Source of the DNA: Limibacillus sp. | Lineage (GTDB): Bacteria; Pseudomonadota; Alphaproteobacteria; Kiloniellales; CECT-8803 | Length of the DNA stretch: 56,792 bases | NCBI GenBank assembly: GCA_037379885.1 | Contig: JARRJC010000031.1 | Coordinates: 1 to 56,792, forward strand | Direction of reading: 5' to 3' | Shown: piece by piece, positions 1 through 56,792 of the stretch | How the letters are laid out: each line of letters begins with the position of its first letter | Numbering within the stretch: the first letter of the stretch is position 1 | Translations under genes and position numbers: made by a program | Notes under the pieces: generated by a model | What the model was told of the DNA's origin: nothing | Databases searched by the model: none | Seen by the model: the letters and a program-made list of their open reading frames with translations, nothing else

Positions 1-382
1 CGCCGAGAATCGCAGGCGGCCGCGCGAGCGACTCTTCCAGGGCCGTGAGCCTCTCAAGACTGCGGCGCAGGCTATCGCCCTTCAGGCGGACGTCGGGGTT
101 CAGGAACAGAAGGAAGGTGGCCTCCGCCGCCCGCGCTCCAAGGTCCGCAGCCCGGCCATAGCCCAGATTCTCCCTTTGCCTCAGCAGTTCGAGCGGCAGT
201 CCATGCCTCTCCAGGCCTTCGGTGGAGCCGTCGCTTGAGGCGTTATCGACCAGGATGATCCGGGACAGGAATTGATCACGGCCTTCGCTCGCAGCGATTG
301 ATTTCAGGCAGCGATCCAGGAGCGCCCCCGCGTTCCAGTTGACGATCACGATATCAAGGTCGGGGGTCTTCGAGGACGGCAC
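1..382 (-). CDS. GT2-family glycosyltransferase (C-terminal part beyond window edge)
   Basis: The reverse strand translates as the N-terminus of a family 2 (GT-A fold) glycosyltransferase of the rhamnosyltransferase type. Visible motifs are DIVIVNWN near the N-terminus, LVDNASSDGS, a glycine-rich segment RENLGYGRAA and FLLFLNPDV, which follow the usual GT2 nucleotide-sugar binding order. The gene runs off position 1. I chose the GTG at 382 because AAGGAAG lies 9 nt upstream and because it places the first beta strand at the usual distance. The same frame stays open to a GTG at 565, overlapping the rfbC start, so a longer protein is possible. It is divergent from the dTDP-rhamnose genes, and its substrate may therefore be dTDP-rhamnose; that is inference from context. 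Confidence 0.8.
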   Translation of the reverse strand, partial: MPSSKTPDLDIVIVNWNAGALLDRCLKSIAASEGRDQFLSRIILVDNASSDGSTEGLERHGLPLELLRQRENLGYGRAADLGARAAEATFLLFLNPDVRLKGDSLRRSLERLTALEESLARPPAILG

Positions 383-557
383 GTCTCTTTGCTTCCTTGC
401 CAAGGCCTGGAATCTCGAGGGGTCATCATGCGCTGAAGCGTCCGCTAAGAAAAGACAGGCGCGCCATTCTAGCTCTCTTGCAATGGGCGAGGTTGTTTCG
501 CCCGCATGGGTTGGGGTATGGAAGGTCTGAAGGGCAATCGAAAAAGGGTCTTTTTGA

Positions 558-1109
558 ATGATCACCAAGACCGAGTTGGAAGGCGTCGTGATAATCGAGC
601 CCAAGCGGTTTGGCGATCAGCGCGGTTTCTTCTCAGAAACCTATAACAAGGCCCGGCTTCTGGAGGGTGGCCTGGACTTCGATTTCGTTCAGGACAACCA
701 CTCCCTCTCCGCCGAAAAGGGCGTGGTCCGCGGCCTGCATTTCCAATCGCCGCCACACGCGCAGGACAAGCTCGTCCGGGTCACACGCGGGCGTGTCTTG
801 GACGTTGCCGTGGACATCAGGAAGTCCTCCCCCACCTACGGTCGTCACGTCGCCGTTGAGCTGAGCGCGGAGAATTGGCGGCAGCTGCTGGTCCCGGCAG
901 GGTTCCTGCACGGCTTTTGCACGCTGGAGCCCAATTGCGAGCTGCTCTACAAGGTGACGGATTACTATTCGCCGGAATGCGACGCAGGTGTCTTCTGGGC
1001 GGACGAAGACCTCGGAATCGACTGGGGCCTGGACCCGCAGGCGGCCATCCTGTCGGATAAGGACAAGAGGCTGCCGCGCTTCGCGGATTTCGAAAGCCCC
1101 TTTGAGTGA
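558..1109 (+). CDS. rfbC: dTDP-4-dehydrorhamnose 3,5-epimerase
   Basis: RmlC epimerises dTDP-4-keto-6-deoxy-D-glucose at C3 and C5 in dTDP-L-rhamnose synthesis; it is a cytosolic cupin dimer. The 183-residue length is normal. The catalytic His lies in VVRGLHFQ (H61), followed by the KLVRVTRGRVLDVAVDIR cupin strands, and the active-site Tyr is in LLYKVTDYYSPE (Y131). AAAAAGGG precedes the ATG, inside a short A/T-rich inverted repeat at 541-555. It is first in a tight rfbC-rfbB-rfbD-rfbA series. The 175 bp upstream of it (383-557) also carries the open 5' extension of the divergent GT2 frame, so its promoter must lie there. Confidence 0.96.
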   Translation: MITKTELEGVVIIEPKRFGDQRGFFSETYNKARLLEGGLDFDFVQDNHSLSAEKGVVRGLHFQSPPHAQDKLVRVTRGRVLDVAVDIRKSSPTYGRHVAVELSAENWRQLLVPAGFLHGFCTLEPNCELLYKVTDYYSPECDAGVFWADEDLGIDWGLDPQAAILSDKDKRLPRFADFESPFE

Positions 1110-1145
1110 GCACCGGGTTTTGAGCGGATATAGGGGACAGGGGTC

Positions 1146-2201
1146 ATGAAGACCATCGTAACGGGGGGTGCGGGCTTCATCGGGTCGGCGGTCGTGCGCC
1201 GCTTGGTGGCCAAGGGCGAAGAGGTGGTGACGCTCGACTGCCTGACCTATGCCGGACACCTCCCCTCGCTGGGCGAGGCTCTCGACGCGCCCAACCATCA
1301 TTTCGAGCGCGCCGACATCCGGGACGCCGAAGCGGTGCGCGCGCTCTTCGAGCGTCATCAGCCCGATGCCGTGATGCATCTGGCGGCGGAATCCCACGTT
1401 GACCGGTCGATCGACAGTCCGATGGATTTTGTCTCGACCAACGTCACCGGGACGGTGGTGATGCTGCAGGCGGCCCAGGAGTACTGGGCCGGGCTCGAGG
1501 CGGCCCGGAAGGAGGCGTTCCGCTTCCTCCACGTCTCTACGGACGAGGTCTACGGCTCGCTCGGCGAGACGGGCGTCTTCACCGAGCAGACTCCCTTTCA
1601 GCCCAACTCCCCCTACTCGGCGTCGAAGGCGGCCTCGGATCACTTCGCGCGCGCCTGGCACCGCACCTTCGGGCTGCCGGTGGTGATCAGCCACTGCTCC
1701 AACAACTACGGCCCCTATCAGATGCCGGAGAAGCTGATCCCGGTGATGATCCTGGCGGGTCTGGAGGGACGGCCCATGCCGGTCTACGGCAAGGGCGCCA
1801 ACATCCGCGACTGGCTCAGGGTAGAAGACCATGCCTCGGCGCTTGAGCTCATGGTGCGCAAGGGTGAGCCCGGAGCGACCTACAACGTCGGCGCCGATGC
1901 CGAGGTCTCCAACATCGACATGGTGCGGGCCATCTGCGCCTGCCTCGACGAGCTGCTGCCGGACTCGCCGCATCGTCCGCATGACCAGTTGATCACCTAC
2001 GTCACCGACCGGCCGGGCCATGACCTGCGCTACGCCATCGATTCGAGCCGCGTGCGCGAAGAGCTGGGCTGGCGCCCGGCGCACGGGCTGGAGGAAGGCT
2101 TGAAGCAGACCGTGGCCTGGTACCTGGAGAACCGCTGGTGGTGGCAAGCGATCCGGGAGGGCGGCTTCAAGGACGGCCGCCAAGGTTTGGGCCGGACGTG
2201 A
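1146..2201 (+). CDS. rfbB: dTDP-glucose 4,6-dehydratase
   Basis: RmlB converts dTDP-D-glucose to dTDP-4-keto-6-deoxy-D-glucose, the second step of the rhamnose pathway. It is an extended short-chain dehydrogenase: the Rossmann motif TGGAGFIGSAVVRR is at residues 6-19, the family signature STDEVYGSLGE includes the catalytic Asp/Glu pair, and the active-site Tyr and Lys are in YSASKAASDH. The substrate-binding segment NNYGPYQMPEKLIP is typical. At 351 residues it is full length. AGGGGACAGGGG precedes the ATG. It follows rfbC by 36 bp, and its TGA overlaps the GTG of rfbD by one base step (GTGA), so the two are translationally coupled. Confidence 0.97.
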   Translation: MKTIVTGGAGFIGSAVVRRLVAKGEEVVTLDCLTYAGHLPSLGEALDAPNHHFERADIRDAEAVRALFERHQPDAVMHLAAESHVDRSIDSPMDFVSTNVTGTVVMLQAAQEYWAGLEAARKEAFRFLHVSTDEVYGSLGETGVFTEQTPFQPNSPYSASKAASDHFARAWHRTFGLPVVISHCSNNYGPYQMPEKLIPVMILAGLEGRPMPVYGKGANIRDWLRVEDHASALELMVRKGEPGATYNVGADAEVSNIDMVRAICACLDELLPDSPHRPHDQLITYVTDRPGHDLRYAIDSSRVREELGWRPAHGLEEGLKQTVAWYLENRWWWQAIREGGFKDGRQGLGRT

Positions 2202-3100
2202 CGGCGCAAAAGACAAAGCTGCTGATCCTCGGGCGAAGCGGGCAACTCGCTAGAGCGTTGGCCGCCCAGGTTGGGGATATCTCGGCGTTCGAGGCGAAGT
2301 TCCTGGGCCGCCCCGAATTGGACGTCACGGACAGCGCGGCCCTGGAGCGCGCGATCGCGGAGACCTCTCCCGACATCCTGATCAACGCCACTGCCTACAC
2401 CGCCGTCGACCGGGCGGAAGACGAGCCTGACCTCGCGATGGCGGTCAACGCCGACGCCCTGGGCGTCATGGGGCGCGCTGCCGCCGAAGCCGGCTGTCCG
2501 GTTATCCACGTCTCCACCGACTATGTCTTCGACGGCGCGGGCGAGCGCCCCTACCGTCCGGATGACCCGACCGGCCCCCGCTCCGTCTACGGCGCTAGCA
2601 AGCTGGCAGGCGAGCGCGCGCTGGCGGACGCCCAACCGCAGCACATCATCCTGCGCACCGCCTGGCTCTACTCCGCTGAAGGCCAGAACTTCATGAACAC
2701 CATGCTGCGGCTGGCGGAGACCCGCGACAGCCTGGCCGTGGTGGAAGACCAGCGCGGCTGCCCGACCCTGGCGGAAGACCTGGCGGAAGCGATCCTCACG
2801 ATCTGCGGGCATCTAGCCTCCGGCAAGCCGCGCGTTTGGGGCGTTTTCCACTACAGCGGGGCGGGAGAGACCACCTGGTTCGGCTTCGCCAAGGCGATCT
2901 TCGAGGAAGCGGCGAAGCGAGGGCTGCCGCACGCCCAGGTCACCCCCACCACGACGGCGGCTTTCGGCGCGAAGGCGCCGCGCCCGGCCTACTCGGTTCT
3001 GGACGGTGCTGGTCTTGCGCAAGCTTACGGAATAACGCAGAAGGAATGGCGTCAGCGTCTTACTGAGACGCTGGACAGCCGGTCGGACGCCTCCCAATAG
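2198..3100 (+). CDS. rfbD: dTDP-4-dehydrorhamnose reductase
   Basis: RmlD reduces dTDP-4-keto-L-rhamnose to dTDP-L-rhamnose with NAD(P)H, the last pathway step. Features are the N-terminal cofactor loop LILGRSGQLARAL (one glycine varied, as is usual in RmlD), the conserved VSTDYVFDG strand and the catalytic YGASKLAGE tetrad. I chose the GTG at 2198, which overlaps the rfbB stop in a GTGA motif and gives the expected short N-terminus. A longer frame starting at 2138 would intrude 64 bp into rfbB and add residues with no family match. The result is 300 residues, the usual length. Confidence 0.95.
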   Translation: MTAQKTKLLILGRSGQLARALAAQVGDISAFEAKFLGRPELDVTDSAALERAIAETSPDILINATAYTAVDRAEDEPDLAMAVNADALGVMGRAAAEAGCPVIHVSTDYVFDGAGERPYRPDDPTGPRSVYGASKLAGERALADAQPQHIILRTAWLYSAEGQNFMNTMLRLAETRDSLAVVEDQRGCPTLAEDLAEAILTICGHLASGKPRVWGVFHYSGAGETTWFGFAKAIFEEAAKRGLPHAQVTPTTTAAFGAKAPRPAYSVLDGAGLAQAYGITQKEWRQRLTETLDSRSDASQ

Positions 3101-3139
3101 GGGCGGGCCCGACACGGCAAAGGATAAGGGGGACTTGTC

Positions 3140-4012
3140 TTGAAGGGTTTGGTTTTGGCTGGCGGTGCGGGTACACGGCTCCACCCCTTGACGCAGGTGA
3201 CCAGCAAGCAGCTGCTGCCGGTCTACGACAAGCCGATGATCTATTACCCGCTTTCCACCCTGATGCTGGCCGGATTGCAGGACATCCTGATCATCACCAC
3301 GCCGCAGGACCAGGCCGCCTTCCAGCGTTTGCTGGGCGATGGCAGCCGCTTTGGAATCGCGCTCAGCTATGCGGTTCAGCCCGAACCCCGCGGGCTTGCA
3401 GAAGCCTATATCATCGGCGCCGATTTCGTAGGTGACGACTCCTCGACGCTCATTCTCGGAGACAACATCTTCTTCGGGCACGGCCTCTCTGAGATGCTGA
3501 TCCAAGCGCAGGATCAGCATGACGGCGCCAGCGTCTTCGCCTACCGGGTCGGCGATCCGGAGCGCTACGGCGTGGTCGCCTTCGACGGCGACGGCAGAGC
3601 CACGTCCATCGAAGAGAAGCCCGCCAAGCCGAAGTCGCATTGGGCCGTCACCGGTCTTTACCACTACGACCCCGACGTCGTGGAGATCGCGCGGTCGATC
3701 CAGCCGTCCGCGCGCGGCGAGTTGGAGATCACAGACGTGAACCGCCGCTATCTGGAGGCGGGCCGCCTTCAAGTGCAGCGCATGGGACGGGGCTACGCCT
3801 GGCTCGACGCGGGCACGCATGACTCTTTGCTGGAATCCAGCAGCTTCATTCAATCTCTCGAAGTGCGGCAGGGCCTGAAGATCGCCTGCCTTGAGGAAAT
3901 TGCGCTGGATCAGGGCTGGTTGAGCGCCGATCAGGTGGCTGAAATCGCAGCTTCCTATGGTAAGTCGAGCTATGGCGCCTACCTTCAGGCGGTTCTGGAG
4001 GAGAAGGCCTGA
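3140..4012 (+). CDS. rfbA: Glucose-1-phosphate thymidylyltransferase
   Basis: RmlA joins glucose-1-phosphate and dTTP to give dTDP-glucose, the first and feedback-regulated step of rhamnose synthesis. The nucleotide-binding signature [11 protein letters not shown] follows KGLVLA directly, and [27 protein letters not shown] and [10 protein letters not shown] are all diagnostic. The 290-residue length is standard. The start is TTG, preceded by AAGGGGG 9 nt upstream; no ATG gives a complete N-terminus. It sits 39 bp after rfbD and 16 bp before the next glycosyltransferase, so all four rml enzymes are present and in one direction. Confidence 0.97.
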
Positions 4013-4028
4013 AGAGAGGCGGGGGTCC

Positions 4029-5717
4029 GTGAGTACGGCTGCAGGAGCGGGGATCGGCGACAAGCGGTTGGGTTCGAAGAACGCGGCTCTTTTGCTGATT
4101 TTTGCTCTCGCGCTCTTCCTTCCCGGGTTCTTTTCGCTGCCGCCCTTCGATCGCGATGAAGCGCGCTTCGTCCAGGCCAGCAAGCAGATGGTCGAAAGCG
4201 GCGACTACCTGGACATCCGCTTTCAGGACGAGGCACGGCACAAGAAACCCATCGGCATCTACTGGCTTCAAGCGGGGGCCCTGAAGCTTTCCGGACAGGA
4301 TGCGGCTGCGCCGCTCTGGGTCTATCGCCTGGTCTCTCTGAGCGGCGCGCTGCTGGCCGTTTTGGGCACGGGTCTCTTGGGCGCGAGGCTGTTCGGCGCG
4401 GCTGCTGGTCTCGCCGCCGGTCTCGGTCTCGCCGCCTCGCTCCTGCTGGGGGTGGAGGCGAGGCTGGCGAAGACCGACGCCATGCTGCTCGCCACCATCG
4501 TGGCGATGCAGGCGGGATTGGCGGTCATTTACTTGAAGCACCGGGCGCCCGTGGCTCTACCTGCCTCCTGGCTTCCCGCTCTCGTTTTCTGGCTGGCCCT
4601 GGGCGCGGGGACGCTGATCAAGGGGCCCGTGGCCCCGGCGGTCGCGGGACTCACGATCCTGTGCCTCAGCTTGGCGGACCGGGACTGGCGCTGGCTGTTG
4701 CGGCTGAAGCCTCTGGCCGGGCTGCCGCTCGCCGCCGCCATCGTGCTGCCCTGGTTCGTCGCCATCACGCTCCAGAGTGACGGCGGCTTCCTCCAGGAAT
4801 CCTTCGGCAAGGACATCTTCGCCAAGATCTTCGAGGGGCAGGAGTCCCATGGGGCGCTGCCGGGCTACTATCTGGCGCTCTTCTGGGCCATCTCCTGGCC
4901 CTTTGGGCCGGCCATACTCCTGGCGTTTCTTTTCGCCTGGCGCGAACGCAGGCAACCGGTCCAGCGCTTTCTGCTCGCCTGGATACTGCCGACCTGGCTG
5001 GTCTTCGAGCTGATCATGACGAAGCTGCCGCACTACCTTCTGCCGGTCTTCCCGGCGCTCTTCATTCTCTTCGGCTGGAGCTTCGCGCGCTTGAAGGATC
5101 GAGCGCTGCCGGTAGCCCGCCAGGCCGCTCTGCTGCGGTTCGGACAGGGGCTGTTCGTGCTCGTCGGCCTGCTTCTGGCGCTGGGCGCGCCCTTTGCGAT
5201 CGGCGAGGGCGGCGGCGACTGGGTCTGGTGGGGACCCCTGCTGGCGGGCGTCGGCCTGGTGCTGTGGGGCGCGCTCAGCCCTGGCCGCCTGAGAGAGGAT
5301 CCACGACGTCTCCGCGCGGCGCTGGCCGGCGCCTTCCTGGTCTATTTCGCGAGCTATCAGGGCATCCTGCCGAGCATGCAGCGCATCTGGCTCGCCCCGC
5401 GTATCGCAGAGGCGTTTCAGGAGGCGGCGCCCTGCCCGGGTAGCCGGCTGGTTTCGAGCGGATTCCGCGAGCCCAGCCTCGTCTTCCTCGCAGGCACCGA
5501 GACGCTGCTCAGCTCCGCGGGCGGCGCCGCCCAACTGCTGTTGGAGGACCGGCGCTGCCGTTTGGCCTTGGTCGATGAGAGTGGCGAAGCGGCCTTTCGC
5601 GGCGCGCTGGGAGAGGCCGCGGGCGATCTGAAGCCGCTCGCCGAGATTGAAGGCTTCAACTATTCCGGGGGTGACCCGTTGCGCCTCACCCTGTATGGAA
5701 TTGCCGATGGAGAGTGA
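4029..5717 (+). CDS. ArnT/GT39-type membrane glycosyltransferase
   Basis: An integral-membrane glycosyltransferase of the ArnT/PMT (GT-C) superfamily. These enzymes take a sugar from a polyprenyl-phosphate carrier and attach it to lipid A, glycan or protein on the periplasmic face. The signature acidic motif FDRDEARFVQ (D41, D43, E44) lies in the first periplasmic loop, followed by KKPIGIYWLQ and about ten hydrophobic helices; about 100 C-terminal residues are more polar. The GTG at 4029, 16 bp after rfbA and preceded by GAGGCGGGGG, was chosen over an in-frame ATG at 3957 that overlaps rfbA. At 562 residues it fits the family. The acceptor cannot be told from sequence. It overlaps the next gene by 11 bp. 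Confidence 0.9.
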   Translation: MSTAAGAGIGDKRLGSKNAALLLIFALALFLPGFFSLPPFDRDEARFVQASKQMVESGDYLDIRFQDEARHKKPIGIYWLQAGALKLSGQDAAAPLWVYRLVSLSGALLAVLGTGLLGARLFGAAAGLAAGLGLAASLLLGVEARLAKTDAMLLATIVAMQAGLAVIYLKHRAPVALPASWLPALVFWLALGAGTLIKGPVAPAVAGLTILCLSLADRDWRWLLRLKPLAGLPLAAAIVLPWFVAITLQSDGGFLQESFGKDIFAKIFEGQESHGALPGYYLALFWAISWPFGPAILLAFLFAWRERRQPVQRFLLAWILPTWLVFELIMTKLPHYLLPVFPALFILFGWSFARLKDRALPVARQAALLRFGQGLFVLVGLLLALGAPFAIGEGGGDWVWWGPLLAGVGLVLWGALSPGRLREDPRRLRAALAGAFLVYFASYQGILPSMQRIWLAPRIAEAFQEAAPCPGSRLVSSGFREPSLVFLAGTETLLSSAGGAAQLLLEDRRCRLALVDESGEAAFRGALGEAAGDLKPLAEIEGFNYSGGDPLRLTLYGIADGE

Positions 5718-6525
5718 GGCGCTTGGCAGAGGAGAAGGCTATCCGAAGCCGTGGCAGGTCACGCCGCTGATTCGTTTCGGTGCGCTGGTCTCGCTGCTGC
5801 TGTTCTTCGTGCTGGCGCCGCTGACGGGCCTGCTCTTCGATCCCATGCTGACCGAGCTGATGGCGCGGATACCCATGAAGGTGGTCGTGTTCTTCGACGA
5901 GTTCACCGCCATCGGCAACTCGCGCTGGTATCTCTATCCCTCGGTCGCCGCCGCGCTGCTGTCCTTTTTGACCGCGCGGTACCTGGTAAAGAAGGAGAAC
6001 GCGAAGCGCATCTGGCGCTGGTTCGCGGGCGCCTGCTTCTTCATCTTCGTGAACATTACCATTCCCGGCCTTCTGGTGGCGGCGATCAAGTGGTCGCTGG
6101 GCCGCGCCCGGCCCAAGCTGCTGCTCTACGACGACATCTACGGCTTCGACTTCTTCGTGGGGCTGGAGCCGGCCTACAACTCCTTTCCCTCGGGGCATGC
6201 TCAAGCGAGCCTTTGTATCGCTCTCGCGGTGGGTTGCTTCTTCAAGCGCCTGCGCCCCTACCTCTTGGCCTTCGCCGTCACGATCGCGGTCAGCCGGATC
6301 ATCGTGCTGGTTCATTTCCTGAGTGACGTGATGGCCTCCATCGCCATCTCCCTGGTCCTCTTCTGGGCCATTCTGAACTTCTATCGGGAAAAGGGATGGC
6401 TTTTCACGCCGGGTCCGGATGGGCGTTGGGTGCTGAAGCCCGAGGGGCGCTGGATCGGCCGGCGCCTTGGCCGGGGGTTCTCGGCGCGCAGCCGCAAAGC
6501 GGAGGGTGCGGCGCAGGAGACGTGA
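5707..6525 (+). CDS. PAP2-family membrane phosphatase
   Basis: An integral-membrane type 2 phosphatidic acid phosphatase. All three catalytic blocks are present: KWSLGRARPK (block 1), PSGHAQAS (block 2, with the His acid) and SRIIVLVHFLSD (block 3, with the nucleophile His and its Asp). About six hydrophobic helices surround them. In bacteria such enzymes dephosphorylate undecaprenyl diphosphate, lipid A (LpxE) or phosphatidylglycerophosphate. Placement after a polyprenyl-dependent glycosyltransferase favours lipid-carrier recycling or lipid A modification; this is inference. I chose the ATG at 5707 (272 residues), overlapping the previous gene's stop by 11 bp; an ATG at 5695 is also possible. 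Confidence 0.88.
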   Translation: MESEALGRGEGYPKPWQVTPLIRFGALVSLLLFFVLAPLTGLLFDPMLTELMARIPMKVVVFFDEFTAIGNSRWYLYPSVAAALLSFLTARYLVKKENAKRIWRWFAGACFFIFVNITIPGLLVAAIKWSLGRARPKLLLYDDIYGFDFFVGLEPAYNSFPSGHAQASLCIALAVGCFFKRLRPYLLAFAVTIAVSRIIVLVHFLSDVMASIAISLVLFWAILNFYREKGWLFTPGPDGRWVLKPEGRWIGRRLGRGFSARSRKAEGAAQET

Positions 6526-6652
6526 TCTCTTTCCAAGGCCCGCACAAAGCACTAAGTCTAATGCGAGAACAAGAAGCTTTGGGAGGAAGGGCCGCTGTTC
6601 GGCCATGCCGGAAGAACCGGCGGTCGCGGCCCCGTGATGCAAACAGGAACCC

Positions 6653-7198
6653 ATGAAGCAGAATGCTGAAAGCCTGCCGGTCGGCGTGGTGGTGGAGCGG
6701 CGCAAGTCCGACCACCCCTGGCTCGACCACACCTGGCGCGCGGTCGCGGTAATTCCCGGCGCGGCGGACCTCGATCCCCGCGGCCCCTGGAAGGAACTGG
6801 AGCGTGGCGAGGATTTCGTTCGCTTCCACGCCGGAACTCTGCCCATTGAGCTCTTTCGCAAGGAAACGGAAGCCTACCGGGTCAACCTGACCCAGGAGCC
6901 GCCGCGCATCTTCGTCGTGCTGCGCAAGGCCCATGAACCCGAAGAGGCCGAGCAGGAGCTCTACCCGATCCTCGCGACGGCTTCGCCCTATGAGGCCCAG
7001 GACTATCTGGACAGCGGCGAGGAGATCGTCGAGGGCGTCGCCATGCCGACGGCGCTGATCGCCTTCGTCAGCCAGTTCGTCGGCGAGTTCCACGTCGACG
7101 AGCCCTTCTATAAGCGCAAGCGCAAGCGCTACGACCCGGACAAGGTCGGCTTCGGGCGCAAGGGGCCGGCCAGCAACGGCGGCGGGTCGCACCACTAG
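6653..7198 (+). CDS. DUF3305 protein, formate dehydrogenase-associated
   Basis: A 181-residue soluble protein matching DUF3305, a family whose members are repeatedly encoded beside formate dehydrogenase operons. Recognisable parts are an N-terminal VGVVVERRKSDHPWLDHTWRAV segment, an acidic central region and a very basic C-terminus (KRKRKRYDPDKVGFGRK). There is no signal peptide or cysteine cluster. Its role is not established; a chaperone or maturation role for the enzyme is a common guess. The ATG follows ACAGGAACCC. The 127 bp between the PAP2 gene and this start has no other gene and should hold the promoter of the formate cluster, though I see no strong -35/-10 pair. Confidence 0.85.
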   Translation: MKQNAESLPVGVVVERRKSDHPWLDHTWRAVAVIPGAADLDPRGPWKELERGEDFVRFHAGTLPIELFRKETEAYRVNLTQEPPRIFVVLRKAHEPEEAEQELYPILATASPYEAQDYLDSGEEIVEGVAMPTALIAFVSQFVGEFHVDEPFYKRKRKRYDPDKVGFGRKGPASNGGGSHH

Positions 7199-7240
7199 CG
7201 CGGCAGGAAATGGCAGCTTGGCGGAAAACAGGCGGCGCGA

Positions 7241-7275
7241 ATGGCTGAGGGAAATGGCTGAGGGAAATGGCTGAG
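7241..7275 (+). repeat. Three tandem copies of the start region of the DUF3306 gene (13 bp unit)
   Basis: The unit ATGGCTGAGGGAA occurs at 7241-7253 and 7254-7266 and begins a third time at 7267 (ATGGCTGAGAAGG). Because 13 is not a multiple of three, the three ATG codons lie in three different frames. The first two each encode MAEGNG and stop at a TGA lying inside the next copy; only the third opens the gene. Each unit also carries a purine-rich GAGGGAA that can serve as ribosome binding site for the next ATG. Confidence 0.85.
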
Positions 7276-8028
7276 AAGGAAGAAAAGGGTTTCTTGAACC
7301 GCTGGTCGGCGCGAAAACAGGCGCGCCGCCTGGACGAACCCTTGCCGCCCGAACCCGGTGAGGAGAGCCCGGCGAGGGCTCCCGAACTCTCAGAGGAAGA
7401 GGCGGCGGCCCGCCAGAAGGAGATCGACGACTACGTCGCGTCCCTGCCGGAGCCTGAGAGCCTCAGTTACGACTCCGACTTCACGGCTTTCTTCAAGGAA
7501 GGCGTGCCGGAGGTCTTGAAGCGCCGCGCGATGCGCGTGCTGTGGCGCTCCAACCCGGTGCTGGCGAACCTCGACGGCTTGATCGACTACGGCGAGGATT
7601 TCACGGACAAGGCCACCGTGGTGCCGAACCTCAAGACGCTCTATCGGGTGGGCAAGGGCATGTTCACCGACGAAGACCTGATCAAGGAAGAACGCCGCCG
7701 CGCTGGCCTGCCTCCTGAGGAACCCCTGGAGGCCCAGGAAACCGCGCAAAGCGGCAAAACCACCGACGAGTCCCCCGAAGAAACGGCAGAATTCCCAACT
7801 GAAGCCGGGTCCGATCCAGCGGTTTCAGAGGCCGCGACAGCCGATTCCGGCCTTGTGGACGAAGCTGAAGCGCAGCCCTCCGAAACCCCGGCGCCGGAGC
7901 GCGTCGGAGAGCCGGGAGACAAGGCAGCCAGCCCGCGCCCCCACGCGCGGTCCGCAAACCTCCCTGTGGGTAAAAAGCGCCCGGCCCTGGCACGCCGCTG
8001 GGGACCGCCCGGCGACCCTTCCTCCTGA
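7267..8028 (+). CDS. DUF3306 protein, formate dehydrogenase-associated
   Basis: A 253-residue soluble, highly acidic protein of the DUF3306 family, the regular companion of DUF3305 in formate dehydrogenase loci. The conserved core is residues 1-150: FLNRWSARKQ at the N-terminus, then SYDSDFTAFFKEGVPEVLKRRAMRVLW, NLDGLIDYGEDFTD and KGMFTDED. The C-terminal 100 residues are low-complexity Glu/Pro/Thr/Ala with a basic end. The start is the last of three tandem ATGs (13 bp unit), the only one in this frame. No catalytic motif is seen. A maturation or scaffold role for formate dehydrogenase is suggested by context only. Confidence 0.85.
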   Translation: MAEKEEKGFLNRWSARKQARRLDEPLPPEPGEESPARAPELSEEEAAARQKEIDDYVASLPEPESLSYDSDFTAFFKEGVPEVLKRRAMRVLWRSNPVLANLDGLIDYGEDFTDKATVVPNLKTLYRVGKGMFTDEDLIKEERRRAGLPPEEPLEAQETAQSGKTTDESPEETAEFPTEAGSDPAVSEAATADSGLVDEAEAQPSETPAPERVGEPGDKAASPRPHARSANLPVGKKRPALARRWGPPGDPSS

Positions 8029-8063
8029 ACCACCGGCGGGGCCCTGAAAACGTCAAGCAATTG

Positions 8064-8093
8064 TTGACAACTCCATGACAAGGGGCCTTTAAT
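8064..8093 (+). promoter_or_regulatory. Candidate sigma-70 promoter before the fdh chaperone gene
   Basis: A consensus TTGACA at 8064-8069 is followed after 18 bp by TTTAAT at 8088-8093. The site lies in the 185 bp gap between the DUF3306 gene and the TorD-like gene. It would drive the chaperone and the fdh structural genes separately from DUF3305/3306. Confidence 0.5.
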
Positions 8094-8117
8094 TAAGTCG
8101 TTGAAAAACACGAAAAA

Positions 8118-8134
8118 CCCTTCAAAAAGAAGGG
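8118..8134 (+). promoter_or_regulatory. Inverted repeat in the fdh leader
   Basis: CCCTTC-AAAAA-GAAGGG forms a perfect 6 bp inverted repeat with a 5-base spacer, about 25 bp downstream of the candidate -10 and 80 bp before the TTG start. It could be an operator for a dimeric regulator or a leader hairpin; no T-run follows, so a terminator is unlikely. Confidence 0.4.
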
Positions 8135-8213
8135 CTATGGCGGTCTAGAAAACAGTCCACTTAAAGCTGAACTGTCAGACCACCGAAAAAATGGGGAAGG
8201 GAGGTACGGTCGT

Positions 8214-8819
8214 TTGGCCGAATTGGATCACGCCATCGACATTGCGGACGAAGACCAACTGCGAGCCAACTGCTACGCCCTCATAGGGCGGCTCTTGGCT
8301 TGTGCGCCGGACGCCGACACGTTGGCGATGGTCGGGCGTCTTTCCGGCGACGACTCCGAAATCGGCCAGGCCATTTCCGCCCTTTCCAGCGCGGCGCGCA
8401 ACGCCACCCCGCAAAAGCTTGAGCAGGAGCACTTCGAGCTCTTCATCGGTGTGGGTCAGGGTGAGCTGACGCCTTACGGTTCCTACTATCTGACCGGTTT
8501 CCTCAATGAAAAGCCTCTCGCCAACCTGCGCGCCGACATGGGTCGTCTGGGCATTGCGCGGGTCGAGGGCGTGCGCGAACCGGAAGACCACATCGCGGCT
8601 CTCTGCGAGATGATGGCCGGCCTGATCACCGGCGCCTTCGCGGCGCCCGGCGACATAGAGACACAACGCGAATTCTTCGAAAAACACCTGGCGCCCTGGG
8701 CGCCCCGCTTCTTTGAGGATCTGCAAGCAGCGCGCGCTGCGGCTTTCTACATGCCGGTCGGGCGCATTGGGCAGGTCTTCATGGATATTGAGAAACAAGC
8801 CTTCGAAATGGCGGCCTAG
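8214..8819 (+). CDS. TorD-family molybdoenzyme chaperone
   Basis: A 201-residue, all-helical cytosolic chaperone of the TorD/DmsD family. These proteins bind the Tat signal or the apo-form of a molybdopterin enzyme and hold it until cofactor insertion. Typical motifs are the FELFIGVGQGELTPYGSYYLTGF segment near residues 74-96 and PEDHIAALCEMMAGL near residue 123. The start is TTG, with GGGAGGT 8 bases upstream; no ATG is nearer. It sits directly before the Tat-signal protein and FdhA, so FdhA is its likely client. Confidence 0.9.
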   Translation: MAELDHAIDIADEDQLRANCYALIGRLLACAPDADTLAMVGRLSGDDSEIGQAISALSSAARNATPQKLEQEHFELFIGVGQGELTPYGSYYLTGFLNEKPLANLRADMGRLGIARVEGVREPEDHIAALCEMMAGLITGAFAAPGDIETQREFFEKHLAPWAPRFFEDLQAARAAAFYMPVGRIGQVFMDIEKQAFEMAA

Positions 8820-8917
8820 CGTCCAAGAAAAGCAACAAACCAGCGGCAAAGGGGATGACGCCGCGCCTAGGAACGAAAGTTTGTCCCGACCGTTCACCAA
8901 GTAGGAAAGGTGAGCTT

Positions 8918-9118
8918 ATGAGCAAAGAAAAAGCCACAGAGATGGGCCGGCGGGACTTCTTCCGCAAAGCCACTCTCGGCGCCGGCGTCGCCGGCGTTGC
9001 GGCGGCGGGTCTCGCGAAAGGGGCCGCGGCAGGCGAACCGGTGAAGCAACAGGCTTCCGGCTCGGGCTACCGCGAAACCGATCACGTCAAGAAGTACTAC
9101 GAACTGGCTCGCTTCTAA
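8918..9118 (+). CDS. Small Tat-signal protein of formate dehydrogenase operons
   Basis: A 66-residue protein made of a twin-arginine signal (MGRRDFFRKA, residues 9-18), a hydrophobic Ala/Gly/Val stretch (residues 19-38) and a short polar tail ending YRETDHVKKYYELARF. It matches the family known as formate dehydrogenase region Tat target, always found immediately before the catalytic subunit. The ATG at 8918 has AGGAAAGGTG upstream; a longer in-frame start at 8855 lacks one. Function is unknown. It ends 27 bp before fdhA. Confidence 0.9.
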   Translation: MSKEKATEMGRRDFFRKATLGAGVAGVAAAGLAKGAAAGEPVKQQASGSGYRETDHVKKYYELARF

Positions 9119-9145
9119 TAGATCGTAACCTTACAGGAGAGGACG

Positions 9146-12013
9146 ATGCTCACACGTAAGACGAATGGGGTTGCAAAGGGCCCCCGTTTGTCAAAGGCGC
9201 TGGCGGCTTCCGTCGGCGGCGCCATTGACCGTCGTACCTTCCTGAAGCGTTCGGGGCTTGCTGCCGGTGGTATCGCCGCGGCCTCCTCGATGTCTTTTGG
9301 GATGGTGACAAAGGCTGAGGCGCAAGAAGCGTCCGGTGAAGTGAAACTGATCAAGTCCGTCTGCACCCACTGCTCGGTGGGCTGTACCGTGATGGCCGAG
9401 GTTCAGGGCGGCGTTTGGGTCGGGCAGGAGCCCGGCTGGGACAGCCCCTTCAACCTGGGTGCGCACTGCGCCAAGGGCGCGTCCGTCCGCGAGCACGCGC
9501 ACGGCGAGCGGCGCCTGAAGTATCCGGTCAAGCTCGTCGACGGCAAGTGGCAGCGCATGAGCTGGGACGAGGCCATCAACGAGATTGGCGACAAGCTGTT
9601 GGACATTACCGCCACCAGCGGTCCGGACTCGATCTACTGGCTCGGTTCGGCCAAGCACAACAACGAGCAGGCCTATCTGTTCCGTAAGATGGCCGCTTAT
9701 GCCGGGACCAACAACGTCGACCACCAGGCGCGTATCTGCCACTCCACCACGGTGGCGGGTGTCGCGAACACCTGGGGCTACGGCGCCATGACCAACAGCT
9801 ACAACGACATCCACAACTCCCGCGCCATGTTCTTCATCGGTGGCAACCCCGCCGAGGCGCACCCGGTGTCGCTGCAGCACATCCTGAAGGCCAAGGAGCA
9901 GAACGCCGCTCCTCTGATCGTCTGCGACCCGCGCTTCACGCGTACGGCCGCGCACGCTTCGGAGTACGTGCGCTTCCGCCCCGGCACGGACGTCGCCCTG
10001 ATCTGGGGCATTCTGTGGCATGTCTTCGAGAACGGCTGGGAGGACAAGGAGTTCATCCGCCAGCGCGTTTGGGGCATGGATCAGATCCGCGCCGAAGTGG
10101 CCAAATGGACCCCCGAGGAGACCGAGCGCGTAACTGGCGTTCCGGGTTCCCAGTTGAAGCGCGTCGCGCGCACGCTGGCCAACAACCGTCCCTTCACCAT
10201 CGTCTGGTGCATGGGCGGCACGCAGCATACGAACGGCAACAACAACACCCGTGCGTACTGCATCCTTGGCCTGGCGCTGGGCACCATCGGCACGCAGGGC
10301 GGCGGAACCAACATCTTCCGCGGCCACGACAACGTGCAGGGAGCCACCGACCTGGGCGTGCTCTGTCACACCCTGCCGGGCTACTACGGTCTTGCGACCG
10401 GCTCCTGGAAGCACTGGGCTCGCGTTTGGGAAACGGACTACGACTACATCCTGGGCCGTTTCGCCTCTCAGGAGTTCATGGAGAAGGCCGGCGTTCCTGT
10501 CTCTCGCTGGTTCGACCTGGCTCTCGAAGCCAAGGAGAACATCGAGCAGAACGACAGCCTGAAGGCCATGATCTTCTGGGGTCACGCGCCCAACTCGCAG
10601 ACCCGTCTGCCGGATATGCGCCGCGCCATGAGCAATCTCGACATGCTCGTCGTCGTGGACCCCTATCCGACCATGACCGCGGTCATGCATGAGCGCAAAG
10701 ACGGCGTCTACCTGCTGCCGGCCGCAACCCAGTTCGAGACCTATGGCTCCGTCACGGCCTCGAACCGTTCGATCCAGTGGCGTGACAAGGTGGTCGAGCC
10801 GCTCTTCGAATCTCTTCCCGATCACACGATCATGTACAAGTTCGCCAAGAAGCTCGGCTTCGCGGACGAAATGTTCAAGAACATCGCGGTGGAGAACGAC
10901 GAGCCCTCGATCGAGGACACGCTGCGCGAGATCAACCGCGGCATGTGGACCATCGGCTACACCGGCCAGTCGCCGGAACGCCTGAAGCTCCACATGGAGA
11001 ACCAGCACACCTTCGACAAGACGACCCTGCAGGCGCGGGGCGGTCCGGCCGACGGTGACTATTACGGGCTGCCTTGGCCCTGCTGGGGAACCGCGGAGAT
11101 GGGTCACCCGGGCACGCCGGTCCTCTACGACACCTCCAAGCCAGTCGCCGAAGGCGGTCTGTGCTTCCGCGCCCGGTTCGGCGTGGAGCGCGACGGGGAC
11201 AACCTCCTCGCCGAAGGCAGCTACCCGGTCGGCTCGGAGATCCAGGACGGCTATCCCGAGTTCACCATGGCCATGCTTCAGAAGTTGGGTTGGGACTCCG
11301 ACCTGACGGACGACGAGCGCGCCGCGATCGATGCGGTGGCCGGCGAGAAGACGAACTGGAAGACCGACCTTTCCGGCGGTATCCAGCGCGTCGCGATCGC
11401 TCATGGCTGTGCGCCCTTCGGCAACGCCAAGGCCCGGACCGTCGTGTGGAACTTCCCGGATCCGGTGCCCGCGCACCGCGAGCCGCTCTACACCTCGCGC
11501 CGTGATCTTGTTGCCGACTACCCGACCTACGAGGACCGCCGGATGTACCGTCTGCCGATCCTCTACAAGTCGATCCAGGACGAGGACTTCTCGGTCGATT
11601 ATCCGATCATCCTCACCTCTGGCCGACTGGTCGAGTATGAGGGCGGCGGTGACGAAACCCGTTCCAACCCCTGGCTGGCCGAGCTTCAGCAGGACATGTT
11701 CGTGGAGATCAACCCGGTCAACGCCAACAACCTGGGCGTCAAGGACGGCCAGATGGTGTGGGTCCACGGTCCTGAGGGCGCCAAGGTCAAGGTCAAGGCG
11801 ATGGTGACAGAGCGCGTTGGCGTGGATGTGGCTTTCATGCCCTTCCACTTCGGCGGTCACTGGCAGGGCGAATCGCTGCGGGATGTCTACCCCGCCGGTT
11901 CCGACCCCTACGTGTTGGGTGAAGCATCGAATACGGCCCAGACCTACGGGTACGACTCGGTCACCAACATGCAGGAGACCAAAGCCACTCTCTGCCGCAT
12001 CGAGCCCGCATAA
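9146..12013 (+). CDS. fdhA: Formate dehydrogenase catalytic subunit (respiratory, Tat-exported)
   Basis: The molybdenum/tungsten bis-MGD subunit that oxidises formate to CO2 on the periplasmic side. A twin-arginine signal (DRRTFLKRSG, Arg29-Arg30) precedes a hydrophobic segment. A [4Fe-4S] site follows with C73, C76, C80 and C108. The metal ligand is Cys198 followed by His199 (QARICHSTTV), so this is a Cys enzyme and needs no selenocysteine. GGNPAEAHPV and the C-terminal dinucleotide-binding domain (LTSGRLVEYEGGG onward) are typical. At 955 residues it is close to FdnG/FdhA size. It lies between the Tat peptide gene and fdhB with short gaps, in one transcription unit with its chaperone. Confidence 0.96.
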   Translation: MLTRKTNGVAKGPRLSKALAASVGGAIDRRTFLKRSGLAAGGIAAASSMSFGMVTKAEAQEASGEVKLIKSVCTHCSVGCTVMAEVQGGVWVGQEPGWDSPFNLGAHCAKGASVREHAHGERRLKYPVKLVDGKWQRMSWDEAINEIGDKLLDITATSGPDSIYWLGSAKHNNEQAYLFRKMAAYAGTNNVDHQARICHSTTVAGVANTWGYGAMTNSYNDIHNSRAMFFIGGNPAEAHPVSLQHILKAKEQNAAPLIVCDPRFTRTAAHASEYVRFRPGTDVALIWGILWHVFENGWEDKEFIRQRVWGMDQIRAEVAKWTPEETERVTGVPGSQLKRVARTLANNRPFTIVWCMGGTQHTNGNNNTRAYCILGLALGTIGTQGGGTNIFRGHDNVQGATDLGVLCHTLPGYYGLATGSWKHWARVWETDYDYILGRFASQEFMEKAGVPVSRWFDLALEAKENIEQNDSLKAMIFWGHAPNSQTRLPDMRRAMSNLDMLVVVDPYPTMTAVMHERKDGVYLLPAATQFETYGSVTASNRSIQWRDKVVEPLFESLPDHTIMYKFAKKLGFADEMFKNIAVENDEPSIEDTLREINRGMWTIGYTGQSPERLKLHMENQHTFDKTTLQARGGPADGDYYGLPWPCWGTAEMGHPGTPVLYDTSKPVAEGGLCFRARFGVERDGDNLLAEGSYPVGSEIQDGYPEFTMAMLQKLGWDSDLTDDERAAIDAVAGEKTNWKTDLSGGIQRVAIAHGCAPFGNAKARTVVWNFPDPVPAHREPLYTSRRDLVADYPTYEDRRMYRLPILYKSIQDEDFSVDYPIILTSGRLVEYEGGGDETRSNPWLAELQQDMFVEINPVNANNLGVKDGQMVWVHGPEGAKVKVKAMVTERVGVDVAFMPFHFGGHWQGESLRDVYPAGSDPYVLGEASNTAQTYGYDSVTNMQETKATLCRIEPA

Positions 12014-12027
12014 AGGAGACCTGATTA

Positions 12028-12624
12028 ATGGCACGTATGAAGTTCCTTTGTGATGCTGAGCGCTGCATTGAGTGCAACGCCTGCGTCACGGCGTGTAAGA
12101 ACGAACACGAGGTTCCTTGGGGCGTTAACCGCCGTCGTGTTGTGACGATCAACGACGGCAAGCCCGGTGAGCGTTCGATCTCTGTGGCCTGCATGCACTG
12201 CTCTGATGCGCCGTGCATGGCGGTCTGCCCGGTCGACTGCTTCTACCAGTCGGATGAAGGCGTGGTCCTTCATTCCAAGGACCTCTGCATTGGTTGCGGA
12301 TACTGCTTCTACGCCTGTCCTTTCGGCGCGCCGCAGTACCCGCAGGCCGGCAACTTCGGAAGCCGCGGCAAGATGGACAAGTGCACCTTCTGCGCCGGCG
12401 GTCCCGAGGAGGACAACTCCGCGGCCGAGTTCCAGAAGTACGGCCGTAACCGTCTTGCCGAGGGCAAGCTGCCGCTCTGCGCCGAGATGTGCTCGACCAA
12501 GGCACTTCTCGCAGGCGACGGCGACCTGGTGTCCGACATCTACCGCGAGCGCGTCGTCGCCCGTGGCTTCGGGTCGGGCGCTTGGGGCTGGGGCACGGCC
12601 TATCAGCAGAAGGCCGGCTCTTAG
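12028..12624 (+). CDS. fdhB: Formate dehydrogenase iron-sulfur (beta) subunit
   Basis: A 198-residue ferredoxin-like subunit that carries electrons from FdhA to the cytochrome b subunit. Four [4Fe-4S] binding sets are visible: CIECNACVTAC near residue 13, CMHCSDAPCMAVCP near 56, CIGCGYCFYACP near 90, and CTFCAGG with a late CAEMC. There is no signal sequence, so it is probably co-exported with FdhA by the Tat route. It starts 14 bp after fdhA with AAAGGAG. It lacks the C-terminal membrane helix of E. coli FdnH, as in the FDH3-type beta subunits. Confidence 0.95.
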   Translation: MARMKFLCDAERCIECNACVTACKNEHEVPWGVNRRRVVTINDGKPGERSISVACMHCSDAPCMAVCPVDCFYQSDEGVVLHSKDLCIGCGYCFYACPFGAPQYPQAGNFGSRGKMDKCTFCAGGPEEDNSAAEFQKYGRNRLAEGKLPLCAEMCSTKALLAGDGDLVSDIYRERVVARGFGSGAWGWGTAYQQKAGS

Positions 12625-12653
12625 AACCTGAGCCCTCGCATTGGGTAATCCCT

Positions 12654-12731
12654 CCCGCCCGGGCCGAGGCCGGGGCGGGGGACCCCACGCGAAGACAATG
12701 AGGGGGCGGCGCTTGATCCTTGCGCCGCCCC
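12654..12731 (+). promoter_or_regulatory. Two GC-rich hairpins between fdhB and the lipoprotein gene
   Basis: The first is CCCGCCC (12654-12660) pairing with GGGCGGG-type sequence around 12672-12680. The second is GGGGCGGCGC (12703-12712) pairing exactly with GCGCCGCCCC (12722-12731) across a 9-base loop. Neither is followed by a run of T, so they look like mRNA-stabilising or attenuating structures rather than full terminators. They lie in the 189 bp gap inside the fdh operon. Confidence 0.5.
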
Positions 12732-12813
12732 TGCTTCGCCTTGAAAACGGCTTTTGCGCCGTGCCCAGGCGGAGTTGGCGCAGTCTTCACACCAAGGCGG
12801 AGAGACCACTGCC

Positions 12814-13011
12814 ATGACTCGTAAGAACACGATCTACGCCCTTTTGGGTCTTGTCCTCGTTGCCGGTCTCACCACCGGTTGCCGCGAGGAAGAACAGGAC
12901 CGCGTGCTCCTTCTGGAGCCGGGCGTCTACCAAGGCAAACCAGACAGTCCGCTGAGCGAAGCTACCGAGGAAGAGCTGCGCCAGCGTGCGAGGAATCAAG
13001 GCGCTCTGTAG
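12814..13011 (+). CDS. Tiny lipoprotein in the formate dehydrogenase operon
   Basis: A 65-residue protein with a signal peptide and lipobox (LVAGLTTGC, Cys at residue 23), then a short charged domain (REEEQDRVLLLEPGVYQGKPD, ending RARNQGAL). The lipidated form would be about 43 residues. It is anchored in the inner or outer membrane. The ATG at 12814 is preceded by AAGGCGGAGAG. It lies between the iron-sulfur and cytochrome b subunits, so it may be an accessory or small subunit of the complex. I do not recognise a named family. Confidence 0.8.
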   Translation: MTRKNTIYALLGLVLVAGLTTGCREEEQDRVLLLEPGVYQGKPDSPLSEATEEELRQRARNQGAL

Positions 13012-13108
13012 AGCCGCCAACTGAGGGCGGGCGCGCTAGACCAGGCGCATCCGGCCCTTTAGAAACAGCGTCCGCCGTGCGGGCCTTCGGGGAAGAAGGA
13101 CGCAAGCG

Positions 13109-14326
13109 GTGAGACAGGTGAGGGAGTTTTTGAACGCCATGTCTTTCTCCAAGCATACTTCGGCCGTCCTTGCGGCCCGGACCGGCGAGGCGCCTGAGCG
13201 GCGGACCTTGTTCTGGCTGACCCTTAGCGCCGTGATCGTCGCTCTCGGGCTGTTGCTGGCGGGGCCGGCGGCCGCCCAGAGCGGCGTCGAGGAAGAGAAT
13301 TCCGGCCTGCGCAGTGCGCCGACCGGCGGCACCGTGCCGGGCGACAGCCTGGGCGCCACCAGCGACACCGACTTCTGGCGTGAGATCCGGCGCGGCGCCG
13401 AAGGTCAGGTTTCGATCCCCGACCGTCAGGCAGGCGTTCTGATCCAGGCCTATGGAGAGAACTGGCGCAACGTGCGCAATGGCCCTTTATCGCTTTACGG
13501 CTCCTGGGTGCTACTGGGCATGCTGGGGCTGCTGGCGCTCTTCTTCCTGCTGCGTGGGCGCGTCAAGATCGAATCGGGCTGGTCGGGCCAGACGATCGAG
13601 CGCTTCAACGGTCTTGAGCGCTTCACCCACTGGATGACGGCGGTGTCCTTCGTGATCCTGGCCATCACCGGCCTCAACCTGCTCTACGGGCGCTACCTCG
13701 TCGCGACGCTCGTGGGCCGTGAGCCCGGTGCCGCCCCCGGCGGGTCGGCCATCGAGGCGATCTACGGGACCCTGACGCTCTGGGGCAAGTTCGCTCATAA
13801 CTATCTGGCCTTCCCCTTCATGCTCGGCGTCGTCCTGATGTTCATCCTCTGGGTGCGTCACAACATTCCAAACCGCTACGACGTGATCTGGATCCTGAAG
13901 GGCGGCGGCCTCTTCTCCAAGCACAGCCACCCGCCCAGCAAGAAGTTCAACGCAGGCCAGAAGATCATCTTCTGGACCGTGGTGCTGACCGGCATCTCGC
14001 TGTCGCTCTCCGGCGTGGCGCTGCTGTTCCCCTTCGAGGTCACGCCCTGGGCGAAGACCTTCGCAATCCTCAACGTCTTCGGATTGGGGCTGCCCACGGA
14101 ACTGACGGCGATGCAGGAGATGCAGCTTTCACAGCTTTGGCATTCGATCCTGGCGCTGGTCGTGATCGCGGTGATCATCGCTCATATCTACATTGGATCG
14201 GTTGGCATGCAGGGCGCTTTTGCCGCCATGGGTTCGGGCAAGGTCGACCTGAACTGGGCCAAGGAGCACCACAACCTTTGGGTCGAGGAGCAACAGCGCA
14301 AGCAAGCCTCACAACCCGCGGAGTAA
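13109..14326 (+). CDS. fdhC: Formate dehydrogenase cytochrome b (gamma) subunit
   Basis: The di-haem b membrane subunit that passes electrons from FdhB to quinone. The N-terminus holds a signal-like helix ending AGPAAAQS, then about 70 periplasmic residues, then four or five membrane helices. Candidate haem ligands are the His in ERFTHWMTAV, in GKFAHNYLAF, and the pair in LWHSILALVV and IAHIYIG. The C-terminus (MGSGKVDLNWAKEHHNLW) is a family hallmark. At 405 residues it is longer than E. coli FdnI (217) but typical of the FDH gamma subunits with an N-terminal extension. The GTG start has AAGGA upstream; an ATG at 13139 is an alternative. Confidence 0.94.
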   Translation: MRQVREFLNAMSFSKHTSAVLAARTGEAPERRTLFWLTLSAVIVALGLLLAGPAAAQSGVEEENSGLRSAPTGGTVPGDSLGATSDTDFWREIRRGAEGQVSIPDRQAGVLIQAYGENWRNVRNGPLSLYGSWVLLGMLGLLALFFLLRGRVKIESGWSGQTIERFNGLERFTHWMTAVSFVILAITGLNLLYGRYLVATLVGREPGAAPGGSAIEAIYGTLTLWGKFAHNYLAFPFMLGVVLMFILWVRHNIPNRYDVIWILKGGGLFSKHSHPPSKKFNAGQKIIFWTVVLTGISLSLSGVALLFPFEVTPWAKTFAILNVFGLGLPTELTAMQEMQLSQLWHSILALVVIAVIIAHIYIGSVGMQGAFAAMGSGKVDLNWAKEHHNLWVEEQQRKQASQPAE

Positions 14327-14331
14327 CCGAT

Positions 14332-14721
14332 TTGAAAAATTCGCTGAAGCATCTCTTGGTTCTGGTCGCGGGCACGGCTCTCGTCGGCTTCGCTCTGCTG
14401 CCCGCCACCGCGGGCGCGCAGGGCGGCGTCACCAAGGAGTCTGTCGAGCAGAGCCTTGAGGAGAGCTATCCCGTCCAGGTCCTGAAGATCGTGGAAGGTG
14501 AGATCGACGGCACCGCTGCCTGGATCGTCACCGTCATGAACGAGGGCGGCGACTTCAACAGCGCGTTCCAGGTCACGACCCTGGCCGTAGACCGGCAGAC
14601 GGGCGATTTGATCCCGTCCTTCCGGCCTGGGGCGAGCGGCTACCAGGGGTCTCCGGGCACCGCGCTCTCGCCGGGGTCGGAAATCCATCCCAACCAGATG
14701 CAAACCGGCCCCTGGCGCTGA
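14332..14721 (+). CDS. Small exported protein of the fdh operon (PepSY-like)
   Basis: A 129-residue protein with a signal peptide (LLVLVAGTALVGFALLPATAGAQG) and a mature domain of about 95 residues. The segment VLKIVEGEIDGTAAWIVTVM followed by TTLAVDRQTGDLIPSF has the beta-strand and x-D-x-x-T-G-x pattern of PepSY-like domains; this is a weak resemblance. The TTG start lies 5 bp after the fdhC stop, with CGGAG overlapping that stop. Periplasmic location and tight coupling to fdhC suggest an accessory role in the formate dehydrogenase complex. Confidence 0.75.
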   Translation: MKNSLKHLLVLVAGTALVGFALLPATAGAQGGVTKESVEQSLEESYPVQVLKIVEGEIDGTAAWIVTVMNEGGDFNSAFQVTTLAVDRQTGDLIPSFRPGASGYQGSPGTALSPGSEIHPNQMQTGPWR

Positions 14722-14747
14722 CCTTCCGGGCGGGAGCTTGTGGACGC

Positions 14748-16103
14748 GTGATGGGAGCAAAGATCGACGAATCCAAGGGGGGAGCGCGCCGGTCCTGGCG
14801 GCTCCCCCTTTTTCTGTCGCTTCTCGCTCTGCTGTTCTGCGCCGCTGCAACGCCAAGCTCTGCTTCCTACCTTGGCCACGCGGGCTATGTGAAGGCCCTG
14901 GCGATCTCTCCGGACGGCCAACGCGTTCTCAGCGGCGGTTTTGATTACAGCGCCATCCTCTGGGACCGCGAGACCCAGGAGCCCATCAAGCGCTTCGACG
15001 CGCATGATGGCGCGGTCAACGCGGTGGCCTTCACCCCGGACGGCACGCGCATCCTGACGGCGGACGACGCGGCCATCATCCGGCTTTGGGATATTGAAAG
15101 CGGGCAGGAACTCGCCCGCTTCACCGGGCATGAAGGCAAGATCGCGGCTTTGACGCTGGCGCCGGACGGCAAGCACTTCGCCACCGCAGGCTGGGACAGG
15201 ACCGTGCGCTACTGGTCTCTGGAGCAGCCCGAAGCCCTGCTGGTGCTGGAGGGTCATGAGAACAACGTCAACGCCCTCGCATTCACGCCCGACGGCGGAA
15301 CGCTGGTGAGCGGCGGCTACGATTCCGCCATCAAGGTCTGGGACCTGGAGAGCGGCGCCCTGACCCTGTCGATCGACGGGCATGACTTCGGCGTGAACGG
15401 CGTGGCCGTGCGCCCCGACGGCGCCCAGATCGTCTCGGCCAGCGGCGACGAGACGCTGCGCCGCTGGGATTTGCGCCTCGGCGAGGAGATCGAGAGCCAG
15501 CAACTCCATGAGAGCCCCATCTTCGCCCTGGCGCTGTCGCCCGACGGCGATCTCGCAGCCACCTCCGGCGTGGAGGGCCTGATCCGCGTCTGGAGCTTCA
15601 CCGAGGGGCGCGAGGTGCTGCTCCTGGCGGGCCACGAGGCACCGGTCTGGGCGCTCGCCTTCGATCCGGCCGGCGAGAGCCTCTTTTCAGGCAGCAGCAA
15701 GGGCGTGATTCGCGAATGGCGTTTGTCGGACGGCTCGGAGATCGGCGAGGAGGAGTCCGTCGCCCTGGCGACGGAGACTCTGCCCCTGCCCGAGCACCCC
15801 GGCGCCTGGCAGTTCCGCAAGTGCGCCATCTGCCACAGCCTGGAGCCCGACGGCGGCGGGCGTGCCGGTCCCTCTCTCTACGGCGTCTTCGGACGGGAGG
15901 CCGGGACGCTGGAGGGCTACCGCTATTCGCCCGCGCTGCTTGAGAGCCAGATCGTCTGGAATGAGGAAACCATCTACCGCCTGTTCGACGAAGGCCCCCA
16001 TATCGTCACGCCCGGCAGCAAGATGCCGGTCCAGCGGCTGCGCGATCCCGAAGAGCTTCAGGTGCTGGTGCAGTACCTGAAGGAGGTAACGCGGCCCGAG
16101 TGA
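14748..16103 (+). CDS. Secreted seven-bladed WD40 propeller fused to cytochrome c
   Basis: A 451-residue periplasmic protein. After a signal peptide (residues about 17-40, ending SSAS) come exactly seven WD40 repeats with GH..V.A.A..PDG...SGG.D..I..WD spacing, enough for one closed propeller (residues about 43-335). A class I cytochrome c domain follows, with CAICH (C359, C362, H363) and a Met ligand in GSKMPVQ (M426). It is last in the formate dehydrogenase gene set, 26 bp after the PepSY-like gene. An electron-acceptor or docking role for formate dehydrogenase is inferred from position. The start is GTG with GGGAG 11 bp upstream; the next codon is ATG. Confidence 0.9.
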   Translation: MMGAKIDESKGGARRSWRLPLFLSLLALLFCAAATPSSASYLGHAGYVKALAISPDGQRVLSGGFDYSAILWDRETQEPIKRFDAHDGAVNAVAFTPDGTRILTADDAAIIRLWDIESGQELARFTGHEGKIAALTLAPDGKHFATAGWDRTVRYWSLEQPEALLVLEGHENNVNALAFTPDGGTLVSGGYDSAIKVWDLESGALTLSIDGHDFGVNGVAVRPDGAQIVSASGDETLRRWDLRLGEEIESQQLHESPIFALALSPDGDLAATSGVEGLIRVWSFTEGREVLLLAGHEAPVWALAFDPAGESLFSGSSKGVIREWRLSDGSEIGEEESVALATETLPLPEHPGAWQFRKCAICHSLEPDGGGRAGPSLYGVFGREAGTLEGYRYSPALLESQIVWNEETIYRLFDEGPHIVTPGSKMPVQRLRDPEELQVLVQYLKEVTRPE

Positions 16104-16107
16104 GGCG

Positions 16108-17382
16108 TCACGCCGGAAAGGTCTTTGGGAAACGCTCTGCCTTTTCCGCGAGAAAGGCCGTTTCGGAATCATAGAGACCCAGGCGGCCCAGAAGGGCGCT
16201 GGTCGTCTCGCCGGCGGCCTGGGCTTCTTTGAACAAACTGCGCGACAAGGCCCAATCCTGGGCGCGCTGCGCCAGCCGGGCCTTGCAGAAAAGCAGCAGA
16301 GTGAGCGTGAAGGGCAGGCGGCGAAGGTCTTCGGGCGAGGGGGGATCGCTGAGCAACGCTCTCCAGCTGGCCGGGTCCGGCTCCAGATCGATGCCCCAGT
16401 TGGCGGCAAGGTCTTCTTGGGAGCGTTTGACGCCTGCTTCCACCTCTCCCCAATCTCCGGTTCCAAGCGCCAGCATCAGGCGGCGGGCCCGGAAACCGCG
16501 GGCGAAAAGAGGGGAGTCCGGCGGGCTTTCGCAGCGCTGCGTCAGGTAGTCCAGGTAGAGCTTCTGGGCATCCTGGGGATCGCGCCGCTGCGGGGCCTGG
16601 GCGCTGGCGCAGGCCAGGAGTTGGCCACCCTCGGCCGTGACCTCCACGAAGGCAAAGCCTGCGCGCCGCAACATCTGCTCCAAGGCCGAAGCACTGAAGA
16701 GCTGAAGATGTTCGGGCGGAGCGAGCAGACGCAAGACCAAGGCTTCGGTCGCCTCCTCGTCGATGAGCGCGCCGTTGGGCGTCGACAGGAACAACACACC
16801 CTCGTCGGTCAGACAACTGCGGAAGCCTTGAAGCAGCGACAGCGGCGCTTCCAGGTGCTCGATCAGCTCCCACGCCTGGATGACATCGAAGGGTCCGCCA
16901 AGCCGTGGGTCGGCGGGCTCGAAGATATCGTTGATCAGGGAGAAGCCCAGAGCTTCTGCTGCTTTGGCGGAATCCCCCGAGGGGTCCACCCCCAGCGCCT
17001 CCGCGCCCAGGAATTTCTGCGCGAAGTCGGCGCCGATGCCGATGCCGCAACCGACGTCGAGCACCCGCCGCGGCGTGGGTGCGGCGAGCGCGCGCAGACC
17101 GTAGCTTTGCGTGTCGAAGGCGCAAAAGAACTCGATTGAACCGCGCAGCGCCAGCTCTTCGGTAAGGCTGCGCAGCTCACCGGAGTCCTCAGGCCCCTTC
17201 GAGCAGCGCTCCGAGAGCAGGCTATGGCAACGGTCACAGCGATGGTAGTTGAGCCAGGGTGTCGCCGCTCCCGATAGTTGGATGGAGAGCAGATAGGCAT
17301 GACCGCCCGCCGATCCGCAGATCGGGCAGTCCGTCTTCGCATCCGCCAGGGACAGATGCCTGACCCGCGCTTCACCCTGCAT
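16108..17382 (-). CDS. Zinc-ribbon SAM-dependent methyltransferase (copy 1)
   Basis: A 424-residue protein with three parts: an N-terminal four-cysteine zinc ribbon (CPICGSAGG at about residue 20 and CDRCHS at about 52), a class I SAM-binding domain (VLDVGCGIGIGADFA, with the acidic loop in ALGVDPSGD), and a helical C-terminal region of about 150 residues without a recognised family. The motif IQAWELIEHLEAPLSLL is the usual post-II segment. It is paralogous to the gene just upstream (same architecture and many identical blocks) and starts 11 bp inside its end. It faces the WD40-cytochrome gene tail to tail, with stops 5 bp apart. Substrate unknown; a glycan methyltransferase is one option. 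Confidence 0.85.
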   Translation of the reverse strand: MQGEARVRHLSLADAKTDCPICGSAGGHAYLLSIQLSGAATPWLNYHRCDRCHSLLSERCSKGPEDSGELRSLTEELALRGSIEFFCAFDTQSYGLRALAAPTPRRVLDVGCGIGIGADFAQKFLGAEALGVDPSGDSAKAAEALGFSLINDIFEPADPRLGGPFDVIQAWELIEHLEAPLSLLQGFRSCLTDEGVLFLSTPNGALIDEEATEALVLRLLAPPEHLQLFSASALEQMLRRAGFAFVEVTAEGGQLLACASAQAPQRRDPQDAQKLYLDYLTQRCESPPDSPLFARGFRARRLMLALGTGDWGEVEAGVKRSQEDLAANWGIDLEPDPASWRALLSDPPSPEDLRRLPFTLTLLLFCKARLAQRAQDWALSRSLFKEAQAAGETTSALLGRLGLYDSETAFLAEKAERFPKTFPA

Positions 17383-18664
17383 GGGCCGACATCTCCTCGG
17401 CGAAAGCAGCGGCCCGCTCGGTCAGCCGCGCCAGCATCACGTCCATCAATCCGAGCGGCGACAGACTCGCCTGCGTAAAGCGTCCGGCGGCAGCCGAAAG
17501 CATGAAAAGAGACACAGCCCTCTCCTTGTCCTGGCTGCGCTGCGCCTGCCGCGCCTGGGCGAAGATCACCAGAGCCAGGGGAATCGGAAGCCCGGTCAGC
17601 TTTTCCGGCGACGGCGGCGACGCGAAGAGCGTGGCAAGCCGTTCCGAATCCCTCTCCAGGATGATGTTCCAGCAGCGCTCGAGGTCCCGGTCGAACCAGG
17701 CGAGCAGGGCGTCGACCTCGCGCCAGCCGCCCTCCGACAGGGCCTGGAACAGCCGCCGGGCCTGGAAGCCCCGCTTGAAGTCGCCGCCGTCCGGCAGTGT
17801 GGCCGCGCGGCGCTCCAGATAATCGCGGTAGAGCGCCCAACCTTCCTCCGCTGAGCATCTCTCCGGCAGAACCTCCCCGGCCGCCACGACGATCTGGTCG
17901 CCGATGCGTTCGGCCTCGACCTCTTTGAAACCGGCCGCCCGGAGCAGCGAAACCAGGGCGCGTTCGCTGAAGAGGTGCAGGTGGCTAGGCGGCGCCAGCG
18001 CGCCGATCACTTGCGCGGGGTCGGCGTCGCGCGTGACGGCCTCCGCCGCTGGCGTGGAGAGCAGCAGCAGCCCTTCCGGGCTCAATTGGCTGCGAAAGGA
18101 TTCGATCATGGCGCGGGGTCGTTCCAGATGCTCGATCAACTCCCAGGCCTGGATCAGGTCGAAGGGGCCGCCCGCCGGCGGGGCGGAGGGATCGTAGTAG
18201 GCCTCGATCAGCGGAAAGGAGAGGGCTTTGGCGGCGTAGGCCGCGTCTTCGGAGGGATCGATCCCGGTCGCCTGGCAGCCGTAGAGGATCGACGCGCAAT
18301 CCGGCCCGACACCAAGCCCGCAGCCTACGTCCAGCATGCGCTCGGGCCGGAACCCGCGAAAGCTGCGCAGGCCATAGATCTGGCGGCCAAAGGAACAGAA
18401 GAGCTCCACCGCGGTCCGCCGTGCGAGTTGCCCGGCGAGGGCGCCGTAAGGGGAGGCCTGCCGGTGCAGCCCGACATCGCCCTTTCCCGTCAGGCTCGCG
18501 CAATCCGGGCAGCGGAAGAAGCTCAGCCAAGGCCCGGTTTCACCCGCCCTGACCAACGCCAGCTCGAACGGCTGCGCGCCATGGCGTCCGCAGCCCTGAC
18601 AGGTCAGCTCCGCCGAGGCGGGGCCGTCATAGCTGATCCGGGACTGTCCGGCAGGTGTATCCAA
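17372..18664 (-). CDS. Zinc-ribbon SAM-dependent methyltransferase (copy 2)
   Basis: A 430-residue paralogue of the downstream gene. The N-terminal cysteines are CQGCGRHGAQPF (about residue 23) and CPDCAS (about 53). The SAM domain reads MLDVGCGLGVGPDCASILYG then ATGIDPSED, and IQAWELIEHLERPRAM matches copy 1 almost exactly. The C-terminal region (FKRGFQARRLFQALSEGGW, then SPEKLTGLPIPLALVIFAQAR) aligns with copy 1 as well. The pair is therefore an old tandem duplication, translationally coupled through an 11 bp overlap. The 216 bp between this start and the 42-residue gene at 18881 holds no other gene and must contain divergent promoters. Confidence 0.85.
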   Translation of the reverse strand: MDTPAGQSRISYDGPASAELTCQGCGRHGAQPFELALVRAGETGPWLSFFRCPDCASLTGKGDVGLHRQASPYGALAGQLARRTAVELFCSFGRQIYGLRSFRGFRPERMLDVGCGLGVGPDCASILYGCQATGIDPSEDAAYAAKALSFPLIEAYYDPSAPPAGGPFDLIQAWELIEHLERPRAMIESFRSQLSPEGLLLLSTPAAEAVTRDADPAQVIGALAPPSHLHLFSERALVSLLRAAGFKEVEAERIGDQIVVAAGEVLPERCSAEEGWALYRDYLERRAATLPDGGDFKRGFQARRLFQALSEGGWREVDALLAWFDRDLERCWNIILERDSERLATLFASPPSPEKLTGLPIPLALVIFAQARQAQRSQDKERAVSLFMLSAAAGRFTQASLSPLGLMDVMLARLTERAAAFAEEMSAHAG

Positions 18665-18880
18665 GGCGTTGCTTCACTCTCTGACGGGATCGAGGGTCGG
18701 TGCGCGCGCAAGACTCAAAGGGGAAATCAAGCAGAAAGCGCATGCTAGCAAAGCCCTGGAGCCAGGCAAAGCCGCTCGGCCGATAGACTCTTGTGCTGCG
18801 GGCCGCAAAGCGACATATCTATGGGAACGCGTGGCGTTACGCAGGACCGCGCCGTGGAACGAAATGAAAGGGATGAGACC

Positions 18881-19009
18881 ATGAAGGCATTTGTCGCAGG
18901 GACCCTGGCGGCCGTCATCATCGCGGTGGGCGCCGCAATCGCGCTGGATAGTCTCGGTCTCTCGAGCGAGGCGGTCTATTCGACCGACAACGTCCGGCTC
19001 GGCCAGTAA
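18881..19009 (+). CDS. 42-residue single-helix membrane protein
   Basis: MKAFVAGTLAAVIIAVGAAI at the N-terminus is one membrane helix with a short positive start; the tail ends STDNVRLGQ. AAAGGGATGAG precedes the ATG. Small proteins of this form, with an MKAF-hydrophobic stretch and a polar tail ending in S-V-R-L-like residues, are, to my recollection, widespread conserved hypotheticals in Alphaproteobacteria. It stands alone between divergent and convergent neighbours, with its stop 6 bp from the convergent ankyrin gene's stop. Function unknown. Confidence 0.7.
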   Translation: MKAFVAGTLAAVIIAVGAAIALDSLGLSSEAVYSTDNVRLGQ

Positions 19010-19015
19010 GGCGGG

Positions 19016-20113
19016 TTACTCCTTCGCCTCTGCCTCGCGCAGCAGCGTGAGGATTGCATCTTCCCCGATCATCTCCGCCGCCTCAAAGGCGGTCCAGCCG
19101 TCCTTGGCGACCGGCTTGGTGCTGGCGCCGGCTTCCAGCAGCAGACGAACCATGTCGTAGTCGCCCCGGTTCGCGGCGAACATCAGCGCGGTGTTCCCGC
19201 TTTCCACGGCCGGTGCGTTGACGTCCGCCCCCGCCGCGATCAGGCGTTGGGCGGCGTCATGCTGCCCGGTGCGCGCGGCTTCCAAGAGAGGCGGCCGTCC
19301 CTCGCGGCCTGGCGCGTCCGGGTCCGCGCCCAGTTCCAAGAGCCGTTCCAGAGAGGAGCGAATCCCCCAATAGGCGGCGATGCCGAGCGCTGTCGCGCCC
19401 TCGGGCCCGCGCGCGTTCAGGTCCAGCCCGAGCTCGGCGAGCCGGGTGAGGGTGCGCGGCGATTCCGCCTGCACGGCCAGATGCAAGGCGCCGGAGCCGT
19501 CGTTCAGCCGCGCCGCCGGGTCGGCCCCCGCCTCCAGCAGGAAATCCAGCGCGGGCCGGTTGCCCCGGCTGGCGGCGGCCAGAAAGGGCGTCATGCCGTC
19601 GTCCGCGCTGGCGTTCACCTGGGCGCCCCGCGCCAGAAGCTCGGGGATGAGCGGGAAGGCCAGGGGCTCGAAGGAGGCCTCGATCAGGGCTGTGTTGCCG
19701 TCGCGTCCATCGCGGGATTCGATGTCCGCCCCGGCGTCCAGAAGGGCGGCCAGGGCGGGCTTGTTGCCGCTTTGCGCGGCGATGTGCAGCGGCGTGCGCT
19801 CGAAGTCGCGGTCGCGCGGCTCCACCTCGGCCCCGGCGTCGATCAGGACCCGGACCACCTCGGCGCTGCCCGCCGCAGCCGCCACGTGCAGAGGACGCCG
19901 GCCCGAGGGGTCCTCGGCCTCGATCTCAGCGCCCCGCTCCAAGGCGAAGGCTGCGAGTTCGGCATTGTTCTCCGCTGCGGCCTGGAACAGCGCGACGGTG
20001 GGGACCGACGGCTCTTCCTGAGCCTGCGCGGGGGCTGGAAGCATCAGGAGAGCGAGGCTCAGCAGCGCTGCCGCGAGAGCTCCGCCCCAGCGAGACTGGC
20101 GTGGGTCACCCAA
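19016..20113 (-). CDS. Exported ankyrin-repeat protein
   Basis: A 365-residue protein with a signal peptide (LAAALLSLALLMLPAPAQAQ) followed by nine consecutive ankyrin repeats covering nearly all of the mature chain (for example PLHVAAAAGSAEVVRVLIDA and ALMFAANRGDYDMVRLLLEA). Periplasmic ankyrin proteins in Proteobacteria are linked to oxidative-stress protection next to catalase genes; whether that applies here is unknown. I place the start at the TTG at 20113, with CGGAG 8 bp upstream inside the fdsA stop region; a longer frame from 20191 would overlap fdsA. It is therefore translationally coupled to fdsA, with a 4 bp gap. Confidence 0.85.
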   Translation of the reverse strand: MGDPRQSRWGGALAAALLSLALLMLPAPAQAQEEPSVPTVALFQAAAENNAELAAFALERGAEIEAEDPSGRRPLHVAAAAGSAEVVRVLIDAGAEVEPRDRDFERTPLHIAAQSGNKPALAALLDAGADIESRDGRDGNTALIEASFEPLAFPLIPELLARGAQVNASADDGMTPFLAAASRGNRPALDFLLEAGADPAARLNDGSGALHLAVQAESPRTLTRLAELGLDLNARGPEGATALGIAAYWGIRSSLERLLELGADPDAPGREGRPPLLEAARTGQHDAAQRLIAAGADVNAPAVESGNTALMFAANRGDYDMVRLLLEAGASTKPVAKDGWTAFEAAEMIGEDAILTLLREAEAKE

Positions 20114-20117
20114 GCGG

Positions 20118-22889
20118 CTACTCCGCGGCCACCTTGTCGCCCAGCGCTTCGATCTTGGCCGCGCAGAACTTGAACTCCGGGATCTTCCCATAGGGATCGA
20201 GCTTCGGGTTGGTCAGCAGGTTGGCTGCGGCCTCGGTGAAGCAGAAGGGGATGAAGACCATTCCCTCCGGCACGTCGCCGTCGGCGCGCAGGGTGATGGT
20301 CACCTCTCCGCGGCGCGTGGCGACCTTGATCTTCCCGCCGGGTTCGACGCCGATGCGCTTGACCTCCCGCGGGTTGACCGCTGCCACCGCCTCGGGCTCC
20401 AGAGCGTCCAGGTTGCCCGCGCGCCGAGTCATGGCCCCGGTGTGCCAGTGTTCCAGCAGGCGCCCGGTGGTCAGCACCCAGGGGAACTCGACGTCCGGCA
20501 GCTCGTCGGGCGGCAGCAGCTCCGTCGGCACCAGCTTGCCGCGCCCGCTCTTGGTCGGGAAAGCCTCGCCGAAGATGATCTCGTTGCCCGGCTTGTCGGG
20601 GGCGTCGCAGGGGTAGGTGACCGCTTCTTCGCGCTCCAGCCGCTCCCAGGTGATGTTGTTGAGCGAGGGCATGGCCTGCTTCATCTCGGCGAAGACGTCC
20701 CAGGGGCCCTCGTAGGACCAATCCAGCCCCATGCGCTTGGCGATCTCGGTGGTGATCCACCAGTCCTGGCGGGCGTCGCCCGGCGGCGGCACGGCGGGAC
20801 GGGCGATCTGCACCTGACGGTTGGTGTTGGTGAAGGTGCCCCACTTCTCGGCATGGGCCGAGGCCGGTAGGATGACGTCGGCGTGCCAGGCGGTTTCGGT
20901 CATGAAGATGTCCTGCACCACCAGGTGTTCCAGCTTGGCCAGCGCCTGGCGGGCGTGTTTCTGGTCGGGGTCGGACATGGCCGGGTTTTCGCCCAGGATG
21001 TACATGCCCTTGATCTGGTCCGCGAGGATGGCGTCGACGATCTCGACCACCGTCAGGCCCTTGTCTCCATCGAGCTCGGTGCCCCAGAAGTCCTCATAGA
21101 ACTTCTTGATGCCCTCGTCGCCCACCGCCTTGTAGTCCGGATAGACCATGGGGATGAGGCCGGCGTCGGAGGCGCCCTGCACGTTGTTCTGACCGCGCAG
21201 CGGATGCAGGCCCGTGCCGGGCCGCCCGACCTGTCCCGTGGTCAGCGCCAGCGAGATCAGGCAGCGCGCGTTGTCGGTGCCGTGGGTGTGCTGGGAAATG
21301 CCCATGCCCCAGAAGATGATGGAGTTCTGGGCGGTCGCGTAGCTGCGCGCCACGTCGCGGATGACCGCTGCTGGAATCTCGCAGACCTTCTCCATCTCCT
21401 CGGGCGGGAAGGCCTTCACGCGCTCGGCCAGTTCCTCGAAGCCCTCTGTGTGGGCCTGGATGTACTGCTTGTCGTAGAGCTCTTCCGTCACGATCACGTT
21501 CAGCATGGCGTTCAAGAGCGCGACGTCGGTGCCCGGCTTGAACTGCAGCATCGCGGTCGCATAGCGGCTGAGCGCATGCTTGCGCGGGTCCAGCACGTAG
21601 AGCTTGGCGCCGCGCTTGGCCGCCTGCTTCAGATAGGTGGCGGCGACCGGGTGGTTCTGTCCGGGGCGCGCGCCGATCACGATGATGCAGTCCGCCTTCT
21701 CGGCCGCGCGGAAGGGCGCGGTCACCGCGCCGGAGCCGATGCCCTCCATCAGGGCGGCGACGGAGGAGGCATGGCAGAGCCGCGTGCAGTGGTCGACGTT
21801 GTTGGTGTGGAAGCCCTGGCGGATCAGCTTCTGGAACAGATAGGCCTCTTCGTTCGAGCCCTTGGCCGAGCCGAACCCGGCGATGCCCTTGGGGCCGTGC
21901 TCCTCATAGACCTTCTTCAGGCCGGCGGTCGCGCGCTCCAACGCCTCTTCCCAGCTGGCCTCGCGGAAGTGGGTGAGGGGGTTGCCGTCGGCCACCTTGT
22001 CGTCCCAGGCCTTGGGCGCGTCCTCGCGGCGGATCAGCGGCTTGGTCAGGCGGTTGGGGTTGTGGATGTAGTCGAAGCCGAAGCGGCCCTTGACGCAGAG
22101 CCGGTTCTCGTTCGCCGGGCCGTTACGCCCGTCGACCTGGACGACCTTGTCGTCCTTCACGTGGACGGTGGTCTGGCAGCCGACGCCGCAATAGGGGCAG
22201 AGGCTGTCCACGGTCTTGTCGGAATAGACGCTGCGCTTGCCGGTCTCGTCGAGAAGGTTGGCTTCCATCAGCGCGCCCGTGGGGCAGGCCTGCACGCACT
22301 CGCCGCAGGCCACGCAGGTCGACTCGCCCATGGCGGAATCGAAGTCGAAGATGATCTGCGCCTTGGAGCCGCGGTAGGCCATGCCGATCACGTCGTTGAC
22401 CTGCACTTCGCGGCAGGCCCTGACACAGAGATTGCAGTGGATGCAGGCGTCGAGATTGACGGCCATGGCCGGGTGGCTGTTGTCGATCACGGATCCTTCG
22501 GCCTTCGGAAAGCGGCTTTCGGTCACGCCCATGTCGGCGGCCCAGTGCCAGAACTTGGACTCCGGGTCGTGCGCGACCTCCCGCTTGGGCTGGTCGGCGA
22601 CCAGCAGCTCGAACACCATGTCGCGGGCCTTCTTGGCGCGCTCACTGGCGGTCTTGACCTTCATGCCCTCGGCGGGCTCGCGGATGCAGGAGGCGGCGAG
22701 CACCCGCTCGCCCTCGATCTCCACCATGCAGGCGCGGCAGTTGCCGTCCGCCCGGTAGCCGGGTTCCGGCTGGTAGCAGAGGTGCGGGATCTCCACGCCC
22801 TGGCGCTGGGCGACCTGCCAGATGGTCTCGCCCGCGGCAGCTTCGACTGTCTCGCCATTCAGCTCGAAAGTGATCTTGGTCTCGGCCAT
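20118..22889 (-). CDS. fdsA: NAD-dependent formate dehydrogenase alpha subunit
   Basis: A 923-residue cytosolic molybdenum formate dehydrogenase. In order: an N-terminal [2Fe-2S] ferredoxin domain (C38, C51, C54, C68), two [4Fe-4S] ferredoxin sets (C149/152/155/159 and C192/195/198/202), the catalytic-domain [4Fe-4S] site (C231, C234, C238, C265), the bis-MGD domain with Cys372-His373 as metal ligand (TRLCHASS), and a dinucleotide-binding C-terminus (LTTGRLLEHWHTG). It forms the formate-NAD oxidoreductase with the fused FdsG-FdsB encoded 6 bp upstream. It carries Cys rather than Sec and no Tat signal. No fdsD or fdhD gene is adjacent, which differs from Rhodobacter or Cupriavidus fds operons. 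Confidence 0.95.
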   Translation of the reverse strand: MAETKITFELNGETVEAAAGETIWQVAQRQGVEIPHLCYQPEPGYRADGNCRACMVEIEGERVLAASCIREPAEGMKVKTASERAKKARDMVFELLVADQPKREVAHDPESKFWHWAADMGVTESRFPKAEGSVIDNSHPAMAVNLDACIHCNLCVRACREVQVNDVIGMAYRGSKAQIIFDFDSAMGESTCVACGECVQACPTGALMEANLLDETGKRSVYSDKTVDSLCPYCGVGCQTTVHVKDDKVVQVDGRNGPANENRLCVKGRFGFDYIHNPNRLTKPLIRREDAPKAWDDKVADGNPLTHFREASWEEALERATAGLKKVYEEHGPKGIAGFGSAKGSNEEAYLFQKLIRQGFHTNNVDHCTRLCHASSVAALMEGIGSGAVTAPFRAAEKADCIIVIGARPGQNHPVAATYLKQAAKRGAKLYVLDPRKHALSRYATAMLQFKPGTDVALLNAMLNVIVTEELYDKQYIQAHTEGFEELAERVKAFPPEEMEKVCEIPAAVIRDVARSYATAQNSIIFWGMGISQHTHGTDNARCLISLALTTGQVGRPGTGLHPLRGQNNVQGASDAGLIPMVYPDYKAVGDEGIKKFYEDFWGTELDGDKGLTVVEIVDAILADQIKGMYILGENPAMSDPDQKHARQALAKLEHLVVQDIFMTETAWHADVILPASAHAEKWGTFTNTNRQVQIARPAVPPPGDARQDWWITTEIAKRMGLDWSYEGPWDVFAEMKQAMPSLNNITWERLEREEAVTYPCDAPDKPGNEIIFGEAFPTKSGRGKLVPTELLPPDELPDVEFPWVLTTGRLLEHWHTGAMTRRAGNLDALEPEAVAAVNPREVKRIGVEPGGKIKVATRRGEVTITLRADGDVPEGMVFIPFCFTEAAANLLTNPKLDPYGKIPEFKFCAAKIEALGDKVAAE

Positions 22890-22895
22890 GGGTGA

Positions 22896-24611
22896 TCAGA
22901 GCTCCTCTGGGAAGTATTTGAGAGCGCAGAGCAGGGGGTTGGGCGCGGCCTGCCCGAGGCCGCAGATGGAGGCGTCGATCATCAGCTTCGACAGCTCCTG
23001 AAGCAGGGGCTGGTCCCATTCGGCCTCTTTCAGCAGCGCGACGGCCTTTTCCGTGCCGACGCGGCAGGGGGTGCACTGACCGCAGGACTCGTCCTCGAAG
23101 AAGCGCATGAGGTTCAGGACGGCGGCGCGGATCGAGTCCTTGTCCGAGAGCACCACGATGGCTGCGGAGCCGATGAAGCAGCCGTGTTCCTGAAGCGTGT
23201 CGAAGTCGAGCGGCACGTCGCCCAGGGAGGCGGGCAGGATGCCGCCCGATGCGCCGCCGGGGAGGTAGGCCTTGAAGCTGTGGCCTTCTTCCATGCCGCC
23301 GCAGTAGTCCTCGATCAGCTGTTTCATGGTGATGCCGGCGGGGGCCAGCTTCACGCCCGGCTCCTTGACGCGGCCCGAAACCGAGAAGGAACGCAGGCCC
23401 TTGCGGCCGTTCATCCCCTCGTCGGCGAACCAGGAGGCGCCGTTCTCCAGGATGTCGCGCACCCAGTGCAGCGTCTCGACGTTGTGGTTCAGGGTCGGAC
23501 GGCCGAAGAGGCCGACCTGGGCGATGTAGGGCGGGCGGTGGCGGGGCAGGCCGCGCTTGCCCTCGATGGACTCGAGCATCGCCGACTCCTCGCCGCAGAT
23601 GTAGGCCCCGGCGCCGCGCCGCAGTTCCAGCGGGCAGTGGGCGGTCAGGCCCTCCTCGGCGAGGCGCGCCATCTCCCGGCGCAGAATCTCCAGGACGGCG
23701 GGGTACTCGTCGCGCATGTAGACGTAGCCCGCCTCGCAGCCGACCGCCCAGGCGGCGATCAGCGTGCCCTCCAGGAAGCGGTGCGGGTCGCGCTCCAGAT
23801 AGTGGCGGTCCTTGAAGGTGCCGGGCTCGCCCTCGTCGCCGTTGACGGTCAGGAGGCGCGGTCCGGGCTGCTGGCGGACGATGCCCCACTTGCGCCCGGC
23901 CGGGAAGCCCGCGCCGCCCAGGCCGCGCAGGTTGGAGTCCGAAAGGGTCTTGATGACCTCCTCGGCGTCGCGCTCGCCCGACAGGCAGGCGCGCAGCAAC
24001 TGGTAGCCGCCCTCCGCGACATAGGCGTCGAGGTCCTTGTAGGCCGGGATCTCGGGGTGGAAGTGCTGCCCGGCGATCGTCTCGGCGATGCTCTCGACAG
24101 TGGCGGAATCGACATGGTTGTGCCCGACCTCGGCGGCGGGCGCGCAGTGGCAGCGGCCCATGCAGGGGGCGCGGAGCACCCGCACATCGGCGCCCAGACG
24201 CTCGGGCAGTTCGGCCAGCAGCTTCTCCGAGCCCATCATCTCGCAGGTGATGGAATCGCAGACGCGGACCGTGACGGCGGGCGGCGGCGTCTCGCCGTCC
24301 AGCACGATATCGAAGTGGGCGTAGAAGGAGGCGACCTCGTAGACCTCGGCCATGGGGATGGAGAGAGCCTGGGACAGCGCCTGCAGATGGCCCGCCGGCA
24401 GATGGCCGACGGCGTCCTGGATCAGGTGGAGGTATTCGATCAGCCGGTCGCGCCGCAGGGGCTGTTCGCCCTCCAGCAGCTTCGTCACCTCGGCCTCGGC
24501 GGCCTCCTCCAACTGGCGGCCCTTCGGAAAGCCTGGTTGAAAGCGGCGCCCGGAACCGGGGGGAATGCTGCGGTCGATGCCGCGTGCGCTGATGGCGTCG
24601 TCCATGGGCAT
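22896..24611 (-). CDS. fdsB: Formate dehydrogenase FdsG-FdsB fusion (NuoE-NuoF type)
   Basis: A 571-residue diaphorase subunit that combines two proteins usually encoded separately. Residues about 35-180 are a thioredoxin-like [2Fe-2S] domain (FdsG/NuoE) with C118, C123, C150 and C154. The rest is FdsB/NuoF: FMN/NAD site GLGGAGFPAGRKW and NGDEGEPGTFKDR, then CGEESAMLESIEGKRGLPR, an SLBB region, and the [4Fe-4S] site CGQCTPC (C510, C513, C516) plus a late Cys in ASICGLG. It passes electrons from FdsA to NAD+. It leads the minus-strand operon with fdsA. ATG at 24611; a second ATG lies two codons on. Confidence 0.94.
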   Translation of the reverse strand: MPMDDAISARGIDRSIPPGSGRRFQPGFPKGRQLEEAAEAEVTKLLEGEQPLRRDRLIEYLHLIQDAVGHLPAGHLQALSQALSIPMAEVYEVASFYAHFDIVLDGETPPPAVTVRVCDSITCEMMGSEKLLAELPERLGADVRVLRAPCMGRCHCAPAAEVGHNHVDSATVESIAETIAGQHFHPEIPAYKDLDAYVAEGGYQLLRACLSGERDAEEVIKTLSDSNLRGLGGAGFPAGRKWGIVRQQPGPRLLTVNGDEGEPGTFKDRHYLERDPHRFLEGTLIAAWAVGCEAGYVYMRDEYPAVLEILRREMARLAEEGLTAHCPLELRRGAGAYICGEESAMLESIEGKRGLPRHRPPYIAQVGLFGRPTLNHNVETLHWVRDILENGASWFADEGMNGRKGLRSFSVSGRVKEPGVKLAPAGITMKQLIEDYCGGMEEGHSFKAYLPGGASGGILPASLGDVPLDFDTLQEHGCFIGSAAIVVLSDKDSIRAAVLNLMRFFEDESCGQCTPCRVGTEKAVALLKEAEWDQPLLQELSKLMIDASICGLGQAAPNPLLCALKYFPEEL

Positions 24612-24634
24612 GGCTTTAATCTCTTCTCATCCCG

Positions 24635-24808
24635 TTAATAGTCTTCGGCATCCACCACCTCCAACTCTATGCGGCGGCGGTCGATCAGCACCTTCCCGGC
24701 GTTCTCGAAGTTCACCGTGATGCGGTCGCCGATGGCCGATTGGACCTGCCCCAATCCCCAGTCCGGTTGCTGGGGGTGGCGGACAATGGTTCCCGGTACC
24801 AGCTCCAC
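24635..24808 (-). CDS. DUF3553 small protein
   Basis: The reverse strand encodes 57 residues starting VELVPGTIVRHPQQPDWGLG, continuing with QVQSAIGDRITVNFENAGKV and ending EVVDAEDY. This is the full DUF3553 family core (a small SH3-like beta barrel with the WGLGQVQS and VNFENAGK signatures). The start is GTG at 24808, preceded by GAGAGAGAGG. It lies 23 bp upstream of fdsB on the same strand and divergent from chpT; DUF3553 genes beside chpT are, to my recollection, common in this group. Function unknown. Confidence 0.85.
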   Translation of the reverse strand: MELVPGTIVRHPQQPDWGLGQVQSAIGDRITVNFENAGKVLIDRRRIELEVVDAEDY

Positions 24809-24876
24809 TTTTCGGCAAACCTCTCTCTCCGGCCTTTTCGTGATGTTAGTCTATAGGTAACGTCGGCCATGCAAAC

Positions 24877-25551
24877 ATGCTCGCACGCGACAGGGGGCTT
24901 TGGCATTGCGACAAGTCAAAGGGTCCCAGGGTGCGGTTGGCTGAGCTTCTGAGCGCCCGGATTTGCCACGATCTGGTGAATCCCGTCGGCGCCTGCAACA
25001 ACGGGTTGGACATGCTCTCCGACCCCAGTTCCGATATTTTCGATGAAGCCCGTCAGTTGGCCATCGACAGCGGGCGCTCGGCGGCGCGCACCCTGCAATA
25101 CTTCCGTCTCGCCTACGGGACGGCCGCGGCGCGGGCCGGACCGGGCGGCTCCGACGTGAAGCGCCAGGTCGAGGAGTTCTTCTCCGAGGGCGCCGTTCAG
25201 ATCTCCTGGTCCGATGAGAGCTACAACGACCCGATAGACGCGCCCCTGACCAAGCTGCTTTTGAACCTGTTGCTGGTGGCGGATGAGTCCCTGCCGCGGG
25301 GCGGGTCGCTATCGGTCCAGATCGTGGCCACCGGGGCGGGCGGGCATGAAATCGCGATCCTTGCCATGGGCGAGGGCGCGCGGCTGCGCGAGGAAACCGC
25401 CGAGGGACTTAAGCGCGACTTGCCGGACAGCGCGCTCAACACGCGGAACATCCAGGGCGTCTTCACCCGCGTCCTCTCGGTCTCCCTGGGCGCGGAACTC
25501 GGCGTCGACGACAGTCAGGACAACTGCGTGATCTTCTCGGTTGCCACCTGA
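24877..25551 (+). CDS. chpT: Histidine phosphotransferase ChpT
   Basis: ChpT relays phosphate from the hybrid kinase CckA to the response regulators CtrA and CpdR in the alphaproteobacterial cell-cycle pathway. The phosphorylated His lies in LSARICHDLVNPVGACNNGLD (H31 by this start), in the first helix of a DHp-like hairpin. The second half is the degenerate, ATP-free HATPase-like domain (PLTKLLLNLLLVADESLPRGG). Length, 224 residues, is near the usual 220-230. A GTG at 24931 with AAGGG upstream is an equally good start and would remove 18 residues. CtrA is encoded 4 kb away. Confidence 0.88.
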   Translation: MLARDRGLWHCDKSKGPRVRLAELLSARICHDLVNPVGACNNGLDMLSDPSSDIFDEARQLAIDSGRSAARTLQYFRLAYGTAAARAGPGGSDVKRQVEEFFSEGAVQISWSDESYNDPIDAPLTKLLLNLLLVADESLPRGGSLSVQIVATGAGGHEIAILAMGEGARLREETAEGLKRDLPDSALNTRNIQGVFTRVLSVSLGAELGVDDSQDNCVIFSVAT

Positions 25552-25626
25552 TAGGGCGCCAGCCCCCAGGCTTGCCAAGGGAACTCCCTAGATCTCTGAA
25601 AATCAGCCTTTGCTGAACGAAAGCTG

Positions 25627-25687
25627 TTGACGCCCGGCTCGGGAAGCCTTACCTCTTAGCTCGCAAGTGATAATCAGTCTCATTCGC
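25627..25687 (+). promoter_or_regulatory. Candidate iron-regulated promoter of the iron-binding protein gene
   Basis: TTGACG at 25627-25632 and a weak TACCTC at 25650-25655 (17 bp spacing) make a plausible promoter. Just downstream, 25669-25685 reads GATAATCAGTCTCATTC, which keeps the GATAAT and TCATT halves of a Fur box with a changed centre. The half-site TCTCATT recurs upstream of the permease gene at 28767-28773 on the other strand. Confidence 0.4.
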
Positions 25688-25717
25688 ACATGGCGGGTGA
25701 GACCAGTCAAGACCCTC

Positions 25718-25776
25718 TCTGCCGCCGGGATGGCGGCAAAGCTCAAGCAACCTTCTGCCGCCGGGACGGCGGCAGA
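25718..25776 (+). repeat. Two near-identical hairpins in the leader of the iron-binding protein gene
   Basis: 25718-25740 and 25754-25776 are 23 bp copies of a palindrome: TCTGCCGCC, a GGGAT or GGGAC loop, then GGCGGCAAA or GGCGGCAGA. The second copy is a perfect 9 bp stem. They lie between the candidate Fur-type site and the start codon, so they are in the mRNA leader. No T-run follows either hairpin. Confidence 0.7.
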
Positions 25777-25812
25777 GTCCTGAAAGACACCGGGAAAGGA
25801 GTCCTTCCAATC

Positions 25813-26868
25813 ATGTTCGACGCTCGCGGCAAATTCCTTGCCTTCACCCCCCTGTCCCTAGCGGCTGCGGCGGTGGCCGGCCTGACGCTCTTCTCCGGCG
25901 CCGCCGAGGCGCAGGAGAAGGTGCTGAACATCTATAGCGCGCGCCACTACCAGACGGACGAGCAGCTCTACGAAGGCTTCACCGAAGCCACCGGCATCGA
26001 GATCAACCGGATCGAGGGCAAGGATGATGCGCTCATCGAGCGCCTGAAGAGCGAAGGGCGGAACAGCCCCGCCGACATCCTGATCACCGTGGACGCCGGA
26101 CGGCTCTGGCGCGCGGAGGAGGCAGGGCTGTTTCAGCCGGTCGAGTCCGAGGTCTTGAACCAGCGCATCCCCGCGAACCTGCGCCATCCCGACGGCGATT
26201 GGTTCGGCTTTTCGACCCGCGCGCGGCTGATCTTCTACAACAAGGAGAATGTCGATCCCTCGGGCCTGGAGCGCTACGAGGACCTCGCGGCGCCCCAGTG
26301 GAAGGGGCAGGTCTGCATCCGCTCCTCCTCCAACATCTATAACCTCTCGCTGATGGGCTCGATCATTGAGGCCAACGGCGAGGCGGCGGCCCAGGACTGG
26401 GCCGAGGGCGTCGTTGCGAACATGGCGCGCGAACCCCAGGGCGGCGATACCGATCAGCTCCGCGCGGTGGCCGCCGGGGAATGCGGCGTGGCCGTCGCCA
26501 ACAGCTACTACTACTTCCGCCTTCTGCGCTCCGACGACGCCGAAGACCGCGCGGTGGCCGAGAAGCTGGGCGTGGTGCTGCCCAACCAGCAGGACCGTGG
26601 CGTGCACGTGAACATCTCGGGCGCCGGCGTGGCGGCTCACGCTCCGCACCCAGAGAACGCCGTTGCCTTCCTGGAATACCTCGCGAGCGACGCCGCGCAG
26701 CACTACTTCGCGGACGGCAACAACGAGTTTCCGGCGGTCGAAAGCGTGGAGGCGAACGAAACCGTCCAGTCGCTGGGCGACTTCAAGATCGATCCCGTCA
26801 ACGTCTCGGTCTATGGCGAGAACCAGCCGAAGGCCCAGATGATCTTCGACCGCGCTGGCTGGAAGTAA
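25813..26868 (+). CDS. Ferric-iron ABC transporter substrate-binding protein
   Basis: A periplasmic binding protein of the FbpA/FutA (transferrin-like) class, 351 residues. Signal peptide: FLAFTPLSLAAAAVAGLTLF to EAQE. Core motifs are LNIYSARHYQTDEQLYEGF, ADILITVDAGRLWRAEEAGLF, and ANSYYYFRLL, whose adjacent tyrosines correspond to the iron-binding Tyr pair of the family. The ATG at 25813 has GGAG 11 bp upstream; an earlier in-frame start at 25690 would run through the leader hairpins. The permease gene is directly downstream but on the opposite strand, and no ATPase gene is nearby. Confidence 0.93.
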   Translation: MFDARGKFLAFTPLSLAAAAVAGLTLFSGAAEAQEKVLNIYSARHYQTDEQLYEGFTEATGIEINRIEGKDDALIERLKSEGRNSPADILITVDAGRLWRAEEAGLFQPVESEVLNQRIPANLRHPDGDWFGFSTRARLIFYNKENVDPSGLERYEDLAAPQWKGQVCIRSSSNIYNLSLMGSIIEANGEAAAQDWAEGVVANMAREPQGGDTDQLRAVAAGECGVAVANSYYYFRLLRSDDAEDRAVAEKLGVVLPNQQDRGVHVNISGAGVAAHAPHPENAVAFLEYLASDAAQHYFADGNNEFPAVESVEANETVQSLGDFKIDPVNVSVYGENQPKAQMIFDRAGWK

Positions 26869-26936
26869 CGAACCGCCGGCCAGCAATCATCAGAGATTTC
26901 GGATTCTCCCTTCCTCACCTGGATCCGAAACACTCG

Positions 26937-26973
26937 CCCCGCGGATGGCCTTTGCCCCTCCGCGGGGTTTTTT
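26937..26973 (+). terminator. Rho-independent terminator after the iron-binding protein gene
   Basis: CCCCGCGGA (26937-26945) pairs perfectly with TCCGCGGGG (26959-26967), and TTTTTT follows. It lies 68 bp after the stop and separates this gene from the convergent permease gene. Confidence 0.9.
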
Positions 26974-27000
26974 CTTGGGGTTTGCGTAAAAGGGGGGAGG

Positions 27001-28713
27001 CTAGCCCCGGCTGCCGCCGTGACCGGGCCGCGACCGGGCGATGGCGCGGCTGAGCAGGATGACGGGAAGGATGCCGACCACGACGATCGCCAGGGCGGAG
27101 GTGGAGGCCTCGGTAAGGCGCTCGTCGGCGGCGAGGTTGTAGGCCTGGACCGCCAGGGTGTCGAGGTTGAAGGGGCGCATCACCAGCGTTGCCGGAAGCT
27201 CCTTCATGACGTCCACAAAGACGACCAGCCCCGCGCTCAGAAGACCGGTGCGGATGATCGGCAGGTGCACCTCGCGCAGGGCGCCGAAGGGGCCGCGTCC
27301 CAGACTGCGCGCGGCATCGTCCATGCTGGCCCGCACCTTGGTGAGGCTGGATTCGACAGCGTTGAGGGAGACCGCCAGGAAACGCACCAGGTAGGCGAAG
27401 ACCAAGGCCGCCATGGTGCCGGTGAGAAGCAGGCCGGTGGAGACCCCGAAGCTGTCGCGCATCAGACCGTCCAGCCAGTTGTCGAAACGCGCGAAGGGGA
27501 TCAGCACGCCGACCGCGATCACCGTGCCGGGAATGGCGTAGCCCATGGCCGCGAGCCGCGCCGCCAGGCGCGTGACGCCCAGCGGCGCCAGCCTCAAGGC
27601 GTAGGCGATCACGACCGCCAGCAGCACCGCCAGAACCGCCGTGATCCCGGCCAGCAGGAAAGAGTTCCCCGCAAGCTCGAAGAAGCGGCCGCCGAACTGC
27701 TGGTCGCCCGCCTCGACGGTCATCTTGATCAGCACAGCCGCCGGAAGGATGAATCCGAGGAGGAGCGGCAGCCCGCAGGCCAGGATCGCCCCGGTGGCGC
27801 GCCATCCTCTCAAGCGGTAGGGGGTCAACGCCTGATAGCGCTGGGTCGCCTGATGATAGCGCCGCGCGCCGCGCGAATAGCGCTCGGCGATCAGCAATAG
27901 GAAGACGAAGCCCAACAGCGCTGCCGAGAGCTGCGCGGCGGCGATGCGATCGCCCATGGAGAACCAGGCGCGCACGATCCCCGTGGTGAAGGTCTGAACC
28001 CCGAAATAGGAGACCGTGCCGAAATCCGCCAGGGTCTCCATCAGCGCCAGCGACAGGCCCGCGACCAGAGAGGGCCGGGCCAGCGGCAGGGCGACCCTGA
28101 AAAAGCTGCTCCAGGCCGTGCAGCCCAGCGTGCGGCTGACCTCCAGCGCGCAGATCGACTGCTCCATGAAGGCGCTGCGCGCCATGATGTAGACGTAAGG
28201 ATAGAGCACCAGGGAGAGCAGCATGACCGCGCCGCTCAAGGAGCGGATGTTCGGAAACCAGTAGTCTTGCGCAGACCAGCCGGTGAGGTCCCGGATCATG
28301 CTCTGCAGCGGGCCGGAATACTGCAGGAAGTCGGTGTAGGTATAGGCCATGACGTAGGCGGGCACCGCCAGCGGCAGGACCATGGCCCACTCGAAGATCG
28401 GGCGGCCGGGAAAGCGGCACATGGTCACCAGCCAGGCCGAGGAGACGCCCATCAGCAGAACCCCGGCGCCGACCCCCAGCGCCAGCCAGAGGGTATTGGC
28501 GATATAGGTCGGCAGGACCGTGTCCGCGAGATGGCCCCAGGTGCCGCTGCCGGGCTGAAAGACGGTGAGAAGAACCGACAGCGTGGGAATCAGGAAGAGC
28601 GCGGCGATCAGGATCGCCGAAAAGGACAGCCAGCGGGCGCCCCGTCCGCGGGAGGAGAAACCTCCGCCACTACCGGAGGCGGGGAGGGAAGGAGTCTCGT
28701 CGATGCTGGCCAA
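27001..28713 (-). CDS. Ferric-iron ABC transporter permease (FbpB type)
   Basis: A 570-residue permease with two fused BPD_transp_1 halves and about twelve membrane helices, as in FbpB/SfuB. The conserved EAA-type loops appear twice: LEVSRTLGCTAWSSFFRVALPLARPSL in the first half and DDAARSLGRGPFGALREVHLP in the second. It imports Fe3+ delivered by the binding protein encoded convergently next door. No matching ATPase (fbpC) is encoded in the window. The ATG at 28713 starts MASIDETPSLP. Its promoter region carries a Fur-like half-site and a 16 bp triplicate repeat. Confidence 0.92.
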   Translation of the reverse strand: MASIDETPSLPASGSGGGFSSRGRGARWLSFSAILIAALFLIPTLSVLLTVFQPGSGTWGHLADTVLPTYIANTLWLALGVGAGVLLMGVSSAWLVTMCRFPGRPIFEWAMVLPLAVPAYVMAYTYTDFLQYSGPLQSMIRDLTGWSAQDYWFPNIRSLSGAVMLLSLVLYPYVYIMARSAFMEQSICALEVSRTLGCTAWSSFFRVALPLARPSLVAGLSLALMETLADFGTVSYFGVQTFTTGIVRAWFSMGDRIAAAQLSAALLGFVFLLLIAERYSRGARRYHQATQRYQALTPYRLRGWRATGAILACGLPLLLGFILPAAVLIKMTVEAGDQQFGGRFFELAGNSFLLAGITAVLAVLLAVVIAYALRLAPLGVTRLAARLAAMGYAIPGTVIAVGVLIPFARFDNWLDGLMRDSFGVSTGLLLTGTMAALVFAYLVRFLAVSLNAVESSLTKVRASMDDAARSLGRGPFGALREVHLPIIRTGLLSAGLVVFVDVMKELPATLVMRPFNLDTLAVQAYNLAADERLTEASTSALAIVVVGILPVILLSRAIARSRPGHGGSRG

Positions 28714-28766
28714 GCCTTTGGAAGCCCTTATGGTTCGATCCGATTTGGAGGCGCGACTTTGCGCCT

Positions 28767-28790
28767 AATGAGAACGAATCGCAAGTGCGC
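28767..28790 (-). promoter_or_regulatory. Candidate iron-responsive site upstream of the permease gene
   Basis: On the minus strand this reads GCGATTCGTTCTCATT in its core, sharing TCTCATT and an upstream GAT element with the site before the iron-binding gene at 25669-25685. The plus-strand nonamer TCGCAAGTG is also found next to both sites. It lies about 55-75 bp before the start codon. Identification as a Fur or Irr operator is inference. Confidence 0.35.
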
Positions 28791-28801
28791 GTCGGTAAAA
28801 G

Positions 28802-28849
28802 TCCGGGCCAGCGAAATTCCGGGCCAGCGAAAATCCGGGCCAGCGAAAA
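28802..28849. repeat. Three tandem 16 bp repeats
   Basis: TCCGGGCCAGCGAAAT/A occurs at 28802-28817, 28818-28833 and 28834-28849, differing only in the last base of the first copy. It sits between the permease promoter and the ctrA terminator. Confidence 0.9.
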
Positions 28850-28879
28850 GGGCGGCTCCGCTTTCCGCTGGAGCCGCCC
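28850..28879 (-). terminator. Rho-independent terminator of ctrA
   Basis: GGGCGGCTCC and GGAGCCGCCC form a perfect 10 bp stem with a 10-base loop. On the minus strand TTTT follows the stem, 51 bp beyond the ctrA stop. The last 16 bp repeat abuts it. Confidence 0.85.
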
Positions 28880-28930
28880 TTGTCGTCGGGGTCGCTTCTA
28901 GAACTTGGATAGGCCGGTTTCAGCCGTGTC

Positions 28931-29677
28931 TTAGGCGTTGACCGCTTTCTTGGTCTCGGCTTGCGTCTCGGCTTCGCCCTCCTCGAGGGTCTCGCCGGCG
29001 GGATCCGGGTCGCGCAGACGATAGCCGCGGCCCCAGACGGTCTCGATGTAGGTATCGCCGCCGGTCGCCTCGGACAGCTTCTTGCGCAGCTTGCAGACGA
29101 AGACGTCGATGATCTTCAGATCCGGCTCGTCCATGCCGCCATAGAGGTGGTTCAGGAAGTTCTCCTTGGTCAGGGTCGAGCCCTTGCGCAGGGAGAGCAG
29201 TTCGAGGATGGCGTATTCCTTGCCGGTCAGCTTGACCGGCTTGCCCTCGACCTCGGCCATCTTGTTCTCAAGATTGACCTCGAGCCGGCCGGTCCGGATG
29301 ACGGCGTCGGAATGCCCGCGCGTGCGGCGGACTATGGCCTGAAGCCGGGCCACCAGTTCCAGCTTGTGGAAGGGTTTGGTCAGGTAGTCGTCGGCCCCGA
29401 AGCCCAGGCACTTGACCTTCTCGTCCAGGCCGGAAAGCCCCGACAGGACCAGAATTGGTGTGCCGACCTTCGCGTCGCGCAACCGCCGCAGGACGTCATA
29501 GCCGTCCATATCGGGCAGCATCAGGTCCAGAATGATGACGTCGTAGTCGTAGATCTTGGCGATTTCGAAGCCGTCCTCGCCGAGATCGGTTGAATCGCAG
29601 ACGTAACCTTCGGAGCGGAGCATCATCTCGATGCTGCGCGCCGTGGCGGAATCGTCCTCTACCAGAAGTACTCTCAT
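28931..29677 (-). CDS. ctrA: Cell-cycle response regulator CtrA
   Basis: An OmpR-type regulator, 248 residues: receiver domain with phosphoacceptor D51 ([16 protein letters not shown]), acidic pair in LLVEDDS and switch Lys in YLTKPFHK, then a winged-helix domain with the CtrA-specific segment [32 protein letters not shown]. CtrA controls the cell cycle, motility and replication in Alphaproteobacteria. The ATG at 29677 is preceded by GGGGGCGAGAG; an in-frame ATG six codons upstream gives an atypical N-terminus. The C-terminal tail (about 20 residues, Glu/Ala-rich, ending KKAVNA) is longer than in Caulobacter but likewise ends in alanine. Its phosphodonor ChpT is encoded at 24877. Confidence 0.96.
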
Positions 29678-29875
29678 CGTCGCTCTCGCCCCCAACTCTT
29701 CAGATTGGTTAATATATTAAAATGTATCTTATCGAATTAAAAGTCTTTTTTTAACAGAGGGATATTGCGCTTTTTTCGATTCAAACTCGAAGCAATCCAC
29801 ACGCGTTACGAGTCGCGGAAAAGGCAGACTGCGCCAGCCTGCACCCTCATCTCCCTAATGATTATTGCCAATTGC

Positions 29876-29891
29876 TTAACAAGTGATTAAC
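29876..29891 (+). promoter_or_regulatory. CtrA-binding box
   Basis: TTAA-CAAGTGA-TTAAC is an exact match to the CtrA consensus TTAA-N7-TTAAC. It is 90 bp before the dksA start, 17 bp upstream of its candidate -35, and about 200 bp from the divergent ctrA start. An ATTGCC/GGCAAT inverted repeat brackets it. The remaining sequence between the two genes (29696-29980) is AT-rich near ctrA with a TTAACC half-site. Confidence 0.7.
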
Positions 29892-29906
29892 CGGCAATCA
29901 GAGTGC

Positions 29907-29934
29907 TTGAGCTTCGAAGCGTTTTGCATATACT
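29907..29934 (+). promoter_or_regulatory. Candidate dksA promoter
   Basis: TTGAGC at 29907-29912 and TATACT at 29929-29934 are 16 bp apart, giving a 5' leader of about 40 nt before the dksA ATG. Confidence 0.5.
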
Positions 29935-29980
29935 CCGCCGCGACTTCGTTATTGGCCTTCTCTGGAGCTAGGGAATCGCA

Positions 29981-30400
29981 ATGTCCTCTGTGAAGACCCG
30001 TTCTAACTACCGTCCGACGGAGAAGGAGGAGTTCATGAACCCCAAGATGCGGGAGTACTTCCGCGGCAAGCTTCTGGCTTGGCGGGAGGAACTGCTGCGG
30101 GAGTCCTCTGAAACTCTTCAACACCTTCAGTCGGAAAGCCTGGCGGAACCCGACATCGCCGATCGCGCCTCCCTGGAGACCGATCGCTCGCTAGAGCTGC
30201 GCACCCGCGACCGGGAGCGTAAGTTGATCGCCAAGATCGACATGGCGTTGCAGCGGATCGAGGATGGCACCTACGGCTACTGCGAGGAAACCGACGAGCC
30301 GATCAGCCTGCGCCGTCTAGAGGCCCGGCCGATCGCAACGCTCTCGATCGAAGCGCAGGAGCGCCATGAGCGCATGGAGCGCACGCAGCGCGACGACTGA
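29981..30400 (+). CDS. dksA: RNA polymerase-binding transcription factor DksA
   Basis: A 139-residue DksA homologue. The coiled-coil (residues about 30-95) ends with the tip region around PDIADRASLETDRS, where D58 and D61 match the functional acidic pair, and the globular end has GTYGYCEETDEPISLRRLEARPIATL. DksA binds RNA polymerase's secondary channel and acts with ppGpp in starvation control. Only one of the four zinc-site cysteines is kept (C101); the others are Asp, Ser and Ala, so it should not bind zinc, as in other alphaproteobacterial DksA and Pseudomonas DksA2. A CtrA box lies in its promoter. Confidence 0.94.
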   Translation: MSSVKTRSNYRPTEKEEFMNPKMREYFRGKLLAWREELLRESSETLQHLQSESLAEPDIADRASLETDRSLELRTRDRERKLIAKIDMALQRIEDGTYGYCEETDEPISLRRLEARPIATLSIEAQERHERMERTQRDD

Positions 30401-30428
30401 TCTCGCATTCAAATGCTGCGCACTTTTC

Positions 30429-30446
30429 CGCGCCGCCTTCCAACCG
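30429..30446 (+). terminator. Rho-independent terminator after dksA (5' arm shown to T-run)
   Basis: CGCGCCGCC (30429-30437) and GGCGGCGCG (30450-30458) form a 9 bp GC stem, followed by AACTTTTTC. The whole structure spans 30429-30466 and lies about 30 bp after the dksA stop. Confidence 0.75.
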
Positions 30447-30568
30447 GAGGGCGGCGCGAACTTTTTCATTAAAAGAGTTTGCCCGCTCGAGGCATTTACC
30501 AGACTTCAATCTTTGGCTGCGATTCTCGTAAGCGTCGTCCCACCTTCGACTTACAGGGAACCCAGACG

Positions 30569-31423
30569 ATGACGAAGAGACCAGACCTCTCCCAGGAATC
30601 CGGCGCCGAGCAGGCTCCGAAAGACGACCGCAGCCAGAACCAGCTGACCGCCAATCCCGTCTCCCAGGATCGCGGAGCTGTCGACTGCACTCAAGAAGAC
30701 GCCAAGGCGGCCAAGGAGGCGGCCCCGAACATGGCCCGGGACAAGGGGGATGCCCTGACCCGGCTCGCCAACGACATTTCGCATGACTTCAACAACCTGA
30801 TCACCTCGATCCTCGGCAACGCAGAGGCGCTGCGGCAGCGGTTCGAGGGAACGCCCAGCGCCCATGCCGAAATCGCCACGATCCGGGGCGAGGCGCAGCG
30901 GGCCGCCTCGATCCTGCGACGGCTCACCTCGGTCAGCGACGAGGCCCTCCTGACCACGCCCGTCACCTCGGAGCCACCGCTGCCCTCGGGCGACGAGAAG
31001 CTGGCGGGCGATGCGAATGGAGTGGGCGAGGTCGATGCCGATCTCGCGGTGCGACCGACCCGCGTTCTCCTGGCCGAGGACGACGCCTCGGTCCGGCGCA
31101 TCGTGGCCCTGACCTTGCGCAAGAACGGCTACGAAGTGACGGCCTGCGCGACCGGTGAGGAGGCCTGGCAGGTTTTCGCCAAGTCGCCGAGCCGCTTCGA
31201 TCTTCTGATCACGGATCTCTCGATGCCGGTGCTCGACGGCGCCAGCCTGATCCAGCGGGTGCGGCTTCTCCACCCCAGGCTCCGCGCGCTTTTGATCTCG
31301 GGCTACTGCGACGACCGTCAGGCGTTCGACCTGGTGAAGAGCGGTGCGGTGGGCTTCCTGCCCAAGCCCTTCAACACCAACGAGTTCCTGAGCTTCGTGC
31401 GCGGACACATGGAAGCCGCCTGA
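30569..31423 (+). CDS. DHp-receiver protein lacking a kinase ATPase domain
   Basis: A 284-residue protein. Residues 1-60 are polar and disordered-looking. Residues about 60-122 are a histidine-kinase dimerisation helix pair with the CckA-like phosphoacceptor motif ANDISHDFNNLITSILGNAE (H72). After a linker rich in Pro/Gly/Asp comes a receiver domain (165-284) with D171/D172, phosphoacceptor D216 (LLITDLSMP) and K266 (FLPKPF). No HATPase domain (N, G1, G2 boxes), PAS domain or membrane helix is present, so it cannot autophosphorylate. The DHp and receiver resemble the matching parts of CckA. The ATG at 30569 has GGGA upstream. It sits between dksA and recA. Confidence 0.85.
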   Translation: MTKRPDLSQESGAEQAPKDDRSQNQLTANPVSQDRGAVDCTQEDAKAAKEAAPNMARDKGDALTRLANDISHDFNNLITSILGNAEALRQRFEGTPSAHAEIATIRGEAQRAASILRRLTSVSDEALLTTPVTSEPPLPSGDEKLAGDANGVGEVDADLAVRPTRVLLAEDDASVRRIVALTLRKNGYEVTACATGEEAWQVFAKSPSRFDLLITDLSMPVLDGASLIQRVRLLHPRLRALLISGYCDDRQAFDLVKSGAVGFLPKPFNTNEFLSFVRGHMEAA

Positions 31424-31484
31424 CCGACGCTCGACGACGGCCCGCCGGTTTCCAGACGAACGGCTCAAGACCCAGGTTCTTCCC

Positions 31485-31529
31485 GCGCCCGGAACGGCTG
31501 CGCCCGGAACCGCTGCGCCCGGAACAGCG
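31485..31529. repeat. Three tandem 15 bp repeats in the gap before recA
   Basis: GCGCCCGGAACGGCT, GCGCCCGGAACCGCT and GCGCCCGGAACAGCG lie end to end. The 405 bp between the DHp-receiver gene and recA holds no convincing gene; besides these repeats it carries the recA control region near 31720-31780. Confidence 0.85.
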
Positions 31530-31758
31530 GGCCGCGGGCGATGGCGACCGCCAAGACCGGGCCTCCCTCTCCATGGGGCTACAAACGCGCAGCTCGGATT
31601 GGCGATCTTCCGGAAGGCAGGGCGACTCGGCGCAAACCCCTGGATTGCCGGGCAAAGGCTGGAGCAGGGGTGGAGGAAATCCTCCTCGACGAAGACCGGA
31701 ACGCCTTCCCAGGCCCCTTGATGTTCTCCTTCCATTCGCGTTTTTGCTTGCGAAATGA

Positions 31759-31773
31759 GAACAAACCGGGCAC
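31759..31773 (+). promoter_or_regulatory. Degenerate LexA (SOS) box upstream of recA
   Basis: GAAC-AAACCGG-GCAC matches the alphaproteobacterial LexA pattern GAAC-N7-GAAC at seven of eight positions, 56 bp before the recA ATG. A second near-match, GTTC-TCCTTCC-ATTC, lies at 31723-31737. Neither is perfect. Confidence 0.4.
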
Positions 31774-31828
31774 ATTGCGTCGAGATTGCGAAGCGTAACG
31801 GCCTTATGGGATAAGGAGACCTCGACCC

Positions 31829-32926
31829 ATGAAAACCAGCTTGAGCCTCGTTGAAGGAGGAGCCGTGAATAAGGAAAAAGCCCTGGAAGCTGCGCTGTCG
31901 CAGATCGACCGCGCCTTCGGAAAAGGGTCGGTCATGCGCCTTGGTCAGCGCGACGCGGTGGAGATCGAGTCGGTCTCGACCGGGTCGCTCAGCCTGGACA
32001 TCGCTCTGGGCATCGGCGGACTGCCGCGCGGCAGGGTCGTGGAAATCTACGGGCCGGAAAGTTCGGGCAAGACCACGCTCGCCCTTCACGTCGTCGCGGA
32101 AGCGCAGAAGGCCGGCGGCACCTGCGCCTTCATCGACGCCGAGCATGCGCTCGATCCCTCCTACGCCGGCAAGCTGGGCGTGAACATCGACGACCTGCTG
32201 ATCTCCCAGCCCGACGCGGGGGAGCAGGCTCTCGAGATCGCCGATACGCTGGTGCGCTCCGGCGCGATCGACGTGCTGGTGGTGGACTCGGTGGCGGCCC
32301 TGGTGCCCCGGGCGGAGCTTGAAGGCGAGATGGGCGACCAGCTCCCCGGTCTTCAGGCGCGCCTGATGAGTCAGGCCCTGCGCAAGTTGACTTCCTCCAT
32401 CGCCCGTTCCAACACGCTGGTGGTTTTCATCAACCAGATCCGCATGAAGATCGGCGTGATGTTCGGCAGCCCGGAGACCACGACCGGCGGCAACGCGCTC
32501 AAGTTCTATTCCTCCGTGCGTCTGGATATCCGGCGTATCGGCTCCATCAAGGACAAGGGCGACGTGGTCGGAAACCAGACCCGCGTCAAAGTGGTCAAGA
32601 ACAAGGTGGCGCCGCCTTTCAGGACCGTCGAGTTCGACATCATGTACGGCGAGGGCGTCTCCAAGACCGGCGAACTGGTCGATCTCGGCGTGCAGGCGGG
32701 CATCGTGGAGAAGTCCGGCGCCTGGTTCTCCTGTGACGGACAGCGCATCGGTCAGGGTCGCGAGAACGCCAAGCAGTTCTTGAGGGAAAACCCCGATATG
32801 GCGCGCTCCATCGAGAACCGGATCCGGGAGAATGCCGGTGTCGTCGCCTCGGCCATGCTCGAAGGACCGGAAGCGCCTCCTTCGGAAGACGACGAGGGCG
32901 ACGCGGCCGCGGGCGCGGAAGACTAA
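31829..32926 (+). CDS. recA: Recombinase RecA
   Basis: A 365-residue RecA: Walker A GPESSGKT at 75-82, Walker B region [12 protein letters not shown], the L1/L2 DNA-binding loops ([22 protein letters not shown] and [19 protein letters not shown]), and an acidic C-terminus ([13 protein letters not shown]). It catalyses strand exchange and LexA cleavage. The ATG at 31829 follows AAGGAG and gives the N-terminus usual for Alphaproteobacteria. A GTG at 31865 with AAGGAGG close upstream could start a form 12 residues shorter. A strong shared terminator follows. Confidence 0.98.
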
Positions 32927-32964
32927 GGTTCGTCAGGTTCCTCTTCGTTCCTAGTCCAACAAAT

Positions 32965-33002
32965 AAGGCGCCGCCTTCCCGAGAGAGAAGGCGGCGCCTT
33001 TT
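32965..33002. terminator. Bidirectional terminator between recA and ialB
   Basis: AAGGCGCCGCCTTC pairs over 14 bp with GAAGGCGGCGCCTT across an 8-base loop. TTTT follows on the plus strand, and TTATTTGTT on the minus strand. It ends both recA and the convergent IalB-family gene. Confidence 0.9.
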
Positions 33003-33027
33003 GCTTGCTCTGGCGGCGGCTTGGCGC

Positions 33028-33564
33028 TTAGCGCAGCGCGTCCGTGGCGGCGGTGAAGCCGGAGAGCGACAGCGGCAGGGTCACCGGCTGGCCGTCGCCG
33101 CGCACCACCTTGATGTTGGCGCGCGCGCCGGCCTTCCAGGAGGCGAACTGCTCGGCCGACAGCACGAAGCGCCCGGCGCATCCTTGCTGAGTGCACTGGA
33201 CGTAGGGGATCGCGCCCATGGCGTTGCCGTCCACGTCGACGGAGATGCCGGCGGTCAGAATGACGCCCAGCGGGGCGATGATGCCGCCGAAGACGTCGCC
33301 GTTCTGCGGGTTGATCCCCACCTCCACGGCGATGACCGCCTGACCTTCCTGGTTCTTGACCTGCTGCACGGCGCGGCAGATCACGACCTGCGCCTGGGTG
33401 TCCGGGTTGGTGGCCTCGTTGCAGCGCATGGTCCAGTCGTTGAAGGTCTTGCCGTTCAACTCCATGCCCGGCGCCGCCATGCTGACCTGCGGGGCCAGCG
33501 CCATGATGGCGGCGGCGAACAGCGCCGCAGCCTTGATCTTCAATTTCGATGTCGTAGCAAACAC
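33028..33564 (-). CDS. Invasion-associated locus B (IalB) family protein
   Basis: A 178-residue periplasmic protein. The signal peptide is LKIKAAALFAAAIMALAPQVSMAAP. The mature part has the IalB layout: NDWTMRCNEA, VVICRAVQQV, GIIAPLGVILTAGISVDVDG and PYVQCTQQGCAGRFVLS, with four conserved Cys likely forming disulfides. The family was named after Bartonella IalB but is widespread in non-pathogenic Alphaproteobacteria, with no settled function. The start is a GTG with only a weak ribosome binding site. The roughly 300 bp between it and alaS holds no clear gene. Confidence 0.88.
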   Translation of the reverse strand: MFATTSKLKIKAAALFAAAIMALAPQVSMAAPGMELNGKTFNDWTMRCNEATNPDTQAQVVICRAVQQVKNQEGQAVIAVEVGINPQNGDVFGGIIAPLGVILTAGISVDVDGNAMGAIPYVQCTQQGCAGRFVLSAEQFASWKAGARANIKVVRGDGQPVTLPLSLSGFTAATDALR

Positions 33565-33860
33565 GGGGGTTTCTGCCTCGTTGCGTCTTGTGCCGTCCCC
33601 GCTACTATCGCGGGAGACTTCGATGCTCGCGGCCAGTCTTAACGCCTGAGCCGCGGTATTTCCAGTGGCGATTCTTGCAGCGGGCTGTCCGCCGGACTGG
33701 TTGGCCGCCCAGTAGGCTGCGCTGTGCCCGCTGGACAGGGCCGCGGGCCAAGGCTAGAAAAGCCGCGCCCCGCCGTCTTCACCGCGCGGTGAAGTATTTT
33801 TGACGGCGATTGGGCGCAGGTCCCTTGAGGGGACGTCACCTGAGGCATAAGTTTCGCAGC

Positions 33861-36515
33861 ATGCAAAGCACCAACGACATCCGCAGCCATTTCCTCAGCT
33901 ACTTCGTGCGCAACGGGCACGAGGAGGTCGACTCCTCGCCGCTGGTGCCGCGCAACGATCCCACGCTGCTCTTCACCAACGCGGGCATGGTGCAGTTCAA
34001 GAATGTGTTCACCGGCGCCGAGCAGCGCCCCTACAAGCGCGCCGCCACCTCTCAGAAGTGCGTGCGCGCGGGCGGCAAGCACAATGACCTGGAGAACGTC
34101 GGCTACACCGCGCGCCACCACACTTTCTTCGAGATGCTGGGGAACTTCTCCTTTGGCGATTATTTCAAGGACGAGGCCATCGAGCTCGCCTGGAACCTGA
34201 TCACCAAGGACTTCGGGCTGCCCAAGGAAAGGCTCTTGGCGACCGTCTATGCCGAGGACGATGAGGCCTTCGATCTCTGGGGCAAGATCGCCGGATTGCC
34301 GGAAGACCGGATCATCCGCATCCCGACATCCGATAACTTCTGGCAGATGGGCGATACCGGCCCCTGCGGGCCCTGCTCTGAGATCTTCTTCGATCACGGG
34401 CCGGAGATCCCCGGCGGCCCTCCAGGCAGCCCGGACGAGGACGGCGACCGCTTCATCGAAATCTGGAACCTGGTCTTCATGCAGTACGAGCAGATCGAGC
34501 CCGGCAAGCGGCTCGACCTGCCCAAGCCCTCCATCGACACCGGCATGGGGCTGGAGCGGATCGCCGCCGTGCTGCAGGGCAAGCACGACAACTACGACAT
34601 CGACCTGATGCGCGCGTTGATCGAAGCCTCCGCCGAGGGCTCGAACCAGCCGGCGGACGGCGAGCATGCGGTCAGCCACCGGGTCATCGCCGACCACCTG
34701 CGGGCTTCTTCCTTCCTGATCGCCGACGGCGTGCTGCCCGCCAAGGACGGGCGCGGCTACGTGCTGCGCCGGATCATGCGCCGGGCCATGCGCCACGCCC
34801 ACATTCTCGGCTGTCAGGAGCCGCTGATGCACCGTCTGGTGCCCGCGCTGGTCGGCCAGATGGGCGGTCACTATCCCGAGTTGAAGCGCGCGGAGGCCCT
34901 GATTTCCGAGACCCTGAAGCTGGAAGAGACCCGCTTCAAGGAAACGCTCGGCCGTGGCCTGAAGCTGCTGGAAGAGGAGACCGACCGCCTGGGCGAGGGC
35001 GAGACCCTGGCCGGTGAGGTGGCCTTCAAGCTCTACGACACCTTTGGTTTCCCGCTCGACCTCACCCAGGACATCCTGCGCGGCCAGGGCCGCAAGGTGG
35101 ACGAGGCGGGCTTCAAGAGCTCCATGGAGGCGCAGCGCGCCGCTGCCCGGAAGGCCTGGTCCGGCTCCGGCGAGGCGGCGACAGACGCGGTCTGGTTCGG
35201 CCTGCAGGATAAGCTGGGCGCGACCGAGTTCCTCGGCTACGCCACCGAGGAGGCCGAAGGCAAGGTGACCGCGATCCTGCGCGACGGCAAGGAGGTGGAG
35301 AGCCTGGAGGAAGGGCAGGAGGGCATGATCCTCACCAACCAGACGCCCTTCTATGGCGAGTCCGGTGGCCAGATGGGCGATGCCGGCATCCTCTTCAGCG
35401 ACGAGGGCGCGGAGTTCGCCGTGAGCGATACGCAGAAGAAGCTGGGCGAGCTGCACGTCCACATCGGCAAGCTGAACAAGGGCAACCTCAAGGTGGGCGA
35501 CGTGGTGGAGCTGCGCGTGGACGGGGAGCGGCGCGCGCGCCTGCGCGCGAACCACTCGGCCACCCACCTGCTGCACGAGGCCCTGCGCCGCCGCCTGGGC
35601 GACCACGTCACCCAGAAGGGCTCGCTGGTGGCGCCGGACCGCTTGCGCTTCGACATCAGCCACCCGCGTCCCATGAGCCGGGAGGACATCCAGGCGGTCG
35701 AAGAGCTGGTCAACAAGCGGGTGGTCAAGAACGCCGAGGTGGCGACCCGCTACATGACCCCGGACGAGGCCATCGAGGAGGGCGCGCTGGCGCTCTTCGG
35801 CGAGAAGTACGGCGAGGAAGTCCGGGTCGTCTCCATGGGCGGCGAGGATGCGGAGAAGGGCGGCAAGGCCTATTCCACCGAGCTCTGCGGGGGCACCCAC
35901 GTGCGCCGCATGGGCGATATCGGCTTCTTCAAGATCATCCGAGAGGAAGCGCTGGCTGCGGGCGTGCGCCGGATCGAGGCCATGACTGGCCCCGGCGCCT
36001 TGGCCTACGTCGAACAGCAGGAAGAGCTGTTGAGCGAGGCCGCCTCGGCGCTGAAGGTGGCGCCGGGTGAAGTGCCCCAGCGCGTCGCCTCCCTACTGGA
36101 GGAGCGCAAGAAGCTGGAGCGCGAACTGGCCGATGCGCGGCGCAAGCTGGCGACCGGCGGCGGCGGCGAGAGCGGGGCCGAGGCCAAGGAGGTCGGCGGC
36201 GTAAAGTTCGTTGCGCGGGTCCTGGAGGGTACGCCGCCCAAGGACCTGAAGCCCACGGCGGACGCGCTGAAGCAGAAGGTCGGCTCGGGCGTGGTCGTCC
36301 TGGTCGCCGTGAACGAGGGCAAGGCCTCCCTCGTGGTCGGCGTCACCGACGACCTGGCCGGCAAGATATCGGCGGTCGACCTGGTCCGCGTGGGGTCGGA
36401 AGCGCTCGGCGGCAAGGGCGGCGGCGGCCGCCCCGACATGGCCCTGGCCGGCGGCCCCGATGGCGACAAGGCCCAGGCAGCCATCGACGCGATCGAGGCC
36501 ACGCTGGCGGGGTGA
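33861..36515 (+). CDS. alaS: Alanyl-tRNA synthetase
   Basis: An 884-residue class II synthetase. The catalytic domain has [15 protein letters not shown] (motif 1-2 region), [19 protein letters not shown] and [10 protein letters not shown] (motif 3). The editing domain carries the zinc residues in NHSATHLLH (about 563-570) and CGGTHV (about 676-681), and a C-terminal C-Ala domain rich in Gly ends the protein. It charges tRNA-Ala and clears mischarged Ser/Gly. I chose the ATG at 33861 ([12 protein letters not shown], aligned to known starts); a TTG frame from 33810 adds residues with no match. The last 423 bp are overlapped on the other strand by the cyclophilin frame. Confidence 0.97.
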
Positions 36516-37079
36516 GCTACCAGTTTGGTTCCAGTCGGCCAGCACCTTCAGGGAGATCATCTTGTCGGGGTCGTCGACCATGCCGGACTGGCGGCCGGCC
36601 GGGGCCTTCTTGATCGCGTCCACGTGCTCCATGCCGTCGATCACGCGCCCGAAGGCGGTGTACTGGCCGTTCAGCCAGCCGGCCTCGGCGAAGGTGATGA
36701 AGAACTGGCTGTCGGCGCTGTCCGGGTGCTGGGCGCGGGCCATGCCGAGGGTGCCGCGGGTGAAGGGCACGTCGTTGAACTCGGCGGAGATGTTGATGCC
36801 CGAGCCGCCGCGCCCGGTGCCGTCGGGGTCGCCGGTCTGGGCCATGAAGCCGTCCATCACCCGGTGGAAGACGAGGCCGTCATAGAAGCCCTTGCGGGCC
36901 AGTTCCTTAACGCGCGCGACGTGCTGCGGTGCCTTGTCGGGGAACAGCTCGATCAGGACCTCGCCGTCCTTCAGTTCCATTACCAGGGTGTTTTCGGGGT
37001 CGCTCTGGGCTTGCGCCGTGGTCTCGCCGGCCATAAGTCCTCCAATCACAATCATGAGGCTGAGTATCAGTCGTTTCAT
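36093..37079 (-). CDS. Cyclophilin-type peptidyl-prolyl isomerase with an antisense tail
   Basis: Residues 1-23 are a signal peptide ([21 protein letters not shown]). Residues about 26-180 are a complete short bacterial cyclophilin with [24 protein letters not shown] and SQFFITF, ending near [12 protein letters not shown], where family members stop. Here no stop codon follows. The frame continues about 140 residues into DNA that encodes the alaS C-terminus on the plus strand, giving Arg/Ala/Gly-rich sequence with no family character, and ends at 36093. Either the tail is translated, or the natural stop was lost. The start is ATG at 37079; a longer upstream frame lacks a signal peptide at its N-terminus. 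Confidence 0.8.
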
Positions 37080-37213
37080 CGGTCGCTCCGGTCTTTCTGT
37101 CTTTCGGGCGCGGTCCTGACCGCGGGGGAAGCCTCGGGGGCTCCTCCTCAAGAATAAGGGGGGCCGGAGGCGTTTCTTCCTCCGGCCCCCGATAATCTGG
37201 ACCAGATCGCGGC

Positions 37214-38406
37214 CTACTTCCAGTCAGCCATGTGCTTTTGCAGGTTCTCGTCGATCTTGGTGAAGAACTCGTTGGTGGTCAGCCAGGGCTGATCCGGCCC
37301 CACCAAAAGCGCCAGGTCCTTGGTCATGTCGCCGTCCTCGACGGTCTTGATGCAGACCTCCTCAAGCGCCTTGGCGAAGCGCACCACATCGGGCGTGTCG
37401 TCGAAGGTGCCGCGGTAGTAGAGACCGCGGGTCCAGGCGAAGATCGAGGCGATCGGGTTGGTCGAGGTGTCCTTGCCCTGCTGGTGCAGGCGGTAGTGGC
37501 GCGTGACCGTGCCGTGGGCGGCCTCGGCCTCGATCGTCTTGCCGTCCGGAGTCATGAGCACGGAGGTCATGAGACCCAGCGAACCGAAGCCCTGGGCGAC
37601 CGTATCGGACTGCACGTCGCCGTCGTAGTTCTTGCAGGCCCAGACAAAGCCGCCGGACCACTTCAGGGCCGCCGCCACCATGTCGTCGATCAGGCGGTGC
37701 TCGTAGGTGAGCTTCTTTGCCGCGAACTTAAGATGTCCTTGAAGCGGCCGTCGTAGACCTTGAGGATCGTGTTCTTGGTCGAGAGATAGACCGGCCAGCC
37801 GAGCATCAGGCCGTAGTTCATGCAGGCCCGCGCAAAGCCGCGGATCGACTCATCCAGGTTGTACATGCCCATGGCGACGCCGGCCTCGGGGAAGTCGAAG
37901 ACATCGTAGGTCTGCGCCTCGCCGCCGTCGGCGGGCTGGAAGGTCATGGTCAGCTTGCCCGCGCTCGGCACCTTGAAATCGGTGGCCCGGTACTGGTCGC
38001 CGAAGGCATGGCGGCCGATCACGATGGGCTGCGTCCAGCCGGGCACGAGCCGCGGCACGTTCTCGCAGATGATCGGCTGGCGGAACACCGTGCCGCCCAG
38101 GATGTTGCGGATCGTTCCGTTCGGCGAGCGCCACATCTTCTTCAGGCCGAACTCCTCGACCCGGCCCTCGTCCGGCGTGATGGTCGCGCACTTGACGCCC
38201 ACGCCGTACTTCTTGATCGCCTCGGCGGAATCGACGGTGATCTGGTCGTCGGTCTCGTCGCGCTTCTCGACGGAGAGGTCGTAGTACTTCAGGTCGACAT
38301 CGAGGTAGGGGAGGATCAGACGCTCGCGAATCATCTTCCAGATGATGCGGGTCATCTCGTCGCCGTCGAGTTCGACGATGGGGTTCTTAACCTGGATCTT
38401 GGCCAT
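37214..38406 (-). pseudogene. icd: NADP-dependent isocitrate dehydrogenase, frameshifted by an internal deletion
   Basis: Two reading frames together encode a eukaryotic-type IDH of the TCA cycle. The N-terminal part (38406 to about 37733) runs from [20 protein letters not shown] through [15 protein letters not shown] to YDGRFKDI. It then shifts frame and ends at 37690. The C-terminal part resumes in another frame as [20 protein letters not shown] at about 37730 and ends at 37214 with LQKHMADWK. In homologues about 18 residues separate the DIF and YEHRL blocks; only about 8 remain. About 28-31 bases are therefore missing at 37727-37733, where a CTTAAG now lies. GGAGG precedes the start. Confidence 0.85.
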
Positions 38407-38587
38407 GGGCGGGAGCCTCCGTTCTTGCCGTGCCGTTCAGGGCGATGCCTCGGGCGTGACCGGGACTGCTGGAACCGCGTGCCGGCCGCGCTTGCGGGAA
38501 TGCGTCGCCGCGCAAGATAACAGGCTTTCCGTGCAGTGCAACATCGTGCGCCGGAGGCGCTTGAGCGGCCGTCCGGCAGCCGGTCGT

Positions 38588-39172
38588 TCAGAAGCGTTCC
38601 TTGTCGCCTTTCAGCGCGCCGGGCTTGGCGTCGTCCAGGGCCTGCATGAGGGCGTCGGCATCCGGGACGAACTGAAGAATATCGCGGTGCTGCGGGCGCA
38701 CGTAACCGGTGTTGGCCTGATGATCCAGAAGGCTCTTCAAGGGTGCCCAGTAACCCTCCAGATCCAGGGCGAAGACCGGTTTGTCGTGAAGCCCGAGCTG
38801 CCGCCAGGTCATGATCTCGAAGGTTTCATCCAGCGTGCCGAGACCGCCGGGCAGGGAGCAGAAGGCGTCGGAAAGGTCGAACATGCGCATCTTGCGCACA
38901 TGCATGGAGTCCACGACCTCCAGGCGGGTCACGCCCTGGTGTCCCACCTCGACGTCCTCCAAGTGCTTGGGGATGATGCCGATGACCTCGCCTCCGGCCT
39001 CCAGTGCGCCATCGGCCACGGCGCCCATCATGCCGACCCGCCCGCCGCCGAAGATGACGGAGAGCCCGCGCTCCGCGCAGAGCCGGCCCAGGCGCCTTGC
39101 GGCGTCCAGATGGGTTCCTGGCACAGCGTCCGATGCGCCGCCGTAAAGACAGATGCTGGAAAAGCCGGTCAT
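38588..39172 (-). CDS. LOG-family protein (TIGR00730 type)
   Basis: A 194-residue Rossmann-fold protein of the LOG family, with the hallmark VIFGGGRVGMMGAVADG and LPGGLGTLDETFE motifs. Members hydrolyse cytokinin riboside monophosphates or AMP to ribose-5-phosphate and a base; the bacterial role is often nucleotide salvage. The start is set at the ATG at 39172 (MTGFSSICLYGGASD), which matches the first beta strand; an ATG at 39232 adds 20 atypical residues. The 181 bp between it and icd holds nothing I can identify. Confidence 0.88.
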   Translation of the reverse strand: MTGFSSICLYGGASDAVPGTHLDAARRLGRLCAERGLSVIFGGGRVGMMGAVADGALEAGGEVIGIIPKHLEDVEVGHQGVTRLEVVDSMHVRKMRMFDLSDAFCSLPGGLGTLDETFEIMTWRQLGLHDKPVFALDLEGYWAPLKSLLDHQANTGYVRPQHRDILQFVPDADALMQALDDAKPGALKGDKERF

Positions 39173-39260
39173 GGGGCTGTTGGATATCCTCTGCAATGGG
39201 GGAACGTCGCCTAATTGGTCGCCCCGCCGCACCGGAAGGTCAAGTGTCCTCTTGATGACG

Positions 39261-39296
39261 GCCTTTCCGCTCCGCGGGAGGCGGAGTGGAAAAGGC
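39261..39296. promoter_or_regulatory. Long imperfect hairpin upstream of the LysM gene
   Basis: GCCTTTCCGCTCCG pairs with CGGAGTGGAAAAGGC with one bulged A and one G-T pair, around a 7-base loop. It lies in the 184... to 244 bp gap between the LOG gene start and the LysM gene. With no T-run it is more likely a leader structure or factor-binding site than a terminator. Confidence 0.45.
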
Positions 39297-39416
39297 GTAA
39301 AAGCCTCACGCCATTGCGCGGCGCGGGAGGATGGGAGTAGGTTGCTTTAACGGCAAATACTGCCGAAACCAAAGAAAGCGGGTTCTTAAAGCGGGATCTG
39401 GGGGCGCGTTCTTGCA

Positions 39417-40736
39417 GTGAAAAACATTCGACTCTTGCTGATTGTGGGGCTCGGCCTCGCGCTCGTCGCCGTGCTGCTCTATCTGCAGAACCCGGAACCC
39501 CAACCGCTCAGCGATCCCGCCGCGGGCGGCGGCCAGATCGAAGCCGAGGCGCCCGCTTCGGATGACCCGGCGTCCGCCGGGCAATCCACAGAAGAGGCCG
39601 CTGCGCCGACGCAGCAGGCAGACTCCCCCCAAGCGGACACGCCCCAAACGAACACGCACCAGGCAGAGGCGCCCCAGACAGAAGCGCCCCAGACAGAAGC
39701 GCCCCAGACCGAGGCACTCGAGGACAGTCAACCTTCCCAGGAACGCGACAGCGTCGCCACCTCCGGCGGTGAGGTCGAGCTGGGCGCAGCGGGCGCGGCA
39801 GAGGCACCCGCCGCCACCGACCCCGCCGGCCAAGAGCAGGGAGACGCGCTGACCTTGATCATGCCGACCTTCGATATCGTTCGGGTGGAAAAGGACGGCT
39901 CCACCCTGATCGCCGGGCGCGCCACGCCGGGCGCGGAGGTGGAGGTGCTGACCGGCGCGGACAGACCGCTGCCCGGCACCGCCGTTGAGGCCGACGGCCG
40001 TGGCGAGTTCGTGGCGCTTCCGGATGAGCCCCTGTCGCCCGGCGATTACGAATTGCGGCTTCGAAGCCGTCTCGGGCCGGATGGCGGCTGGCTGGTCTCC
40101 GAACAGAGCGTGCTGGTCGTGGTGCCGGAACGGCGCGCCGTGGCCGAGGCGGATGGCGGGCCTGACGAAGGTGGCGGCCAGGACGGGGCCGGCGGCGTCA
40201 TGACCGTCCTGCTCTCCGACCAGCCGGGCGCTCCGGCGCGGGTCATGCAGTCGCCGGAGGGTCTGGGCATCAGTTCGGGCGATCTGGCGCTGGAGATCAT
40301 CGACTATGACGCCGACGGAAATCTGATCATCGCCGGGAAGGCGCCGCCCAACGCGCGCCTCTTCGTCTATCTGGACGATGAAGGCCTGGCCGACACCCTC
40401 GCCGACGCCGCCGGGCGCTGGAACGCGATTCCGGCCGACCCGGTACCTTCAGGCGCCCATCGTTTGCGAGTCGATCAAATCGGTCAGGACGGCAAGGTGA
40501 TCGCGCGGGTGGAAACGCAGTTCTACCGCGCTCCCGGAGACAGCGAGATGGCGGCCAGCGGAGAGGTGAAGGTCGAGCCGGGCAACAGCCTCTGGCGCAT
40601 CGCCCGCCGCACCTATGGCCGCGGAATCCGCTACACCCTGATCTATCAGGCCAACAAGCAGCAGATCCGCGATCCCGACCTGATCTATCCGGGTCAGATC
40701 TTCATCCTGCCCGAAGACAGCACCGTTACGCAGTAA
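39417..40736 (+). CDS. LysM-domain envelope protein with Gln/Thr/Glu/Ala/Pro repeats
   Basis: A 439-residue protein anchored by an N-terminal helix (IRLLLIVGLGLALVAVLLYLQ). Residues about 30-130 are a low-complexity acidic linker that includes QTEAP repeats. Two Ig-like or carbohydrate-binding beta segments follow (FDIVRVEKDGSTLIAGRATPGAEVEVL and LEIIDYDADGNLIIAGKAPPNARLFVYLDD share a pattern). The last 55 residues are a LysM domain (VKVEPGNSLWRIARRTYG, then NKQQIRDPDLIYPGQIFILP) that binds peptidoglycan. The start is GTG. It resembles LysM proteins common in Rhodospirillales; its exact role is unknown. Confidence 0.88.
   Translation: MKNIRLLLIVGLGLALVAVLLYLQNPEPQPLSDPAAGGGQIEAEAPASDDPASAGQSTEEAAAPTQQADSPQADTPQTNTHQAEAPQTEAPQTEAPQTEALEDSQPSQERDSVATSGGEVELGAAGAAEAPAATDPAGQEQGDALTLIMPTFDIVRVEKDGSTLIAGRATPGAEVEVLTGADRPLPGTAVEADGRGEFVALPDEPLSPGDYELRLRSRLGPDGGWLVSEQSVLVVVPERRAVAEADGGPDEGGGQDGAGGVMTVLLSDQPGAPARVMQSPEGLGISSGDLALEIIDYDADGNLIIAGKAPPNARLFVYLDDEGLADTLADAAGRWNAIPADPVPSGAHRLRVDQIGQDGKVIARVETQFYRAPGDSEMAASGEVKVEPGNSLWRIARRTYGRGIRYTLIYQANKQQIRDPDLIYPGQIFILPEDSTVTQ
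39669..39713 (+). repeat. Three in-frame 15 bp repeats in the LysM gene
   Basis: GCGCCCCAGACAGAA occurs twice (39669-39683, 39684-39698) and once as GCGCCCCAGACCGAG (39699-39713), encoding APQTE three times. More diverged copies precede it from about 39628. The 15 bp unit keeps frame, so copy number may vary without breaking the gene. Confidence 0.85.
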
Positions 40737-40745
40737 ATCTCTGGC

Positions 40746-43700
40746 TTACTGAGCCGCAGCGGGCAGGTCGTCGGCTTCTTCGGGCTGTTCGTCCCCTGCG
40801 TTCCTGGCGGCCTTGCGCGCCTCCTTCAGGGCCCGGCGGCGCGCCCGCCAATCCTGCAGGTTGGCGCGCAGCATCAGCGCGGAGGGCGTGACGATCAAGG
40901 TCAGCACGGTGGCGAAGGCGAGGCCGAAGGCGACCGCTGTCGCAAGCTGCGTCCACCATTGGGTCGAAGGCGCCCCGACCTGCACGTCGCGGGCGATGAA
41001 GTCGATGTTGGTGCGCAGCACCATCGGCATCAGGCCCAGGATCGTCGTGACGGAGGTGAGCAGCACCGGGCGCAGGCGCTGCGCGCCGGTCAGCAGGATC
41101 GCCTCCATGTGGTTCTCGCTTTCCAGCTTCAGGCGGTCGTAGGTGTCGATCAGCACGATGTTGTTGTTGACCACGATGCCGGCCAGCGCGATCACCCCGA
41201 TGCCCGACATGATGATGCCGAAGGGCTCGCCGATGGCGAGCAGGCCCAGCATCACGCCGATGGTCGACATGACCACGGCCGTCAGTATCAGGAAGGCGCT
41301 GTAGAAGGAGTTGAACTGGGTCACCAGGATGATCGCCATCAGGAAGAGCGCGACCCCGAAGGCCTTGACCAGGAAGGCCTGCGCCTCCTGCTGCTCTTCG
41401 TCCTCACCCTTGAACTCCACGGAGACGCGGGGATCGAAGGTCTGGCCGGTCATCCATTCGCGCAGTTCCGTGACCTTGTCGTTGACCAGCAGGCCGGGCG
41501 CCACGTCCGCCTTCAGCGTGACCGTGCGGCGGCCGTCCACGCGGTGCAGCATGTTGACCTTGGGCTGGGCCGAGCGGGTCATGAAATTGCTGATCGGCAC
41601 CGGGCCCTGATTGGTCTGGATGCGCAATTGATCGAGGAAGGCGATGGTGCGTTCGTCGCGCGTCAGGCGCACCACGATGTCGATCTCCTCCTCGGTATCG
41701 TCGGGCCGGTAGCCGTCCAGCTTCAAGCCGTTGGTCACCATGCGGACGTAGGATCCGATCAGGCTGATATCGGCATCGAACTTCGCCGCCTGGGCGCGGT
41801 CGATGGTCAGGTTCCATTCGATGCCGGGGATGGCGCCGCCGTCCTCGATATCGATCAGCCCATCGGTCTGCTTCAGCTTTCCGCCGATGCTGTCGGCCAC
41901 CGAGGCAATCAGCGCGGGGTTGGAGGAACCCACCTCGATCTGGATCGGCTTGCCGACCGGCGGCCCGGCCTCTTCCTTGCGCGCCTCGATCAGAATGCCG
42001 GTCAGGTTGGCGCTGCGCTCGCGGATCTCTCCGATGATCTCGTCGGCGGGGCGGCGCATGAACCAGTCCACGAACTCAAGCTGGATCACGCCGATGATGT
42101 CTTCGGCCTCGTCGCGCTGCTGGCCCGAGTTGGCTTGCGAATAGGCGTAGATGGTGTGGAACTCGCCTTCCTCGCGCTGCATGGCGAGGATGTTGTTCTC
42201 CACCTGCCGCACCAGGGCGTCGCGCTCGTCGATGGAGTAGTTGCCCTGCGCCCTGATCTGGAGGGAGGTGTTGTTGGGCTCGACTTCCGGGAAGAACTCG
42301 ATGCCCTTTCCGAAGACGGCATAGGCGTACTGCGCTGCGACCAACAGCATCACGGCGGCGATCAGCACCTTGCCTGGATGCTTCAGAGCAGCACTGAGGA
42401 TACGCACGTACCGGCCGGTCACGCCCGAGAGGCGCTTCAACTCGTCCGCGCCCGTCTCGCCGGGGGCGAGGGAGGGGCCGGTGCTGTGGCTCGCCTTGCC
42501 GATCACCGCGCCCAGGGTCGGCACGAAGAGCAGCGCCATGGCGAGCGAGGCGGTCAGAACCGCCAGCAGCGTGATCGGCAGGTACTTCATGAACTCGCCG
42601 ACCGTGCCGGGCCAGAAAACCAGCGGCAGGAAGGCGACGAGCGTGGTGGCGGTCGCCGCGATGATCGGCCAGGACATGCGCTTGGCCGCTAGCCCGTAGG
42701 CTTGGCCGCGCGGCAGCCCCTCGTTCATCTTGCGGTCCGCGTACTCGGTCACGACCACGGCGCCGTCGACCAGCATGCCGACCGACAGGATCAGGCTGAA
42801 AAGAACGACCACGTTCACCGTCAGGCCCATGGCGTAGATCACCAGGATGCCGGTCAGGAAGGATCCCGGGATGGCGACGCCGACGAGTCCCGCGGTACGC
42901 AGGCCCATGGCGGCCACGATGACCACCATGACCAGCAGGATCGCGCTCAGCACGTTGTTCTGAAGGTCCGTCAGCATGGTCGAGATGTCACTGGACTTGT
43001 CCTGGCTGTAGTTCACCTGGACGGCAGGGGGCCAGTTCTGGCGTTCCTCCTCGACGAGACTGCGCACCTGATCGATGGTGTCGATGATGTTCTCGCCGGT
43101 GCGCTTGCGCACCTCCAGCGCCAGGGCCGGCTGGCCATTGACGCGCACGTAGGTCTCCGGGTCCTTGAAGGTGCGGCGAAGGTCGGCGACGTCGGTGAAC
43201 TTCACCACGCGGTCGCCGTCGACCTTGATGGGCAGGTCGAGGATGTCCTTCACGTTCTCGAAGAGCCCCGGCACCTTGACCGGGAAGCGGCCGGCGCCGC
43301 TGTCCAGTTCGCCGGCGGCGACCAGCAGGTTGGAGCGGTTGACGTAGTTGATGATCGCTTCTGGGTCGAGCTGGTAGCTCTCCAGCACCAGCGGATCGAC
43401 CACGATCTCCAAGAGCTCTTCCCGGTCGCCGTTGAGCGTGGCGCTCAGCACGGGCGGGATGCCTTCGATCTTGTCCTGAAGGTCCTTCGCCAGACGCAGC
43501 AGCGTGCGCTCCGGCACCTGTCCGGAAAGCGTCACGGTCAGCACGGGGAAGAGGCTCAGGTTCACCTCCTCCACGATGGGCTCCTCGGCTTCCGAGGGCA
43601 GGTCTGGTTTTGCGAGATCAACCTTCTCGCGCACATCCAGCATGGCCTGGTCAGCGTCGAAGCCCGCCTCGAACTCAAGCACGATGTTGGCGCCGCCCAG

Positions 43701-43958
43701 GTGCGCGGTGGAGCGCATCTCCTTCACGCCTTCGATGCCGCGCAGCTCGGTTTCCAGCGGCTTGATCAGCAGGCGTTCGGAGTCCTCGGGGGAGATGCCG
43801 TCGTGAACGACGTTCACGTAGAGGATCGGGATGTTGACGTCCGGCGAGTCCTCCTTGGGTATGGTCGAATAGGCATAGGCGCCCGCGACCAGCAATAGCA
43901 GCAGCGAGGTCAGGACCGTGCGCTTATGGCTGAGGCAGGCTTCGATCAAGGCTTTCAT
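40746..43958 (-). CDS. RND-family multidrug efflux permease
   Basis: A 1070-residue inner-membrane transporter of the AcrB/HAE1 superfamily, with the twofold layout of six helices plus a large periplasmic loop in each half. Typical segments: IPKEDSPDVNIPILYV after the first helix, LSVGMLVDGAVVVTEYADRK carrying the proton-relay Asp in helix 4, and AGIVVNNNIVLIDTYDRLK in the second half. It works with the adaptor encoded 63 bp upstream and an outer-membrane channel not encoded here. Substrate cannot be told. It shares an operon with padR, which is likely its repressor. Its stop is 9 bp from the convergent LysM gene. Confidence 0.95.
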   Translation of the reverse strand: MKALIEACLSHKRTVLTSLLLLLVAGAYAYSTIPKEDSPDVNIPILYVNVVHDGISPEDSERLLIKPLETELRGIEGVKEMRSTAHLGGANIVLEFEAGFDADQAMLDVREKVDLAKPDLPSEAEEPIVEEVNLSLFPVLTVTLSGQVPERTLLRLAKDLQDKIEGIPPVLSATLNGDREELLEIVVDPLVLESYQLDPEAIINYVNRSNLLVAAGELDSGAGRFPVKVPGLFENVKDILDLPIKVDGDRVVKFTDVADLRRTFKDPETYVRVNGQPALALEVRKRTGENIIDTIDQVRSLVEEERQNWPPAVQVNYSQDKSSDISTMLTDLQNNVLSAILLVMVVIVAAMGLRTAGLVGVAIPGSFLTGILVIYAMGLTVNVVVLFSLILSVGMLVDGAVVVTEYADRKMNEGLPRGQAYGLAAKRMSWPIIAATATTLVAFLPLVFWPGTVGEFMKYLPITLLAVLTASLAMALLFVPTLGAVIGKASHSTGPSLAPGETGADELKRLSGVTGRYVRILSAALKHPGKVLIAAVMLLVAAQYAYAVFGKGIEFFPEVEPNNTSLQIRAQGNYSIDERDALVRQVENNILAMQREEGEFHTIYAYSQANSGQQRDEAEDIIGVIQLEFVDWFMRRPADEIIGEIRERSANLTGILIEARKEEAGPPVGKPIQIEVGSSNPALIASVADSIGGKLKQTDGLIDIEDGGAIPGIEWNLTIDRAQAAKFDADISLIGSYVRMVTNGLKLDGYRPDDTEEEIDIVVRLTRDERTIAFLDQLRIQTNQGPVPISNFMTRSAQPKVNMLHRVDGRRTVTLKADVAPGLLVNDKVTELREWMTGQTFDPRVSVEFKGEDEEQQEAQAFLVKAFGVALFLMAIILVTQFNSFYSAFLILTAVVMSTIGVMLGLLAIGEPFGIIMSGIGVIALAGIVVNNNIVLIDTYDRLKLESENHMEAILLTGAQRLRPVLLTSVTTILGLMPMVLRTNIDFIARDVQVGAPSTQWWTQLATAVAFGLAFATVLTLIVTPSALMLRANLQDWRARRRALKEARKAARNAGDEQPEEADDLPAAAQ

Positions 43959-44021
43959 GGATCAGGACCCCGCTTGGCTCGCCGGGGCGGCCCCGGCGGC
44001 TGGCTTTTCTTTCTCTGTCTC

Positions 44022-45125
44022 TTAGGAGTTCTCTGCCGGAACGAAGACCGGCTCCAGAGATTGGGCGTCGAAGGGCTCGACGAGATCGCCCTCGCGCACG
44101 AACTCCTGCCCGACGACGATGACGCGCGCCACTTCGGGCAGGCCCGTCACCCACACCGCTTCGCGGGACTCGCCCACGATCTCCAGCGCGAAGAACTCCA
44201 CCTTCGAGCCTTCGACCACGGCGCGTACACCGATCTGGCCGTTGTCGGCCAGCGTCAGAAACGCGGGCGAGAGGCGGTGAGCCATGATCTCGCTGCGCGG
44301 CAGTTGCATCTCGGCGGTAATGCCGTCGGGAATGCGCTCATCGCTGTTGTCGACCGACAGCTCGACCCGGAAGGTGCGCGTACCGCTCTCGGCGGCGGCG
44401 GAGATGTAGCTTAACTCGCCTTCAAGCCAGGTTCCGTTCAGCAGGCGTACCTTTCCGGGCGTGCCCAGTTCCAGTTCGTCGATCTGCTGCTCGTTGGCGA
44501 AGCCCACGACGCGGATCGGATTCAGGTCGACCAGCAGGCCGATGACGTCGCCGACATCCAGATAGTCGCCCAACTCCACGCTTCGCGTCTCCAGCTTGCC
44601 CGCGAAGGGCGCGCGGATCGTCAGGTTGTCGATTGCCACCTGCGCCCGCTCGACCGCGGCGTCTGCGGCCTGAAGGGCGGCTTCGGAGGCGGCCAGCTCA
44701 GTCTGGGAACGATAGCCCTTGTCGGCCAGCTTGCGGGCCGCTTCGACCTCGATGCGGCGCTGTTCACGCAGGGCCTCGGCCTCCCGCAGTTGGGCCGGGT
44801 ACTGCTGGGGGGCGATGGTGAGGATCACATCGTCCTTTTCCAGCCGCGCGCCCTTGTCGTAGGGCAGCTCGATGATCCGCCCGGCGGCTTCGCTGCGCAG
44901 TTCCACCTTGCGGTCGGCCTCGGTCGAGCCACGCAGCACCAGACTGCGCAGATAAGGCTCGGCCTTCAGCTCAAGCACGCGCACCTGCTGGCGCTCGCCA
45001 AGGTCGCTGATATCGGCCGGGGCCTTCTTGACCTCGGGCTCGTTTGATTCGCTAAGCGCGCCGGAGCCGACCCAAAGGGCGGCGCCTGCGGCGATCAGCA
45101 CTGCTATGACTATCGAACGGTTCAT
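44022..45125 (-). CDS. RND efflux periplasmic adaptor (HlyD/MFP family)
   Basis: A 367-residue membrane fusion protein. An N-terminal helix (IVIAVLIAAGAALWVGSGAL) anchors it; no lipobox Cys is present. Then come a barrel-sandwich hybrid domain (EAAGRIIELPYDKGARLEKDDVI and APFAGKLETRSVELGDYLDVGDVI), a helical hairpin of about 60 residues (LREAEALREQRRIEVEAARKLADKG) and a beta-barrel domain. It links the RND pump to the outer-membrane channel. It lies between padR (63 bp upstream) and the pump gene. Confidence 0.94.
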   Translation of the reverse strand: MNRSIVIAVLIAAGAALWVGSGALSESNEPEVKKAPADISDLGERQQVRVLELKAEPYLRSLVLRGSTEADRKVELRSEAAGRIIELPYDKGARLEKDDVILTIAPQQYPAQLREAEALREQRRIEVEAARKLADKGYRSQTELAASEAALQAADAAVERAQVAIDNLTIRAPFAGKLETRSVELGDYLDVGDVIGLLVDLNPIRVVGFANEQQIDELELGTPGKVRLLNGTWLEGELSYISAAAESGTRTFRVELSVDNSDERIPDGITAEMQLPRSEIMAHRLSPAFLTLADNGQIGVRAVVEGSKVEFFALEIVGESREAVWVTGLPEVARVIVVGQEFVREGDLVEPFDAQSLEPVFVPAENS

Positions 45126-45188
45126 CTTCGCCAGCTCTTCCCGATCTCTCTCACTCGTTCTACGCAGCGAGCTCCGCTGGGGTTCCCC

Positions 45189-45728
45189 CTATTCGGCCGC
45201 TGCGCGGTGTTTCTTATGCTCCTCCAGAAGGGCATCGCCGTTCGCACGGAGGTACTCGGCCGCCGCGCGGTAGAGCGCGAGGCCGAAGCCATGGACGAAA
45301 CGCCGTCCTTCGGTCGATTCCGACAGGTCGCACTGCGACATGGTCTCTATCTTGGTTTCATAGAAGCTCAGTTTGGCCTCCAGCGCGCGGGCGAGGCGGC
45401 GCGGGTCGACCATGTGCGAATGCATGACCATGAACAGGAAGTCAGAGCGGAAGCGGTCCATCTCAAGGTCGCCCTCAAGCTGCGTCACCAGCGCTTCCAC
45501 GCCTTCCTCGGTCAGTGCGTAGACCTTCTTGTCAGGGCGCTTTTCCTGCTGCTGGGCGCGGCAGACCACCAGCCCTTCCTCGGCGAGCCGGTTCAGCGCG
45601 GGGTAGATTGCGCCGAAGCTCGCCTCCTGGATGGCGCTCAGCGGCGGCTCTTCCAGCATCTTCTTGATTTCGTAGCCACTGGCCTCGCCATGGGAAAGCG
45701 CGGCCAGACAGAGGCATCGGGTGTCCAT
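45189..45728 (-). CDS. PadR-family transcriptional repressor
   Basis: A 179-residue PadR regulator: winged-helix domain (CLAALSHGEASGYEIKKML, then SFGAIYPALNRLAEEGLVVCR and KKVYALTEEGVEALV) and a C-terminal helical dimerisation domain. PadR proteins usually repress their own gene and a linked detoxification or efflux gene in response to aromatic compounds. It is the first gene of the efflux operon, and a near-perfect palindrome covers its promoter. ATG at 45728. Confidence 0.93.
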   Translation of the reverse strand: MDTRCLCLAALSHGEASGYEIKKMLEEPPLSAIQEASFGAIYPALNRLAEEGLVVCRAQQQEKRPDKKVYALTEEGVEALVTQLEGDLEMDRFRSDFLFMVMHSHMVDPRRLARALEAKLSFYETKIETMSQCDLSESTEGRRFVHGFGLALYRAAAEYLRANGDALLEEHKKHRAAAE

Positions 45729-45765
45729 GAGGGGGTCTCCCGGTTAAGAATATTCAAGTTCAATA

Positions 45766-45798
45766 TATATTGGCTAAACATATGTCAAGCTGACATAT
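45766..45798 (-). promoter_or_regulatory. padR operator-promoter
   Basis: ATATGTCA-AGC-TGACATAT (45780-45798) is a perfect 8 bp inverted repeat of the ATGT/ACAT kind bound by PadR proteins. On the minus strand TTGACA (45783-45788) lies inside it and is followed by AT-rich -10 candidates (TATATT or TATTGA) 15-17 bp on. A bound repressor would cover the -35. Confidence 0.7.
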
Positions 45799-45868
45799 AA
45801 GAGTCTCATAGCCTTGGGCTCCGCGCCTGAACGCGGCCGGACAACAGTCAGGTTGAAGAGGGAAGGGC

Positions 45869-47386
45869 CTAGTTCTTCGGGTCGCCGGGCCGGTAGTTGG
45901 ACTGGACCCGCCGCACGGCGTCCTTCCAGCCGGCATACTTGGCGGCGCGTTTGTCGTCGGCCATTGCGGGTTCGAAGCGGCGCTCCAGGTTCCAGCTCTT
46001 CGCGAAGTCGTCGAGATCGCCATAGAAGCCGACCTGCCGTCCGGCCAGGTAGGCGGCGCCCAGGGCCGTGGTCTCCATGACCTGGGGCCGGTCAACCGGC
46101 GCATCCAGGATGTCGGCCAGGAACTGCATGGTCCAGTCGCTGGCGACCATGCCGCCATCGACCCTGAGGATGGTCTTCTGACCGCGCGCGTCGCTCCAGT
46201 CGCCCTGCATGGCCTCCAGCAGGTCGCGCGTCTGGTAGCAGACCGCTTCCAGCGCCGCGCGGGCCAGTTCGGCGGGCCCGGTCTTGCGCGTGAGGCCGAA
46301 GAGCGCGCCGCGCGCCTCGGCATCCCAGTGCGGCGCGCCGAGCCCGGTGAAGGCCGGCACAAGATAGACCGCCTGGTGTTCGTCCGCGGCCTCGGCGAGG
46401 GCCGCCGTCTCGCCCGCGGAGCCGATCACGCCCAGCCCGTCGCGCAGCCACTGAACGGCGGCGCCGGCCACGAAGATCGCCCCTTCCAGCGCATAGGTGC
46501 GCTTGCCGTCCAACTGATAGGCGATGGTGGTCAGCATGCGGTTGCGCGAGACCACGCTCTGCTCTCCGGTATTGAGGAGCGCAAAGCAGCCGGTGCCGTA
46601 GGTCGACTTCATCATGCCGGGCGAAAAGCAGGCCTGACCGACCGTGGCCGCCTGTTGATCGCCAGCGATCCCGGCGACCGGGATGGCCTTGCCGAAGAGC
46701 GAGGGCTCGGTCATGCCGAAGTCGCTGGCGCTGTCCCGCACTTCGGGCAGCAGCGAGCGCGGCACGCGCAGCATCTCCAGGAGGTCGTCGTCCCAGTCCC
46801 CCTTGTGGATATCGAACAGCAACGTGCGCGAGGCGTTGGTGGCGTCGGTCGCATGCACCTTTCCGCCGGTGAGGCGCCAGAGCAGGAAGCTGTCCACCGT
46901 GCCGAAGGCGAGCTTTCCGGCCTCGGCCTTCTCCCGCGCGCCCTCGACCTTGTCCAGAAGCCAGGCGACCTTGGTGCCCGAGAAGTAGGGATCGAGCAGC
47001 AGGCCGGTCTTGGCGGTCACTTCCGCCTCCCAGCCCTTCGCCTTCAAGTCCTGACAGAGCGACGCGGTGCGGCGGTCCTGCCAGACGATCGCGCGATGAA
47101 TCGCCTCTCCGGTCTCGCGGTCCCAGATGACGGTGGTCTCGCGCTGGTTGGTGATCCCAATGGCCGCCACGTCCCCGGCCTTGGCGCCGGCGTTCTCCAT
47201 GGCGTCACGGCAGGTCTCCAGCGTCGTGCGCCATAGGTCCTCGGCCTCGTGCTCGACCCAGCCCGATTGCGGGAAGTGCTGATCGAACTCCTGTTGGGCG
47301 ACGGAGACGACGCGGTACCCGGCGTCGAAGAGCATGGCCCTGGACGAGGTCGTGCCCTGGTCGATGGCGATGATGTAGCGGGACAT
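45869..47386 (-). CDS. glpK: Glycerol kinase
   Basis: A 505-residue FGGY-family kinase that converts glycerol to glycerol-3-phosphate. Motifs: N-terminal phosphate loop [14 protein letters not shown], the substrate segment [26 protein letters not shown], and the second FGGY signature region ([19 protein letters not shown] and [20 protein letters not shown]). Length matches E. coli GlpK. It is the last of three minus-strand genes glpR-glpD-glpK, 51 bp after glpD. Confidence 0.97.
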
Positions 47387-47437
47387 TGGCGGTCTACCTC
47401 CCGGCGGCGCTGCTTTTTCGTCTCGTTTGCGTTTCCT

Positions 47438-48958
47438 TCAAGCCGCCGCAGCGTAGCGCGGCACGCCCTGTTCGGCCATCCAGGCGTCGAGCGCCGTGAT
47501 CTCCTCCCGGCTCAAGCGCAGCGCCAGCTTGCTGCGCCGCCAGACCACGTCCCGGGCGCGCCGGGCCCACTCCTGATCGATCAGGTAGGCAAGCTCGCGC
47601 TCATAGAGGTCGGCACCGAAGTGGCGGCCGAGCGCCTTGATGCTGTCGGCGCCCTCCAGGATGCGCTCGGCGCGGGTGCCGTAGGCGCGGACCAGTCTGC
47701 GCAGGTGCCTGCGTTCCAGGTAGGGATGCGCGGCGGCCAGGCGGTCGGTGAGGGCTTCCGCCCCGTCCCAGGGGAAGTCGCCGCCGGGCAGCGCGGCGCC
47801 TTCGGTCCAAGGGTCTTTCATGCCGCTCAGGCGGCTGCCCAGCTTCTCCAGCGCGGCTTCCGCGAGCCTGCGGTAGGTCGTGATCTTGCCGCCGAAGACG
47901 TTGAGCAGCGGGGCCTCGCCCTCAGCGCCCTCAAGCTTCAAGACGTAGTCGCGTGTCGCTTCCTGCGCTGCGCTCGCGCCATCGTCATAGAGCGGGCGCA
48001 CGCCGGAATAGCTGGCCACGATGTCTTCCCGCCGGATCGGCGTCGCCAGGTAATCGGAGAGCGCCGTGATGAGGTAGTCGGTCTCCCGCTCCGAGATTTC
48101 GGCCTTTGCGGGGTCGCCCTCGAAGTCCTCGTCGGTGGTGCCGATCAGCGTGAAGTCCTGCTCGTAGGGGATCGCGAAGACGATCCGCCCGTCGCTGTTC
48201 TGGAAGATGTAGCAGCGGTCGTGATCGAAGAGGCGGCGCAGGATGATGTGGCTGCCCTTGACCATGCGCACCCTGTCGGCGGCGTTCATGCGCAGGCTTT
48301 CGGTCAGGAAGCTGGAGACCCAGGGGCCGGTCGCGTTGATCAGGCTGCGCGCCTTGATCTCGCGGGTCTCGCCGCGTTCGTCCTCAAGGGTCAGCAGCCA
48401 CTGCGAGCCCTGACGTTCGGCGCGGCTGCAATGGGTGCGGGTGCGCACGACCGCGCCCCGGTCCGCGGCGTCGCGGGCATTCAGCACCACGAGCCGGGAA
48501 TCCTCCACCCAGCAGTCGGAATACTCGAAGGCTTTGACATAGTCGTCCTTGAGCGGCGCGCCCGCGGGATCCCTCTTCAGATCGAGCGAACGGGTGGGCG
48601 GCAGGATCTTGCGGCCGCCCAGGTGATCGTAGAGAAACAGCCCGAGGCGTATCAGCCAGGCCGGACGCAGCCCCTTGTGGTGGGGCAGCACGAAACGCAG
48701 CGGCCAGATGATATGCGGCGCCATGCGGAGCAGCGTCTCGCGCTCGATCAAGGCTTCGCGCACGAGCCGGAACTCATAGTGTTCCAGATAGCGCAGGCCG
48801 CCGTGAACCAGCTTGGTCGAGGCCGAAGAGGTGGCGCTCGCCAGATCGTCCTTCTCGCAAAGGAAGACCGAAAGGCCTCGGCCCGCCGCATCGCGGGCTA
48901 TCCCACAGCCGTTCACGCCGCCGCCGATGATCGCGATGTCGTAGGTCTCCTCGGCCAT
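47438..48958 (-). CDS. glpD: Aerobic glycerol-3-phosphate dehydrogenase
   Basis: A 506-residue FAD enzyme bound to the inner membrane that oxidises glycerol-3-phosphate to dihydroxyacetone phosphate and passes electrons to quinone. The FAD fingerprint YDIAIIGGGVNGCGIARDAAGRG is at the N-terminus; SSASTKLVHGGLRYLEHYEF and FVLPHHKGLRPAW are GlpD signatures. The ATG has GAGGTAGAGAG upstream. The 188 bp between it and glpR carries two AAAACGAA repeats that may be GlpR operators. Confidence 0.96.
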   Translation of the reverse strand: MAEETYDIAIIGGGVNGCGIARDAAGRGLSVFLCEKDDLASATSSASTKLVHGGLRYLEHYEFRLVREALIERETLLRMAPHIIWPLRFVLPHHKGLRPAWLIRLGLFLYDHLGGRKILPPTRSLDLKRDPAGAPLKDDYVKAFEYSDCWVEDSRLVVLNARDAADRGAVVRTRTHCSRAERQGSQWLLTLEDERGETREIKARSLINATGPWVSSFLTESLRMNAADRVRMVKGSHIILRRLFDHDRCYIFQNSDGRIVFAIPYEQDFTLIGTTDEDFEGDPAKAEISERETDYLITALSDYLATPIRREDIVASYSGVRPLYDDGASAAQEATRDYVLKLEGAEGEAPLLNVFGGKITTYRRLAEAALEKLGSRLSGMKDPWTEGAALPGGDFPWDGAEALTDRLAAAHPYLERRHLRRLVRAYGTRAERILEGADSIKALGRHFGADLYERELAYLIDQEWARRARDVVWRRSKLALRLSREEITALDAWMAEQGVPRYAAAA

Positions 48959-49070
48959 AACGCCGCTCTCTACCTCCTATGGCCTCGCTCTGGAGGGACG
49001 GAGGTCGCAAAAGGACTTTGCGCAGGGCCAATCCGCCCCCGATAGCCGGGAAAGGCCGAACCGTAGCATG

Positions 49071-49099
49071 AAAACGAAGAAAAACGAAAGTAGCGAAAT
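49071..49099 (-). promoter_or_regulatory. Candidate GlpR operator before glpD
   Basis: AAAACGAAG (49071-49079) and AAAACGAAAG (49081-49090) are direct repeats with a 10 bp period; GCGAAAT follows at 49094. On the minus strand this is repeated TTTCGTTTT, the same motif found before glpV at 50262-50281. It lies 113 bp before the glpD start. Confidence 0.45.
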
Positions 49100-49146
49100 G
49101 ATGAAGGTTTCGGTTTTCGCGTCGCCCCGCCTCGATACAGGATTCC

Positions 49147-49950
49147 TCAGGCGGTCTCGCGGAGTCCCTTGGCGCCTGGATCGGTGGCCACCTCGATTAC
49201 CTCCACATCGCTTTCGTTGCAGAGCCTGCGGATGGCGTCACCCGGCAGTTTGTCGGTGATGAACTGGTCGGTTTGGGAGATGTGGCCGATCTTCACGGGC
49301 GCGCTGCGCTCGAACTTCATGGAATCGGCGACCAGGATCACTTCCCGCGCGTTCTCGATGATCGCCTGAGTGACCCGGACCTCGCGGTAGTCGAAGTCGT
49401 AGAGCGTGCCTTCCTCGTCGATCGCGGAGGTCCCGATGACCGCGTAATCGACCTTGAACTGTCGGATCAGGTCGACCGCCGCCTCGCCGACAATGCCGCC
49501 GTCTCGCGAACGGACAATCCCGCCTGCGATGATCACCTGGATTTCCTGGTTCATCCGTAAGCTATTGGCTACATTGATATTATTTGTAATGACCAGCAGC
49601 CCCTCATGCTTTCCTAAAGCCTTGGAGACCGCCTCGGTCGTGGTGCCGATGTTGATGAAGAGGGAGCAGTCGTTGGGGATCAGCTCCGCGCAGCGCCGTC
49701 CGATCGCCTGCTTTTCCTCCTGCGCCAGGATCTGGCGCGCGTCATAGCCCAGGTTCTCCACGCCGGAAGCCAGCATGGCGCCGCCGTGCAGGCGCTGCAG
49801 CACCCCGCGATCGCAGAGTTCGTTCAGATCCTTGCGGATGGTTTGCGGCGTAACCTCGAAGTGCGCCGCCAGACCCTCGACCCGGACGCGGCCTTCAAGG
49901 CGAGCGCGTTCCAGGATCTGCAGCTGGCGGTGCGAAAGAGGCTCGGACAT
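49147..49950 (-). CDS. glpR: DeoR-family glycerol regulon repressor
   Basis: A 267-residue DeoR-type regulator: N-terminal helix-turn-helix (RQLQILERARLEGRVRVEGLAAHFEVTPQTIRKDLNELCDRG) and a sugar-phosphate sensor domain of the DeoR C-terminal fold (NIGTTTEAVSKAL, AGGIVRSRDGGIVG, VIGTSAIDEEGTLYDFDYREV). GlpR releases DNA when it binds glycerol-3-phosphate or glycerol. It is transcribed away from glpV and towards glpD and glpK. Confidence 0.92.
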   Translation of the reverse strand: MSEPLSHRQLQILERARLEGRVRVEGLAAHFEVTPQTIRKDLNELCDRGVLQRLHGGAMLASGVENLGYDARQILAQEEKQAIGRRCAELIPNDCSLFINIGTTTEAVSKALGKHEGLLVITNNINVANSLRMNQEIQVIIAGGIVRSRDGGIVGEAAVDLIRQFKVDYAVIGTSAIDEEGTLYDFDYREVRVTQAIIENAREVILVADSMKFERSAPVKIGHISQTDQFITDKLPGDAIRRLCNESDVEVIEVATDPGAKGLRETA

Positions 49951-50091
49951 GGGGATAAGGGAACTCCTGATCTCGAAACGAAGGAAGTTTAGCGAGTTTC
50001 CGAGAGCGCCCGAAAGGGAAAAATCTTCGTATGAAACCGGATGACTCGGCGCGGAGAGCGGCTTTCTTGCAAAAAAACTTTATAAACAATG

Positions 50092-50100
50092 TGATATAAT
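50092..50100 (+). promoter_or_regulatory. Extended -10 promoter candidate for glpV
   Basis: TGATATAAT is a perfect TATAAT with the TGN extension, in a very AT-rich stretch between glpR and glpV. No good -35 is present 17 bp upstream. Use of this site gives a leader of about 215 nt before the glpV ATG. Confidence 0.5.
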
Positions 50101-50250
50101 AGACGAACCCGATCTGAAGGCTGTCTTTGCAAGCGAAAGTGGGTCAGAAATTTTCCTGCTTTAGAAATCGGTGCTTTGTATCTGTTCGGGTTATGAATAC
50201 GGCGGTGAGAGTAATTATATTACGCACCTGCGAAGAGCCGTTTCACAAAT

Positions 50251-50286
50251 TTTCGATTGACTTTCGTTTTAGGTTCGTTTCGATTC
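50251..50286 (+). promoter_or_regulatory. Candidate GlpR operator before glpV
   Basis: TTTTCGATT (50251), TTTCGTTTT (50262) and TTCGTTTCG (50274) recur with an 11-12 bp period, so they lie on one face of the helix. The same TTTCGTTTT motif lies before glpD on the opposite strand. It is within the leader, 35-70 bp before the start codon. Confidence 0.45.
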
Positions 50287-50321
50287 AAGCAGCAATAAAC
50301 GCTAATAGGGAGGCGATTCTC

Positions 50322-52061
<1,740 letters not shown>

Positions 52062-52102
52062 GGCCAACTAGGAGCTGCTTCGTCCGTTAGGACGGGCGAA
52101 AA

Positions 52103-52141
52103 GGGGCGCAGGTCGGGTCCTCCCAAGCCTGCGCCCCTCTT
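52103..52141 (+). terminator. Attenuator-like hairpin after glpV
   Basis: GGGGCGCAGG (52103-52112) pairs perfectly with CCTGCGCCCC (52128-52137), followed by TCTT. The weak T-run suggests partial termination, which would make more binding protein than transporter, a common design in ABC operons. Confidence 0.65.
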
Positions 52142-52242
52142 GCTCCATAGAGGGGTGCTTGGAGGGGGCTTTGTGCAAGGTCCCGCTCTATCACTCGGCA
52201 ACGATCCAACGGACGCCCTGGAACAAGGCAGGTATCGGGCAG

Positions 52243-53307
52243 ATGGCTCTTGAGTTGAAAAACGTCGTCAAGCGCGTGGACGGGGAAACCCATATCTATC
52301 CCACCGACCTCACGCTGAAGGAAAACGCCTTCAACATCCTGCTGGGCACGACCCTGGCGGGGAAGACGACGCTGATGCAGATCATGGCCGGGCTCGAAAA
52401 GCCGACCGAGGGCGAAGTCTGGTTCGGCGGCAAGAACGTGACCGGGATGGCGGTGCAGAAGCGCAACGTCTCCATGGTCTACCAGCAGTTCATCAACTAT
52501 CCGAACCTGACCGTTTACGAGAACATCGCCTCGCCGCTGCGTGTCGCACGCCTGGCCGAGGCCGACATCAAGGAGCGCGTCGGCAAGATCGCCGAACTGC
52601 TGCGCCTGACCCCGATGTTGCAGCGCCGCCCCGGCCAGCTCTCCGGCGGACAGCAGCAGCGCACGGCCCTGGCCCGCGCCCTGGTCAAGAACGCCGACCT
52701 GGTGTTGTTGGACGAGCCGCTCGCCAACCTCGACTACAAGCTGCGCGAAGAGCTGCGCGACGAGCTTCCGAAGCTCTTTTCCGACCGCGAATGCACCATC
52801 GTCTACGCAACGACGGAGCCGACGGAGGCCCTGCTGCTCGGCGGCTACACCGCCTGTCTGCACCAGGGAAAGGTGACCCAGTTCGGCGATACGCTGGAGA
52901 CCTACCGCAAGCCTGCCGGCCTGCGCAGCGCCCAGGTGTTTTCCGACCCGCCCATCAATTCCGCGACGGTGCGCAAGGAGAACGGGCGTTTCGTGCTGAC
53001 GCCGAAAGTCAGCTGGGATGCGGGACCCCGCTACGCCGACCTGCCGGACGGCAGCTACACCGTGGCCGTGCGGCCGCACCACGTGACGCCGAGCCCGCAG
53101 AGCGAGCGCGCCGCGCCCATCGAGGGGCGCGTCCAGGTGGCCGAGCTCAGCGGATCGGAGAGCGTGGTCCACTTCGAAGTCGAAGAGGGGGCCTGGGTCT
53201 CTCTCTCCCACGGGATCCATCCCTTCAAGGTGGGCGAGGTCGCGCGGCTTTATATCGACGTTGAGAACTGCCTGTTCTTCGATCAGGAAGAACGGCGTAT
53301 CGCCTGA
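52243..53307 (+). CDS. glpS: Glycerol ABC transporter ATPase GlpS
   Basis: A 354-residue ATP-binding subunit with an MalK-like regulatory C-terminus. Walker A is GTTLAGKT (35-42), Q-loop Q81/Q82, signature LSGGQ intact (133-137), and Walker B VLLDE with catalytic E158. The H-loop His is replaced: the segment reads VYATTEPTEALL, with Thr191 where the partner has His. It would pair with GlpT as a heterodimer. I chose the ATG at 52243 (MALELKNVVKRV); a longer in-frame start at 52159 lacks family similarity. It lies 181 bp after glpV. Confidence 0.92.
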   Translation: MALELKNVVKRVDGETHIYPTDLTLKENAFNILLGTTLAGKTTLMQIMAGLEKPTEGEVWFGGKNVTGMAVQKRNVSMVYQQFINYPNLTVYENIASPLRVARLAEADIKERVGKIAELLRLTPMLQRRPGQLSGGQQQRTALARALVKNADLVLLDEPLANLDYKLREELRDELPKLFSDRECTIVYATTEPTEALLLGGYTACLHQGKVTQFGDTLETYRKPAGLRSAQVFSDPPINSATVRKENGRFVLTPKVSWDAGPRYADLPDGSYTVAVRPHHVTPSPQSERAAPIEGRVQVAELSGSESVVHFEVEEGAWVSLSHGIHPFKVGEVARLYIDVENCLFFDQEERRIA

Positions 53308-53349
53308 CCGGGCGGGGCGGAACCAGGGTAAGGGCTTTTACAGGGCATC

Positions 53350-55303
<1,954 letters not shown>

Positions 55304-55304
<1 letters not shown>

Positions 55305-56104
55305 TGAAACGCTTAAGCTGGCTTGCGCCGACCCTGTACATCCTCTTCCTGATGCTGCCGATCTATTGGCTCTTGAGCATGTCGTTCAAGACCACCAACG
55401 AGATCCTGGGTTCCTTCACGCTGTTCCCGCAGGAATTCACGCTCGACAACTACATCACCATCTTCACGGACTCGACCTGGTACAGCGGCTACATCAACTC
55501 GATCCTCTACGTCTCGATCAACACGCTGCTCTCGGTCTCGGCCGCGTTGCCCGCGGCCTACGCCTTCTCGCGCTACCGCTTTCTGGGCGACAAGCACCTC
55601 TTCTTCTGGCTCCTGACCAACCGCATGGCGCCGCCGGCGGTCTTCGCGCTGCCCTTCGTCAACCTCTACTCCGCGGTCGGCCTGTTCGATACCCACATCG
55701 CGGTGGCGCTGGCGCACTGTCTTTTCAACATTCCGCTCGCGGTCTGGATCCTGGAAGGCTTCATGTCCGGCGTGCCCAAGGAGCTGGATGAGACGGCCTA
55801 TGTCGACGGCTATTCCTTCCCGCGCTTCTTCTTCAAGATCTTCGTGCCGACCATCACGGCGGGGATCGGCGTGGCCGCCTTCTTCTGCTTCATGTTCTCC
55901 TGGGTCGAACTGCTGCTGGCCAAGACGCTCACCTCGGTGGAGGCAAAGCCCATCGCGGCCGTCATGACGCGCACGGCCTCGACCTCGGGCTACGAACTGG
56001 GGCTGCTCGCCGCGGCGGGGTCGCTGACCATCGTGCCGGGCGCGATCGTCATCTACTTCGTGCGCAACTACATCGCCAAGGGCTTCGCCCTGGGCCGCGT
56101 GTAA
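55304..56104 (+). CDS. glpQ: Glycerol ABC transporter permease GlpQ
   Basis: A 266-residue MalG-type permease with six helices (not the E. coli phosphodiesterase of the same name). The EAA loop is LDETAYVDGYSFPRFFFKIFVPTI. The N-terminal segment LAPTLYILFLMLPIYWLLSMSFKT is typical. The ATG at 55304 shares its A with the glpP stop; an upstream in-frame start at 55262 lies inside glpP. It forms the membrane channel with GlpP. Confidence 0.94.
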
Positions 56105-56116
56105 GGGAGGAGAGGC

Positions 56117-56548
56117 ATGTCCGACCAACCCGAACGCAGCGAAGCCTTCCACCGCCGGTTCCGGACCGCGGCCATCGCGACACTCGGCGTCTATGTCGCC
56201 GTGGCGTTTATCCTCCTGATCATTTCCGCGACGGGATCTAACGACGCTTTGATTAGCTGGACGGGATCGCTCTTCGGCGGCTGGATGGCATGGACGCTCG
56301 CGACGGCCGCGTTCTTCTTTACCATCGCGGCGCTGCTCACCGTCTTCACGTTTCTCGCCATTCGCTATCCGGAAACGCCACGCCGCGGTGTTCTGGGGAT
56401 CGAGACCACGCGTGGCGACCGGCTGTTCATCACGCTTCTCGGTTCCGCCTTCATAAACCTTGCGTGGATCGCGATCGTGGGCACGATGCAGCCCGTGGCC
56501 GTCCTGATCTGCCTTCTCTACGCGGCTGCCGTGTTCCGCTTCGTCTGA
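56117..56548 (+). CDS. glpU: DUF2160 small membrane protein (GlpU type)
   Basis: A 143-residue protein with three or four membrane helices matching DUF2160, a family found in glycerol ABC import operons. Conserved blocks: WMAWTLATAAFFFTIAALL, RRGVLGIETTRGDRLFITLLGSAFINLAW and a final helix ending AVFRFV. The first 45 residues form an extra helix ahead of the DUF2160 core. It follows glpQ by 12 bp with AAGGGAGGAGAGG. Its role in transport is not established. Confidence 0.85.
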   Translation: MSDQPERSEAFHRRFRTAAIATLGVYVAVAFILLIISATGSNDALISWTGSLFGGWMAWTLATAAFFFTIAALLTVFTFLAIRYPETPRRGVLGIETTRGDRLFITLLGSAFINLAWIAIVGTMQPVAVLICLLYAAAVFRFV

Positions 56549-56623
56549 GCGGGCGCGGCCCCGTCTTTTCGGGCCGTTCCGGTCCGGATACCTACAAACT
56601 GAAAATCCAAGGGAGGAAACTCA

Positions 56624-56792
56624 GTGTATAGAACGCTACCAACCAGTACCGCGATCGGCGCGGCGCTAGCGATCCTCGGATCGCCCGTCTTCGCCGACAT
56701 GGAGGCGGCAACGGCCTTCCTCGACGAGGAGATCGAACATTCGGTCCTTTCTCGCGAGGAGCAGGAAGCGGAGATGCAGTGGTTCATCGACG
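56624..56792 (+). CDS. Second glycerol-type ABC substrate-binding protein (5' end only)
   Basis: The first 56 residues are visible before the window ends. A signal peptide (TSTAIGAALAILGSPVFAD) is followed by EEIEHSVLSREEQEAEMQWFID, which aligns without gaps to the start of mature GlpV (DEFQPSTLSKDEQMAEMEWF). It starts at GTG with AAGGGAGG upstream, 75 bp after glpU. The two copies share about half their residues here and differ throughout at DNA level, so this is not a recent duplication. In rhizobial operons, glpV follows glpU, so this copy has the expected position. Confidence 0.88.
   Translation, partial: MYRTLPTSTAIGAALAILGSPVFADMEAATAFLDEEIEHSVLSREEQEAEMQWFID

Follow-up and report, generated by a model that had tools for sequence, protein, structure and literature searches.

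A WD40 propeller-cytochrome c fusion protein encoded with FDH3-type formate dehydrogenases in Alphaproteobacteria

The window analyzed in the present study is a stretch of 56,792 nucleotides (contig JARRJC010000031.1, positions 1 to 56,792 of the forward strand) from the Limibacillus sp. assembly GCA_037379885.1. It carries a run of genes for an FDH3-type formate dehydrogenase, all on the same strand, in the order DUF3305, DUF3306, TorD-like, formate_TAT, FdhA, FdhB, a small lipoprotein-like ORF, FdhC, orfX, and a gene in which a WD40 propeller is fused to a cytochrome c domain (Table 1). The initial annotation placed this fusion gene at the end of the formate dehydrogenase genes, which was confirmed; the gene that follows it is encoded on the other strand. 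Its likely start codon is the ATG at 14751, giving a protein of 450 aa (14751..16103, +), the numbering used below. The small lipoprotein-like ORF is conserved in many FDH3 loci. orfX, which was absent from the initial annotation, is kept between fdhC and the fusion gene in about 37 related loci. Its relatives show weak PepSY matches, and the best structural match to its low-confidence model (pLDDT 69) is YpmB (E 0.09, probability 1.00), which we take to be a PepSY-domain protein. We count orfX as another conserved gene of the FDH3 set.

Table 1. Features of the FDH3 locus and its surroundings in the window
Feature	Position	Strand	Evidence or remark
DUF3305 protein	6653..7198	+	Pfam
DUF3306 protein	7267..8028	+	Pfam
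TorD/NarJ-family chaperone	8214..8819	+	PF02613
Formate dehydrogenase region TAT target	8855..9118	+	TIGR02811
fdhA, molybdopterin catalytic subunit	9146..12013	+	955 aa
fdhB, FDH3 beta subunit	12028..12624	+	NF038355 FDH3_beta, 347.9 bits (cut-off 240)
Small lipoprotein-like ORF between fdhB and fdhC	12814..13011	+	65 aa, LTTGC
fdhC, cytochrome b561-type gamma subunit	13139..14326	+	haem-b His 164, 220, 335, 349
orfX, secreted PepSY-like protein	14332..14721	+	129 aa, between fdhC and fusion
WD40-cytochrome c fusion ORF	14748-16103	+	451 aa
Fusion: signal peptide	residues ~1-39		450-aa numbering
Fusion: WD40 propeller	residues ~40-328		450-aa numbering
Fusion: linker	residues ~329-349		450-aa numbering
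Fusion: haem-c domain	residues ~350-446		450-aa numbering
Class I cytochrome c domain, mitochondrial/c2 type	15798..16088	+	PF00034, CAICH, Met425
Protein of nearly all ankyrin repeats	19016-20191	-	391 aa
Molybdopterin protein with 2Fe-2S and 4Fe-4S domains, plus Nuo51-type protein	20118-24611	-	FdsAB-like

The end of orfX lies 29 bp from the ATG of the fusion gene. The gap between fdhC and the fusion gene was shorter than 60 bp, or was an overlap, in 31 of the 60 same-strand loci tested. Scanning the window from the end of fdhC to the fusion gene revealed no promoter- or terminator-like site that would give the fusion its own transcript, although such scans are weak in GC-rich DNA. The gene thus appears to be co-transcribed with fdhC; transcription separate from fdhC had been named in the initial annotation as evidence against its proposal. 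Approximately 4 kb from the fusion gene, the molybdopterin protein and the Nuo51-type protein encoded on the opposite strand form a pair that resembles an NAD-linked formate dehydrogenase, and the ankyrin-repeat gene adjoins its FdsA-like member.

A signal peptide, exactly seven WD40 repeats, and one class I haem domain with CAICH and a Met ligand had been read from the sequence in the initial annotation, and Pfam searches and alignment bore this out. The N-terminus is a typical hydrophobic signal and forms a helix in the AlphaFold model. Apart from this signal, the Pfam search of the fusion revealed no membrane or signalling domain. The AlphaFold model (81 sequences) had a mean pLDDT of 92.1 and a pTM of 0.87, the latter suggesting a fixed mutual arrangement of the two domains. 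Since relatives down to 31% identity keep the two-domain layout, the architecture is far beyond chance, and the fusion represents a widespread orthologous family rather than a local oddity. Proteins of this family are labelled 'c-type cytochrome' or 'hypothetical protein' by NCBI, and no NCBIfam model built for the fusion was found among 37 relatives. The sole NCBIfam match of the protein in the window was to cytochrome c550 CycA (NF043008), at 51.2 bits against a cut-off of 240, which does not place it in that family.

Each of the seven WD40 repeats (PF00400) scored at least 27.6 bits against a curated cut-off of 27, and the Pfam search detected no WD40 repeats elsewhere in the 3.1 Mb genome. 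The model aligned to WD40 propeller structures with a best Z of 46.0 and an rmsd of 1.3 over 290 residues; profile and structure searches both indicated a closed seven-bladed propeller. Cytochrome c is bound by the WD40 domains of Apaf-1. Apaf-1 ranks high in the structure search (Z of 43.1), but this does not indicate kinship, because all listed WD40 propellers score about 42-46. Besides the residues of the fold itself, the conserved positions of the propeller are Phe64, Asn90, Asp106, Trp148, Asn174, Tyr190, and Trp300. They fall on blades 7-1-2-3-4, with blades 5 and 6 being less conserved, and we presume from general knowledge of WD40 structures that they lie on the top face. The model and the structure comparison revealed no evident cofactor site in the propeller.

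The haem domain is a class I cytochrome c (PF00034, 30 bits, cut-off 21.3). CAICH occupies residues 358-362, and the distal ligand Met425 lies within the family motif PG[ST]KMPxQ. In 37 relatives that were picked without regard to the haem motif, the ligands (CAICH and Met425) are invariant, and there is little or no variation in CxxCH, Gly-Pro, Trp403, and PGxKMPxQ. Mean conservation was higher in the haem domain (0.68) than in the propeller (0.55). Among PDB structures, those of mitochondrial cytochrome c and bacterial c2 came closest (E about 1e-19 to 1e-18). A comparison of 137 domains with horse cytochrome c showed that the haem ligands, including the Met80 equivalent, and the equivalents of Arg38 and Trp59 are present in every domain. 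In contrast, the equivalents of Lys72, 73, 86, 87, and 88 are mostly non-basic and Phe82 is mostly replaced, whereas the positions of Lys13, Lys27, and Lys79 mostly remain basic. KMPxQ, with invariant Pro at position 81 and Gln at 83, was present in all 137 domains, 80 of which had been found by this motif and the other 57 independently of it; horse cytochrome c has KMIFAG at this site. The domain therefore departs from the lysine ring and Phe82 by which cytochromes c/c2 that shuttle to oxidase or bc1 are recognized. Since the lysine ring is largely gone, Phe82 is replaced, and Pro81 and Gln83 are invariant, the haem edge used for oxidase docking appears to have been rebuilt. With much of this ring lost, through which cytochrome c contacts the oxidase, docking on a downstream oxidase, as suggested in the initial annotation, becomes less likely.

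The distribution of the fusion follows that of FDH3. In a class sample of 385 alphaproteobacterial genomes (orthologs taken at E below about 1e-55), FDH3_beta was present in 45 of the 47 genomes with the fusion and in 11 of the 338 without it (Fisher p about 1e-45, with the relatedness of genomes ignored). In one of the exceptions (G286), fdhC lies just upstream of the fusion on the same contig, near the contig start. Among 61 genomes of the order to which the window belongs, 47 had the fusion, 46 had FDH3_beta, and 43 had both; at least one of the four exceptions is an assembly break, because fdhC is on the same short contig. In a phylum sample of 398 genomes, FDH3 occurred in all 22 genomes with a full-length fusion, and the fusion was found in none of the 32 FDH3-bearing genomes outside Alphaproteobacteria. 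A scan of species genomes yielded at least 567 relatives of the fusion; carriers include Bradyrhizobium, Sinorhizobium, Roseibium, and Sagittula, together with a few gammaproteobacteria, such as Thiodiazotropha, whose copies are nested inside the alphaproteobacterial tree.

In 39 of 45 class-sample genomes, no more than 15 kb separated the fusion gene from FDH3; in the species scan, 60 of the 80 loci had it next to FDH3 genes. Eighteen genomes had an unlinked fusion: FDH3_beta exceeded the cut-off elsewhere in 14 of these and gave a weak match only in one more, and two of the four genomes without FDH3_beta over the cut-off are small, probably incomplete assemblies. Thus, the fusion is encoded with FDH3 and nearly always co-occurs with it, and a wide occurrence without formate dehydrogenase, which the initial annotation had regarded as contrary to its proposal, was not seen. 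The fusion gene may be downstream of fdhC, convergent to fdhC, upstream of DUF3305, or unlinked. Since the upstream, downstream, and convergent layouts all exist, linkage has been retained through rearrangements. In the layout upstream of DUF3305, genes for a 4Fe-4S protein, a biotin/lipoate-ligase-like protein, DUF6505, and DUF6352 are in between. This accessory set, with the 4Fe-4S protein on the opposite strand, was observed between the fusion and DUF3305 in Rhizobiales-type loci (L156 10285-14740, L212 13172-17677, and L214 11244-15670). DUF6352- and DUF6505-type ORFs were present in all 15 loci compared. The fusion is also part of FDH3 clusters on plasmids in Sinorhizobium meliloti, Sagittula stellata, and Bradyrhizobium. 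An ABC transporter with a solute-binding protein adjoins the plasmid FDH3 cluster in two loci (L212 8282-10551 and L213 13704-15999); L212 also has molybdopterin genes, and the transporter is possibly for molybdate or tungstate. In six loci of a Rhodospirillaceae-like group (L100, L106, L107, L113, L125, and L143), the fusion is away from FDH3, with genes that resemble those of an RND efflux pump on one side and a stretch of histone deacetylase-like and isoprenoid genes on the other.

One supported clade encodes the propeller on its own, next to fdhC. A stand-alone cytochrome with KMPxQ is convergent to the separate propeller gene in two loci (L055 and L069), and the convergent cytochrome of three others (L058, L065, and L066) has KMYGG instead. 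In G067, a convergent cytochrome adjoins its propeller. L062 and L071, and the genomes G103, G363, and G287, showed no haem gene next to the propeller; the L072 propeller is on a short contig without FDH3 genes. The split clade nests within the fusions in a midpoint-rooted tree, which suggests that the split genes arose by fission of the fusion. The occurrence of fused and separated forms beside the same enzyme suggests that the propeller and haem domain act together. Propellers without an adjacent haem gene may have a haem-free role. Changes at Asp106 and Lys130 in the split clade might mark a contact with the fused haem domain, or may reflect one change within a single lineage. A decayed copy next to FDH3 genes (L076 3844-4491) has CxxFH and missing blades, and looks like a pseudogene.

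Genome comparisons strongly support a functional tie of the fusion to FDH3. The fusion may be a dedicated periplasmic accessory, and more specifically redox, subunit of the FDH3-type respiratory formate dehydrogenase, to which we assign a probability of approximately 0.5. The conserved top face of the propeller (blades 7-1-2-3-4) would plausibly be the surface that docks on the FDH3 complex; the initial annotation had suggested FdhA/FdhB as one possible site. The tethered haem would then take electrons from FDH3, via the FdhB iron-sulfur chain or FdhC, and pass them to an oxidase or a further cytochrome in the periplasm. The genome of the window encodes possible acceptors, namely two haem-copper oxidases and c cytochromes besides the fusion.

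Respiratory formate dehydrogenases of the FDH3 kind are thought to feed quinone. FdhC aligned with E. coli FdnI (E 3.8e-18), and its four haem-b His ligands were present in all 93 loci compared, three of which lack the fusion. A loss of quinone reduction in FdhC was accordingly rejected, the ligands being present with and without the fusion, and, with these His residues kept, FDH3 retains the quinone route. The fusion was missing from 11 FDH3-bearing genomes of the class sample and from every one of the 32 such genomes outside Alphaproteobacteria in the phylum sample; with so many loci of this kind, FDH3 can do without the fusion. Therefore, an electron exit via the fusion is at most an additional route, and the haem would act as a side exit alongside the quinone route of FdhC. 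Such an asymmetry, with the fusion rarely found apart from FDH3 but FDH3 frequently lacking the fusion, would be expected of an accessory subunit. As proposed in the initial annotation, it is possible that the haem accepts formate electrons and bypasses quinone. However, with its four haem-b ligands, FdhC would make a quinone bypass unnecessary, which counts against a side exit. We speculate only tentatively that the alphaproteobacterial FDH3 is in effect a formate:cytochrome c oxidoreductase, in which a WD40 clamp holds a c2-derived haem as a periplasmic exit independent of quinone and bc1; we regard this as doubtful.

The main rival to a redox subunit is a factor for assembly, stability, or quality control, in which the propeller scaffold would assist the assembly of FdhA/FdhB with FdhC once Tat export is complete, the haem being a redox check or a structural element. 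The fusion gene accompanies the probable maturation genes TorD, DUF3305, and DUF3306, and in many loci also DUF6505, DUF6352, and the biotin/lipoate-ligase-like protein; moreover, G103 and G363 keep the propeller beside FDH3 without a neighbouring haem gene. BamB is a periplasmic propeller with an assembly role. However, conservation is stronger in the haem domain than in the propeller and both ligands are maintained there, the only copy with a broken haem motif (L076) also lacks some blades and is pseudogene-like, and many FDH3 loci manage without the fusion. We consider an assembly role to be rather unlikely, but worth weighing. It is improbable that the fusion is a redox or formate sensor that signals the state of FDH3 or the periplasm to a regulator or chaperone system. 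Haem-c sensors exist, and a regulator gene is located shortly downstream in the Sagittula locus; however, the fusion has no membrane or signalling domain beyond the signal peptide, and no regulator was a constant neighbour in the plasmid loci inspected (Sinorhizobium meliloti, Sagittula stellata, and Bradyrhizobium).

The unlinked copies, such as those near RND pump and isoprenoid genes, would be expected of a general periplasmic cytochrome that is carried along beside FDH3 by chance. However, the presence of FDH3 elsewhere in most of these genomes, with two of the four others being probably incomplete assemblies, the persistence of linkage across several layouts, and the plasmid modules that hold the fusion and FDH3 together make this quite improbable. 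An inward electron flow, with the haem feeding FDH3 or its cofactor for activation or CO2 reduction, is very improbable, because the potential of a c2-type haem is normally far above that of formate/CO2 and CO2 reduction from it would be unfavourable.

If the fusion is an accessory subunit or assembly factor of FDH3, a second electron exit or a new assembly device has been added to a standard enzyme in hundreds of alphaproteobacteria. A conserved extra haem subunit would matter for the use of formate by plant symbionts and by marine bacteria. Proteins so far labelled 'c-type cytochrome' or 'hypothetical protein' also acquire a testable partner. The natural split versions and the propellers without an adjacent haem gene are built-in controls.

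A formate dehydrogenase with a propeller-tethered cytochrome would be the first known to us. A search of the open-access full-text literature found no paper on a WD40-cytochrome c protein tied to formate dehydrogenase. torD/dmsD-fdhGHI operons with DUF3305/DUF3306 have been reported, in a text from which 'WD40' is absent (PMC4464133). Since neither a paper in this literature nor a curated family that we found covers the fusion, it is so far undescribed. WD40 proteins with planctomycete-specific cytochrome domains (PSCyt) in Verrucomicrobia/Planctomycetes similarly combine WD40 and haem-c in one protein; however, their genes are often near sulfatase genes and have been tentatively linked to carbohydrate use, not formate (PMC5615132). 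The fusion has a cytochrome of another family: its haem domain matched PF00034, with PF13442 below the cut-off at E up to 0.1, and no PSCyt Pfam model.

To our knowledge, neither a cytochrome c nor a WD40 subunit is present in E. coli FdnGHI. FDH3 resembles this enzyme (PDB 1kqf) in FdhA, FdhB, and a cytochrome b gamma subunit with conserved haem-b His positions, and outside Alphaproteobacteria it mostly lacks the fusion. The haem domain of the fusion is similar to mitochondrial cytochrome c and c2 in its CxxCH and its Arg38, Trp59, and Met80 equivalents. In contrast to mitochondrial cytochrome c, c2, and c550, it is fused to a propeller, has a reduced lysine ring, and carries KMPxQ. Cytochrome cd1 nitrite reductase (NirS) has a periplasmic haem-c domain joined to an eight-bladed beta-propeller that holds haem d1. 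The fusion likewise joins haem-c to a periplasmic propeller; however, this is a seven-bladed WD40 propeller with no evident cofactor site. The FdhABC3-type formate dehydrogenase of Desulfovibrio comes with a dedicated c-type cytochrome subunit, which is a tetrahaem c3 lacking a propeller. By this general description, a c-type cytochrome of its own is what this enzyme and the fusion-bearing FDH3 would have in common.
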